A DNA stretch of 64,000 nt, from contig UZAN01039469.1 in assembly GCA_900618425.1 (NCBI GenBank), forward strand, positions 69,838 to 133,837, given 5' to 3'. The notes below the pieces were generated by a model, which was not told the origin of the DNA, ran no database searches, and worked only from the letters and a program-made list of their open reading frames with translations. Below are positions 1 through 64,000 of this stretch, piece by piece. Numbering within the stretch: the stretch's first letter is position 1; each line of letters starts with the position of its first letter. The stretch comes from Echinostoma caproni (taxonomy: Eukaryota; Platyhelminthes; Trematoda; Plagiorchiida; Echinostomatidae). The position numbers were made by a program, and so were the translations under genes.

Positions 1-323
1 AAAGGAACAGTGACCAAGTTGACTCTTCCAAATGCATTTGAAAAGATTTGTGACTTTTGATTCTGCCGACTTTAGTTGATCCATACCAAGTCCAGGTTTT
101 GTCATCTATGACACCGGGATATTTACTGAGTACAATTCAGTTGGGATGGTTATCCGTTGCCTAGAACTGCTCGATCCCGATTCCAAGTCAACCAGTAATA
201 ATGCATCATTTTGGATCAATCTAATTCGAGACGGTTCATTCAGTAATATTGTGCCTGGAAGAGTACGAAGATTGTTGATTGGTTAAAACTTTCTGGATCA
301 ATCACCTGTTTTATACGCATTAC

Positions 324-491
324 CACATTTGTTTAAAATCTCCCGTGAATTGATCGCGGCTTTCACGTAAACTTCTTTCTGCCTTTTGCTCTCAAGACAT
401 TCCCGTAGTTGGTGGTCCATACTGTCACACAATTGCAAATATTCCAAGTGATACAAAATCCAACCGCAACACGGTTTATTCAAGCATCCAA
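324..491 (-). CDS. Predicted internal exon, cysteine-containing
   Basis: 168 bases: acceptor aaatttcacacgtag, donor AAATGTG|GTAATG. The frame reads GCLNKPCCGWILYHLEYLQL, then CDSMDHQLRECLESKRQKEV, with six cysteines. In phase with 734-897. No stop codon before the donor, so the gene continues beyond the left edge. Confidence 0.5.
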
Positions 492-733
492 CTACGTGTG
501 AAATTTCGAGGTATTCTTCTTGAATTAAGAGACTCAGATAATAAAACGGTTGATAAGCTATATGTTCGGCGTTTCCTAAATTAACCGGCCCGGTTAAAGC
601 AGAGGGAAATCGCAGTGCTTCGATCGAATGATCACGAATCGGGCATGAAATTGAAGATGATTCATTTAATGATCATTAGTAATTGCTTTAGTTTCCAAAA
701 CGGTGGAATGTACTTCTTGGTTCGAATACGTAC

Positions 734-897
734 ATTTGTTTCGTTTCTGCTGCGTTGATTTCTCTGTGCTCACAGTACACGATTGTGTTTTGTAGAATTC
801 TGATAAAACCTCGATACAATAGCGTATGAATAACTTTGAGGTGAATTCCACCAACTCAGGGATGCATACCATTATAAAAAGTACCCGGTCATGAGAA
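734..897 (-). CDS. Predicted internal exon
   Basis: 164 bases: acceptor cccttgccaaatgtaag, donor AACAAAT|GTACGT. The peptide includes HDRVLFIMVCIPELVEFTSK and FIRYCIEVLSEFYKTQSC. Phase 1 fits the next exon, making a phenylalanine codon. The next 10 kb downstream would be needed to place these last exons in the gene. Confidence 0.45.
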
Positions 898-1471
898 CTT
901 ACATTTGGCAAGGGCTGCGCCAGTCGTTCAAGTTATCATCAATTTATTCGACTCGGGCAGGTTTCATTTATGTCGAAGCATTCTGTCCCGTTTTACTATT
1001 CCATCAACCAGGAAAGGGGACGGTGTTTGTCACTGAAGTTTTCATCCGATTGTTCGTAACAAGCACTAGCCTGTCGTTTTATGCCCTGTTTGCATCCCGT
1101 CTCAATTTGTTTGTTCCCCTCGAACCGCTAGTGATCCTATCAACTAAAGGTTCCAAGTGTGGACCGAATGACCTGAGGTAGATCTCGGATAGTTTTTTAA
1201 TATAATTGTCCAAAAATGAATCAATAAGTGGTAACAAAGTGTATTTTCATGTAGGCTTTTCGAGAGGGAGTGTTGCGTCTTTATTTCCAAGACTCAGGCA
1301 AAGTCCACTTTTCTGATCACGTAAATAAACACATTAGCAAGTATCTACAAGGATTGGTTTCACATCAGCCTTTGTAAATCACTTGGTAGATAAGATGCAC
1401 AAAGTTAACGAGGCTTTACGCTTCTTGGCACCTAAGAAGGGTAAATTCTGGCTTTATTTGACGCGCAATCT
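898..1471. other. No feature seen
   Basis: AT-leaning sequence; a plus-strand frame at 891-1181 is the opposite strand of an exon and its flank and shows no splice or domain support. Confidence 0.4.
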
Positions 1472-1962
1472 ATGATAAAAAATTCATTGCTCACGCGTTT
1501 AACCCAGATTAATTCGTATAGCACTGAACCACGGTTTCTCTTGCTTTGCCTATTTTTAGCACGTTTTGGATTATCAAATAAGGCAAGTAAGGTGTTCGGC
1601 CCGACTGATGGACTACCCAAATCCACGGGGCTCATGGTTTCGGTTGCTCAGCTTACCCTAGGTAGCCTGAATAAATCCTTTACAGAAATTTGTGTGAAAT
1701 TGTCTTCTGAACGACAAAGAGCAAAAGATTGTTTTAACAGATTCGTACTTTTACGGATCGCACATGTGACAAACAGTAAAGACGTTTCATTAGCTACATA
1801 CTGTGATGAAAATACGTCCAAACGGGGAGGGGGGGGCTACCTACGTGTGAAGTGTGTGATGATGTCACCTCGGCTGGTGATAAAACGTTTGCAAGCAAAT
1901 TGCCAAGCTCGGCGAACAGGCGAAATGTAATTCAGTTCACCGGAGCAATATCTAGCCGATTA
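1472..1962 (+). repeat. Dispersed repeat with ORF-like content, copy 1
   Basis: Plus-strand translation contains SKVFGPTDGLPKSTGLMVSV and then LSSERQRAKDCFNRFV. Its 3' part (from about 1855, through the stretch around cggcgaacag) is closely repeated at 21195-21308. The repeated half and the lack of splice signals indicate an interspersed repeat rather than a gene. Confidence 0.4.
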
Positions 1963-2242
1963 AACTGCATGAGATGCGTCACAGACAAGCTCAGACAAAT
2001 AAATCAACCGCGACCCGGTCCGCCTTGGTTATCGGTTATTTGCACACATTCAGCTGATTGGTGTAGTCTTGAAAGCTTCTTAATCAGCCGGCGGGAACTG
2101 TTAAGTATATAGTTGCCTTCAGTGGATTAGCTGGTAATTCAAACTGCATATCAGAATGAATTTTTCAAAATGGTTCTTCGTTGGGACGAATGCCATCTTC
2201 GACCTAGTTCGTGCTGAATGCTAATGCGTATGACAATCAATC

Positions 2243-2560
2243 NNNNNNNNNNNNNNNNNNNNNNNNNNNNNNNNNNNNNNNNNNNNNNNNNNNNNNNNNN
2301 NNNNNNNNNNNNNNNNNNNNNNNNNNNNNNNNNNNNNNNNNNNNNNNNNNNNNNNNNNNNNNNNNNNNNNNNNNNNNNNNNNNNNNNNNNNNNNNNNNNN
2401 NNNNNNNNNNNNNNNNNNNNNNNNNNNNNNNNNNNNNNNNNNNNNNNNNNNNNNNNNNNNNNNNNNNNNNNNNNNNNNNNNNNNNNNNNNNNNNNNNNNN
2501 NNNNNNNNNNNNNNNNNNNNNNNNNNNNNNNNNNNNNNNNNNNNNNNNNNNNNNNNNNNN
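2243..2560. other. Assembly gap (318 N)
   Basis: Run of N, followed directly by a C12 homopolymer at 2562-2573. Open frames spanning it are meaningless. Confidence 0.99.
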
Positions 2561-2869
2561 ACCCCCCCCCCCCAGGACAGCCGATTTCAGGCAATTTCGA
2601 TTAGAGTTCGGATGAGTCAAGTTGAATGGGGATGAGAAACGAATAGCCTCAAATTGTAGGTGAACATGTTGATCGTGTGACTCCCTTCATTTTCTATGAA
2701 ACGAGAGAACTGTTTTCCATAGTTGGGACAAATCGACTGATTCGAGGCCGTAGTGATATTGTAATTTCCCAGAATCAACTGTATACTTTTACTTTACTTC
2801 TTCGCATTTTCATTTTTATACTTTTCCTTATTAAAAATGCTAAGCGATAGTTTTCTAGTAATAAGGTAG

Positions 2870-2990
2870 TTACCAATCGAAGGGGCACCATACGTCAAAT
2901 AATGGGGAAAGTCAAGTGGTGATGGAATTTAAACCCACAGCCTCTCGAGGATGAAAATTTGGTGATGTTACCACCTGGCCACCACCAGCC
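2870..2990 (-). repeat. tRNA-derived SINE, copy 1
   Basis: The minus strand reads a tRNA-like head: a GGTGGTG/CATCACC acceptor-like stem, an A-box-like TGGCCAGGTGG and a decayed B box (GGGTTTAAATTCC). Its tail resembles those of the copies near 26.0, 38.4 and 45.4 kb. Confidence 0.5.
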
Positions 2991-3905
2991 ATGAAATCCT
3001 CAGGCTGATTGACTATTTTGTTAGTAATGAATTCCGCAGGTTGTATTTCTTCTCTTTGTACATTTTTTACACAGAACCTGACATTGGTCTACAGAATGTG
3101 AGTAAAAAGACAGATTGTTTGTAACACGCGTATCAATGTGCAAATACATAAAGATCCGACCATGCCAGTCAGCGTTATTACCTGGTATGGGAAAGTTTGC
3201 CTAATAGAGTGACTGAGATTTCCACATTTCATGCATTTTTAAAGATTCACAGATATCACTTTTTGAGCAAAATTTAAAAGAACTACTCCATCTGGGGGTA
3301 AACTTTCCAAAAGGACATTTATTTTTCGCCATTGAGCAAATCAGGGAATGAATGAATGAACACAGGGGACACATTCATATGTAATCTGCATCAAATTGTC
3401 CTTCACCATCAAATGAGCCTAAAGATGACTTTAATTTGGCCTTTTAGCACAGGGAACATCAAAGCGTGATTCCGGTGATACCTTAACAGACAGAATAGTA
3501 AGGCGCTTAAGTAATCGGGTTTCAGAAACTATTCCAAACTGTGTTCAAAGCAAGGTTGTAATCTCAAGATCAACTCAGCCGATGACTGAAATAGACCATG
3601 TATACAAAACATTTAGCTGTTCAATTAGNAGCAAGAATTTGTTAATGATACAACACTTCGTTGGTTTGGTGAAATCATTTAAAGTGATCCGTGTAAGCCA
3701 CTGATAATGCCAAAATGCACCATATCGCTGAAGCGGTCTTCACCAAACACTTGAAAACCAAAATGGTTTGTTCATTTCCTTTGCTCTGCCTTGGGGATAT
3801 TCCGTATGCCAGCAATGTAATTGTGTTTGCCATAGGCACTAGCTGAGATGCAGCGATATTTTCCAGAATCTAAATCATGCCATGTTGTTATACTGGTCAC
3901 TGTTG
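2991..3905. other. Intron-like DNA, nothing recognised
   Basis: No open frame of note, no repeat match inside the window; one N at 3629. Confidence 0.4.
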
Positions 3906-4076
3906 TCAGGTAACGTATAAGAATAACTGTTTTCTGTCGCGTATGCACAAACTGAATAAGGATGTGTAAACATACGGCTCCATTTTCCCGGCCTCATAAA
4001 CACCCGAGAGATGAGCAAATAGCAATTCTTTAACCCAGAACGAGAATCCACAAGTCTTTTCGCCCAGTTCGGATTT
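3906..4076 (-). CDS. Weak exon candidate
   Basis: The open frame contains KTCGFSFWVKELLFAHLSGV and then EPYVYTSLFSLCIRDRKQL. A GTTACC donor lies near its end; the acceptor is not convincing. Listed because it is on the gene strand and protein-like. Confidence 0.22.
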   Translation of the reverse strand, partial: KSELGEKTCGFSFWVKELLFAHLSGVYEAGKMEPYVYTSLFSLCIRDRKQLFLYVT

Positions 4077-4515
4077 TAACTCATGTATCATGCAAACACA
4101 AATTGATCCACATGGACAAATTCAAGTCCATACACACGCACACTATTCCAATGCATGCGTAAGAAATCTCCAAATCGCATTCGACGTCGCGACGAGTGAA
4201 ATACAACTCGACTCGTCCATGAGCCAAGCTTGACCTCATTCCAGGACACGCACCGAGCTCCTTTCTTGGTGGCTGCACATAGAGACGACATTGAAAACAT
4301 TAGTAATACATATCTATGCGCATGATGTTTAGACCAGGCAGTGTTTGGCCTATCCAGTGTTTTTCTGCCTCAAAGTGATGATTACCACAGTGTAGGGCAC
4401 ATCCGTTCCCGTTGTGATCTGTATTTCCTCCCACATGTAAGTGCGCTTAAGTGTGCGTGCGTGCGTGTGTGTGAGCAGGTATGACGAATTATTTATTTTC
4501 GGGTCGGATCACAAC

Positions 4516-4688
4516 CTTTCGATTGTGAACAGACACCGCCAACGTATATGACGTTAGGGCATATTGAATAAGTGTGCTGTGTACGTCGTTCGGTTCTGGG
4601 GACATGTGCATTGTACACTCACTGGGGCCTGGGAAAATGTGACCACAAACCAAATTGTCTAATGTGTACATCAGTGAGGTAGATGGGT
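4516..4688 (-). CDS. Possible internal exon next to a (TG)n acceptor
   Basis: The open frame SLMYTLDNLVCGHIFPGPSE, then CTMHMSPEPNDVHSTLIQ, runs to donor CGAAAG|GTTGTG. The presumed acceptor consists of a (TG)n tract ending tatccgag. Phase does not match the exon at 5201, so an exon is missing or boundaries differ. Confidence 0.4.
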
Positions 4689-4693
4689 CTCGG

Positions 4694-4719
4694 ATACACA
4701 CACACACACACACACACAA
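4694..4719. repeat. (CA)n microsatellite
   Basis: About a dozen CA units; on the minus strand this (TG)n tract lies just before a possible exon acceptor. Confidence 0.9.
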
Positions 4720-5200
4720 GTCCCACGTCTGCCATCCCGCTTGCTCTTTCGGATGATGGAACTGTATGTCTAGGAATTGTGATTGTGCGAAGTGAAGCAC
4801 TATCATGAATATCCCTGGGATGAGGTTTTACTCAATGCCCTGTTTTTCATGCTTTTTGTGATCCACTACTTATGATATACCGAAAACAAAGTATGAGCTT
4901 TTGAGATCAAAACGTCTATATCAACAGTAGATAAGCTGAGTTATCTCTTAGAACAACCGAACAATCCTTTTCATCCACATTTGGCAACGAAGATGTGTTG
5001 TGCCGTTTTGTTTCCAATACGTTTCACTCAGTAACCGGTTGCGAAATGGAACAACCACTGACTCCTATAGTCGATCAGTAACACCTCAATAAATCAAAAA
5101 TTTAAACTAGAGGATATTTTAATCACCTCAACAGAATCTGATTTGACTATAGTTGGTTTGCGCTGGCATATTCATCAGGCATGATCAATTTGTTGCTCAC

Positions 5201-5529
5201 CAGTGGGAGCCACTTTACGATTGTCTTGTCCTGGTCAACAATCACCAGTAATATACACACACTGGGATTTAAACACGTAGACGGGGATGAGGTGGATGTC
5301 AATTCGACTTGCTGCCCGTTTGGTCTACCTAGGTCGATCCTCAGCGGCTTAATGCCCATGAATGCCAGCGGATATTCAAGCTCGTCTATCATTGCACCTG
5401 AAAGTAATGAATCTTGGGGACGTATGATTGAATTTTGGATGCTTATGAATTGATAATTCGGGTGAAACAGTTCGCCCAAGACTCCACAGCGATGAGTAGC
5501 TAATTGACTCCATACAACAAACACACTTC
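5201..5529 (-). CDS. Predicted long internal exon
   Basis: 329 bases, the longest clean exon. The donor CCACTG|GTGAGC is excellent; the acceptor (cacgtgtaacctccaag) is weak. The frame starts SVFVVWSQLATHRCGVLGEL, includes IDELEYPLAFMGIKPLRIDL, then SPSTCLNPSVCILLVIVDQD and ends TIVKWLPL. It is clearly protein-like, with a C-x5-C pair. Base composition here is richer in G+C than the flanks. Product not recognised. Confidence 0.6.
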
Positions 5530-7789
5530 CTTGGAGGTTACACGTGTCAGCATAAGGGAAAATTGAATGATTAAATATTGTGTTGACTATCACTCCACAG
5601 TTAGAGAAAAAACTGAAAAGGTTGGATAGGCTGCGTCAAAAGTGGCAATCGATCCACTGAAATGTCAACTAACTACACCTGACTAACTGTGCAATGAAAA
5701 ACGGAATCATGAATATGACCAATATTAAAAAGGGTTATTTGCTATTGATTTGAATAACTGTCAACTAAACGTACCCTGAGCGAAACACCAGTACCGTATA
5801 AGATAGTATTCTCTGTAGCGAACGAGCCTCTTGTTGATCTTTTCTTTTTTATATGGAGTGAATGTCTATGTTGATAGCATATTTTACAACTTGATTTCTA
5901 GTCATGCAACATGTTTTCATCACTCATATGGGAGGTGTAACTGGTACGGTTTTCTGTTCGTCTACTATGGTAATCCGACTATAATCATTTCATTAGTGAC
6001 ACAAGTGAGAATCCAGTGATGTATGTCCATTGTCTCAGTTTATTGCAATCGGACAGCCCATCTCGACTTTACCAGTACATTGGTATACTGTGAAAGTATT
6101 CGTTGAAAAACGTCGATAAACTGCTAACCCGTTCTATCCCATGCTTTTTCGTAATGTAAAACTGCAAACTGGGCTGATGCTGTATTAGACGTTACAACTT
6201 AACCCGAGGTGGTGAGAAAAGCGTGAAAACGGCTTTTCATCCCGCGTAGAATTGAAGCCAATGGTGGCATCGGTGAATAGCGACCAAGTATAGAAAGACA
6301 TGACTAATCAAAGCCATTTGTGCGTTAGTAACATTCCTCTATGTTTTGAACTCTGGAATACGATTGACCTACTTAGAGGATAAAACCCCAGTCTTCGATC
6401 ACTACCATGTGACCATGAGGAGCTAAACAACTCGCTCGTGTCTACACATTTCGAGCTCCGTTTGGTAACACCCTGTTCGCTCACCCAACCTGTTGCGTAT
6501 TACCAAATAAACTGGTATTTATGAGCAGGAAGCAATCAATTATAGTCTCATGACGAACGCTGTCACATCATGTGTCAAAGTCACCGTCCCCGAAGGAATT
6601 CTGCTGTCTTCCGTCGCAATCTTTACAGGGGTGAAACCTGATTCATCACGGTTTGCCGAGTGCACCTGCATCATAAAGTCGTGCGTAAACACTGTGTTTC
6701 GTTTGGTTTTTGACGTTCGGTCGTGAAATTGAGCAATCTTTGTGTATTTGTTCTCTCTGTCGCAATTTGTCTGCCTATAAAATTTAGGCCATGGAAAAAT
6801 TCTATTTTAATAGAGAGTTGTATCGTTGTGGTCAGCATCACTGACCCATTTTTTACTCCATTCGTGTGACGATGTTACTCATCCGCTCAAAACAAACATC
6901 ACCCTCAAAACAGTAGTGCCAGCCAAATATTACTATACCCCATTTTCAACTTCAATAGAACACTATCCACTAACAATGGATCGATGGTGGAGAGCCCCAA
7001 TAGAGCTACATCCTTCTGTCGATAGTATACCCCGCAAAATAGAATCGTACTTAAAATGTATCTTTTAAACAGTAAATTTCTGAAATTTCTCATCCAAATT
7101 CCCCGTTGAAATATATCATGTTTCGTGAGCTACATCTGAGTGATTCTCACAAATGAACTTAGTGATAATGATATCAAACTCATGATTTTTTGAGGTGAAA
7201 ATCGACAAGTAGAATGCATAATGTTGCAAATGCACGAGATCTTCTCAATACTGGATTCTCAAAGGACCATTTCCCGGCCAATCACCTAAGTTCACCTATC
7301 TTTGCTCTGATTGGTGGTCACAGACCAAAGCACTTTTCAGAGAGCATGCCAACTCCTTGACACATGTCAGGTACACTTTCTGAAATCTCTTTATCAGGAA
7401 ACAAAATCCAATATTCACACAGAGAATGTCAAATACGCAGTGTCTATGACGCCCTCGTCTGTATCACCTTTGGTTTTAGTGCTGTAAGATGCACATGGAC
7501 AAACATCGCACATTCATTTTATGTACAGTGTGTGAATATATTTCGGCTTTCAGATTCCAGTGTATACCTTTTGTGAAACGAGAACAGAAATCCAGAGGCG
7601 AACAGTTGTCTTCGTTGATTCAAATTCTAACCTTTACAGAGTGCAAAAGGAAATGACAGGCTAAAACGGTGTTGCTCAAAGATCACAATTATTGGTTGGG
7701 ATAAGGATGTCAGGTGAGTGGTGCGGTGTTTCACACCACCAGATCACCACAACACTGCAAACAGGTTGCGTTGCATCAATCTGCTAGGA
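5530..7789. other. Intron-like DNA, nothing recognised
   Basis: Only short open frames without splice signals or motifs on either strand. Confidence 0.4.
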
Positions 7790-8770
7790 TCAGTCTTCGG
7801 TTATGACAGTTTAATGACATGGGCCAATCATTTTTGTACACATAGCTTGGATGTGAAGAAACGGATATCGATTGCATTCGTAGTGGGTAGAGTGTGGAGA
7901 TGTAAAGGTTTGCAGGGGTCGGACGGTATCTTTGAGGGCTGATACAAGCTCAGCTTGGTGACCTCAGCTAGGCCATAGAGAATAGCACTTCCTGTGACAT
8001 CTTTACTATCGTGTTGAAAACATCGTGCTCTGTATTTTGCTAGGTCAGTTGCCTCACCGTTCAACCAGTACAGAATACGTAACAAATAAAACTGAATGGC
8101 TAGACAATCATAAATGAGGCCAGTGTGGGAAAACTGTCCTTATTAAAAGTTCTCATTGTTCAAGAACCTGTAAATGATAGACAATCTGCCACCGGGAAGC
8201 TGATTAGACCATTTTTCTTTTTCCCCACACAAAATATGGTACATTACGTTTTTACAAATTTGTTCCGAGTCAAGCTCATCTGCAAACATGGATTCAGAGC
8301 ATACGTATCGTTATACGCGAGATGAGGCACTGAATAGGATTTATTTTATTTTGTCTAAGCCACAAGAAAATACGAAAGTTGGTGTACCAACCGGTTCAGG
8401 TTTCTCTGATATATATATATATATCTTTGTTTCAAGTAATCCGTCAATTGTCCTGGGCTTGCAACGGTACGGAATGTTAACTCATTATCCGCCTCTGTCT
8501 CTAAAGTGCAAATTATGAACTTGTAAGTCTTGGTGAACGTTTGTGTGAGGTGAGTCATATCGTTCTCTTTGCTGAGCGCACAACGCATGTCTTGAACATA
8601 TCGCTTGTAGAATTTCATCTGCCTAACTTTCCATTGCAGAACTGAGCTATCCAGTTTGGTAATAAACACATTCGCCGGTAGTAACAGAGAGCACATCGTA
8701 ACACCATGCCTCTGACGATGCGTTTTTCCGGTAAATAAACCTGAATGTTACAATTACATTTCTGGTCAGT
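7790..8770 (-). mobile_element. Penelope-like element, degraded
   Basis: Minus strand. From 8.75 to 8.4 kb it reads HGVTMCSLLLPANVFITKLD (compare the usual GVAMGSP block of Penelope reverse transcriptases), then FYKRYVQDMRCALSKEND at the catalytic D-D region, where the YVDD-like motif has decayed to YVQD, and TLETEADNELTF. At 8085-7828 comes the tail CKPLHLHTLPTTNAIDIRFF, also found in the other copies. No GIY-YIG domain is recognisable. A (TA)n tract interrupts it at 8410-8424. Frames are broken. Confidence 0.5.
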
Positions 8771-9598
8771 TTTTTAATCTTTCTATCTGTACCTTCATGT
8801 CGAAATCAACCGCTCGTGTTCACTGACGCTTCGGGTAGGGATCGTTATTTATCTTTTGTTACTTGTTTGTTTGAATGAATCTGAAAGAGTTTGACAGACC
8901 ATGTTTGGTTATCTACCGCCGCACTGATTAGAGAATTGCGGTCAACCATTTACGGTGTCGTGCCACGAGAAGTTGACCATTGATACAATAGGTCTCAAAG
9001 GTAATCCCGTCTTACAGACCTTGGATAGTCCACGGGATTGTCGTGGATCCTCAAGATTCAATCGCTTCAGAAATGGACGGATCTGAATGAATTTGATAGG
9101 TTAGAGGTGGGAAGCTCTTTGTGGTTTGCGTCTTAGTATGTTTAGTACCATCAATCACTATGGGCAGATGAACAAATTTAGTGTTATGGGACAACAAAGA
9201 CAACAATCCGTGAATGCAATCCCATCTATTCATGAGAACGGTTCCGGCTTGTTTGTCGGATTTACCTAATACTACGTCTTCCTGTCTTCTAATTGCATTC
9301 GGTTCCTCGAAGTATGTTCCAGACAGTTATCCGCACACACTTGGAACATGCTAACCAAATTGGTAGCAACAATTTACTACGGTGAACTTGAATCGCTTTT
9401 TGTTCACCTGCTGAATTCGGTGTATGTGTTGGCTATCACATTCACGGGGACAACAGACAGAGAGAGAGAGCGATTCGACGTAAACGGAACCCGTTTTCAA
9501 ATTTTAGTGATTGTGCACATGGTAATAAGCAGGAATTTCATGGAAATTTACCCGGACCCTAGGAATAGTGAACAAAAATGTCAATAAACTACGACAAC

Positions 9599-9720
9599 CA
9601 CATATTTTGTTTAAAGAAAACTGCGCGAAAGTCGTATTGTTAATGAGCAAATAGTAGCCACCACGGATCGATTGAAACTGTGATTGGACGAATGACCGGG
9701 AGTTGAGCACTGCGTTCATT
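9599..9720 (-). CDS. Predicted internal exon
   Basis: 122 bases: acceptor ctagctgtcacgcgcag, donor TATGTG|GTTGTC. The peptide contains NAVLNSRSFVQSQFQSIRGG, then YYLLINNTTFAQFSLNKIC. NNTT is a glycosylation motif. It makes a glycine codon with the exon at 5201-5529, about 4 kb away. Confidence 0.45.
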
Positions 9721-10135
9721 CTGCGCGTGACAGCTAGTGCTTTGAGCATTTTCGACAATTTAGACTTGATGATTGGTTATTCGGTAAATACTATCTAGGA
9801 TTTTGTTATTCAATGTTGATAACCACTTTGGCAATGCACTCAGTATGACCGTTACAATACGGTAATACCAATCCTGATGATGTCATGTTTGCAATCACTC
9901 GTGTAGGCTTATATTACAGTCAATAAACGCGTCCATTGGGAGAAAAATGAAGGAAGTGTGACAATCATAACACTTGGATAAAAAATGGTCGCTGTAGATT
10001 TACCGTGAGTTCATGCTGTACTTTCTTCATGTCAGTCGGAATGCAAAACTAAATGGGACCAATTTGATTTAATGTAAATGCATATCAAGGAAACTAAGCG
10101 ATGAAAATTGGATCTGGTTGTGACTTGGAAACGAC

Positions 10136-10305
10136 AGGTAGATAATTCTGTCCAAATGAACGGATGGTGGGATCTTAAATATCGCTGTCGATAGAATTAT
10201 CACTTCGGGTTTTAAGAACATCACACAGTTTTGCGATGAGATTTTAAATGGGAGTAAGAAAACCACGGCTAGTAATTGCCGAGCCGCAGTGAATAGTGGC
10301 GAAGT
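10136..10305 (-). CDS. Possible internal exon
   Basis: Acceptor tgcccacctaaaacag has a pyrimidine-rich region upstream; donor CTACCT|GTCGTT is weak. The open frame contains TSPLFTAARQLLAVVFLLPF and QNCVMFLKPEVIILSTAIF. Phase 2 at the end fits exon 9599-9720. Confidence 0.35.
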
Positions 10306-12071
10306 CTGTTTTAGGTGGGCATAGAAAATCACAGGGGGAACGTAAAAGTACGGATTTTAAAAACGCAGCGACAAACAAAATAGCCATAAGTGCAACGCTC
10401 CACTCCGAATGGTTTTATTGTATTGTATTGAAGCTTGTTTATCTGAAAGGATAAAATCTACGTAGTCCACCAACGAAGCTTAACACATGGGAGGGGACTA
10501 AAATAGGTTGCTCTCAATGTTCAGTTTCTAACAATTGGAGGTGCGTGTTCTGGTTAGATGTTTATCTTCTGATGAGCGTAGCTTTCCAATGATACTCAAA
10601 TTTCCAAAGAAGGAAAATACATTCGAAACGCTTCAAGGCTTTTAAAGGAAAACCAGTATGGGCTAAAATTATTTTTACTTGTGCTACATTGTCAGAAAAA
10701 GCTATCATATCAAAGTCATTTTAGCAACCTTATACGGAAATATATGATCAGAATACGTAAAGAAATTCCGGATTCAGAGGAATGGATGCTAAATTTCAGA
10801 TAAATGTAAATTGTACTCATGGGGAAAACACAGCACTGAGCAAGACCATCTAAATATTGAAAATCTGTTCATAAATTTGCCTTTGCGTTTTGTATTTTTA
10901 ATAATGAATGAATTGAATAACCTGTAACATGCAGGACTTAGCCCACCGCTGATAACAATTATTTATACACAGCTGGTGATTGATTCCAGATAAGGCGATC
11001 CAAGTTTCTAGTTTTAGTTGTACTGTCAAAAAAAATGGCGCAAAAGACCATCATTTGGGATGTCAAACTAACTGGAAAAACGCGAACAATCACAGACGCC
11101 CTCGATGCATCAGCAAAAGCTATTTATGATTTTATCCGTGAGCGAAGTTGTTCACGAATGATCGTCTTCCTCTAGAAAAATTTGGGTGGTCGATGGGAGA
11201 TGTTAAATGAAAAGCACTTTCAGTATACTTATTAATCGATAATAACAAAATGTCAGGTCGCATCTTATTACAACAATTTAAATCTAGTTTAATTTGTAAC
11301 CAATAAACTGCGATTGGTCTTCTAAAAGCTACACGGACAAAGAATTACACTAAATTTACCTGGCTACAAATCAATACGAGACATGTTAAATCGCTGTGAC
11401 ATCAACTTTATTGCATGATTTTATATCTGTTTTAGAAAATACTGCCGCCACATGCAAAATAATTTAGTGCATCAGGTACCTCTCTGTGATCCGAAGATTA
11501 TGGTTCAGTGTTATGAGATGCTTGAACATAGACTCCGTCACTGTCATGTTAATAAAATCGCCACAACCAATGAGATTCGGACTGTTGAACTATTGTGACG
11601 ATAGTTACACGTGTAATATAAACGAATAAATGGGTTTTATTTTTAGCTAGGTGTTAAATGATTTATGTGAAAAAGTATCCGACTACTGCGTAGATGAATA
11701 TCAGTAGCGGTTTGTGCGAAAATAGATTCCACAGTATGCCAACAAACACACACACCGGAGATCATCTGACATTCCAGGAACCGGAAAGATGACTAACAGG
11801 TGCTATTTTTATATCCATAACTCATGGAAATTAAAACAGTGTCTGTGTGCTGTTTTTTGATAGGTTCGTAGTATTTCGGTAAAGAGAAAAGACGTAACCA
11901 AGATCTTTCACTGTTTCACATCGTATACATGCGATGTTAGTAGTAGTGGCTTTAGTTCGGGGTACATGAAAACGCATAATCACCTATAATTGTCGGACAG
12001 ATTAGACACGGAAAGGTGGTTGACGTTCGTCGTGTTTACTATATGTGAAGCTTACAAACCCAGCAGCTCCC
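10306..12071. other. Intron-like DNA, nothing recognised
   Basis: AT-rich. A CTGATGAG at 10569 lacks the rest of a hammerhead. Confidence 0.4.
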
Positions 12072-12109
12072 AATCTCGCTCGCTCGCTCGCTCGTTCGTT
12101 AGCTCGCTC
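12072..12109. repeat. (CTCG)n tetranucleotide repeat
   Basis: tcgctcgctcgctcgctcgt followed by degenerate copies. Confidence 0.85.
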
Positions 12110-12204
12110 CTGATTTGCGGCTATCCGTTATATTGCATGCGTTTACTACACCTGCTTGCAAACATGCGTGCATGTTCGCGCATACAATTGTTTGTGGTGA
12201 TAAG

Positions 12205-12388
12205 AGTGCGCACGCCTGCCCGATCGCTCCAAATCAACCGGAGTTTGTTGTCGAGCACGAGGTCTGTCAAGGAGGATCTACGAACTCTCGGTTACAATGT
12301 GATCCAAACATGGACGGTAAAGCATTGACTGATTGGATAAAGAAAAACCTCAGTAAAGACCTTAAAAATCTGACCGGATGGAGTATAG
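12205..12388 (+). CDS. Doubtful plus-strand exon candidate
   Basis: The open frame on the opposite strand to the main gene ends at a good donor (AGTATAG|GTATGT). The peptide includes DPNMDGKALTDWIKKNLSKD and then LKNLTGWSI. The acceptor (tggtgataag) is poor. It may be a remnant of the CR1-like element just downstream or chance. Confidence 0.2.
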
Positions 12389-12599
12389 GTATGTGTGCAT
12401 ACGTAAGTATCTTAATGCGCGTGTGCATCCATGTCACATATACGAAGAGACCGAGGAATTCATCCCATTACCTGTGTTCAGAATACGCAACCAATTATCG
12501 AGACTAAACTTTGAGTAAATAACTCCTCAGATGTTACACCAAAGTTGCTGTTTACGCTCAAGGAACAATGCGGAAACACACTGAGAGGAATTCAGGAGT

Positions 12600-13985
12600 T
12601 AATTAACGATATAAATTGAATCAAACCTGTTAGCCTTATCGAGAGATGCAGCCACACAATCATGTAAACGCTTCCCGGAAATTCAAACATGGGGTTCGGA
12701 TACTAAACTTAGCAGGACTTGTTTCAATTACAACAAAGGAGGCTGCAGAAATGCTTATACGACAGTGGTTAATGCGACTAATAATAAGGCTTAGTACTTC
12801 CCTGTTTACAGTAGATGTTATTTATCTGGACTTCTCTAAGGCATATGATAGGGCAAATCACCAAATACTGAACTATGGAATCGGGGGCTCATAATTGGCT
12901 GAATCGAGGAGTTTCTTTGACTAAGTACCATGTCAATTCGTGTTTCCGATTCACTTTCTAATCCAATAGATACCGCCCGTGGAGTTCCACAGGGATCCGT
13001 GCTAGAACCGTGCCTTATCAATGATCTTCCAGATGTCCTTGGAAAACAAATTCTTGTGTTCGCGGACGATACTAAAATATGCAGGACAATAACAAAACAA
13101 AAAGATTCATTTGATCTCTAGAACGCTCTTGACGAAGCCCACAGGTGGTCTGTTTCCAATGCAATGGAATTTGACGTTATCAAATGCAGTCTTATCACCA
13201 GGTCACAATGGTCGTTTTCGCTTCAGTCTTCATCCGAGAAGGATCTGGGAGTAGTCATTCGCAAAGACTTAAGTTGCTCCACAGACTGTTCCAGGACATG
13301 TTTTATGACGGTAAAGCAGTTTGAGCCAGCTTTGTTTACAGATCCGTTAGTCACATATATCCGACCATACATCGGGTATTCAATTAAGGCCTGGAACCCA
13401 TCGCTGCAGCGAGATCGATAGGCGCTCAAAAATCCGCAGAGAATGGCTACCAAGATGAACAAAGGTCTACATTCTAAGGTCTATGGCGAAAGATTACAGC
13501 TTTTGGAGTTATACTTGTCTCAATATCGTCAAATCAGGGGCGATATGATCTTACTGTATGGGATTTTCCACCAGCCCAACCATTCATGTAGATCTCTTTT
13601 GGTTCTATTAACCAATGTTCATCTCAGAGGGCATCCACGGAAGTTGACACTTCAAAAGAGCCGTCTTAATTACAGACGCTATTCGTTTGCAGTCAGAATG
13701 TGCAGCACATGGAACTGTCTATCACTCCACGTGGTCTCTGCGCCAACATCAGTATCTTTTAGGCGTCAGCTTGATGATGCTCTGGCAAGCATTATGTTTC
13801 AACACCCAACTACATAATATATTCACGTGTGCTCGTCAAAAACATTACAATAATCTTTTACGTACATGAACTAACTGTGATCTTGTGAATCGTGTCCCGA
13901 ACCCAAAGTGTAAACACCCTATGGAATTTGATGAGCAAAGTCTTTGTAAGCTTATGTAAAATAAAAATTTGAATTTAAATTGTTA
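12600..13985 (+). mobile_element. CR1-like non-LTR retrotransposon, 5'-truncated
   Basis: Reverse transcriptase motifs in order: VIYLDFSKAYDRANHQI (12.8 kb), TARGVPQGSVLEPCLINDLP, ILVFADDTKIC with the catalytic FADD at 13059-13070, then DLGVVIRKDLSCSTDC, and the C-terminal block YGERLQLLELYLSQYRQIRG and RGHPRKLTL. A stop follows FDL at 13119 and several frameshifts occur. The 3' end is A/T-rich near 13.98 kb. Same family as 22.7, 50.6 and 62.3 kb. Confidence 0.75.
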
Positions 13986-14607
13986 ACAGCATAACCGTGA
14001 CATCGTCCCCGTAAGCATATGAGATTTTCTTCAAATAGAAACGGATTTGAAATTACTCAGGATCGATCAGCGTTTAAGTATCGTCGTTGGCAGGTTTCAC
14101 AAAATCTGAGAAATTGATCAGTGAATCACACAGGAGGAAAAGATCGCTTGAACTTGATTGATCAAATATCCTCAAAGTGTGGTAAACATCACGGTTTGTT
14201 CGTGGTTTCAAAAAACTAACACTTCCGTACGATTGTGACGAATATGGACCAGACTGGCTGAACCTGTAACTGATGAAATATTACTGGAATAGAACAGATT
14301 AATCTTTGTGATCATGTTTTATCGTTAGTTAAAAGTTTGATAGGTACCGGTCTGAACTCATAATGAAATTGATAGAATAGAATGGTGTCAAAACTCTCCT
14401 GGGTATACCAAAGGTAACTGATGGGTGACCAGTTAGGCAGATAAACTGCATGAGCTCCATTGTACACCTGTGCATCATTGATACTTACTAGTTCATAGAA
14501 TTTGCCAATTTAGTCAAATTGAATCAGATCCGTGAGAGGACCATACTACTCAACAACTGAAAAACCGTAGTTCTTTTCCTGGTCTGATAGGAGAGAGGCA
14601 TTACCAC

Positions 14608-14695
14608 AACCATTACGACCACCACCACCACCACTAACACCACTACCAACAGCAGCAGCAGCAACAACAACAACAACAACACAACCACCACCTAC
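14608..14695. repeat. Compound trinucleotide repeat (ACC/AGC/AAC)n
   Basis: Blocks of ccacca, cagcag and caacaa in series. Translations (poly-V/A/G) are not a gene. Confidence 0.9.
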
Positions 14696-14784
14696 CAGAA
14701 CAACAACACTTGAATGTCCAGGCATTGAATACACACAGATAATATGCAAATAATCAGAAATATCAAACTGAAATCAAGGAGTAC

Positions 14785-14888
14785 TTCTTGTGAATCAAGG
14801 AATGAAAAAACCGGCAAATTGGTATCTACATGACAACGAACTGTTTTGCCGGTCGTGAAAACAAGTCGCTTTAAATCAACAATTCTTC
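14785..14888 (-). CDS. Possible internal exon, donor uncertain
   Basis: Acceptor ggcattttcgatttttag is strong. The frame reads RIVDLKRLVFTTGKTVRCHV, then DTNLPVFSFLDSQE. The donor may be CAAGAA|GTACTC (14785) or TTGCCG|GTTTTT (14812). The in-phase matches the 15046 donor. Confidence 0.4.
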
Positions 14889-15045
14889 CTAAAAATCGAA
14901 AATGCCATTTGATTTTCATTCAGTGTACTAACTTTACTGGAACTATTTCACAACTGCTTGAAAAACCTTTACTCGGGGAAAATTTTGACTAACTTTGGAG
15001 GGTCCTACAGAGAGGGCGCTTAATGAGTGAAAATTTTTACCTGAC

Positions 15046-15158
15046 CATGTCCGTGAAAGATTTCGCAGGCGTTTTGAGTAACAGGGACCTCGTTGAGATA
15101 AACAGTGGATTTGGGCTCATTGTAGTCTACTGATTCCAACCGTATTCCGGATAAGTTG
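15046..15158 (-). CDS. Predicted internal exon
   Basis: Strong acceptor (acaatcctttttacag). Two donors are possible: GACATG|GTCAGG (ending 15046, in phase with the exon below) or GGTCAG|GTAAAA (ending 15041, better consensus). The peptide is NLSGIRLESVDYNEPKSTVY followed by LNEVPVTQNACEIFHG. Phase does not match 15436-15611, so a microexon may lie between. Confidence 0.45.
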
Positions 15159-15435
15159 CTGTAAAAAGGATTGTTAAATATTTCATATAATTTGAAAGTC
15201 ACCAAAATTAAACTATTACCACAGCACCGAAAATTACCCGGATTGAATAACATTGATGCCGGAGAACGGTAAAATTTACATACGAAAGTTTTACATTGCA
15301 GTTTGAGTTATATTGCGGAATATTTATTTGAGAATTTCCTGTTTCATTTCAGATTTCCATCATGTTCGATTATTCAACGGATTCTGTTTTGTAGAAAAAC
15401 AATATTGTTTGGTAGTATTTGTTCAGTGAGCTTAC

Positions 15436-15611
15436 ATTGCGTTCATATGCTCCTCTCGGGATGATCAGTTTATCGCACGGAAATTCCAGGGTTCTGGTAC
15501 ACGATTGGGAGTTATCATGATTCCGACTGCATGGTTTGCTAAATTTGAAATCGCAATGATAGTTAGCGTCGTTTGTTAAGAACAATGTATTTCTAAGCAA
15601 TTGTGGAGAAC
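15436..15611 (-). CDS. Predicted internal exon, cysteine-containing
   Basis: 176 bases: acceptor gacggattggtgaaag (T-rich tract slightly upstream), donor CGCAAT|GTAAGC. With this acceptor the junction with 16092-16264 gives a glycine codon. The peptide includes SPQLLRNTLFLTNDANYHCD, then KPCSRNHDNSQSCTRTLEFP, with four cysteines overall. Confidence 0.5.
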
Positions 15612-16091
15612 CTTTCACCAATCCGTCAATTTCAATCAAAAAGAGATGAATTCTGAACATTTACACGACAGTGAAACACTGAGGGAGGTTAGAAGAGCTT
15701 GTCAGATTGTTCACCGACTCTATTGATGTCACCTTTCTCCGCAAACGACGAAATAATTGTCACGTTTTGCTTCACACAGCACAAACAACTGTGTTATAGT
15801 CCCGTGGGACAAACATCTCATTTTCCAGCCGATTTAATGATGCGTTTCTTCTGGAAGTGTGCAAGCAGTATAGGAGTTTAGTTGACGTTCCAAACCAGAC
15901 TGCATCCATCACATGAACAACGCACCTATGAGTCACTCAAGTGTATATGAGCTGTGAATCGCTGATCAAAGAATTGGCAAACACTAAGGAATTTTGTTCT
16001 TCATTAGTCTGGGTATGCTGGTAACGACCAAACTGCTTTTTGTAATTGGCTCCTCTTTGCATGTGGATAGTTAATATTAACCGCGGCTTAC

Positions 16092-16264
16092 CATATAGAG
16101 TACATTGATGGTAGAAAACAAGTATGTCTTTACTTAAAGTCACATGCTGTTTCAGTGACGAAACTGTGAGATCTACAGTTAGCTTATAATACAGAATGAA
16201 CAGCTCTGGTTCAGATGACAGGTGATGGTGTTTCGGATGTTCGTCACCGTCTGCATAATTGCAC
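16092..16264 (-). CDS. Predicted internal exon
   Basis: 173 bases with an excellent acceptor (tttgtttttatttaatacag) and donor (ATATG|GTAAGC). There is no methionine near the start. The frame reads CNYADGDEHPKHHHLSSEPE, then LFILYYKLTVDLTVSSLKQH and ILVFYHQCTLY. Phase fits both neighbours. LFILYYKLTVDLTV is one of the repeated strand-like runs of the gene. Confidence 0.55.
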
Positions 16265-17975
16265 CTGTATTAAATAAAAACAAAGTACAATTATAGACAT
16301 GCATATTTTGAAAAAGCAATTCACTGCAGGATAAAAACAAAAGAAGTTATCGGGTGAGAAAATAAATTGTGCGTTTCAGAATACTGTCAAACCTTTCAGG
16401 TTACCAGATCCGTATCAAACATTCATTTCTGTTATGAGTTGGATAAGGAAAACTCCTCTCAGTTTCCCTTGCTTTTCTGNTTTTCTGATACGCGCAGTTG
16501 ATTTTCCTCCGTTTTTTATTACCAGATACTGTGTTTGTTTTCATTGCTTAGGTTGTAGCTAGGCTATGTCTCTTTTTTCAACATTCATGAGATCTTCTAA
16601 AGCACTATGGACCGTCACTACTGTTGACCCTAACTTAAAGAAAACCCTGGGAAGTGGGTAGAGCAACATGAACAAGGAGTTGTGCCGATGACGGACATAT
16701 TCATGTAGACCAATCGAACTACTTCATATGTATGTAAATTGAACTAATCTGGACTACCGATTTATCGTTCACAGATCATCATTAATCAAGGACCAGGGAA
16801 CAGCCGTTGATAAATATTATCAAACAGAGTTTGGAGGACAATTTTCGTTAATCTAGATATAAGCAATGCGGTTCATTTTTCAGCACAGAGGGTTATTTTT
16901 ACGGTCGCAAATTGTAACTGACTAGCTGGGAGAGGTGCATTACGACGCAGCTCAAAAAATTGTAATAATTTTTAAAAACCTAGATATTGACATGTTTTCT
17001 CATGTATTTGGTGAAACAATTCTGTTTTTGTACCACAAGTAAATAAATAATTGTCTAATTGAGTGCAAACTGACTTAGGTTGCTGAATATGTTGCTGTGA
17101 TAGTTGGAACATTGCTCATCCTTGAAATGGGCAACAGTGAAACAAAGACTGCGACCAATACAGGCGGATTTTGAATAGATCAAACGTGATGCAAAAACAA
17201 ATTACTTTGTAGATCAACCACAAATAGAATGTGCTGAAATTCTTAACAAATTCACCTTGCGAAGTTAAAGCATAGAAGCGGGACAATCTGCGTTTTTTTT
17301 AATTCGCGCTCACAATCTCATCCGAACTCTTTTTCAGGAATCCGAATGGCTTGGCCATTTCATACGAAGGACAACTGAAATACCTGAAAGAATGTTGTTT
17401 AGTCTCAATTAGAAGTTCCTTTATCGGTGTGACTGCAGGACTATTTTGACGGACAACCACGATTCATGGATAGGTAGTACAACTTTTCTGACCTATCCCC
17501 CACATTCGCCAATACATTCACAGTCACAAACATTTCACAAGTTTCATTATGAATGATCATTATATTTGTCTAGTGTAATAATAGATTCCTTTGTAGCCAC
17601 GTGATGTGGGGAACCGGAAACGCACCGATTGCAATCATATTCACCGTATCCACGGTTTTCAGTGAGACTTCTGGTTCCAATAATCAATAATCCTTAAGTG
17701 AACTAAGATCAACTGATCCTCGTCGATGTGAAGCACTGAAATTTCACGGCAGAAATCTCTTCGGTGAGCATTGTACCAAGAGCATTACGAATTTCAAAGA
17801 TTGCAATAATGTTTGATTTTGGAGAATTTAATAACCACTGTTTTGTCCACAAATACCGAGTTCCTCAAGTTCATTACCAATCTGTGAAAGAAGTATCGTA
17901 CGATGCGTGGTGAATTAGGCATTACGTTTTTCTCCGAACATAAATGTTTGATCGAATTGGGTAGTGCCTGCTGAG
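16265..17975. other. Intron-like DNA, nothing recognised
   Basis: AT-rich. The left flank of the inverted Penelope fragment may extend below 17.97 kb but is too decayed to follow. Confidence 0.4.
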
Positions 17976-18285
17976 TTAACTATCCCATACTGACTTGACC
18001 TTCAAATCTAACTGTTTAATCTTAGTGGTTGGACAACAGAATTTTGGCCCCAGAGATAGAACTTCCAGCAAGGTCTTATCCAAATTCACAGATGACAAGT
18101 TATGCACAAATCTTTTCGTATCTGAAGGGAACTCACCAACCAGCTTGCCAGGGTTGACACATTTTCGTAACGCCATACGTATCCGCTCGATTTGCTTGTA
18201 ATCGATTGAACAACTTCCTCTTTCTCTTCCATGGTCAGCTTATCCAGAACACGGGAAGATTTCGCAGAATTTCGCTCCATCTCGG
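17976..18285 (-). mobile_element. Penelope-like element, N-terminal part, inverted
   Basis: The minus strand encodes LDKLTMEEKEEVVQSITSKS and then VHNLSSVNLDKTLLEVLSLG PKF in another frame, typical of the region upstream of the reverse transcriptase core in Penelope-like elements (NLS...L...VLSLGPKF). It abuts head to head the C-terminal part on the plus strand. Confidence 0.45.
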
Positions 18286-18299
18286 GTAAACGGTTTGAT

Positions 18300-18883
18300 A
18301 AGATATCTCGTTCGTTAAGTGCTTGGTGACTTCACTTCCTACGAAATTTTTGTTCAAAATGGCTACCCCAAACGATTTATCGATAGGGCAATGCTAAAAC
18401 ACGAGGAACGGTCAAAGGAAATAGGAGCAACGAAGAAGTCTGTCTATGTGCACCTGCCATCCAACGGAGATACGGAGGCGGAAATCTTTCCAATAAAGTT
18501 CATAAGTGCAGTAAGCAGAACATTTTACGTTGTACAATTCAAAGCTATTTTCACATCCAAAACAATTATGTTTCCGACTGAAGGACAGAGTGCCGTATTC
18601 TACAGCCTTATTCTGTGTATATTCATTTACCTGTTCCTGTTTAACTGGGTACATTGGCCGCACGACCAGGCGCTTATCCGAACGCGTTCAGGAACACCAC
18701 CCGGCTTGGCTGAGGACTGGAACAATTAAAACAATTACAAGCGCGGTGCGTTCGTATCTCGTTGTGTCAAATCACTCGGTAGATGTGGCAAGCTCGTTCC
18801 GACCGATTTACAAGGTTCGATGCAGGCAATCAAGAGCAGCGAAGCATCGCATCTTAGCCACGGCTGAAGCCATAGGTGTTCAG

Positions 18884-18935
<52 letters not shown>

Positions 18936-18950
18936 TGTGAGCCCAGAAGA
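18300..18950 (+). mobile_element. Penelope-like element, C-terminal part with GIY-YIG endonuclease
   Basis: The plus strand encodes FVQNGYPKRFIDRAM, then a GIY-YIG domain: FCVYSFTCSCLTGYIGRTTR followed by RLSERVQEHHPAWL (residues about 29-61 of the frame starting at 18530). It ends in the family tail RILATAEAIGVQI, running into a (CA)n tract. Related to 59336-60480. Upstream and downstream halves lie in different frames. The reverse transcriptase core is absent. Confidence 0.6.
18888..18933. repeat. (CA)n microsatellite
   Basis: About 23 CA units directly at the end of the Penelope-like coding tail. Confidence 0.95.
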
Positions 18951-19702
18951 AATTTGTGCAACCACTCAATCTCCCCTGGCCCACTTCGGCCAATCCAACA
19001 TGTGTGCAATCATTTGAAATTTTATTGTTCGAAAGCACTACAGTTTTAGTCTTCTTTTGCTCCGCATAAGGACTTGCAGTTTTGAACACGTTTCACATTG
19101 TTTAACAGTTCCTTTAAGTAGCCTTGAACAAACGGATCATTGTCTGCTCACACGGGCACACACACGCATACACAGGTACACACCACTTTAGACTATTCAG
19201 TCAATAAAGCGAAGCAGATCACAAGAACCGATCCTCGGGTTATTGAAATTGAGCCCTTTGGATCATTGTAAAAATAGTGCCAGCTACCAATGGAGCAACT
19301 GTAAGCATGATAAACCGTCTCGGTGCAAAGAAAAGTAGGTGACTCTTTGCACCCCGGGCTCATCTTAGTTGTCCCACATTGAAATCTCAAAATGTCAATC
19401 GTGTTGTATCTGCCTTCGCCGATAACTCATCTGACTATCTATGTAACTTTTCAATCTTCTCATTCCTGACGAACCCACAGTAACAATCCTTACTTTGTAT
19501 TTGAACTCTGTCACATATCTTGGTGTACCTATCGCTAACCTTATTTGCTGATCAACTGATATCCGTCACCGTGTTGATAAACTGTGGCGTCTGTCATTTT
19601 AAATTGGAAAGCACAGACAGTTTTGCGATTCTTAGTCAGTTATTTTTTTCTTTCATATAGCAGCGTGGCAAAGAGAGAGTAACAAGCAAGTTCTGTTATG
19701 AC

Positions 19703-19900
19703 CTTGGGATATGTAAGGCCTCTATGTGATTTCCGAGAACAAAGTTTCCCGCCCAGAGAAGTGTGTTAGGCGTGACGGTTGGTATAGAGAGCTTTTTAAA
19801 CTGAGGTGCAATAGTGAATGCTTGCAAATTATACACAATGGAATACAATACACCGGAGGAAGGAACACTCGTGTCCAAAGGGTTGTTATCATACGAGTAA
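19703..19900 (-). CDS. Predicted internal exon
   Basis: 198 bases. The acceptor tract is moderate (ending aacccgtaaaag); donor CCCAAG|GTCATA. The peptide includes YSYDNNPLDTSVPSSGVLYS, then NLQAFTIAPQFKKLSIP and LLWAGNFVLGNHIEALHIP. Ends with two bases that complete an arginine codon with exon 16092-16264. Confidence 0.5.
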
Positions 19901-21181
19901 CTTTTACGGGTTTGATTGTAATGTATACAATATTGCAAGAAAAAATGAAACCAATCAACAAGGTTCGACATAGAAGTACACCCAAATGTAGCCCAGACCT
20001 TGTTGTCTGCCTCTGGTCAACAAGTGAGATTATGCTTTTGGGGGAAGTAATTGCCATTTCATCTTATGAAGCACACGGAACTTTGTAAGTTAGTTTGGGT
20101 AGTTCATTAAACCCTTTAAAAAATTAGGGACACATGTGATAGCACATGAAACTCACTAGACAACATGCATGCGTGTGTGGCTAATAAAGGAACTCAATTG
20201 GTCATAACGATCCACCCGAGGTCGCGCATGGCTCAATTAATATCCCGTTTGCACAAATCGTGCACATATCCAGTTTACTATTCCGCTCATTAAGACGATG
20301 ACAATATTATGCATGCAGTTTAGTTGACATGCGTAAACAGAATGATTTGAATCGGTTGACCAAAAACTGAACGCAAATTTTCTTTTTTTTCACTTCCTCT
20401 TTCAGTCCGTTATCGTAGTCTTGTCTGATAGCGACATTTTAGCCGAGGGTGTGGTCCCCAATCACAGGCGGATGATATACAGAGGCGCGTAAACAGAATC
20501 GGTCCGGTGAGCCAAGCCGAGTTGGAATGATGGATAGTGGAATAATAGATCAGAGATTTGTGTCAACTGAAGAGCACTTTGTAAATCTGCTTTATCTAGC
20601 AATTCACAATGTGTTTATGCAGCGGCAAAAGAACGCGTGATATGGTTTCATTGTACGATTTATGGTTTTTTGATGATTTTTTGGAACAAACTGAGCAAAA
20701 GCTGTTAAGCTAACGGCGGACATTTCATTGTCATCCTTGATCAGACGGAGAATTTTAAATAATTAACCCTTTCGTTTTTCTAAATATCAGTTACCATGAA
20801 AAGTATGTACGCCGCGAAGACCAATGTCCTATGGATTCTAGGGAACATATCGATAATTTAGAGAATCAAGTGTTGCAGACGTAAAAGTTACGCGTAGTTT
20901 ACTACTTCTCGATTAATTAAACCCACAAATTACCACAAGGTGAAAAATGAAGATAAATTTTAAGCAAGAAATACACCGTGGGTTTGAGCTTGAAGATGGG
21001 TATCACTTCAAAATCCGTAGCAATTATGCGCCCAGAGTTGTGCAAACGATGTGACTGGGTTCAAGGTTTTCTGTCACCATGACCGTAGCATTTATTGTCT
21101 GATATTTGTCTGTGATTCTCTTTCCTGTTCTTGCTCTGATCCATCAACCCACCACATTTTCCATCTTTTCATTCACGCCTG
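19901..21181. other. Intron-like DNA, nothing recognised
   Basis: No supported frame, repeat or RNA gene. Confidence 0.4.
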
Positions 21182-21310
21182 TTGCATCCATTTGTGACTA
21201 AAATCTTCACTTCAAAACCTTTAGTGATGAAATGTTTGCAAACCAATTACCAATCTCGGCGAACAGGGACAATTGAATTCACTTCACCGGAGCTACGAGA
21301 ACCGATTACC
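21182..21310 (+). repeat. Dispersed repeat, copy 2 (3' part)
   Basis: Shares with 1855-1962 the sequence around gtttgcaa, tcggcgaacag and tcaccggagc, in the same orientation, about 100 bases with many substitutions. Translation here reads LQTNYQSRRTGTIEFTSP versus LQANCQARRTGEM in copy 1. Confidence 0.4.
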
Positions 21311-22689
21311 AATATTTTGTCAAAATGTTTCTTTTCCTATCAAATTCACACACTTTTCACACTGTCCCTCGGAATCCGTTTCTTGTGACCCCAAGAGGAG
21401 TTGACAGCCAAACACTTCACATACACACACACCTGCAATCATTAAAAAATACCAGCATAGTCCATTTCGTAATTCTGTAAATAGTAGAACTGTATGTGAA
21501 AATTCCTGAATCCATATATGTGGAAAAATCATCGAATTTTCAATCTGTTCTTAAAATTTTTTCAAATGGAAAATAAATGAATGAATTTGTTCAAGCATTA
21601 TTTCGTGGGGTAGACTGTGTTTTATTGAATAATTCTAAATAAATAGAGAAATTTATTTATTATTACGTATTATTTAGANTTAGATTTACCTCAATCTTTT
21701 GATTGCCAATACTGTTTTCGAAGCAAAATCTCTATGATGAGCTCAAAAAGCTTCAAGGCATATTAATATCATTCTGCAGCAAGATAGAAGTTTGAACTGC
21801 AGTGATTAATAAAAATCTGTATGAACTTAATTTGACAGTTTTACAGATACTTTCGAAAACTTATGAATTGTCAGTAATGCTTCCGAGAGAAATCATCAGA
21901 GAGCAACTCAGGACAATGCGATTTTCCGTGGCTGCTACTGTCTACCACTAGAGTCAATAATGTACAGATGACCAAGCAACACTTAGCCCATCATTGCAGA
22001 TGTTAGGATTCCGCAATCATTGAACGAGTTTCATGTACCATCTGCCGATTGTGAAGATTATTCCTCATAGAAAGGGATACTTATATGGTAAAACCATTAA
22101 ATTTTTCTCTGATTCACGAACAGGTTATGCACAAAATTGAGCATATCCCCAATGGGGAGAGGGTGATTGGTAGGTGACTAGCTGGAGAGCTGGTTACAAA
22201 CTTGATATACGTGAGGGGGTTTGTACATATGAAGGCACACATGAGCATCAATAGTCATTGAGGAAAAAAGGGAAACCTTGAACGGTTGAGGAGAGATGAG
22301 TCGAGCTTATGGTGTGCTAATTCACGTTCATGCATTTCTTGCTAAAATCAAAACACGAGACATGCGTTCTCCGTACTGTACTGTATTGAAGCTTTAGCGA
22401 GTTATATACAAGCTTTCAGCCAAAAAGAGACTACCGTCAAAATACCATCAAAAAGGGGCAAATGCGGGAAGCCAAACTTGCAAAAGCGTGAATCAACTAC
22501 CAACAACATGGGAAAGTTCAGAACGAACACTTAACTTGTCTGTCAGTATTCGGGCAGCTACAGCCACGCACAATTGACAATCATGCAGCCTAGAAACTAC
22601 GTAGATCGCAGTAACCAAGGATACCTGAAGCAATAATACAATTGATAAATGTAATAATAGTCGGTCAAAGTCAATGTGAAAGTTTTATT
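21311..22689. other. Intron-like DNA, weak signals only
   Basis: A minus-strand acceptor-like tttttaatgattgcag near 21.44 kb precedes short open frames, but no donor fits. An N lies at 21679. Confidence 0.3.
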
Positions 22690-23970
22690 ATGGGCGATTT
22701 AATAAAGCTGAAGCTTATCATACCCCATAGGATTTTTACAGAATATTTGAATAACTTTACAAAAATAAAATAATAATAATATGCATGATCACTCGCGGAT
22801 ATCAAAATGTTAGATGTTCCAATGCTTTAACAAGTTGCGATTTAAATAGTTCAACTGTAGGAGCACGAATAACTTCGGATAGAAGAGAATTCCATATGCC
22901 GCACACTCTGACTGCAAACGAGTGATGCCGGCAATGAAAGTGCCTTTTATGGGTCTTTAACTTTAGTGGGTGTCCTCTGAGGTGATCATGTTGAGATAAA
23001 GTTAGCATAGAATGGCAATGGTGATTGGGTTGATGCAGTATGTGATATGCCAAGCTTATGTTCACCGAAGTCGGCAATATTGAGATGATTAGAGTCCCAA
23101 TATTAGTAGTCTTTTGAAGTATGTCTTGTTATACAAACCTTTTAACAATTTTGTTTGCCAGCCTTTGCAGACGTTCTGGAGCCTTCTTGTCGCGGTTCAA
23201 CCATGGATTCCATATTTGGACGGCGTACTCCGTGTGTGGCCGAACAAACGATGATAGCAAGCATGGGGACAGTGCTCTTTCGATTTGCCCGAAAACACGT
23301 CTGACCAGTCCAACTTGCTGTATAGACATGGATGATGCTCTGGCATGGTGCGTGGAACACCCTACGTCCTCCTGTGCCCTAACTCTCAAATCCCTTTCGT
23401 CAGTGGCATGCGGTAGTATTTGGTTCCCCAGAATATAGAAGAAACGAGTCTTGTACCGCATGGAAATAACTCTGCATTTGAAAACGCTGAACACGATGTC
23501 ATTGGTTGTTGACCATCTATGGGCTGAAATGATCGTTTGTTGGAGTGCTATATAATCCTCAGCATGGGTTACAGTTCCTCAGATCTTTGCGTCGTCCGCA
23601 AATAACAGTGTATTAGGCCCAAGGACATCTGGCAGATTGTTTATAAATGCAAGAAAGAGACGACGCCCCAGTACGGANATAGTCTCAGATGATTACTCAC
23701 CAACACGAACACATGGTTCTTTGTCGGAGAAACTCTTTGATTCAGTCCAAAACCTCTTACTCCGTAGTTGTAGAGTTTTTGCAGTATAATTTGGTGTTTT
23801 ACTCGATCAAATTTTTAAGAGAGATTCAAATAAACCGTATCCAATGGCTGACCTGCATCGACGGATTTCATCCACTCATCTCTAGCAAGAAGGTGAAAGA
23901 AGAAGTCGGAAAGAAAATATTTTAGTGCATCACGATCGACAGCTACTGCAGTTTTTGTAGGGAGATATCC
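22690..23970 (-). mobile_element. CR1-like non-LTR retrotransposon, 5'-truncated
   Basis: The minus strand encodes GQPLDTVYLNLS...FDRVKHQ (23.9-23.8 kb), a segment with INNLPDVLGPNTLLFADDAK (FADD at 23588-23602), then HATDERDLRVRAQEDVGCST, FVRPHTEYAVQIWNPWLNRD and the C-terminal RGHPLKLKTHKRHFHC. Frames shift several times; an N lies at 23678. The 3' end with the tail near 22.69 kb shares cctatggggt-like sequence with the 12.6 kb copy. Confidence 0.75.
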
Positions 23971-24019
23971 AAGACGTGTGGATGTCAACAGCCTTAATGC
24001 CACCACCATCCATCCATCC

Positions 24020-25600
24020 ATCCGACAAATGAGAGCCAGATTCCCTCATTTTCACGCAATGAATCCAGTTCAGTGCCTTTTTACAATGAATGAATCTTTA
24101 ACATTCTTCGATCCTGCAAAGCATCCTCAGCTACAGGACCTGATCATCTTCCTGCGGCACTTATAAAATATGGAGCAGCTTCCCTAACCGATATGCTGAC
24201 ATGCGTCTCAGTGAGTCCCTATCTTTCCCGATCGATTCCTGATTCCTGGCGTCAAGTGGCCATTATTTCAATCCCCAAAAACTCGTTTTCAACCGTTCTT
24301 GCGAAATGGTCTCGTCCCATCGCGTTGACCTCAGGGGCTCTCAAGTTTACTAAAAAGACCACCCTGAGTAGGTTGCAGTCAATCTTCACAATTCCTTAAG
24401 ACCCCTTTCATTTTGCATATAAAGCAAAATGATTTACCCTGGATGCCCTATCCACTCTAAGGCATTTTATCAGCAAATCACTGAAGCCTTCGGTCAAGTC
24501 TGTCTGTTTTGTTTTTCTTGACCATTCTGCGTTTGATTCTGTTTCCTGATTATCCTATTTTTCAAATTTGAATCTCTTGGCACTCCAAGACAGCTGCTCT
24601 CATGGTTTGCTGACAATTTCACACAGAGGGTCCAGTGCACTAAATTAAAAAGGAGGACAACAAAACCTCTTGTTTATAATTCTGGTGTCCTTCTAGGTGC
24701 TGTTCTATCTCCATATTTTTTTTCTGCCTTGATCAGTGATCATTCAGCGCATCCCTGCTTGAATCCAAAAGTATACTGATGACGTTGTTCTGTGTCAGAC
24801 AATTTCATCTCCTTCGGAATTTCATTCTTTTGTCGAGAATCTATCCGACATCTAACTGTATTATGTTCAATCTGGTCTCAGTCATAACATATCTAAGTGC
24901 GCGGAGTGTATTTTCACTCTTTTTCGCTCCTCACTTTCAAAGGACTTTGTAATCCTTAACGGTAAACCTGTATCCAGAGTGACCTCAGTCAAGTTCTTTG
25001 ATGTCTCCATCGACAGTAATCTTCATTGGTCTACACATTTTTACAGCTGTATGGGAAAACTGAGACACCTATCTCTTCAATTACGTAAACTGACGCAATT
25101 CCGTACACCACAGTCATTCCTGTTCTCTTTCGATCATCAATACGTTTTACCCATTCTACTCTATTGCTTCCCTGTAGTGTTTCTCGGTTTTATAAAACAA
25201 AACTTCAAAATAATTTTGCCGTGGTTCGATGATCATCACTCGTGCATCATTGATTCCGATAGATTCATTAATCACAGAACTCATTGATGGTCACAACAAC
25301 TCTTGTGTTACATTTGCTCGTAAGATTCTAGATGACCCTCGTCATCCACTGCACCCTGATCTATCATCTTGTGGTTCCCATCCGTCCACACGCTCCTCAT
25401 TTCGGTATCTACCCTCTAGCATTAACAGTTATAAAAAATCTTCTGTACTGTACCTGGTCCGACTCCTAACCCAAAAGGAACAGGTTGCAAGTGGACTACG
25501 TTAAAAGTTTTGTACATGAAACAAATATCAACGACAATCTTTACCTTTCATTTTTAAATTTTATCATTATTGTTATTATTTCATTCCGCGTGATGAACAG
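24020..25600 (+). mobile_element. Non-LTR retrotransposon of a second lineage
   Basis: The plus strand encodes GPDHLPAALIKYGAASLTDM, then IPDSWRQVAIISIPKN and RPIALTSGALKFTK (finger and palm motifs of non-LTR reverse transcriptase), a broken SGVLLGAVLSP segment, and a C-terminal region with VKFFDVSIDSNLHWSTHF and FRYLPSSINSYKKSSVLY. Frames are broken by stops and shifts. The C-terminus differs from the CR1-like copies, so I place it in another clade, unresolved (jockey/CR1 superfamily). The 3' flank is a T/A-rich attattgtt tract. Confidence 0.65.
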
Positions 25601-26000
25601 TGTACATTTTTAACTGAAGTGTAAGTATAAATGTTTAGACAAGTTACATAAATTCAACTACAAATACAGTGTTTGAAGCACAAACTTCAAGTTTGCAAAG
25701 AGCTAGAGGCTCTGAACGGACGGAAGAGAAATTTTGTAGAGGTAATCAGATTATATAACCATTGGAGCTTGGTTTAAGAAACACAAGTGTTGGCAATAAT
25801 ATAGACTGCACAACGTTGACTGGAAGTGAACATACACATAAGGAACTAAAATACCGTTCCTGAATGTATCCAAATGGGTACATCTGAAAAACAAGTTCAC
25901 AGACTTGGAGACCGGCACACATTCGTTTTCTTACCGTTTCATTTTCACTTAGTTTTACTGATTATGGAATGAGACAACGACACAAATTTGAGGAATGGGG

Positions 26001-26090
26001 AAGTGATCAAGTAAAAGGCTGCCGTACAGTATATAATGGAGTCAGTGGGGTGGTGGGATTCGATTAGCTATCCTCTGGGCTACTACCGAT
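26001..26090 (-). repeat. tRNA-derived SINE, copy 2 (internally deleted)
   Basis: The minus strand has TAATCGAATCCCACCACC and the shared tail ggcagccttttacttgatca. The part between A and B boxes is shortened. Confidence 0.45.
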
Positions 26091-26559
26091 AGATGAGCAT
26101 CCACTGAGCAAGAGATAGGAATTTATCATCTGAAAGTTGATTATCTTTAACGATCAGGTCAGACAGCTACAATAGCGATGTTATTTCTACTACTATTTCT
26201 CTTCCTGTTTGATGAGGTATAATCAACGACTGAGGATATTAGATTTGTCCAAGTATAAATGATCCTCTCAATAAAAAACTTAGTGAAACTTATGGTTTAA
26301 AAGATCGTGTATACTATAACTGCGGTTGCTTTATTTGTTTGCACTTGTTGGTCAAGAAAACCGTTGTCATTCAAGCCAAGATGTGACAACAAGCGATAAT
26401 ATTTTCGACCGAAGGCATTTTGTATCACCTCCTCAAGTGATCTTTTTGCTGTGTTTTGAAACGTTTTGCTGCACCTACAATAGAATTTGTCAATCCGAAC
26501 TATGATTCGAGGACCAATGTACTCTCATAGGAGTTGGAGTTGGAATCAACGCAGAAATA

Positions 26560-26830
26560 ACATGAATTTCAAACTGCAAACCTTTGTTGAGCCACGTATA
26601 ATAAATCGGATCGAAAGCATTCACAGAGGTCTTCGAATGAATCCTTCCAAGTGTAATGATGTTTTATTTTCTTTACTGAAGGCTGAATTGGCTTCTGTAT
26701 ATGTAGCGTATCACCATACGCTTTGTTAGTCTGTAATTTTCAAAGAAGAGTGATTGTGTAGTAGCTGAATGTTCATCCCCTATAGGGAGAATTAAAGCCG
26801 CTTCTTGACTTGACTTGACTTGACTTGATT
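26560..26830 (+). mobile_element. 3' end of a non-LTR element with (TTGAC)n tail
   Basis: tgttcatcccctatagggag and aattaaagccgct precede five copies of TTGAC (26804-26828). The same arrangement is seen inverted at 40.25 kb. No coding sequence is recognisable. Confidence 0.4.
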
Positions 26831-27046
26831 CGAACAACGGTTTACTTTCTGAGCCACAGCTTTATTGACGCCCAGACCCTCCTTGTCTTTCAGCCGAAAG
26901 GGATCCAAGGCAATGATGTATGCAGAACACAGCTATTCAAACAGATACTGACAATCACCCTATTCTGTAGTGTAGGTGATTAGAAAAATCCCAACCAACA
27001 TATCAAAATGGGCAACGAGTTTATTCAGATTGAAAAAGTGGATTAC

Positions 27047-27107
27047 CCTGGCCATCATCATGGTTCGGTTAGCGCTCTTCTTTCCCGACAGATTAACCAC
27101 CACAAAT
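27047..27107 (-). CDS. Predicted short exon
   Basis: 61 bases: acceptor ctaaaacaaattttcag, donor GCCAGG|GTAATC. It encodes FVVVNLSGKKSANRTMMMAR, with NLS and NRT glycosylation motifs. Phase does not connect to the exon at 28229, so an exon between is missing or the call is wrong. Confidence 0.35.
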
Positions 27108-28228
27108 CTGAAAATTTGTTTTAGAATATTGAATAGTAACGGAATCAGTAAATGTTCTGATGAACATTTGCATAAAGAAGAACTCAAGTACAAGTTCTTT
27201 CTACGTGAGTAAACGACAGAACCTAGTGTGTGAGTTATCTGATCCACAGCAAGTGAAAGGGCTAGGTCGGATAATATTTGATGCCAAAACATCAATTGAT
27301 GGTCGTCGAATTGGATAAAAGGATCATTCTGTTCAACATCGGCACAAATAAAAACCCATCACCACGAGCAGCTCAGACATGTTTAACACTGTACAAAGCT
27401 ATCTGAATCCGAGCCGAAACAATTTAGTATTGGTCGATGAAATTACGGTAACACTGTTCACCCATACGTAGCAGATGATTACGTGATGGAGAAGCATATG
27501 ACGATAATTGTTTATACGTAATCCCAAAAGAAAATCGGAGCAACAGTTCATGTTTCGGGTGGATTCTGTGGTGAGTCATTTCATGCAACCCATTGTATCT
27601 GGATCAGAAAATGTTTATTTCCGACAAAACTGATGCTCAGAAAAAAACGATGAGTACAATTACGGCGGTTGTTTTGAACCTCCATTGTTCAACTGGAGCA
27701 AGTTGCAACTCAGCGGAAAAGATAGGTTTTCAGAACTTTGTACTACTCAGTGCTTGAATTTCTGACTGGAAACTAGACGTGCAGATGTTTCCCTGCTAAA
27801 TACACTTTTATCTATTGGCTCCGTATTAAAGTTGGTTATTTTATTGATGTGTGGTAAGTCCTTATAATGCAATTCCTACTTCATTTGAGCATTTCTAAGG
27901 TTACGTTACTAAACTCATTACTGTACTGTGTCAAGTGTGTGTGTGTGTGTGTTTGTGTGCAGTTCACTGTCCTCAAAGAATTCCATTAGACAGAGTTCCC
28001 TCTGTGGAAAACACTGAATCATTCTGTCATTCTGAAGGTCAAATGTTACATTCCGCACACTTGGGTTCCATCAAGTCAACCATCTACTTCTGTTTTAATG
28101 TCATTTAGGTCTGTATGTTCTGGCTAGTAGAGATAATTCAAGTTATGTGCGTGTGTGTAGCAAGGGGGAGGGAGTAGGGTTGGAGGGAGAATTGTGTACA
28201 TCTGCAATCTGGAAGCGTATCTGAATAC

Positions 28229-28506
28229 CATATACCCAAAGAGACAGATATATCGGCACACAGCAAATGTGCTCTGTATGAAGCAACCTTCCACGAATGT
28301 GTAATCCTGTGTGGCAATGTTATCGCTTGGGGTTGGATAGGGGGTGACATCTGAACTGTCAGCCCAGTGGATAACATTAACAGCTACAAAGCGACGGCTG
28401 ACATTTGTCATGATATAGGTGATATTCACACTTGCTGTTTTCATTCATTCGAACGGGAATTTCGAATGTGTCCTGGAATGTGGCATCACCGTCTTTGTGT
28501 AATGCT
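28229..28506 (-). CDS. Predicted exon carrying an apparent frameshift
   Basis: 278 bases between a perfect acceptor (actgttttattttcag) and a good donor (TATATG|GTATTC). The first part is open in one frame (ALHKDGDATFQDTFEIPVRM) and the second in another (VNITYIMTNVSRRFVAVNVI, then TFVEGCFIQSTFAVCRYI). The switch falls in 28400-28452 and corresponds to one extra base (or two missing). Either an assembly error, a real allele defect, or two overlapping splice choices. The second part has the strand-plus-cysteine style of the other exons. Confidence 0.45.
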
Positions 28507-31500
28507 CTGAAAATAAAACAGTTATAGTGATTGCGGTCTATAGATCTGACCGCATTACAGTCACATCTGTTGCCTCTGCTCAGGACTGGTTGTGCCAGCA
28601 ATCTGCACTCAGTGCAAATAAGAGCGCAGGTGGATGATTCAAACGGGAAATATCATAGTGTTTTACTCATTTTCGGCTGAGGGATGGAAGCAGCATATTC
28701 AAAGAGACGAGAGGGGAGAAAATTTACTATTAATTTGTAGATTTATAAATGTGCATACGGTGTAAATTGGCCAGGAATTTAGGGAAAAGCCTGTCACCAT
28801 TTGAGTACCCATTTTTATGGAACAAGAGTACCCAAAGTTCTCTTCAAACCACGGACTGGTATATCAGTAAAGTAACCATCAGCGCTAATCAAGCTGTGTC
28901 AAAGGATTTCGTAAGAATAGAGTTAACGTTAGATAGTTTGACTGTTCACCTGGATAACAGATTCATTGATTAAATGTAGATGCACTTGAAAATATGTTCT
29001 AACGTTGTGTGGCTGTGGGGAAATTTGAGGTCCTTGATTCTGTTGAATGAGTCATCAAAGGCGGACTATTTTTATCCTTGTAGACACAGAGCTACGAAAA
29101 CCACAATCAAACAGAGAAAACAATACGCGTGAATCTCTATAGCCGCTTAGAGTTGTTCAAGATTCCCAAAACATAGCGCGATGCAATCGAACGAACATCG
29201 ATGTTAATGACTCGTATTTATAGTTTCCGGTATATTGGTTCGAAGCAATTCGCTTCTGGGAAGTACTGAGTCTGCGGATTCACGTCAGTCTGGTTCAGAA
29301 TGAATGCAAAAGAGAGTGGCTTTTCAGTTATCAAATTATCGAAATATGGGAGATCATCTTACCCACCATTTTTTTTAATTGAAAGCATTGAATGGACCAG
29401 AATCTTCATACGTTAGAGTGATGAGGCCAGATAAAAGAAACCATTCATTATCCCCGCACTAGGTCGGCTTATTTTGGTCTGCGCAAAGGATATTTTCACG
29501 TCGGCGAAGGAGTGAAACTTTTAATTCATGGCGTTTTTGACAGAAGTCTGAACCTTACCATTCCTATCGTACACAGAGAAGAGGCGAAAAACGACGGTGG
29601 TTCGAATATGTGATGGCCGGTACATACTCTCTCAAAGAACGGGTGAAACATCAATGTCTCTGGCGCGGAACATAATGCTGTTGTTTATTGTGCAGTAGTG
29701 TATTGCACGGTATTGTGTTGTAATTAACTGCACAGGCATGTGGGCTTATATTTTGCTAAAAACTGAGTGCAAATTATGTGAACCCGCTAGAGCTACTCAT
29801 CATGGGGAAAAGTATAATGATACATTCAACAGATTATATCACCTATCCCACGAATACGATATATCGGTCTAACCCGATGAAAGTGAAAGTGAACAGCTAT
29901 AGAAAACAAAATGCTACCACTGAAAAAAGTGTAAATTTTGACGAGTTGCTCACAATAACATTTTTATAGTACAAAGTAATCCATATCGACTGAGTCAAAC
30001 TAGTTTTTATTCAAATAGCTACGAAATTTACAGATTTCATTTCTGGGCCCTATCGAATATATGCCCTTGATATTTAACGATAAACAAATCGAAAGATTCA
30101 TGAAAAAATATTTTGCACTGAAAGTCCTGTCAAGAGCTGTAAATTACACCCCACACGATTCGCAGTATCGCACGGCTACTTCAGTCAATCGGTGTTACTA
30201 CCCACTGCTGATGACTGCAAAACCTCACGTTGTTTCAGTTATACCGCAGAAACAGATGCCCACCTGAGAGAAGCAGACCTTACTTAAGTGTGAACATACC
30301 CAACATTTAGTTGTTGTAACCTTTACGAATGCACGGATAATTTTAAACACAACAGCACCTTGTGATCACGTGCTCAACAGCACCACCGGTAAGTTACGGA
30401 GTGTTATCTGAACATTATGTCACTTGCGTGGAGCTACACATTGGGACTAATTGTTGAAACTATAAAAATGATTTACACAGACTGTATGACTGAGCGACAG
30501 AAAACTGTGCATCTCTGATTTGGTGACAATTCGGTCGATCGCTTGGTGGACCATGAATATTCAACGGTCTAATGACATGATATTTTTGTAGACCTTCGTC
30601 TTCAAACATTCCTTTCGTCATTTTTCACTACAAGTTATTGTCTGTCCAATCCCCATGTACAATTTTTGGCGGACGTTTCCGACCATAAAATGTATGCTGA
30701 TATTATTCAGTCTTCAATAATTAGCATGTAACGCACAGTTACTCGTAAGTAGTACGGCCGGGTAATTGAGTATTGATTTTGCTTTATCGTCCTTGAAAAC
30801 AACTCAATAAATCACTCAGTAAGGTACAAACTCAAATTGTGTTTCCTTTAGTTCTAAACAAGTGTTCATATCCGCCGGCCAGTTGGGAAAGTGAACTATG
30901 GACCCGTTGTATGCGATACGTTTACGCCTCCACTAAGCCAGGTAGCTCAAACCAAGGACTATTAGGATAACTTTTTCGAGCTTTGTTCCGATGTATTCCT
31001 CCATGAAAGTAACTCCTTTCATTACGCCTGGTAGCAAAGAACTTCTGGTTCACTATGGTTCTCATTTGTTTCCATAAAAAAGGCATCTTATTGAATTAAA
31101 TCTTTCATTCCAATTTCATAAGCAAGTAATAAGTTAAGGTGTAATCCATCTTTTTCGATTTTTTCTGGTTGCACAATAATAGGCGTGAATTTTCGCTAAA
31201 GCCAACTGAAAACGTTTATTTGAACAAGTCTCTTGGGTTTCAATTATACATTGAAACCGATTCATTTCAAAATACCGTAGCAGTTGAAATAGTGCATACG
31301 CTTTGGGGTTCATTGTTTACTTTTCATCTAGTTATCATTCATTATGCACGTATTTATACAATAGAGACGTAAAGAGATAGGTATCATCATGCATAGATTT
31401 TCTGGCCCAATTTCAGTGAGGAATCCGCGCTTTTTGAGATACATAATGATAACCAACTACGAGTATTGATGTTGAGCTAACAAGACGTCCGGTTGACGCG

Positions 31501-32105
31501 GTTTAACCCATAGTTTATAGAAAAATGGTATGAAGCAAGGGATCCAGAAACTTTCACAGTTTTGCATCTCAAATCATAAAACCATAATCGGACAAAGTGT
31601 CTAACACTTAATGAGCTATATGCTGATGCAAATTTGAAAGGAAAGCTTTAGAAGGTGCAAAACGTATTATCGTTAAAGATTTCGGAGTTAAAAACGGCAA
31701 GCTAAGAAAACCTTGTTCATCAGTCTTTCGTCCAATAATGACGTTGAAGCGGTAGGTATACGCATTATTTAAATTTGTGCAGCCGAAGCCAAATGTAACT
31801 GTGACATGCTAAAATGGCAATTCTCAACTGTTCCTCTCATCAGATGGGGAACAAAGAACGATTTTGTTTCTTGTACTCTTCAAACTTCGTTCTGCATTCC
31901 ACATGTATTGTTCTATCACCTATGCCAGTTGCAAGGCAAAGCATTTATCTGAAATTCATAAAGTGCAGGTTACAGGTCAGCTTCAACTTTGGTCGAAAGC
32001 TGTAGGTTTCCGTTCCATTGCCTGTTTGTGCATTATAATTTGTTTCCGTCGTCTACGTGCTGCACTCTCAAGGTCAAGCGCGGCACACTGTGGGTTTCCT
32101 CACAC
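28507..32105. other. Long intron-like stretch, nothing recognised
   Basis: About 3.6 kb of AT-rich DNA with only short unsupported frames. Confidence 0.35.
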
Positions 32106-32320
32106 GGGTTTTGGGTGCAGCTGATTCGAATCACTAAGGAACGTGATGATCACAACTGCAACCCCAAACGTGACTTGATGTTTCATGTCTGGAGTAAACG
32201 ACCGGAAAGCTATTCTCCTAGAATATCCATCAATTCCGATTCGTTCCGTATACAGTCTGTCGTGAATCAATGGTGCCAATCTTGTGATACCCACAAAGAA
32301 GTGTCGTGGCACTCTTCGTG
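32106..32320 (-). CDS. Predicted internal exon
   Basis: 215 bases: acceptor atgccgctcatcaccag, donor AAACCC|GTGTGA. The frame reads RRVPRHFFVGITRLAPLIHD, then RLYTERIGIDGYSRRIAF and QVTFGVAVVIITFLSDSNQ. The hydrophobic run VAVVIITFL is short for a membrane helix. Ordinary codon usage and a long clean frame support coding. Confidence 0.45.
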
Positions 32321-34639
32321 CTGGTGATGAGCGGCATCCGCACAGAGTAAGTCTCCAATCACACACGTTCGTTACATGTGTTTTCGTGTTTGTCACATTT
32401 TGTCGGCCTTGAAGACAATCCACGCCCATCTCTCACATCCCATTTGAGTGCGCACGAGACTATTTGCGTGTGCTCCTTGCCCGGGGTTATATACGTGAGG
32501 CAGTGAGTGACGATTGTCAATCAAGTATCCTGTACGTGCGTGAGTGCGTGCGTGTTTGTGCTTGTGTTTGTGTGTGTGTGTGATCTAACCCGGAAAACGT
32601 TCAGTCACATGCATTAACTCAGTCGCGTTTAACTGTCCGCACGCACCCCTCTGTTTGTCGAATCGTTCGTTCTACAGGCGTAAACAGCTTGTTTTCCATC
32701 TGATTCTGTAATTGGAGGTACAAATCCGAGGGAGATCGGGAAAACTCACGAGTGAGTTGTCAGCATTCGAGCCTCCTCACTCTAACAGTGTCTTTGACAG
32801 GCGTCCCCTTCATTCCACAGCCAGATCGGTCCGGTTAGTAACTTGGTCAGTGTCTTCCAACCAACACGAGCACTTCAACAAAAAGTGCAAAAACATATGC
32901 AGCTATGAACGAGGCGCTGTGAACAAAACCCACCTTACAGCCTCATCTTGGGCGCCAGCTTTTCATGCCCACAACGGAAAAATGTCAGTTTATTTATTGT
33001 ATTGGAAATGTCCAAAGGTTAGTAAACTACGTGGAATTCCAAACCACGAATCAATGCCGCCTGCACCTTTATAGTTTGTATCTCATCACATGGACAGCTC
33101 TGTTTTGCGAACAATACAATCCTATGAGAATGCTTTCCAAAACCTTGCCAAAAATTGAATTTGAACTAATCCATAGAGGTTGATTAGTGAACTCTAATTG
33201 ATTGAATGGAAAACGTACTTGGAAAAGCTAGCTACATGCAACTTGGTGGATGCTGAAATGTGGAAAGATCTGAGCAATGAAATTAGTCATGCTTGACAGA
33301 TGATATTCAAGTGTAAGCTATACATAAAGTCCAATTTATCACTGCAAGAGATAGAATCCAACCGAGAACGCTGTCCTTTCAAGAATCAAATTATATGATA
33401 ACGTTATCCACACGTCTATCGAGAACAGTGACATTTATTGTTTATCATAATGTATTTGTTTCTTATAGTTTAAATGAGAGTCCGATTATCATTTCAAGGA
33501 TCTGATCTTTTGCGATCAACGTACCTATGGTAATTCCATCGGGATAAAACTAGTAAAGCATTCAGTAATTTTTATTCTCTGAACATTCGTATTAAGGGTA
33601 CTTTTAGAATGAAACATTGTTAGCGCTTAGTCATGGAGGGAAGCCGTTCAGCGGACATTACCGCAAAGTTAGGGGTGGAAAGAACAAGCTGCGTTTACTT
33701 GCAAATTGCTCTATACAACTTTTGAATAATTTGCCTGAACTTGGCCCATGAGCAACTAGGAATTACTTTTATCGGCCCTCTTCATCTTGAATTCAATCCC
33801 ACTGGTAGGAGAGCTTCTTTTTGGTACTGTCATGGTTGATCACACCATTTTATCACGTTCAATTTGTTTGGAAGTTGGATCATTTCTACAAAACAATTGA
33901 TGCTTTGGAACATCTTCAGCTCGTCTGCTTTTGGATCGAATTAGAAATGGAGTGTTGTAGTGAATGTTTCATAACAAGCACCTGTCTGAAAATGGAGGGA
34001 CTGGGTAGAGAGACGAATCAGAACAACAGTTATTCAATTTGGATCGGGTAACTGAACTACTACAAGCTGGGGCATATTTGGACACGCCGCCTCTGGGTCA
34101 ACAACGGAAATAGTTATATATTTCATATAGCATTGGGAATGAATACGGAGCACTACCCTCGAATTCTAGGGCGTTTCATTTTGACTAGCAAGAGGGAGAA
34201 GCTGTAGGTATGGCTAATGGATAAGTAAATAACGATATAAAAAATATCTTATGGTTGAAAGCACAACGTAGATAACTGAATATACGGAACGGTGATCTTT
34301 CATGAGGAAACTTTTTTGCATGGTTTTTTCATCGGTACTTAACCCTTAAAGAACAAGTTCGGAGCGTCAGGAAAGATATTTCATTTGAACGGGATAGATG
34401 TCAAGGAGAACTCAAGCAAAGAAGCTGTCTTAGCAGCTCAACAGTTTAACATTGATTTAATTCTTATATTACCATAGTGAATTGCTTAACCAGAATCATT
34501 TGAAGGATAGAAGGTCCAAGGATAAGCAAAAGGTTTCCAGATGCACAAAACGTTTTATTTGTTACACAAAAATAAGTATAACATTTTCTCGAGATATTCT
34601 CCAACAGCATCTTTGCAAAATTTCATTTGGTTAAACAGT
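32321..34639. other. Intron-like DNA with GT-rich tract
   Basis: A GTGCGTG/GTGTGTG-rich stretch lies at about 32.53-32.58 kb. Plus-strand frames at 32.7-33.2 kb lack splice support. Confidence 0.35.
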
Positions 34640-35090
34640 GAAGCGAGTAGCCCTTCGACCAGTCCAATAAAGACGTACACTGCAGCGGTTGGTGACTCAT
34701 ATCGGATCCCAAGCGTCCTGCGCTTAACATTTGGGAACAGAAAAAGTCACACCGAGCCAGGTTTAAACTATACGGTTGGTGACAAACATACTAATTTTTT
34801 CTCCAGCATTGTCATAGTGCAGCAAGGCCCCTCTTGCTCGAGTCCTTAGACAAGGCCTGGTAACCGCTTCCAGCTCATTCGGCATACTGTCGGTGGCTTA
34901 CCAAACTCCGGTGATTGTGCTTTGCTGAACGAAAGGTATCGTAGCCACATGGCCGGATTCGGCCATGAACACAGTCACCATCTACCTTACCACACTGCGC
35001 TCGCGTCGGAATTTCTGAGACGGAGACCCACCAGCTGGCGTCTACTGAGCCAATCAGTTAACGGGACTCAGAGGAAGAAATTATTCTTTT
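34640..35090. other. GC-richer unassigned block
   Basis: Composition is richer in G+C than its flanks, with several broken open frames on both strands (for example YTAAVGDSYRIPSVLRLTFG on plus). Probably an unrecognised repeat; no splice sites found. Confidence 0.2.
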
Positions 35091-36098
35091 GTATACTTCA
35101 TGGAATGAGGCAGATACTGAAGGATTAAGTAAATGAGTGTTGTGAAGCCCAAGAACGTGACTGTCATTGATGGTTTGAGGGTTATCTTGAATCATGTATC
35201 TGACCTGGTTAATATGATGTATTCATTCAGATCAGTTTAAAGAAATTGGTCATTCCTGAAACAACACGGAATCGGCATTTTTGCACAACAAGTGTGTGTG
35301 CAACAGTACCTGACATTCATCAACGATGTAACTGCTATCACTTTCACACAAACAATTAGACAAACGCAGAATCTTGGTCAATTTTTACTCCACTCACTCC
35401 ACCCTACCATCCCACTTTAAATGAATCTTCCTATGAACAGCCAGTTCTAGGGCAGTTACTGTTGCTTATTTTATGTCACCTCTGCCGATCCCCAAGACGC
35501 TTCTATCATTTTTATTCAAATGTGATTAGTTATTTCTTTTTCTCTGAATAACAATAACTTGCTTAATCACAAATACAAATCATTTTTAAACCGAGAACTC
35601 GGTTAATTGTGTATTTTTTAATAACCTTTTGCATTTACTTCCATTTTCCGATCAAAAACTTTTTCAAAGATCGCAAAATGATGTTTCCTGCAAAAATAGT
35701 TTCATTGTGAAAGGAAACTTTTTCTCGCTAGGGGAGGATGAACAAGGAACATCGGAATATTGGTAAAACTACGCATTATTTATTTGTAACTTCTTCTGAT
35801 TGTCACACTGATTTTTTTAATTTCTACAGACAAGTGAACCCACCTGTGGTTTACCAAATCTGTAAGATTTTCAAGTGATATTTGAACGCTAGATTATCAG
35901 CTGTTATTCACCACAGATTTGCACAAACCCATAGTCAAGGCGTTTACTTGGTTGCTCCGTCACTTGAGTGTGAAGATATTTCATGCACCCGTGTTCGTAT
36001 CTCACCTTTGGGGTGGTGGAAAATGCTATAACTCGACAGTTCAAGGGTCATATGTTCCACTTAGTTTGAGGAACCAGACATAGCTCACTTCGCACAAC

Positions 36099-36325
36099 CT
36101 TTATGGGTATTCTGAATATCGTTGGCATAAGATAATAAAGTGTGTTGATCAGAATGGTGTTTAGACTCGAATAATGAACGTTGAAAAGGCGACTTGAATG
36201 ACTTTGTTGGACATATCTTGGTAGTTCCAAGAATGGCGTTTTGGTATACCAATCGGAAGTTGTCTATAGGAACACCTTCAAGTCCATTACTGATTTCAGA
36301 TTCACAGAGATCTTTTCTCTTTTTG
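36099..36325 (-). CDS. Possible internal exon
   Basis: 227 bases open from acceptor catctgatgaaaacag (weak tract) to donor CATAAAG|GTTGTG. The peptide contains KKRKDLCESEISNGLEGVPI, then NAILGTTKICPTKSFKSPF. Out-phase 1 fits exon 32106-32320; in-phase does not fit the exon above. The opposite strand is also open here, so support is limited. Confidence 0.3.
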
Positions 36326-37160
36326 CTGTTTTCATCAGATGTTTGGTTCCCCATGCGTGTATTGATGCCTCACAGTGGACTTTAACATCCACTAGCATAC
36401 ATTAAAGATTTAGTCTTTGTCTCTCTGAGCTGAGAACCGTTGTCTTTTATGACCACCGGTGGTACACCTTAGCAATCGAAGCACCCGCGGTGTGCCTGGA
36501 TCACTAAGGATGATATAAATTGCGTGTGGGAAATACTTATGTTCACTTTGGGTACTACTACTTAATAAGTAAGACTGACTGGTATTTGACTTCCAATACT
36601 GATTCAGGCATGCTTATCAGTCCTGTATTTTCAGTATACAGAATCGGCAGCTTTTGTACAATTACATCGCACATTTGTAAAAACTCAGAGGGGTATTTGA
36701 GAATATTTCTATCCATGAAGAAGGGAGCGATCAGAGCACACGTCGGTGGTCAGTTTATTGGCCTCATGGTAATCTTTTTGTCAAGTATGATACTAACTAA
36801 TTGTCAAACATCGTGAATTCAAGAAATGCTCGTTATACTTGTATATCAGAGAAGCCACTGATACGGTTAAAGTCATTGTTCATTATAAGTTCACTGGAAC
36901 TGGATAGTGTGGTTCACGGTAATCAGTGAGCTACACATAAGATGTTTAACAATCGATTATCATTCCATCCCGGAATATCGCGGGGCGGTGAGCGTCCAAT
37001 ATACTCTGGTCATCAGTGGGTAATGCAACCGAGATCACAATTCATGAATCACTCTAATGAAGGAACACGGAACCACCGCCTAAGATAAGCTTGAAAGTAG
37101 GTCAAGCGGTTTGTAGGACATAATACCGGTTTGTTATTTTACTAACTCTTATCTATTCAC

Positions 37161-37262
37161 GTTCGGATGTGGTTCTGTTAAACATTGAACATCGTTTGCT
37201 GAAGAGCGTGAAATTGTGCGAATTAGGGATGAAGGTCGGGTTGTAACGTACAAACTTTAGAA
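37161..37262 (-). CDS. Predicted internal exon
   Basis: 102 bases with acceptor catcataaaatcag (weak tract) and donor TCCGAAC|GTGAAT. The peptide LKFVRYNPTFIPNSHNFTLF carries a hydrophobic run and an NFT glycosylation motif. In phase with 37561-37710. Confidence 0.4.
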
Positions 37263-37560
37263 CTGATTTTATGATGATCCAGATCACTTGAACAATTTTA
37301 TTTATGTTCCATGAAAATTCGTCACTCCTTTTCCACGAGGATTCCGAACACATTTGAGGAAAGCATGTTAGTTCAAAAATGGAAGGAGCAACAAAACTGT
37401 CAGAACCACTTCATAATTCACCACTTGCGTTCAAAGAATCATCGTCTTGTCATACCCTATTAAAACAAATTTGATTTTGGTCCCCAGAAACAATAAGGAT
37501 CATTTTATGATTGTTTGAAGCAATGCGATATAAAAGTGCAAATTCTGAAATCTGTGGTAC

Positions 37561-37710
37561 CGTATCCAGTGCCTAGTATTGATCCAGCGCCTCCAGTTAA
37601 CACGTGATGAAGCCGGATACCGCCAACACTTATCCGGTTGAAGTTCCATGCGTACGTGTGTCCATAATCCATCGATTTAGAATGCGATTTGACTGTTTGA
37701 CGCACATCTA
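37561..37710 (-). CDS. Predicted internal exon
   Basis: 150 bases: strong acceptor (gtcacgatttattttag), donor GGATACG|GTACCA. The peptide contains DVRQTVKSHSKSMDYGHTYA and then WNFNRISVGGIRLHHVLTGG. Phase 1 to phase 1, matching exon 37161-37262. The glycine-rich end and aromatic residues look structural; no family recognised. Confidence 0.5.
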
Positions 37711-38311
37711 CTAAAATAAATCGTGACGATAACAATAGCTGCGTTTTCACAACCGAATTTTTTCAGCAAAACAAATGAAATCATAGGCTGCTTGATTGCA
37801 TGTGCGTGGGGAAATACTTAAATGACTGTGACCTGTGACCTGAGCTGAATAAGGTAGCAAGAACAATCCTGAGACGTTTTTGAATTAATTGATTTTATGA
37901 TTAACCAAGTCTGATTATTGATAGAAGGGCTTATATCGAAAGAACGTTATATATCTAACTAACATGGAAAGTTAATCACCGCAAAAATTTATCATGTAAG
38001 GTTTTGAGCGATAAATTCTAATACCATATTTATGTCAACCTGAAACAGTTTCGGAAGCTCAGTTGTATCAGAATTATCTAATTTCTAAGATAATAATTCT
38101 CATGGCTCATGAGTATTCCCACAGATGACATCATTAAACATTCCAAGCTAACAATGCTTATCAACGATTTACCTAGAGATGAAAAATCTGCAACGTTAGA
38201 TGTCGGAGTTATCAAGAGTTCAATGCATGACCGAAACACTTCCACTGGAAACGTGTTTTACTTCGACTTCCTTTCATTGAGTATATAATGACACAATTTT
38301 CAAGAAGAGGG

Positions 38312-38432
38312 AATCCTTAAATCAAAAGACCGCCACAAAGAACAACGGGAATGTCAGGCGGTACTGGTGGAATTCGAATGCAAGTTCTCCGGGGAGATGG
38401 TTTGGTGACGTTACCACCGGACCACCACCACG
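38312..38432 (-). repeat. tRNA-derived SINE, copy 3
   Basis: The minus strand has GGTGGTGGTCCGGTGGTAAC, then GCATTCGAATTCC (B-box-like) and a tail with ggcggtcttttgattta. Confidence 0.5.
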
Positions 38433-39768
38433 CTCAATGTGATACATTGTTCGATCACCGCTCAACTCAAAACATCTTTGCAAAGCTGCTTTAAAGACTA
38501 AGTATTTTCATCGCAAAAGCCACACGTGCCAAAGCACTCAACAAAAATAGATGGGCATCAAGGAAACACAAGCTGTGATTTACTTGACATTCGCTACCCA
38601 ATGGTTAACATGCAGGTTTAATCTTCAAGGTCCATCCTACTATAATCCCAAAAAGACGATCTTGAGATGTGGAACATTGTAAAATGTGACGTGGCATAGA
38701 AATCTGATGCAACTTTAACAGGTTTGCGTATTGTACAGGGAATCCGGTCAACGGAGTCTTAATTTTCAAGAGTCAAGTGTTGTTTTCGACTGCATACGAT
38801 TTCCACTTGGGAAAAGCCATAATGCATTCGGCAAAAGTGAGATCAAGTTTAAAGTGATTTATTGTGTTTCGTTCATTGTGGCCTACATTTCTTCAAACCC
38901 ATCCTCCGTTCCGACTCTTCAGTACATCTGTTCAGCCATATACTCAGGAGTTAAGCCCAGATTCCTTCGTATGGAAGGTGTATGCAAACTACCTGGAAAC
39001 AGGGTCAGTCAGAATTTTCGTTTTTTTTTCCTTCAAAGGAAAAAAAGTTACTTATTCGCCTTCCAGTTCTCAAACGAGATGCAAAATTCTTTCCGTTAAT
39101 TCCAGTTAAACACAACTATCAGATTACGTCTCCTTTGCAAATTAAGCAATTCATACCGGAATGGACTTATTGGTTGGATTCACTACTCGTTAGTAGCTCT
39201 GATTGGAAAAGGAGGTGTGTGTGAAACGCCTCGATTAATTGTCGACAAGTAAATATATTTTAGAGTTTTGATATTATTATCTTATTCTATTCACAAAAGA
39301 AAAATAATTGGTTTAATATTATCGCGAAGGTCACACGCGGTCAAGTGTATATTTCTGTAATCTGTGCAACATTAAGCATCCGGGAAGTGTGAGGATTGAC
39401 CAATCCAAAAACGGCTTTCAACTCCGTCCATTTTCCCATAGCCTAATTGACGCGCTTCTTCGTGAGGGTGTGTCGTTCACCGCATCAGAATAACAGTTAT
39501 CTCCTCAACGTCTAGATTACCACAGCAGTTTTTTTTTGAATGTCGTGCTATAGATAACTCTCAGAGTGCCCTAACCTCATGTTAAGGAAACAGAATAAAT
39601 ATGGTTCAAGGTCACAGATTGTTTGGTTATAGGAAGTAGACAAAATTGTACGTTTTGTGGATAATGCACCTGAAAAAACCGGCATGAAATTTTTGAATAA
39701 TATGGCAGCATCAGATTAATCAACCTTGAAACCGAATTGCACTTTAAAAGATAAAAGAAAATTAAAAC

Positions 39769-39867
39769 GGTAGCAGACTGGAATATTCCAGCAGCTACAG
39801 TGAAATCGTATCCAGGCGACAGGTTGCTTACAACGAAATACGAATACCAACCTACGTTTTGATTATT
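39769..39867 (-). CDS. Predicted internal exon, donor uncertain
   Basis: Acceptor gattacattttcttatcag is strong. The peptide begins NNQNVGWYSYFVVSNLSPGY and continues DFTVAAGIFQSAT. A strong GTAAGC donor lies inside (after YFV), so the exon may be as short as 36 bases. NLS is a possible glycosylation site. In phase with 40659-40701. Confidence 0.4.
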
Positions 39868-40251
39868 CTGATAAGAAAATGTAATCAATCAAAATAGCAA
39901 CCAATAATATAATAAAAGTTACTGTGTTATTCTCAACTGAACGGCAATCAGTTGGGTTGTGACAGCGGTCAATCAAATATAAGGTTATTTTGCCCTTGAG
40001 GTCCCATGCCGAAACTTCATCATCGCCCCCTGAAATTTGCCTCAGCTGTTTGCTTCACATGACATTCCTTTATTTGGCCGCTCTCGCGATCTCGTGAAAA
40101 ATACGAGTACAACTATGTTTTCGGTAAAGAAGAGCATACGCGATAAAACAGTAACGTGAACGTTGGTGCAGCTACGAGCCATTCTTAATGCATGAGAAGA
40201 GAGAACCAGGTATACTAGCAGCGCGGAACGGAAGGTGTTTGCCAGTGCGAG

Positions 40252-40330
40252 TAAGTCAAAGTCAAGTCAAGTCAGTAGTAGCTTTATGCATCCGGATGGG
40301 TGAATTTTCATCGTTTACACCATATTTGTG
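40252..40330 (-). mobile_element. 3' end of a non-LTR element with (TTGAC)n tail
   Basis: The minus strand reads ttcacccatccggatgcata, aagctactactgac and then ttgac repeats, aligning with the 26.76-26.83 kb end. Confidence 0.4.
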
Positions 40331-40658
40331 GATTGAAATTTACAAAATCATACACTATAACACTGAAATCAGTAGATTGTGTTTGTCAATAAAGCAAGCA
40401 ATGGTGCAATTCTGTTGAGATTTTCTCCTTGTCAGTATGTAGACGTACTAGATATGGCAGAAGAGAATTTCTATAGGTAGAGGTACGTGCAAATAAAGAT
40501 TAAATCATGAGAGTGTGGATGATGTAGATATAGCTTTTGAAAATTCATTATGCAATGAGCAGTGAAACTTTCCCTTGCTTGTGTCTGTCTATGATAGAAT
40601 CCACCAGTTTACCCCTGACGATGCCACTGCATTTAGAGGCGTGTTTCAGAGATCTTAC

Positions 40659-40701
40659 CAGTAAATAAAAGTCTTTTTCTTCAACATACTGGGAAAAATC
40701 A
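40659..40701 (-). CDS. Predicted 43-base microexon
   Basis: Flanked by a very strong acceptor (ttcaattttttcccag) and a strong donor (TTACTG|GTAAGA). It encodes DFSQYVEEKDFYLL. Phase 0 at the end matches the open frame starting at 39867. Such small symmetric or near-symmetric exons are common in fluke genes. Confidence 0.45.
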
Positions 40702-41111
40702 CTGGGAAAAAATTGAACCAGTGGGGGAGAAAGCATGCATTAACAAACCTAACATTCAGTTTGTGGGACCAGAAAGTATTCTCAATTGGAGTGAGAAATA
40801 TGAAAGGTTTCTACCTTTACGGAATGTGCTTTGAACATGCAGCGACCATGATCAGTTGTGTGATAATGTGACGCCAAGGTATTTTACTATTGTTGATTTC
40901 GTTAAGGGTTTATGATTGGCAGAGAGGGTGGGGAACTTAGTTGTGAGAGCTGAATATGGCGCATCAGCCAAGAGGGAAAACACAACATCCTGAAATTTAG
41001 AGATATTCAATGAGAGGGAACGGGACAAGGACCGAGTAACGGCGTTTAGCTTACTTTTATTTTCGGAAGTATCTTCGGAGGTGGATGCTTTTCATCCTAA
41101 AACAACGTCAC

Positions 41112-41261
41112 TTGCGTATTTACAGCCAATAAATACAGCAGGAATGGGAACATTTTTGAAATACACTGACACTGGTTGAGCAATACCGATCGACCAAGAC
41201 TGCCGAAAGAGGTTTTTTAGAAGGACAGGAACACAGAATGATGTTGCCTGTAGCGATGGGT
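41112..41261 (-). CDS. Predicted internal exon
   Basis: 150 bases: acceptor gccaatttgttcag; donor CGCAA|GTGACG is moderate. The peptide includes PSLQATSFCVPVLLKNLF and then IAQPVSVYFKNVPIPAVFIG. It forms an aspartate codon with the preceding exon (41728-41797). Phase to the next candidate (40659-40701) does not fit, so an exon may be missing or the donor wrong. Confidence 0.5.
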
Positions 41262-41727
41262 CTGAACAAATTGGCACATGAATTAGAACGTTTATTAATA
41301 ATAAACGTGATAAATTGTTCAAGCATAAATGCGAATAGGTATTAGGATAAATCTGATATTCATTGTGAATACATTAGAAACTAATACTAAACGAAAATCG
41401 TGGTTAATAGTACAGTATACATGTTAAAATAAATCTGACTTCAAGGGAGAAGAAAAGTGCAAACATTTTTTTGCAAGAACTGTAGTACTGTAGGCCATCT
41501 ATTGTAAATTAGTTCTCGTTTACACCGAAATATCTTCCATAGAATTATATGGCATTAGAGGCACAATATACAAAGATCCTAGAAACGAACGCATTTTCGA
41601 CTTTATGTGATATCAATAAAACTGTTTACAAAAATATTTTGACCAGCTATGTTGATTTCTTGGAGGATCATTTTTGTGACTAGCTTGGATGACGCACATC
41701 CGAAATCCACTTTTTGTTCAACTGCAC

Positions 41728-41797
41728 CTATACGAACACATGCATGGAGCGGATATGGTTGGTCTATTAAGACATATGATGTCACATTATTTATAGG
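41728..41797 (-). CDS. Predicted short exon
   Basis: 70 bases with a strong acceptor (tttttactctttacag) and donor GTATAG|GTGCAG. The peptide is PINNVTSYVLIDQPYPLHAC followed by VRI. Phase 0 in and phase 1 out, both matching neighbours. NNVTS is a possible N-glycosylation site, consistent with an extracellular protein. Confidence 0.55.
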
Positions 41798-42428
41798 CTG
41801 TAAAGAGTAAAAATTATCAGTATCTATTTCCGAGACAGTGGAACATAAACCATTAGGTGAATACATCTCTTCGCTTTGTCACCCTCGTGATTACACTCAT
41901 AGATTGAGACCATGTTGAAGAAGGTAAAGCAGACTCCGCAGTTTTCATTTTGCACAGTTTCAGACGACCTGATATACGTACTTCATTCTACCACCCTGGA
42001 AGTAGTAAATCACACAAAAAAGACCAGTGGTTAGAGAAACAGGACCAAATGAATAACCATTCACAGTATGTTGCAGTATTCTAATATTGTGTGTTGTAAT
42101 AATTTTTTGAGAGAGAGACTGAACCCATATTTTACTGAAAAACTGTGGTTACCGTTGCATCGAAATAGTCACGATGAAAACAATAAATGATAAATTACTA
42201 AATGTTTTGTAGATCTACACTTGGATCGTCTAGGACCTCAAATGTGTAAGTCTGATTGCGAGTAAAATAGTGTACTGATGAAGTACAAATGCAATACATG
42301 TTTACATCGGCGAAAATTAAATCGGATTGTGATGTGAGTCTTAAACAGGTATTGACCAAACTCGTGCAACATCCTGATTTTTATTACATTTGTTCCTCTC
42401 AATGCTTTATTCTTCCAGTCTCATTCAC

Positions 42429-42580
42429 GGGATTGAATATGATATTGCCCCACATCAGATGCAACATATCTGATATAATACCCACTTGTTTCACTACTTC
42501 TATTAGCCACATGCCAACACCTGTAGGCCTTGGAATAAAGCAGGTGTCAGCGAAGGTGAGGGATCTTATGGGCGAAATTC
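42429..42580 (-). CDS. Predicted internal exon
   Basis: 152 bases: acceptor aatacctcatgcag, donor AATCCC|GTGAAT. Open frame of 50 codons including SLTFADTCFIPRPTGVG then MWLIEVVKQVGIISDM. The MWLIEVV run is one of the repeated strand-like motifs of this gene. Phases fit exons 44658-44805 and 41728-41797. Confidence 0.55.
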
Positions 42581-44657
42581 CTGCATGAGGTATTATGAAA
42601 ATTGCACGGTTTTGCAGGGAAGTATTAACTGGGATAAGAGAAACTAGATTAACAAACCGTGACACAAAGAAATGAGACTCTTTTGGAGCAAATCCCGAGA
42701 AAAATTCGGAAAGTTGGTTATGGATAATAGAGAAATAAGCAGGTAAATCAAAAAATTATATAGTTAGATGTGTCACTGCAAATTGCCGTAGCTTGCGTAT
42801 ATAAGAGTAAATTGCACAAACGGACGGCCACGTACATTGTTCTGTACGCTCACTTTGATGTGTTTTGTGGCGTTTGTTCTGATAATGGGTACGGAGATGT
42901 TAACTAAAAATTTCAACGGGACACTCAGATCGGAAATCAATTAGAAAAATTTAGAACCACAAGACTGGAAGCTAGACTGGTTAAAGAATATTTTCAATTG
43001 TGTTAACCTATCAGAAGGTTAATCCGTCAGCATGGTTTGTGATAACTTTATATAGACCTAAATCACAAGTGTCTTTAACGATTTTGACTAATGGGATAAC
43101 AACTTCAGTCACTGATGAATGTTTAAAACAGTACCGTGAATGACTCCCGAATTGTTTATCAATGCTTTTGAAACATTACCGCTTGCTTTGAATCTTCAAA
43201 TTTCTTCATATGAAACAGTCATTGAAGCACGCAATAAAGAAATGGAACAATTGGATGACTGCAATTTTCGGTGAATAGATTGTTAAACAGAACCAAAAGC
43301 AGAAGAACAGCCCAAAGATTTACAAACAAAGGGTATCATTAAAGTCATAGCGTCCGTTCTTTTGTTGTGTTTGAATGAAAACGGGGTATGCCAAAAAACA
43401 GTCAACTTTGGCGCAGAGAGTAGAGACCGGTCAGTAGTGGAAATTGACACATTCAGTTCCCGATAGTAAAGGTAAATATGATTACTAATGACTTTGTTCG
43501 ATATAGCCTCGCTTTTGGTGGGTTTTAGGAAGAAATCATTGGGATCGGGAAAAGGTAAACATTGGGTTAATCGTTGATTAAAATCATCACTAACTGAAAC
43601 TTAACTATCGTTAATAAAGGAAGCAATGGAATGAATACATGCATCATTGAACCACTTGATACAGATCTGTGAGCAAAAAGAGAAGCAACGTCGGGATCGT
43701 TATCTACGGTGCTTCGAAGATGAAAAAACCTACCATGTGAGAAGCGAAGGCAAAGGAAATTTTAGACTTGCCACACTATTTGCAGTTAATGTGGGTTGTT
43801 ACCCCGCCTCCCATCTTTTCCTGCTTCTTCCACGGTTTTGTCGTAAGCTATCAAAACCTCGCATGCTGACCAGAAACTCCACTATGTTTTGGTTCGACCA
43901 TGATTAAAGTATCCATTTCAAGCATTTACTTGCGTGCACGTAACAACTTAGTAGATCAGTGAGGTCCGTCAAGCTGCTAAATGAAGGACACATGTTGTGG
44001 CTGACTAATTAGGATGTGTTTGTGGTGACAGCTTACCGCCTGGAACGGTTAACTATCTTGCTTCAGCCAGAAACTCAGAAGAGGTGGATAACACAAAGGC
44101 CGAATAACTATTCCTCATTTCCAGCAATGATTCCCCGGTGTATGAACGGGGAGAGAAAATAACGAAAACCTAGAAATAAATTCCAATACGCGAATGAACA
44201 CAAACGTATCCCATCCAATCGATAGAATCGGTTTCTTCAAGTAAATCCGGGTGTAAAATTTCCTAGCAGAGATTGACTGCTCAGTGTAGTCTTTTGGAGG
44301 AATAATTCGAGCGCACAAAATTCAAGATTTCATGACGCTCATGTGTTTGGTGTAATTTCTCAAATTACTATAAAAGCACTGCGTGTTACAATTCTGATGC
44401 CAATGATGATTGCAGAATGTCTTTGTCGTCCTTTTACTTCCTCTTTTATTTATTGAATATACAAATATACATTCAACAGTCGGGAAGGGGGGCCACAACC
44501 ATAAAAGGCTGCTGGAGAAGAAGGTCAAGGACTGTCGAAAAAAAAGCGTTGTTGCGAAGTATGCCGACAAAAACGGGGGTAGTTGGTAGGGCTAGGTAGG
44601 CCCTTGATCGCTCACTCCGTGGTCAAACAAACCAACGGTTCACTATATGGAACTCAC
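42581..44657. other. Intron-like DNA, possible minus-strand frame at 44.1-44.3 kb
   Basis: A minus-strand open segment (EILHPDLLEETDSIDWMGYV after acceptor tcaatctctgctag) is tempting, but the flanking exons already join in phase without it. Confidence 0.3.
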
Positions 44658-44805
44658 GATTAAGTGAAGACAAAGAGGGCAATTTTTGCACGCACTCAGT
44701 TTCTACATCAATAAAATACTTCCTAAAGTTAATTTGGACACCTTGACAGGTTATCAAATCAAATCCGTTTCCGATATTGGGAGATGAATTTACGTATAAG
44801 ATGTT
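44658..44805 (-). CDS. Predicted internal exon
   Basis: 148 bases. Donor TTAATC|GTGAGT is strong; acceptor ttcatcaaaag is moderate, with a T-rich tract upstream. The peptide starts NILYVNSSPNIGNGFDLITC and ends ECVQKLPSLSSLN. Phase-compatible on both sides (46310 and 42580), forming an arginine codon downstream. Confidence 0.55.
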
Positions 44806-45363
44806 CTTTTGATGAAGCACCGAAGAAAAAATCGGTTTTTAAGCTGTGTTCTCTTGATCGTTCACTCGATCGGAATCACACTCTTTCATCTATAAAATTT
44901 CAAGGGTCCGTGTTTATACAAAGAAGTCAATAAACTTAAATGGCTTCTCCGATTCGATTCTTTCTTTTACCAAGTCCATGAAGAAGAAAGGTAAGTGCGA
45001 ATTTTAAATAAATCACAATGTTTCGGTCAATCTGAGCGTTTCTCTCGTGTAACATGACTATTTGTTTATTTTATAAATTCAGTCAGTTGGCGAATCACTA
45101 GGATCAACGGATTTTTACCGAGAGGGTGACCCAATGAATCTCTGAGAAAAATGATTGGTATAAACTCAGTTTAGAATTTGTATGCTACAACGATTTTGCT
45201 TTTGTTATTTGGTGATAAATTCAGAGTCATGTTGTTTTATGGAATGCACGGAAACTGTATAATAATTCACGTATCTCACAATTTGCACGTTCTATAAAAA
45301 CTTTTTTCTTTTCATTTTACTTGGTCTTATTGAATTTACAAAGATGCAATTTTCTGAAAATGG

Positions 45364-45488
45364 AAGCGGTCAATCAAAGGACTGCCGTTCAACACAAAAA
45401 GGGAAAAGTCGGGCGGCGGTGATGGGATTCGAACACAGAATCCCGGGGTGATAATTAGGGAACGTAATCACCGGCCCACCAACACCCG
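45364..45488 (-). repeat. tRNA-derived SINE, copy 4
   Basis: The best preserved copy: minus strand GTTGGTGGGCCGGTGATTAC, then GTGTTCGAATCCCATCACC with an intact B box, then the tail ggcagtcctttgattgacc. Confidence 0.55.
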
Positions 45489-46309
45489 TCCCAATGCCTA
45501 GGATAAACAGCAGATTTGTAGGAATACGAAGATATTTAAAGACAGTTAGCCTATGAAAATCAACGACCTCCTAATAAGTGAGGCTGAAACCCAAGATCAT
45601 GAACGATACCTGATTTTAGTGGATATGAAGTGGGAAGTCCTGAGAAGAGCAATACCACCTCGCAAGGCAGTCAGCTTTGAATTTGAAGCCAATGATAGGC
45701 AACACCCGTTATAATAAAATGTTTCGTTCTGTAGCAGAAATGTTCATCATCAAACAACTTAAATGAAGAAATATAAGGATCTGGTGAAAATATTTCGTAG
45801 TAATGAATTCGTAATCAGTATCCGGGTTTTTCGCATACAGCTCTGACAGATGATTTCTACATCAGGTAATGAATGAATGTGTTGCAAGACAATTAAAATA
45901 ATAATATTTTAATGTACATGTCTATAAATTGCTATAATGGAGACACTGTTTTTTTTTTCTAAAAATTCCCAATAATTGCGTTTGGTACAATAAAAGGAAG
46001 CGTCATTCCAACTGAAGTGATTTGTCGAAATCACTTTCATCGAGAGTGATTTAGCCCTAGTTCACACTACATGTGAACCACAATGTCATGAGTGTTTCAC
46101 TTTCCTTCGTGATAATAGTTCATTTGAATCATTCTGCCCAAGTGGTTGCAAACGAAGTGTAGTCCAAACATCGTTACATGTAACGACATGTTTACTTATC
46201 CATTCACTACTCTATTTACATCCATGTCACGCTAATAAAGTAGAACCGTGTTGAAATAGGCTCCAGTGAGGCGCATGACCACCGACAGACACGTGCCCTG
46301 ATCACATAC

Positions 46310-46413
46310 CTTTTTTTCCAAATCATCCGGTTTACAGGTGGTCCATCGTGAGTTCGTGTTGCCCCCCGTACACAAACAGATTGAACAGTCACCGCCGAAA
46401 CATGTGCGCACGT
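46310..46413 (-). CDS. Predicted exon, small cysteine-rich segment
   Basis: 104 bases with acceptor aaaactcccatgacag and a near-perfect donor (AAAAAAAG|GTATGTG). The peptide contains VRTCFGGDCSICLCTGG, then RWTTCKPDD: five cysteines in about 26 residues, with a spacing reminiscent of VWC- or EGF-like modules. Phase 0 at the end matches the next exon at 44658-44805. Confidence 0.5.
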
Positions 46414-46639
46414 CTGTCATGGGAGTTTTTGGCAGAGGCTGGTCAATTCACTTGTTGATGCCAAGTACTTCATGTACTTGTACATACACCTCACCTATTC
46501 AAGAAGACCTAAGGCGTCTGATAACAGTCACAGTTCAGCAATTCTTGATTTTATAGTAAGAACCAATAAGCATCTCCGATAATGTTCATGGGGTGATTAG
46601 TTTCAACAAGATAGGACATTTGTAAATGGCTCAAATAAT

Positions 46640-47720
46640 CAGTGAAAAGCACTAGTGGCTACGTAACTGGTAATAGGTTTACGTATGACCAGTAACAGTA
46701 CTTGAAGCAGAATTGGCAGTATGAGTAGTATTAGTAGTTGTGGTCGGATTGATAGTAACAGCTGTAACACCAGTCCTATTATGACAGTCGCGATGATCAT
46801 ACTATACAAAGGACGTCCAAGGAATGAGTACAGTTAATGTCGGATCAATAATTATGAACAGTCGGGCAGTTATTGTGAGAGTCGTGACTAGTATGCATCG
46901 AGTAAACGATTGTCCGAACCAGCTGAGCATTGAGTTTGCAGATTGCTCAGTCACGAATGAGACAGTGCTCCTGGAACTGAAAGGATATTAAATGTCAGTT
47001 AAGCTAGAAATTCCAATCGTAAGTTCCAAACCGATTCGTGCTGGTTCGACAGCAACCCGGATGCAATCGACTATCCTACGGTAGTTCTGCATAGCATCGA
47101 TGAGCCCGCTGATTAACGGGTAGCGAAATGCGGACCCCGAAGTCAAAACGATATTGTACGGTACTGGTTAGTTCATTAAGCGAGCCAAAGAACAACTTAC
47201 CTTAACAATGCGACTCGGTCGCTATACAGCCTAAAGGGATTAAGACAAATGGGTGGAGATCTGATACAAAAGATGAGCAAATAAAATTACAAAAGGCAAC
47301 ACAACTACCTGTAAGGTCAAGCAAGGGATTCTGTTCATCAACCATGAACAGCCAAGATGACTTCATTTAGATCGACAATGATCTCTTTGCCACAGAGAAC
47401 GTCTACTCAACAAACGTGAACAACCAGTGATCGAATTCAGTGATGCACTCACAAAGAACAAGACAACAAATGGGCCCACATGGCCAGTGACAGGAGCGAA
47501 TAGGGACCGGGTAGTGACATAACAAAGCCACGTAGGTGCAGAGGATAGGCCTAGGATAGTGACACGGATGGGATCGATAGGTAGACATGCAAGGTCAAGG
47601 GACACGAGAATTAGTCATCAAACCATCATAGATAGTGACTAACACGAAGGATCACGCGGTGATCAAGGTCAAATTAGGAATGACGGAAAAAAACGTGCGC
47701 ATATATAGGGTCGGATAAAG
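46640..47720. other. Unassigned block, possible LTR-type remnant
   Basis: About 1 kb without coding sense that differs in texture from the surrounding AT-rich intron: many gac/gtc words, scattered tagtgac near 47.5-47.64 kb, and no polypyrimidine signals. It could be a solo LTR or regulatory repeat, but I found no paired ends or primer-binding site. Confidence 0.2.
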
Positions 47721-48273
47721 GGTAATTGGGAGGGGGGGGGCAATTGGACCCGAAAAGGATGTGCTTCACACAATAGTTTCTACACCAATGTTTATCCAAG
47801 CTGTCTCGAGAAAAATGTTCTCGTTACTCCTGGAACAGTTAGGTTAGTAAGCCATTTTGCAACATATTTGCTTGAAAAATTTGCTTGGTGCTTTTAGCTG
47901 GAAATATCACCCGTTTCATTTCGGATCAGAGCAAATCCCGAAAAAGTACAGATATCTCCGTTTGTTATCCCATGTCAGTATAGGCATTCTAGTTCTATGC
48001 ATTAGCTGTGTGATGATCAAAATGTGAGCAACATCCATTCACGGAACTGGAATGTTGTCTCATAATTTTCCTATTTTGTCCTAATTTCCACTACTAGCCA
48101 TTAAACGAGACATAAATTGTGATGTATTAGCAAACTGCAAACAAGCTTGTTCGCAACTGTGTTCTTTTACGATCCATAATGATCATTGAGTGCTCCAGTT
48201 CAGATAGCGTTGATTCAAAAATATTATATCTTCAAATATTTACCGCGTTCCGTTAGAAAGCTCTCGTTCCAAC

Positions 48274-48554
48274 CAACTGGCTTAAATGAAAAGGAGGAGT
48301 TGACGTCCCCGGCTGTAACAGTAGCCACGGAAATCCATTGTCAGAATTCATGAGTTCAAATGCTATTAGTCTGCAAGGTTTATCAAGTCCTACAACGGAA
48401 TTAGGAACGCAGTTGTTGTTCACACAGGATGCATGTATGTACAGAAGCACCATTGGTCGGAATCCAAGTTCTTGATAAACCAAACAACGTGCATCGCGGG
48501 TGTTTCTTGGTTGTCGAACCAGTTGGTTAACCAAAATGAAATCTTTCATTACCA
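48274..48554 (-). CDS. Predicted long internal exon, cysteine-containing
   Basis: 281 bases, one of the longer clean exons. Acceptor gctcttttaattgaaattag; the donor (CAGTTG|GTTGGA) is the least certain part. The frame begins VMKDFILVNQLVRQPRNT and contains LLYIHASCVNNNCVPNSVVG, a C-x4-C pair, then CRLIAFELMNSDNGFPWLLL. The arrangement C...C followed by a strand and FPW recalls laminin-alpha domain IV segments, but this is an impression only. Out-phase does not match the exon at 46310-46413, so an exon may be missing. Confidence 0.5.
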
Positions 48555-48848
48555 CTAATTTCAATTAAAAGAGCAAACTTTTTGACTGATTTGTTCACTG
48601 ATGCTTACCTCAGCTACTCAACAAGAGGTATTTATGATAGCAGCATCACCAATACCAACACCAAGTTTCCCGTGCATCTAGATCCATCCAAGAAATGAAA
48701 AATATAAACACAATAGATAAATCCTCTTTGTGCTCAACCTCCCATGAACCGGAGAAAGTCCGAACATTAAAACATAACCTACTATTAGTAACTCGTACGC
48801 TTTTACAACAGTTTCGCAAATCTTTACAGAATGAGATAATACACTAAC

Positions 48849-48974
48849 GTTTATCAAACCCCGATTGGTCAGTGAACACAAGCTGTTTGAGATACAAACC
48901 TCCAACATTCGGAATGTAAACTTTAAACATCACAGTCGCGGGAACACATGACGTTCTTAACACAGTCACACAAA
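48849..48974 (-). CDS. Predicted internal exon
   Basis: 126 bases using acceptor gattgttttcacaag; an alternative acceptor at 49008 (aatattacag) would lengthen it. Donor GATAAAC|GTTAGT. The peptide includes CVTVLRTSCVPATVMFKVYI and then NVGGLYLKQLVF, with paired cysteines and strand-like runs. It joins in phase to the exon at 48274-48554 with a leucine codon at the junction. The large N gap begins just upstream. Confidence 0.5.
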
Positions 48975-49190
48975 CTTGTGAAAACAATCGATTTGCTTGC
49001 ATGTGATGCTGTAATATTGTTTCGGACAAACTAGTCTGATTTCCCCATTTCAAATGATGCCAACCGGTAACCGGAATAGCGACCGGTAACGATTATCGCG
49101 TTGATAACTGATCTTTGCATTGCACGCTTTGTCTCCCACGTAGTTCACTCTACTGTGAATTGTCAAATACACATAACTTGCAATTTGTTC

Positions 49191-50025
49191 NNNNNNNNNN
49201 NNNNNNNNNNNNNNNNNNNNNNNNNNNNNNNNNNNNNNNNNNNNNNNNNNNNNNNNNNNNNNNNNNNNNNNNNNNNNNNNNNNNNNNNNNNNNNNNNNNN
49301 NNNNNNNNNNNNNNNNNNNNNNNNNNNNNNNNNNNNNNNNNNNNNNNNNNNNNNNNNNNNNNNNNNNNNNNNNNNNNNNNNNNNNNNNNNNNNNNNNNNN
49401 NNNNNNNNNNNNNNNNNNNNNNNNNNNNNNNNNNNNNNNNNNNNNNNNNNNNNNNNNNNNNNNNNNNNNNNNNNNNNNNNNNNNNNNNNNNNNNNNNNNN
49501 NNNNNNNNNNNNNNNNNNNNNNNNNNNNNNNNNNNNNNNNNNNNNNNNNNNNNNNNNNNNNNNNNNNNNNNNNNNNNNNNNNNNNNNNNNNNNNNNNNNN
49601 NNNNNNNNNNNNNNNNNNNNNNNNNNNNNNNNNNNNNNNNNNNNNNNNNNNNNNNNNNNNNNNNNNNNNNNNNNNNNNNNNNNNNNNNNNNNNNNNNNNN
49701 NNNNNNNNNNNNNNNNNNNNNNNNNNNNNNNNNNNNNNNNNNNNNNNNNNNNNNNNNNNNNNNNNNNNNNNNNNNNNNNNNNNNNNNNNNNNNNNNNNNN
49801 NNNNNNNNNNNNNNNNNNNNNNNNNNNNNNNNNNNNNNNNNNNNNNNNNNNNNNNNNNNNNNNNNNNNNNNNNNNNNNNNNNNNNNNNNNNNNNNNNNNN
49901 NNNNNNNNNNNNNNNNNNNNNNNNNNNNNNNNNNNNNNNNNNNNNNNNNNNNNNNNNNNNNNNNNNNNNNNNNNNNNNNNNNNNNNNNNNNNNNNNNNNN
50001 NNNNNNNNNNNNNNNNNNNNNNNNN
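49191..50025. other. Assembly gap (835 N)
   Basis: Run of N inside the minus-strand gene span, between exons at 53.3 and 49.0 kb. Confidence 0.99.
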
Positions 50026-50323
50026 TCATTCAAAGTAGCTGCAGTTTGTTTTTCAGTACCAAATATTACGAATGATGCGGGATAATTGTTTTCTACTTAT
50101 TAGTCAAGACCTGTTACAGTTAACTTCAAAAGTCTTTCTTCGAGCAATCAGCTATCTGTGAAACGCTCACAGAAATGAGAAATAGTTTTGAAGAAGAGTT
50201 TTCCACAGGTGCTCTCAACTATTGCTCAGAAGTTGTTGTTAGAATCCAGGCAAGCAATAAGACCATTCCTCGGTTTGTGCAGTAGGATGAGATTGAAGCA
50301 TGTGCGGTGCTGCAAAACATCGA

Positions 50324-50354
50324 TGATTTGGCACACCGAGTCATATGCGTCTTG

Positions 50355-50410
<56 letters not shown>

Positions 50411-50441
50411 CAAGACGCATATGACTCGGTGTGCCAAATCA
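50324..50441. repeat. Perfect 118-base palindrome centred on (AT)n
   Basis: Left arm tgatttggcacaccgagtca... and right arm ...tgactcggtgtgccaaatca are exact reverse complements, with a 44-base AT tract at 50361-50404 in the middle. The right arm ends exactly at the N at 50442, suggesting a fold-back assembly artefact. Confidence 0.9.
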
Positions 50442-50589
50442 NTATATGGCAGCAGAATAGTTCATTCAAATCTCCGACAGTCAAGGCTGCACCATTTTAT
50501 CCGATGAATCATCTATCAGGAGGACAAGGTGAAGAAAATGATAGCAGGATAGCTTCGGAACTTTCATTCATTCATTTGGATGAAGTGAA

Positions 50590-51170
50590 GAACAGACTAT
50601 CAAAGTCAAAGTTATAGTTTTACTATGGGAAACACATAGGCTGATTTGTACATTGATTGATTCCTGGTTCATAGAAAGGTAAAGAAGGCCAGAAATTATC
50701 CCTGTTTTCGTACAGTACAACGGATGCTGAAATTTAAGACCTTTCAACGTTTCATCCAGTTTGTGCTTGAAAGAATCAATTTTAGGTGGGGAAAAAACGT
50801 GAGTTGGTAGAAAATTACAACTACTTCATATTCTAAAGACAAATGAAATACGCCGGCATTTTGTTGGACTGTTTTGGAGCACTAATTTGAATGGTTGCTA
50901 CCCAAGATGACTGTGGGTCAATAAGGCGAACAGTGAACGACAAAGATGGTCAGGGTTCTGCGTTATTTGGTGCACCAAATCCGAGCCCCTTGAATTCGGT
51001 CATGCTGTGTGAATTACAAACCCAATGATTTCAGTTATTCCCCATAAGTCTCGGAATGCAATCCCTTGACCATCGTGGTGAGCATTCTTTGTGTTTGTTC
51101 AAAAAACATTACTATCTCGTTGCAGCCACGGCTTCCGCGCTTGAATGGCGTACTCTTTTGAGGTGGAGTG
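50590..51170 (-). mobile_element. CR1-like 3' fragment
   Basis: The minus strand, in broken frames, shows MVKGLHSETYGE near 51.05 kb, matching the MNKGLHSKVYGE block of the 12.6 kb copy, then segments for SLFALLTHSHLG and FKHKLDETLKGL. It ends in ctatgtgtttcccatagtaa and a ttgactttga tail near 50.6 kb, as in the 22.7 kb copy. Confidence 0.5.
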
Positions 51171-51340
51171 TAGACTGATAACAAATGTGGGTAAAGCGTA
51201 GGTTCAAATTTGCAAATCGTGGCTGAACTCTTTGCTACTCATCACCCGCTTCGGTGAGTAGTAAAATAATTTGAATAGCTATTCAAACGATCCTCACTTT
51301 TCCGTTTGCAGTGCCAAAGGTTAACCAATAATCATATCGA

Positions 51341-52005
51341 TCAATTTGAAACGTGCATTGCTCAGTACTGTACCATCTACAAGAATTTTGTGTTCTCTTT
51401 TACCGAGATCTGGCCAATTTTAATCAACAGATATTCTCGTATCTCAGCTATCGATGCGAAATAAGTTTAAACACCAAGCTTCGGGTTTACGAGTCTTCTA
51501 TCCGCCCGATCCTCACTTATTCTTGTGAAACCTGGCCACTAAGAGTATAAGATATAAGGAAGTTTGAAGTCTTTGATCACTGGTGATTACGCCGCATCTT
51601 GAAAGTAAATTGGAGAGATCGGATTTCCAATGATGAGGTTCGACGGCGCTACTTGAACATTGACAAGATTTCAAAAATGCTACAACGCCGGCGCCTTCAG
51701 TGGTTTTGCCATATTCTCCGAAGACCCGACACTCAACTCTCGCGACAGACTGTAGCCCCCGCACCATGTGGTGGATGGCATTGCAGACTCGGCGGTCAAT
51801 TGAAGACCTGGAGTAGTACGATCAAGGCGGATTTGAAATTACTGGGTCTTCAATCCGTATATGGAATTCGCAACTGGAACCATAACTGGGTTTCACACTG
51901 CGTCAACCTTGCTACCGATCGTCATGCATGGACCACCATCATTAGAAACATTCAGGAAGCCAACTTATCCTCCCGCAGGAGTTAGTCGATCAAACGTAAC
52001 AGTAG
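51341..52005 (+). mobile_element. RTE-like non-LTR retrotransposon, C-terminal part
   Basis: The plus strand encodes RVYESSIRPILTYSCETWPL, then after a stop FEVFDHW.LRRILKVNWRDR, ISNDEVRRRYLNIDKISKML, RRRLQWFCHILRRPD and RLGGQLKTWSSTIKADLKLL. This is the standard carboxy-terminal module of RTE-type elements (W-R-D-R-xS-N; LRW-GH-xxRxPD). 5'-truncated, with stops. Confidence 0.7.
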
Positions 52006-52430
52006 AAGTAATTAAGTATCTCAGGTTTACATTCTGCAAACTGCGAACATAAAAATCAGGGATCAGTGCGACGTCTCTTTAATACACAGATAAATTTCTC
52101 GCCAGCAAGTTACCTATTGATTTCAACCTATGGTGGTTTGTTGGTATTTTTAGATATGATATCCAAATAAAAGCACAAAAGTAGTTTTACTGAGCAAATC
52201 TCAAACAGAGTTTCATTATTTTGTGAGTGCATGCTAGAAAATAAGTTAGACGTCGACATCCCAGTTAGAAAATAAAAGACACTCTAATGGCCCTGCAGAT
52301 ACTCGATTCGGTCTCATAGAGGATATTTGGTTTTGAAATAAAACGGTATAGATGGTTTCATCTACCTACCCTCTAAGCTCGTAAGGATTGGTTGTGCTAT
52401 ATTGTGTATATTCTTAATAATAGAAACGGT

Positions 52431-52600
52431 ATGATCAGATGCCCGGGTTGTTGGTATGCTTGCGCTCTACCTGTGAGGTCCCGGGTTCGATTCCCAGTTG
52501 GATCGATTGTTGCACCGCTGATGAGAACCAACCAGGTAGAAACATTTGTCCATGCTTTGTTCCAAGCTTTTCAGCTCATGCCCCATTTATACGACAAATT
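52431..52600 (+). repeat. tRNA-derived SINE with degenerate hammerhead ribozyme
   Basis: The Pol III-like head includes GGGTTCGATTCCC (B box at 52484-52494). At 52518-52550 follow CTGATGAG, a stem II with loop AACCA and a mismatch at the closing pair, GAAAC, a four-base spacer and the GTC cleavage triplet. Stem I pairing is only partial. The order B box, then about 32 bases, then hammerhead matches the element at 62.0 kb. Confidence 0.55.
52518..52550 (+). ncRNA. Hammerhead ribozyme core, degenerate
   Basis: CTGATGAG at 52518-52525, GAAAC at 52539-52543, GTC at 52548-52550 with cleavage predicted after 52550. Stem II GAACC pairs with GGT only in part, so activity is doubtful. Confidence 0.5.
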
Positions 52601-53317
52601 TATAACACCTCCTTTAAAAATGTTCTTGTTTAAGAAAACCTTATTACACAAGTAGCTGATTTCGTCGAGTGACTGATAGTGCGTTTCTTCACATTTCAAC
52701 ACTGAACACATCTTCCTGTAAATCCCTGTTTCTTAAACGTCTAAAACAAAAACAGTTATCTTTCATAGAATGGGACAGTCTCCTTCATTCCCACCTACTC
52801 AACAGATTCCTTCTTAACATGATCTAGGGGTATCCTCAACGCTTATAGTTGCTCCCCATACCGTCCACCTAGGCGCTTCGTTCTCATCAAGTTTTATCGT
52901 CAAACTATCCTAAGAGAACTCCAATTGACAGTATGTGTGCGTGACATAGAGTTAAGTGATAAGTTAAATAAAGGTTGGGTTATGACCTGAACTGCCAGTC
53001 AGTGTTCAGAAACTCTATCGATACCGTCCTCTCAGTTTGTCTCACATGTTAGTTTGAGCACTACTTGAAGATGACCTTGTTCATATCTTTATCCGTTGTT
53101 TTATTTTCCCAGACAGCGAACTAGTTTGTGACCAGTTCCACCAGTTTATGCATTCAAAAACATTTCTGTTCTGTCCGAGAATCCCAAAACACATATGTTC
53201 AATTAGGTTGCATAACCGCAAACGCCTTGCTCTCCTTTAATCCTTTCTATTTTGCTTCCTCACAGACTGTATGATGTACAAAACTCATAAAATTGCGATA
53301 TACATTAGCCGCTTTAC

Positions 53318-53379
53318 CCATTTTCATACCGTCACTTTTCCTTTCTTCAAAACCCGCAAGTTGTAGGAAACTGGGATGG
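53318..53379 (-). CDS. Predicted short exon
   Basis: 62 bases after a long pyrimidine-rich tract ending ccgtgctgcacag; the donor is ATGG|GTAAAG. The peptide is HPSFLQLAGFEERKSDGMKM. Phase-compatible upstream (53614) and downstream with the acceptor at 48974, forming a valine codon. Confidence 0.45.
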
Positions 53380-53613
53380 CTGTGCAGCACGGTTAAAGGT
53401 ACGGAGAAAGTGAAGCAGAGCGAAAACGAGACTATGCATAGCGACCTGTCCTGGAACCTGGTGTGGGTTGTGAATTTCAAACGAAGTAAAGCTATTGGTA
53501 TTCCGCACGGAGCTTCAAATGAGAACATGGCTAATTTGGTTTTCAATTCATTTGCACGATAATGATTTAATATTTTTAGGGTGACCATTGACAAAATCAC
53601 TCGCTTAACTTAC

Positions 53614-53807
53614 CACTGCAATTTTTCTATCGCGATGTGGACGACATTCTTATATTGCCCTATACTCTGTTTACTCATGAGTAATATAATCTGATTTTGT
53701 ACATTTAGCTGGAGTTTGACGAAAGTAGTTTCGTGATGGTAATTCTCTTTCCTCAAAATGACCGTTGATAACGTAATCATTTTGGCATCAAAATAATCTC
53801 TGTTCAA
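53614..53807 (-). CDS. Predicted internal exon
   Basis: 194 bases with textbook signals: acceptor gattttatttttaag and donor GCAGTG|GTAAGT. One frame is open throughout: it starts LNRDYFDAKMITLSTVIL, contains ETTFVKLQLNVQNQIILL, and ends IAIEKLQ plus two bases. Phase fits the next exon (53318-53379), forming a cysteine codon. No family identified; the hydrophobic strands suggest a beta-sandwich. Confidence 0.6.
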
Positions 53808-54344
53808 CTTAAAAATAAAATCTAACAACGTCAAAGCGTTTTTTGTCACTATTTATGGATTTCTTGCATTAGTATTTTTATAGACTCGCATGGACAGTTG
53901 CCCCCTTTTGGGTAAAAAAAACAATCTGTCTCCGAAAGAAGGAAATTATACGGATAAATCAATCAAATGAAAAATTGTGAAGAAACCCTCTGTTTGTTCA
54001 CAAGGATTCGAGTGAGATAGGGAACTGTAGAACTTTTGTAGAGGTTATTGCGAGAGGGTATTACACGAGAATTATGAGCGGTATTTGGATCGATTGCCGT
54101 TTATAAGATTAATGGAGTCAGAGAGGATTTTCTATGCAAATGTTTCACATATGCACAAGTGTATTTCACAAAGGTTCTAGATTGATAATCAACGGGTATA
54201 AAGGATACACCACTGATAATCGATAAACCACGTAGGACGATTTTGAAGACTTTCCTGATTAGTGCAGTAAAATCACCGGGGATTAACGGAGACCAATCGG
54301 GAAAACACGTTGGTAAACAAAAAGCAAATTACATTTTCCAGAGT

Positions 54345-54490
54345 ATCGTATGCCCCCCAACCCCTCCAAAGCAGTTCGATTACACACACTAGCCACCGCT
54401 GAGGCGTCAGGCATTCACCTGTTCGCACCAGAACTAGGTGCACAAAAGCGACTGGTTCTCCACTTACCCTGGCCCCAAATTGATCATCAA
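54345..54490 (+). mobile_element. Penelope-like element, 3' tail fragment
   Basis: The plus strand reads VRLHTLATAEASGIHLFAPE and then LGAQKRLVLHLPWPQ, the same tail as in the copies at 7.9, 18.9 and 59.4 kb. It is followed by a CAC/CCA-rich simple stretch. Confidence 0.45.
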
Positions 54491-55386
54491 CATCACCACC
54501 ACCACCACCACTCCAATCACAATCAGTCTCACCCAAACACAGACACATAGAGCTTACCCCATTCCTCCCCTCTCCCCATCCCAAATGACCTTTCGACCCA
54601 GCGTGAAAATGTATCCCCACTAACAACAAATTACATTTGTTTGGTTTTGAACTGGTTTAGTCGTCGGAGTTGAATAGATAATCCAGGAACTTTATTCACA
54701 CAGTTGTAAATAAGGGATGTCCACTTTACGATTTTGGTCATCGTAACTCCTAAATACTTCCAAGAATCTACTCTAGAAACTGACACTTTCTATCAATGTT
54801 AGAGCAGTTGGAGAGAAAATTTTGGAAAGAGAGCTGGATCCACACAGTTTTTGAAAGGTCATGACGGGTCTCCAGCGATCAGAAAGCGATTACGTGCTCA
54901 AAACAATATATTGGAGTTATGTTGCCGCCTACTCCGGACTCCATGAGACAGGAGGAGCACTGTTTACATGTATAAATATACGATAAGCACAGCTAGTTGC
55001 TCTGGAATTCGTTTCAATTAGGATCCGAATAACTTTCCAGGGGTTTCCGGCTGTGGCTCCTTAGAAATTGATTGATACAGGACGAATCGATACGGTCAAT
55101 CTCCTATTCATTCCTGTGATATCGAGTCAATTAGACCATATGAATGAAATACGGTTTCCAGGGGGCAAAATAGTCAGAAATGGAATTGGTTCTATCGACA
55201 AAAATATGAACATTGTTGATCAGAGAAGGCTCAAAGCAGAACCACGAAGCTGCAACGAACAGAGATCTGTGAAGAAGACGACTTCATTCAAGTGATGTGT
55301 TACGCAGACGAATTTAGATTTTGTCAGTTTGCTTCAAAGAACGAAAGACAGAACGGAAATATATCATAGAGGTAGACAATGATCAC

Positions 55387-55451
55387 TTGTTGGTACGGGT
55401 GCATGTAGATATAGACGAAGAAGAATTCAGGATGATTCGTTTTAATTTTCT
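55387..55451 (-). CDS. Possible internal exon, uncertain acceptor
   Basis: The open frame reads KIKTNHPEFFFVYIYMHPYQ and runs on to a CAACAA|GTGATC donor. An alternative acceptor at 55468 would add a few codons. With the nearer acceptor the out-phase is 0, matching the exon starting at 53807. The hydrophobic, aromatic-rich run resembles those in several other exons of the gene. Confidence 0.35.
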
Positions 55452-55733
55452 CTAAAACGCAGTTAGCTCTGATTGGTGAAACGCACAAATCCGTAAGATC
55501 AAAAGCACAGATAGGCATGGTTCAAATTATTCACCAAACCGTGTATGTGATAACAAGCGAAAGGATAAAATGAATCAAAGAGAGTTGAAATAGTGTTTTG
55601 TCTACAAAACTGAGCAATATAATGGTTTATCATGAAATTAGTTCTCTATCCAGAGAATTTAGTGTGGAAGTGAATTGATAAATAACCAGTACGATGGCTA
55701 GAGTATGATTTAATAACACCCGGCTTGTCATAC

Positions 55734-55836
55734 CATGAAGTTTTAATGTAGATGGTCACATCACCGACGATTTTCTGGCCACAGGAAATTCTCTCATGTC
55801 GGTAAAGTTTAAATGCATCAATGGACAACAACGTGC
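55734..55836 (-). CDS. Predicted internal exon
   Basis: 103 bases with an exceptionally clear acceptor: a run of about ten C, then atgctgcag. The donor is TCATG|GTATGA. The peptide contains SIDAFKLYRHERISCGQKIV followed by GDVTIYIKTS, a beta-strand-like run after a cysteine. In phase with 57797-57876. The poly-C tract makes this one of the best exon calls in the window. Confidence 0.55.
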
Positions 55837-57796
55837 CTGCAGCATGGGGGGGGGGTTAGCCAAGATTCTTGTATGCGAATCAAACTACTAACAACATGAG
55901 TCTGAGGTTGGGGCACAATTGATAAACCGAACATTTTCGGGAACAGGGAACGCATTTTTGTATTCAGTAGTGATTGAACTAACATTTCGGACAGTATAGT
56001 GCAATAAAGGGCAACTTGCCAATCCAAACGATTAAGGCTTTTTGTAAATTGTGAAATTTAGAGAAATAAGTGTGGTCGCATCGAATCATGCGTTAAATCC
56101 GTTGGAGCCTTTGAACTAAAGTAATTCCGATCACATTTACCGAAGAACAAAAGCCATAATAATGACAAAACCGTTCAATTCAATGAGATCGATAACTCAA
56201 GATTGTAGCGCAGACAGGCAATTTGCTCGCCAATATTCATCCATCAAATAGTTATTTGAATCCCTATTTCGTTCCGTTGCCCTCGGAGCGTCCACTGCCT
56301 GGAATTCGTCATAATCTCCCGTTTTCTATGAGTTCGTAATCGATTTTCCTTCGCAATTTACCTTAAATGACGCACAAGGGAAAAATTACATGCAATACAT
56401 AATTTATAATCACAATAATTTTCTCGTCATTCATTTACGGTGCATCTTACATTATTCATTGGGACGGGGTAGTGTTGCGTTTACCCCCTAGAGAAGTGAA
56501 GACGAAAATATTGGCAGTATCCATCTGGAACAAAATTACACAGAAACCGCGTGAGCTCAATCTGCAACGAATGATTCGGTAGCGGAGTACATCGTTGAAG
56601 TTGACGGTGTAATAATTACTGAACTCGATTTGTCATTTGTCTAAATTAACAATAATGCCGTGTATATCCCCTAGAAATGAGATTATTCGCAACAGACACG
56701 TAAAATGAGGTTTGTTTCCTTCGATACAGCTGCTGGAACTTGAGACGATATCCTTTGAGCATTATCATCACACGGTATGGACCATAATTCATTTCTTGTC
56801 CACTTCGATCTACTTAGTTTTTAGGCTGCATGATTGTCAATGAACCGTGCATGACTTTGTTTGCCTAGATTAAATAAATAATCTCAACATGCAAATCGGA
56901 AACTTTATCACGTACGAAAATGCAATATATAGTCCAATGGGTGCGACTCAAGAGTTATCTCCAATTATTTCCATAAACTCTTTCCATCTCGGTTATTTGT
57001 TACGAGGCGTTATTTTATCCAACATATAATCTTTAATAGCAACTCTTTTGAATAAATAAATGAAATTATTTCTCAACCCGGAGAAATTGTAATAAATAAC
57101 AAAGTTGATGGATTCGATGCTGAACGGACTGGAAATAAGTCCTAAAGCACAAAGGCAGGCCAATCGACTATTAGTGTACACAGACAGTACGTCTTAATTA
57201 TTATCACTGTTAGTTTCTGGTAAAGAAAAATGGTCTTATTCTGTTTAGTTAGCTCTTAAGTCGTCATGGTGCAGGTCAACCATTACTGATGAAATGGGCG
57301 TGTCCACTATATTCTGAACAATTCCATATGCTAAGCACAATCGAATCAGAAAAATTAGTGTTGTAAAGACTCGCCAAGGCTTGTTTATTAATATTCGGAA
57401 ATACTTTAATATAAAGGCTGTCGCCTTTACAAACCCACAAATGTGTCACAGGGACCCGTTGCTTCAGTTTTGATTAAACCTGTATATCACATCAGCTAAT
57501 GGAGTGATTACTAAAGCCGTTGAGGTGATCGTCACTCTTGACAGTATTCCCTTATTCTACTTGAACAATTTGAATCTAAATTGATATACGCACAGCAACG
57601 TACATCCGCTGCACTAATCAATGAATTACAAAAGCCTGTGAAAAGCGGATTATTTTATGCCCATACACATTCTTCAAGTTTGACGGTGTATTCTAGGATC
57701 AGGTAAAAGACACGCCGATGAACTCATCTAATCGTGGATACAAGATCAAACCAATGCCGATCAAATCGACGCAGTTTCCAAATTCACAATTCCTAC
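55837..57796. other. Intron-like DNA, nothing recognised
   Basis: AT-rich; short minus-strand frames near 56.9-57.2 kb lack splice signals. Confidence 0.4.
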
Positions 57797-57876
57797 CAAA
57801 ATATGAATAAATACGTGGGTAATAATATGATGTTTTTCTTTCCGACGGAATACATCTTCTGACGCACTGCGAAGAA
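57797..57876 (-). CDS. Predicted internal exon
   Basis: 80 bases between a strong acceptor (ttttactgtgtgcag) and a strong donor (TTTTG|GTAGGA). All three frames are open. The frame SSQCVRRCIPSERKTSYYYP ends with one base over and joins in phase to the exon at 55734-55836, giving a glycine codon at the junction, so I prefer it. Function unknown. Confidence 0.4.
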
Positions 57877-57921
57877 CTGCACACAGTAAAAGAACACACT
57901 TATCCGCACATCAACAGCAAC

Positions 57922-58030
57922 CATCTGTTATGCCATATGTAAATTTTTGTCTGAAGTTTAATTTGAAAATCCTGGACATGTTGAAATACCGATCAATCGA
58001 AGAAGGATGATACTTTAAAAAAGCGTTTCC
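57922..58030 (-). CDS. Possible internal exon
   Basis: 109 bases after a good acceptor (tactcattgcag). The open frame reads GNAFLKYHPSSIDRYFNMSR and on to a GATG|GTTGCT donor. Phase does not fit the upstream exon at 58287-58384, so either a boundary is wrong or this is not coding. Confidence 0.3.
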
Positions 58031-58286
58031 CTGCAATGAGTACACGAGCAAAACTATTTGGCTCATAGAGAACCGAATAAGTAGACCAACAGCAACAGCC
58101 GAACAGGGATTCAAAAAACTAAAACCTGATTGATTCACAAAACATATCAGAAATGCTAACAATATTGTTAAAAACAAGTGGCATCTAAATCGGGCACAGA
58201 TGAACACAGGAATCTTGTTGACACAAGAAAATAATCAATGTGAACATGAAATTTGAAGAATCGTCGTCAGCTCAAACCGCTGTAAC

Positions 58287-58384
58287 CGATATGACAAGCA
58301 CTAAATCGGTTAACACTGGAATTGAGGGGACAACTGGGATTGAATTGATCAACAATAAACATCACTCCTACTCTTTTGTTCCAA
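58287..58384 (-). CDS. Predicted internal exon (extracellular protein)
   Basis: 98 bases. The acceptor has a strong pyrimidine tract (ttgccttgtcctcattag) and the donor is ATCG|GTTACA, which is weaker. One base completes the preceding codon and one base is left over. The peptide includes VGVMFIVDQFNPSCPLNSS and a second cysteine near the end. No family recognised. It is the most upstream exon I can support for the minus-strand gene; phase to the next candidate exon does not match, so an exon or boundary is missing. Confidence 0.45.
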
Positions 58385-58915
58385 CTAATGAGGACAAGGC
58401 AAGAAAAGTTTAGCTTCAAAAATGTCAATTGGCAATCGATCCAACACAAAACATTCAAGGGATTTAAGTCAGGCGAGGCAGTTGTTTAAAACTAACTGAA
58501 TCGGAACGTCAACATCGATGAACTGTAAGCTACCAGTCTGAACAATAAATCATCGATCAGTTGATCGCCTGACTCTCATTCTATCTATTTCTTTGTGAAC
58601 GAAGTTGATGACGAATTGAAATTTAGTTAACTCCGTTGTTTGGATTTTCAGTATAGTCGTATTCGGCGTACCCTGTTTTGTGCAAATCTCCTTTTCTGTG
58701 AAGATATAGTTGGTTTATTCGAACAGGAAACCATGTTGAGAGCTGTCAAAAGTGCCCGAATATACCATTATAAACCGTTGTGAGAAAACACAAAGTAGCG
58801 AACAAGTTCGGTCGCGGTGATTCTTCTACAAGCTAATACATCACAATTCATATCAAACCGTTAAAATTGTTGTTTGGCAGATTTGAAGCTTGTACGTCGA
58901 TTTGGAAAAGTTCAG

Positions 58916-58985
58916 TGGCCTCGGTGGGATTCGAACCCACGCATGGATGCCCCCTACGCTTTGTACGCGCACGCCCTACGAGGCC
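58916..58985 (-). tRNA. tRNA-like sequence (pseudogene or SINE head)
   Basis: 70 bases on the minus strand. The acceptor stem GGCCTCG/CGAGGCC and T arm GTGGG-TTCGAAT-CCCAC are perfect. The D arm is mostly missing (a deletion of roughly a dozen bases relative to the partner at 59074). Anticodon-like loop GTACAAA. Probably not functional. Confidence 0.5.
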
Positions 58986-59073
58986 GCACCGACAGAACTG
59001 ATCCACTGACGTCACATGTCTCTGTAAGCTGTATGGGTAAATTCGAATGTGAAATTATCAGGGCCATCAGTAT

Positions 59074-59155
59074 GGCCTCGTAGCTCAGCTGGTGGAGCGT
59101 GCGCGTACTTAGCGTAGGCGGCGTCCATGCGTGGATTCGAATCCCACCGAGGCTA
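59074..59155 (+). tRNA. tRNA-like sequence with long variable arm
   Basis: 82 bases: acceptor GGCCTCG/CGAGGCT, D arm GCTC-AGCTGGTG-GAGC, anticodon arm TGCGC-GTACTTA-GCGTA (anticodon would be ACT), a variable arm of 14 bases, T arm GTGGA-TTCGAAT-CCCAC with one mismatch. Box A (TAGCTCAGCTGG) and box B (GATTCGAATCC) are good. It is closely related and inverted relative to 58916-58985, which suggests a repeat family rather than a working serine tRNA. Confidence 0.5.
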
Positions 59156-59335
59156 GTGAACTTATATCAAACTGTTTAGAACGCGAGGGGAGGGGGGAGA
59201 AATCATGACAGGTCAGAAAAGTGATAACCAACATCCCAGTTCCATGACCGGATGTTGCTTACACTTTGGTCCTCAAACATGCGCACTAGTTCGGATCATT
59301 AGGGGTGGGTGGGGCTGTGTCGTGTATGGTATTGG

Positions 59336-60480
59336 TCATGAAAGAACAAGTGTTCTTACGCATTGTTTTTTAGAGCATAAAGGGGGGGGGGTATGTGGGT
59401 GGATTCCGATCGCTTCCGCTGTGGCCAAAGTGTGATTCATAATCGTCTTAGATCGGCGGGCGTAAACTAAGTAGAGGGGTCGAAATGCGGTGGCCACATT
59501 AACTACATTGTTCGGTTCCGCTAGATGTGAAACGATTACGCTATTAATGGTCCTAATTACTCCACTATTCAACCAGACCGGGTGCTGCGCACGGACCAGT
59601 TCAGGTAAACGTCTGCTTTTGCGGCCAATGGATCTTGCTCCACAGGAGCACGTAAATAAGTACACACAGAAAGAAAAGGCAGAAACAGGCAATTTATCTT
59701 TGAGTTGAAAGCATAGAAGTGGCCTGGAGATTAACACGATAGGCAGTTTTGCTGCGGGGAATGCCTTTTCTACATTTTTACTCAGCTTGCGTGTTACCAT
59801 ATCGGCGGTTGTGTCGCCCTTNCCCTTGAAAGGTAGCAATGTGCAAATCGGTTTCTTCTTCGCGGCAGTGGTCTTATTTGGTCAACCGATGACGATCCAA
59901 AAATTTGTCCACAAATCGCTCTGGATATCCGTTTCGAAGGAAAACCTCTCGAATAAACCTCAGTTCTGTATCAATGGTATTGTCCATACACATTCTCCGC
60001 GCCCTGATAGCGAGGCGGTGCATTAGGTTCCTTTTCCGTTCCAAAGGCACATAGCTTTTGAAATGGATATACTGATCATTCCACGACGGCTTCTTGTGTA
60101 TGGTGCATCGGATAGTTCCGTTTGATTGACGGCGTAGTAGAATGTCCAGAAATGCAAACTTAATGTTTGGATTAGCTGAATTAAATACTTTCAAGAGTCT
60201 AACCAGATCCACACTGTCAATGGTAAAGCACAAATTGTCATCCCCAAAGCACTTGTAAAATGTGCTACGATCGACTGTTCGTTTTAAGATGTCATTCTCC
60301 AGCTTAAACCATCAATATATCAGCGAACAGTGGACCCAGAAGAGATTCCATTGCTAATCCATCAATTTAGAGATCAACTTCGTCATTGAATTTGATTTTT
60401 ATGTTGTGTGTGCAAAAGTATGGTAATTTTTTTAGATCACCAACTGGTATTCCAATTTCACAATGTCACAACGGTCAAAG
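59336..60480 (-). mobile_element. Penelope-like element with RT core and GIY-YIG remnants
   Basis: Minus strand, about 1.1 kb. It starts near 60.46 kb with IPVGDLKKLPYFCTHNIKIK, followed by a stop, then IDGLAMESLLGPLFADILMV (motif like DGVAMGSPLGP), FYKCFGDDNLCFT (catalytic DD), NIKFAFLDILLRRQSNGTIR, VFLRNGYPERFVDKFLDRHR, and a decayed GIY-YIG segment (FTCSCGARSIGRKSRRLPEL). The tail HTLATAEAIGIHPHTPPP is near 59.4 kb. In-frame stops, frameshifts and an N at 59822 show it is dead. Distinct in sequence from the 8 kb copy. Confidence 0.65.
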
Positions 60481-61739
60481 AAACACTTTTCTTTTAGTTC
60501 ATAGCTATTTCCAAGGGAAACGCCTGTTGAATAAACATCCTTTTTTTCTCGAAATGTTTATCACGTTGATTCATAAATGTGTTTGGGAACCTTTTTTCTC
60601 CGGCATGTAGAAAACTGCTCAATTTTCAAAAAATTATTATCTACGGCAGTTTTTGAAAATCTAGATTGATTCTTATTGCTTGTTCTTGCTCACAGATTGT
60701 TCAGGTATGCTACACGTGTTCATTTCGAATCAGCTGGCATACTTATTCAGTTCAAGGCTTGTCCAATAGATTAAATTTAAAACGCGGTTCCTGAACATCA
60801 TCATACTCCGCTATATGCACTGATCATATGGCGTGCACAAACCAGATCGATAGCCCTTGGGACTATTAACATGATTTCCAGTATTTTTTCTTTCAAATTG
60901 TCCGTCTATAAATATCACGTAGTCATGTGTACCCTTAATCACTGTATTGAAAACAAGAACTATTCAAATAAACAGACACGCTCCTCTCCGAGTCTGATTA
61001 TTTTTTTTACCGTGTTTATTTCAGATTCTCTTCGCAACCTGAGAATTTAAGATCGAAGATAAACAGTTTATTCGGTTATTCATTGTCCGGTTTATATAAC
61101 CATTATGTAAATGGAACTGTATGCTAATAAGTGAAAGTATATGTGACTTGCACTAGGGAAAGGGTAGTTTTCACTTACCCTAATTGGTCTTCATAATCAG
61201 GTTACGTCAGTGGAACGTTTCGAAAATAAGTTACTGTCTGTGAGTGGTTCACCTTCCGCCAGTTCCTCATTGAGCTTCAAAATTAGTTTGCCGAGATCGT
61301 ATAATATGCACGGCTGTAGAGGGAAGGAAGAGAATGTAAGTTGCCAAACAGAGAAGTTACATTCTCTTAGACAGTTTTACACACAAATATACAAAACAAA
61401 ACACCCGAGCCTGATGAATGGTCTGAGGAACAAGTAATAACAGTCCTCCATCAGCAACTGTTGAAGACTAACCATAAAACAGTAAATTCATGCGCACGGA
61501 AGCCAGCCACTCGGGGAGCTATTAACTATACTTCGGCATCTCAAAGAAAAACAAACTGTTAACCCGAGGCAGCATTTCAGTCAGAAGGCATTCGTTCCAT
61601 ACTGTGAACAAAAACACATCCAACTCAGCTAGTGTGTCCTGTGAGCATTGCGACTCCCAATGATTGGAATTTAGACACGCACGTAAGTAGCCTAATGCAG
61701 CTGAATAACACTGTTTAATTTAGATGCTGAATGTTTGGA
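60481..61739. other. No feature recognised
   Basis: Possible decayed 5' part of the Penelope-like element near 60.5-60.6 kb, otherwise nothing. Confidence 0.35.
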
Positions 61740-61839
61740 TTAGCCCATCTGGTTTTTCACAGGCACCGGGCACTTTTGATGATGTTGGTTGTGGGTTTCA
61801 CTCCTTGGGAGATCGTTAATTCCCCANNNNNGTTTGTGA

Positions 61840-61950
61840 TAACTGAGAAATAACACAGAAGATCTGTTTCGTCCTGTTTGAGACTCGTCAGTAGTGTGTA
61901 CTTTTTGAGTCCCTGCCATCATCAACAGTGTTTGATGTCCGAGTGGACTA
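61840..61950 (-). repeat. Hammerhead-bearing SINE, inverted copy
   Basis: The minus strand shares with the 62.0 kb element the upstream gggac-caaaaag block and the downstream ttatcacaa end, with the ribozyme between. The Pol III head is decayed. A 5-N gap adjoins at 61827-61831. Confidence 0.5.
61860..61904 (-). ncRNA. Hammerhead ribozyme core (minus strand)
   Basis: The minus strand reads CTGACGAG, stem II TCTC-AAACA-GGAC-like, GAAAC, a short AGATCT stem III and a TTC cleavage triplet followed by TGTG. The core fits CTGANGA...GAAA. Stem I is short. Confidence 0.5.
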
Positions 61951-61989
61951 ATCCAAACATTCACTATCTAAATTGATTGAGACATTCGC

Positions 61990-62165
61990 ACATGGTGATA
62001 ACCGTCGACTTTGTAGGTCAAATGTAAGAGCTTGAAGTCCCAGTCCGAAGAATCGCACTTCGAGTCCTGATGGGGACAAAAAGAACCCACTGCTGATGAG
62101 TCTAAACCAGGACGAAACAGCTGTCCAGTGTTCTTTGTTGGTTATCACAATTCCATCGCATTCAA
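61990..62165 (+). repeat. Sm-alpha-like SINE: Pol III head plus hammerhead
   Basis: A B-box-like CACTTCGAGTCC lies at about 62056-62067; a possible A box is near 62014. A complete minimal hammerhead follows within about 30 bases. This layout matches the established Sm-alpha family of schistosomes (tRNA-like promoter followed by a hammerhead). Confidence 0.55.
62081..62135 (+). ncRNA. Minimal hammerhead ribozyme
   Basis: CTGATGAG at 62093-62100; stem II GTCT/GGAC with loop AAACCA; GAAAC at 62114-62118; tiny stem III AGCT; GTC at 62123-62125 with cleavage predicted after 62125. Stem I pairs CACTG (62088-62092) with CAGTG (62126-62130) and extends with AAGAA/TTCTT across a small bulge. All conserved core bases are present. 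Confidence 0.7.
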
Positions 62166-62269
62166 AGCTCCTGTCTTTATAGAAGAACCCATAACCGGCC
62201 TGGATGACATATCCACAAGTCCTTGACACCCTGGCAAGTCACAAAGCCTATCCTTTAAGTGTACTGTAC

Positions 62270-63070
62270 CAAAAATTGTTTGAAGATATTTTGCTTCCTC
62301 AGCTGTGGTAAGACGGTTTCATTTCATCAATTTACAAAGATGGATGCCGTAGTGACCCAGCCAACTACCGACCCGTCACTGTCCTTCCAATGTTGCCAAA
62401 AGTCATGGAATCCATTGTCGCAGATTCTGTAATGGACCATCTGCAGAATAATGGCATGCTATCCCCAACCAAGCACGGGTTTCGGAAAATCAGTCATGGG
62501 TAACTAACTCGATTTGGACTCGAGACGATTGGACCCATGCTGTAGACCAAGGCAAGCGGTAGATGTTATTTACGTGATAGGGTAAATCATCAACTACTCA
62601 TACCGACGCTATTTAACTATGGAAGCCGCGGACTCCTACTTGGTTGGATTGAGAAGTTTCTTCGACTACGTACCATGTCAGTTTCGATTCACTTTCTGAT
62701 GTCAACCGTGGAGTTCCACAGGGATCTGTGCTAGGCCCACGTTTTTTCTTTGCCCTTATAAATGAATGATCTTCCACGCGTCCTCGGACCAAAACCTCTG
62801 GCGTTTGTAGGCGATGCCAAAATATGTAGAAAAATCAGAAGGTTCATTTGATCTCCAAAACACCCTTGACGAAGCCCACAGATGATTTGTCTCCAATGAC
62901 ATGGACTTTAACCTTATCAAATACAACGTCTTATCACTAGGTCAGAATGGTTGTTTCTCCTGCATTCTCGGACACGAAACTTTGCCTCATGCTTTATCCG
63001 AGAGGGATCTGGCAATAGTCATTTGCACAGACATGAGTTTCTCCACAAACTGTTCAGCACTGTACAGTGC
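62270..63070 (+). mobile_element. CR1-like non-LTR retrotransposon, internal fragment
   Basis: The plus strand encodes DPANYRPVTVLPMLPKVMES, NGMLSPTKHGFRKISHG, then VNRGVPQGSVLGPRFFFALI, a damaged FADD region (FVGDAKIC), and LDEAHR.FVSNDMDFNLIKY aligning with the 13.1 kb copy. Many stops. Truncated at 3' near 63.07 kb. Confidence 0.65.
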
Positions 63071-64000
63071 TGTTGTTGTTGGTTAGCACAAACATTTCCA
63101 TCATATTTAACATATTTTACTTTCTGATTACTTCCCTGATATGGTCTGCGCGTGACCGAGAAGTTTGTTTTTTTATTTATTTTTTTCTAATGACTGATAA
63201 TATCAAACTGATGATATTAATAGTAATTCATTCAGTCTATTACACATGTAAGAGTACTAAAATCGTTCGACTAGTAAGACAATCATCTCCAGGAGATTCA
63301 AGGTTATCCTCTAAGCTGGTCTAGACGCTGAGTAAAGTATTCATACGACTGGAGTCATTAACGAGAACTTGCTTGGCAAAAAGCAGCAAGTGAATAGAAA
63401 ATCGGCATTCAACTTCATGTATCAAATGTTGCCCCCTACATGAAGGTCCGACCACCGTATCCTATATTAGTGCACACCTTTCAAGAAATTTGTGACCAGC
63501 ATTCGAATATCTGCATCTATACAGTATGGTTAGAGAAATAAATACTGATCCGGAGGCTACAATTAACCGACCACTAGTCGATCACTCCCACTACAGATCC
63601 GAACGCTGTGACCGCATACCAAATGGCCGGGGGAACTCCGCCCCACAACTACAATTATCCGTTCGCTTCACCAGACGTTGCACCTTTCACTGTACATTCA
63701 TTCCTATTATAGCCCTTCAAAGGTTTGACAAGTAGACGTTCCAAACAAGAATGCTCTTCCCATTTCAAAGTAATTCATATAGGTTGTTAGTCTGTAGAAC
63801 AGTCGCGTTATTCAACATTCATTCACACAGCATTTTCTTTCCGTTGAGTGTGATCCGTATCACGCACGCCCGTCTGCATCGTATACTGTGTTTGTTGTTG
63901 AGTTTACCTTTTACGCTTGATTTTTCTTAAGTGTCTATTCCTCATCTAATATTGACCGGACAATGGATTCATTCCACTCGCCGCATTTGCCGAGCCTAGT
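63071..64000. other. No feature recognised
   Basis: Beyond the CR1 fragment, no supported frame or repeat. Confidence 0.4.

What the first reader, a model, noticed from the sequence alone, without database searches (positions are those of the whole stretch)
61990..62165. Complete minimal hammerhead ribozyme behind a tRNA-like promoter
At 62081-62135 all core bases of a hammerhead are present (CTGATGA, GAAA, GTC cleavage triplet), with a paired stem II, a tiny stem III and a paired stem I. A B-box-like sequence lies about 30 bases upstream. Established knowledge: schistosome Sm-alpha repeats have this plan. Inference: this genome has a related self-cleaving SINE family, here inside or beside a large gene, and this copy could still cleave.
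Basis: partly seen in the sequence, partly recalled or inferred. Interest (0 to 1): 0.75.

Follow-up and report, generated by a model that had tools for sequence, protein, structure and literature searches.

The report
Hammerhead ribozyme SINE relic in flatworm
The sequence really holds a complete self-cutting hammerhead RNA motif, and its best reading is an old, isolated copy of a kind of small mobile element already known from blood flukes, lying among other dead transposons.

Summary
Rfam's type I hammerhead model matches 62087-62131(+) at 43.4 bits (cut-off 34, E 8.6e-8). Core bases, 11 of 11 stem I pairs, stem II and a GTC triplet (cut after 62125) are present. The B box is weak (2 mismatches) and no A box stands out. 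Two of three copies thus share the plan 'B box, about 35 nt, hammerhead' of schistosome Sm-alpha SINEs. The neighbours recognised are a LINE remnant and a broken Penelope-like element, not a large host gene (no gene finder was run). In a search with a homolog of the latter, 28 of 30 organism-named hits are flatworms, so the genome is probably a flatworm's. Cleavage is plausible but unproven; energy models favour a blocked monomer, as they do for the Rfam consensus. Genome copy number was untestable (11 of 11 searches unanswered). New member of a known kind, modest interest.

The parts
62080..62136 (+). Focal type I hammerhead ribozyme including the outer part of stem I; predicted cut between 62125 and 62126
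   Evidence: Rfam RF00163 43.4 bits at 62087-62131; pair-by-pair check
62057..62067 (+). Weak B-box-like site (2 mismatches), 36 nt upstream of the ribozyme core start
   Evidence: Consensus scan, consensus recalled
61992..62151 (+). Probable extent of the focal element: closed by a 12-nt inverted repeat 61992-62003/62140-62151 (92%); predicted highly paired RNA
   Evidence: Inverted repeats; fold -50.6 kcal/mol, z -3.17 for 61990-62155; possible 5-nt direct repeat TCGCA at 61986 and 62156, weak
61853..61897 (-). Second, decayed hammerhead on the opposite strand, head to head with the focal one
   Evidence: Rfam 35.4 bits, cut-off 34; 4 of 11 stem I pairs and 1 of 2 stem III pairs broken, triplet CTT; folds no better than shuffles (z 0.18 and 0.78); 74-nt block 81% identical to 62077-62150
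61717..61974 (-). 258-bp imperfect palindrome enclosing the minus-strand hammerhead (31-nt arms 90%, inner 14-nt arms 93%)
   Evidence: N gap inside, no shuffle control
52505..52561 (+). Degenerate third hammerhead copy: core and GTC intact, stems I and II mostly lost
   Evidence: 33 of 46 ungapped identity to the focal motif against a maximum of 27 in 30 simulations; not found by Rfam at E up to 10
52447..52498 (+). tRNA-like head of the third copy, with an exact B box GGTTCGATTCC starting at 52484
62165..63083 (+). LINE (non-LTR retrotransposon) reverse-transcriptase remnant directly downstream; boundary approximate
   Evidence: Translation, and similarity to 12.8-13.3 kb(+) and 23.3-23.6 kb(-); family assigned by eye; pieces of those other two copies gave no Pfam hit above cut-off, this one was not submitted to Pfam
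59297..60465 (-). Penelope-like element remnant (RT plus GIY-YIG endonuclease), frame-broken
   Evidence: tblastn with 92 fetched proteins; homologs in flatworms; 2 of 2 pieces submitted gave no Pfam hit

Best explanation
An isolated, ageing genomic copy of a small non-autonomous retroelement carrying a type I hammerhead: a tRNA-derived SINE of the Sm-alpha / animal non-LTR retrozyme kind in a flatworm genome. Inferred mechanism: the element is transcribed (from an internal Pol III promoter in the better copies, by read-through in this one). The hammerhead cuts the transcript between C62125 and C62126, alone or as a dimer through its palindromic stem III. The unit-length RNA may be circularised by a tRNA ligase and copied back by LINE or Penelope-like machinery in trans. 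Shown here: the motif, its integrity, and three copies of which two share B box and spacing. Inferred: transcription, cleavage, circularisation, mobility.
For: Rfam type I hammerhead, 43.4 and 35.4 bits. Focal copy: all core bases and all stem pairs. Three copies in 64 kb, two with a B box 34 and 36 nt upstream; that agreement by chance is about 6e-5, calculated after the fact. tRNA-like head at 52.5 kb: score 24 against a maximum of 13 in 500 single-base shuffles for a recalled tRNA-Glu. Self-paired RNA, z -3.17, 1 of 200 shuffles as stable. Stem III segment is an 8-nt palindrome as in the Rfam consensus. Literature: Sm-alpha SINEs with hammerhead, and a tRNA-Gln-derived SINE similar to them (PMC2770079, passages); metazoan non-LTR retrozymes including platyhelminths (PMC7229834, section read).
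Against: Flanks of the 62 kb and 52 kb copies are not alike beyond B box and ribozyme (upstream p 0.52 and 0.69, downstream 0.74 and 0.56 under two scorings); the minus copy's upstream flank is alike to the focal one (p 0.009 and 0.01, part of the 74-nt block), its downstream flank not clearly (0.10 and 0.46), and 52 kb against minus not at all (0.95 and 0.69). The focal upstream region is not recognisably tRNA, and Rfam's tRNA model does not match the 52 kb head. No A box at the focal copy. No same-strand tandem copy in the window. No target-site duplication beyond 5 nt. The 52 kb copy is invisible to Rfam, and the minus copy has no B box and folds no better than shuffles. The monomer native fold is -7.5 to -8.5 against -15.4 kcal/mol for a blocked fold.
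Confidence: 0.72

Rival explanations
1. The hammerheads are pseudo-LTR ribozymes of Penelope-like elements (PLEs); the minus-strand copy would mark the 5' end of the degraded PLE at 60465-59297(-), and the plus copy would be a stray from the same source.
For: A PLE remnant lies on the same strand as the minus hammerhead, about 1.4 kb downstream of it, a distance that could fit a lost N-terminal part. PLEs carry hammerheads (PMC6155905 passages; PMC11167929 passages). A 14-mer is shared by the palindrome arms and the PLE coding strand at 60162.
Against: PLE-type minimal hammerheads usually lack the non-conserved helix III bases (PMC7761336 passage); here 8 nt are present. The focal copy is on the strand opposite the nearby PLE. 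No PLE coding was detected between 60465 and 61853 with 92 proteins, which are at most 542 aa long and probably do not reach the N-terminus, so this is weak. The two plus copies carry B boxes.
Confidence: 0.15
2. The focal hammerhead is a 5' ribozyme of the adjoining LINE, processing its RNA as HDV-like ribozymes do for some non-LTR retrotransposons (recalled; similar roles are mentioned in a PMC7761336 passage).
For: Same strand, directly upstream of LINE coding that starts about 62165.
Against: By eye the LINE piece begins inside the RT domain, so it looks 5'-truncated. Two related copies in the window (12.8-13.3 kb and 23.3-23.6 kb) have no hammerhead near them by Rfam, though they may be truncated too. 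The second and third hammerheads were not seen next to such a LINE start.
Confidence: 0.04
3. Intact-looking but non-functional fossil: same origin as the best explanation, but RNA from this copy does not cleave because of the alternative fold.
For: Blocked fold favoured; native inner stem I pair probabilities 0.02-0.09 and stem III 0.0 (energies).
Against: The same model also disfavours the native fold of the Rfam consensus monomer (-7.8 against -12.8), and it ignores tertiary contacts; the dual form comes to -30.9 against -30.8.
Confidence: 0.08
4. Chance resemblance.
For: Small motif; the B box alone is weak.
Against: E 8.6e-8 plus a second copy above cut-off, about 190 nt away on the other strand, with 81% identity over 74 nt.
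Confidence: 0.01

Closest known systems
Sm-alpha / Sj-alpha SINE-like elements of Schistosoma (Ferbeyre 1998, Laha 2000; both seen only as cited in PMC2770079, PMC8490949 and other papers)
   Same: Type I hammerhead with tiny palindromic stem III, behind a B box / tRNA-like head (at 52.5 kb; weak at the focal copy); dispersed copies in a probable flatworm genome
   Different: Focal unit about 160 bp against 335 bp for one Sm-alpha-like W-element (PMC8490949 passage); no sequence comparison to Sm-alpha was possible; copy number unknown; head-to-head with a palindromic copy
Metazoan non-LTR retrozymes (Cervera and de la Pena 2020, PMC7229834)
   Same: Type I hammerhead, small size, highly self-paired RNA, no coding capacity seen
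   Different: No tandem array here; no circRNA or expression evidence; TSD at most 5 nt
Hammerheads of Penelope-like element pLTRs
   Same: Very short stem III; a PLE remnant lies nearby
   Different: Helix III bases are present; focal copy on the opposite strand from the PLE; B boxes upstream of two copies
Hammerhead-bearing W-elements of S. mansoni (W25.2, W36.2; PMC8490949)
   Same: Type I minimal hammerheads with extremely short stem III in satellite-like repeats; 3 of 5 tested candidates cleaved in vitro (section 11)
   Different: No satellite array of hammerheads in this window

Membership tests
Type I hammerhead ribozyme (Rfam RF00163) | Covariance score at or above the curated cut-off | tested here: met
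   43.4 and 35.4 bits against 34; third copy not matched at E up to 10
Type I hammerhead ribozyme (Rfam RF00163) | Invariant core, NUH triplet and three paired stems | tested here: met
   Focal copy complete; minus and 52 kb copies have broken stems
Type I hammerhead ribozyme (Rfam RF00163) | Self-cleavage activity | not testable with these tools
   Needs in vitro transcription
Sm-alpha-like hammerhead SINE | tRNA-derived head with Pol III A and B boxes upstream of the ribozyme | tested here: inconclusive
   Exact B box and head resembling recalled tRNAs at 52.5 kb, not matched by Rfam's tRNA model; focal B box 2 mismatches, no A box; minus copy no B box
Sm-alpha-like hammerhead SINE | Sequence homology to Sm-alpha outside the ribozyme | not testable with these tools
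Sm-alpha-like hammerhead SINE | High copy number in the genome | not testable with these tools
   The genome search unanswered 11 of 11 times; 3 copies seen in the 64 kb window
Metazoan non-LTR retrozyme | Tandem repeats of 150-450 bp with a type I hammerhead | tested here: not met
   At this locus: no same-strand second hammerhead near either plus copy; elsewhere in the genome untested
Metazoan non-LTR retrozyme | Highly self-paired monomer RNA | tested here: met
   z -3.17 for 61990-62155
Metazoan non-LTR retrozyme | Target-site duplication of LINE type | tested here: inconclusive
   Only 5-nt matches at the plus element, none of 5 or more at the minus element
PLE pLTR hammerhead | Usually lacks non-conserved helix III bases | tested here: not met
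   ACAGCTGT present at 62117-62124
PLE pLTR hammerhead | Lies at the start of a PLE ORF on the same strand | tested here: inconclusive
   Not met for the focal copy; for the minus copy the N-terminal PLE region could not be recognised

The most novel reading that the evidence does not exclude
Segment 61717-62151 (435 bp) could be a DNA copy of a small viroid-like circular RNA with hammerheads in both polarities, so that each strand of a rolling-circle replicon could cut itself, rather than two separate SINE insertions that happened to land head to head. Not excluded: both hammerheads pass Rfam, they lie about 190 nt apart on opposite strands, and each sits in a stretch with closing inverted repeats. 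Against it: the minus hammerhead has broken stems and folds no better than shuffles.
Probability: 0.03. Interest if true: 0.8.

Novelty: new member of a known kind. Interest (0 to 1): 0.28.

Why it matters
If confirmed genome-wide, it adds a family to the known hammerhead retroelements of flatworms and gives a copy to test for cleavage. It would help show whether B-box-driven Sm-alpha-like elements and non-LTR retrozymes are one lineage, and whether Penelope-like elements or LINEs move them. It does not change the existing picture.

Tried and rejected
Chance: rejected on the Rfam E-value and the second copy. PLE origin and LINE 5' ribozyme: kept as rivals. Whole-flank homology between the 62 kb and 52 kb copies: tested, not found. 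Homology of the focal upstream region to tRNAs: not found against five recalled tRNAs. One of the two neighbouring tRNA-like sequences (59073-59156) as source of the head: not significant (52 kb copy p 0.06 and 0.20; focal copy p 0.32 and 0.39); the other was not tested. A loose core pattern gave 7 sites on both strands; I kept 3 and dropped 4 (42275+, 38922-, 36338-, 33919-) that matched only the loose pattern. A 28-of-46 match at 5254(-) exceeds the simulated maximum of 27, but its hammerhead core is broken; dropped. RAGATH-1 hammerhead: 19.1 bits against cut-off 56.3, not accepted. A viral contigs pattern scan gave 0 matches. A PDB sequence search with P0001 gave 0 matches. A homolog search with a LINE ORF gave none. 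Pfam: 0 of 10 ORFs above cut-off.

Paper searches were for hammerheads in flukes, retrozymes and Penelope-like elements. I saw listings and then passages or sections of eight papers. The fluke cases I saw were schistosome ones and I saw no report naming this element; but one search listed only 5 of 1,767 papers, none with the word hammerhead, the species here is unknown, and most subscription papers are not held. So this is no proof of absence.

Full report
Observation. Rfam release 15 gave three matches at curated cut-offs in the 64 kb window: type I hammerhead at 62087-62131(+), 43.4 bits, E 8.6e-8; type I hammerhead at 61853-61897(-), 35.4 bits, E 3.8e-5; and a tRNA at 58916-58985(-). In the focal copy CTGATGA, GAAA and GTC are present; 11 of 11 stem I pairs, 4 of 4 stem II pairs (one G-T) and 2 of 2 stem III pairs form.

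The other copies. The minus-strand copy keeps the core, but 4 of 11 stem I pairs and 1 of 2 stem III pairs are broken and the triplet is CTT; it folds no better than shuffles (z 0.18, 110 of 200 as stable; z 0.78, 161 of 200). It shares a 74-nt block, 81% identical, with the focal copy in inverted orientation. It lies within a 258-bp imperfect palindrome with 31-nt arms at 61717-61747 and 61944-61974, 90% complementary, and inner 14-nt arms. A third site at 52505-52561(+) matches the focal motif at 33 of 46 bases, where 30 simulated 128-kb first-order sequences reached at most 27. Its core and GTC are intact but most stem I pairs and 2 of 4 stem II pairs are lost, and Rfam does not report it even at E up to 10.

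The promoter claim. The focal B box (62057) has two mismatches; 55 sites at that level or better occur in the window on both strands. No A box stands out upstream of the focal copy (3 mismatches at best); upstream of the minus copy there is a 2-mismatch A-box match at 61950, a level reached 562 times in the window. Against five tRNAs recalled from memory the focal upstream region does not exceed shuffles, while the 52 kb upstream region does for four of five (best tRNA-Glu, 24 against a shuffle maximum of 13; tRNA-Gln did not, 38 of 500 shuffles reaching it). Against this, Rfam's tRNA model does not match the 52 kb head at E up to 10 and ARAGORN reports only one tRNA in the window, at 59073-59156. 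The 52 kb copy has an exact B box 34 nt before the core; the focal one is 36 nt before; the minus copy has none within 60 nt. The chance of both with agreeing spacing is roughly 6e-5, computed after seeing them. Beyond this the flanks of the 52 kb and 62 kb copies do not align better than shuffles, so the kinship of the 52 kb copy rests on ribozyme identity, B box and spacing.

Surroundings. LINE-type reverse-transcriptase coding, with stops and frameshifts, begins about 62165(+). Part of it (62615-63055) matches 12871-13291 at 69% DNA identity, and its translation matches 12.8-13.3 kb and 23.3-23.6 kb. Rfam shows no hammerhead near either of those copies. On the minus strand 60465-59297 is a frame-broken Penelope-like element with RT and GIY-YIG parts, found by tblastn with 92 fetched proteins. 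The homolog search that supplied most of them used P0001, itself a 45%-identical relative of the window's endonuclease ORF. Of its 89 hits, 30 bear an organism name: 28 flatworms (Trichobilharzia, Schistosoma, Spirometra/Sparganum, Dicrocoelium, Echinostoma, Paragonimus) and 2 bins labelled as bacteria. The window is therefore probably from a flatworm, perhaps a trematode; the species is not known. I recognised no large host gene around the ribozyme, but ran no eukaryotic gene finder.

Folding. The stretch 61990-62155 folds at -50.6 kcal/mol against -39.3 (sd 3.6) for shuffles, z -3.17, 1 of 200 shuffles as stable. The 59-nt focal ribozyme has z -2.86 and the 45-nt core z -1.53, but their best fold is not the hammerhead. 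The ribozyme prefers a blocked fold: native -7.5 (-8.5 without stem III) against -15.4. The Rfam consensus shows the same tendency, -7.8 (-8.8) against -12.8, though less strongly, so the model cannot decide activity. A two-molecule dual hammerhead through the palindrome ACAGCUGU comes to -30.9 against -30.8 for two blocked monomers. Retrozyme papers describe blocked hammerheads in plant retrozyme RNAs (PMC4918200 passages) and dimeric cutting for amphibian retrozymes (PMC7229834 abstract).

Comparison with known systems. PMC2770079 (passages) reports about 38,500 hammerhead candidates in S. mansoni and a tRNA-Gln-derived SINE similar to Sm-alpha. PMC8490949 (passages and section 11) shows active hammerheads in W-elements and names the 335-bp Sm-alpha-like W36.2_W001. 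PMC7229834 (abstract, passages and two sections) describes metazoan non-LTR retrozymes as repeats of 150-450 bp, often tandem, and mentions platyhelminths. PMC6155905 and PMC7761336 (passages) state that PLE hammerheads usually lack helix III bases, which are present here. PMC11167929 (passages) and PMC3088659 (passages) were also consulted. The best filing is a single dispersed member of the Sm-alpha / non-LTR retrozyme kind; the tandem arrangement of retrozymes is not met at this locus, so I do not file it as a retrozyme outright.

Activity, transcription and circularisation are inference.

Noticed in passing
61717-61974: 258-bp imperfect palindrome around the minus-strand hammerhead; predicted fold of 61715-61976 is -88.8 kcal/mol (N gap inside, no shuffle control). 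A rod-like RNA, a foldback element or an inverted duplication would all fit.
   Followed up: partly
60162(-), 61730(-), 61948(+): The 14-mer CTAATCCAAACATT occurs three times in the window: in the Penelope-like coding strand and in both arms of the palindrome. Chance or a trace of shared origin.
   Followed up: partly
58916-58985(-) and 59073-59156(+): Inverted pair of tRNA-like sequences, 69% identical over 58908-59163.
   Followed up: no
7.6-9.0 kb(-), 18.0-18.2 kb(-), 18.3-19.0 kb(+), 20.8-21.1 kb(+), 54344-54481(+): Further Penelope-like fragments, some weak.
   Followed up: no
about 50327-50440: A TA-rich simple repeat produces many sub-threshold microRNA family matches in Rfam; probably an artefact.
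   Followed up: no
22802-25287, 12634-13817, 51587-51985: Several ORFs that look by eye like LINE reverse-transcriptase remnants; the five submitted to Pfam gave no hit above cut-off.
   Followed up: partly
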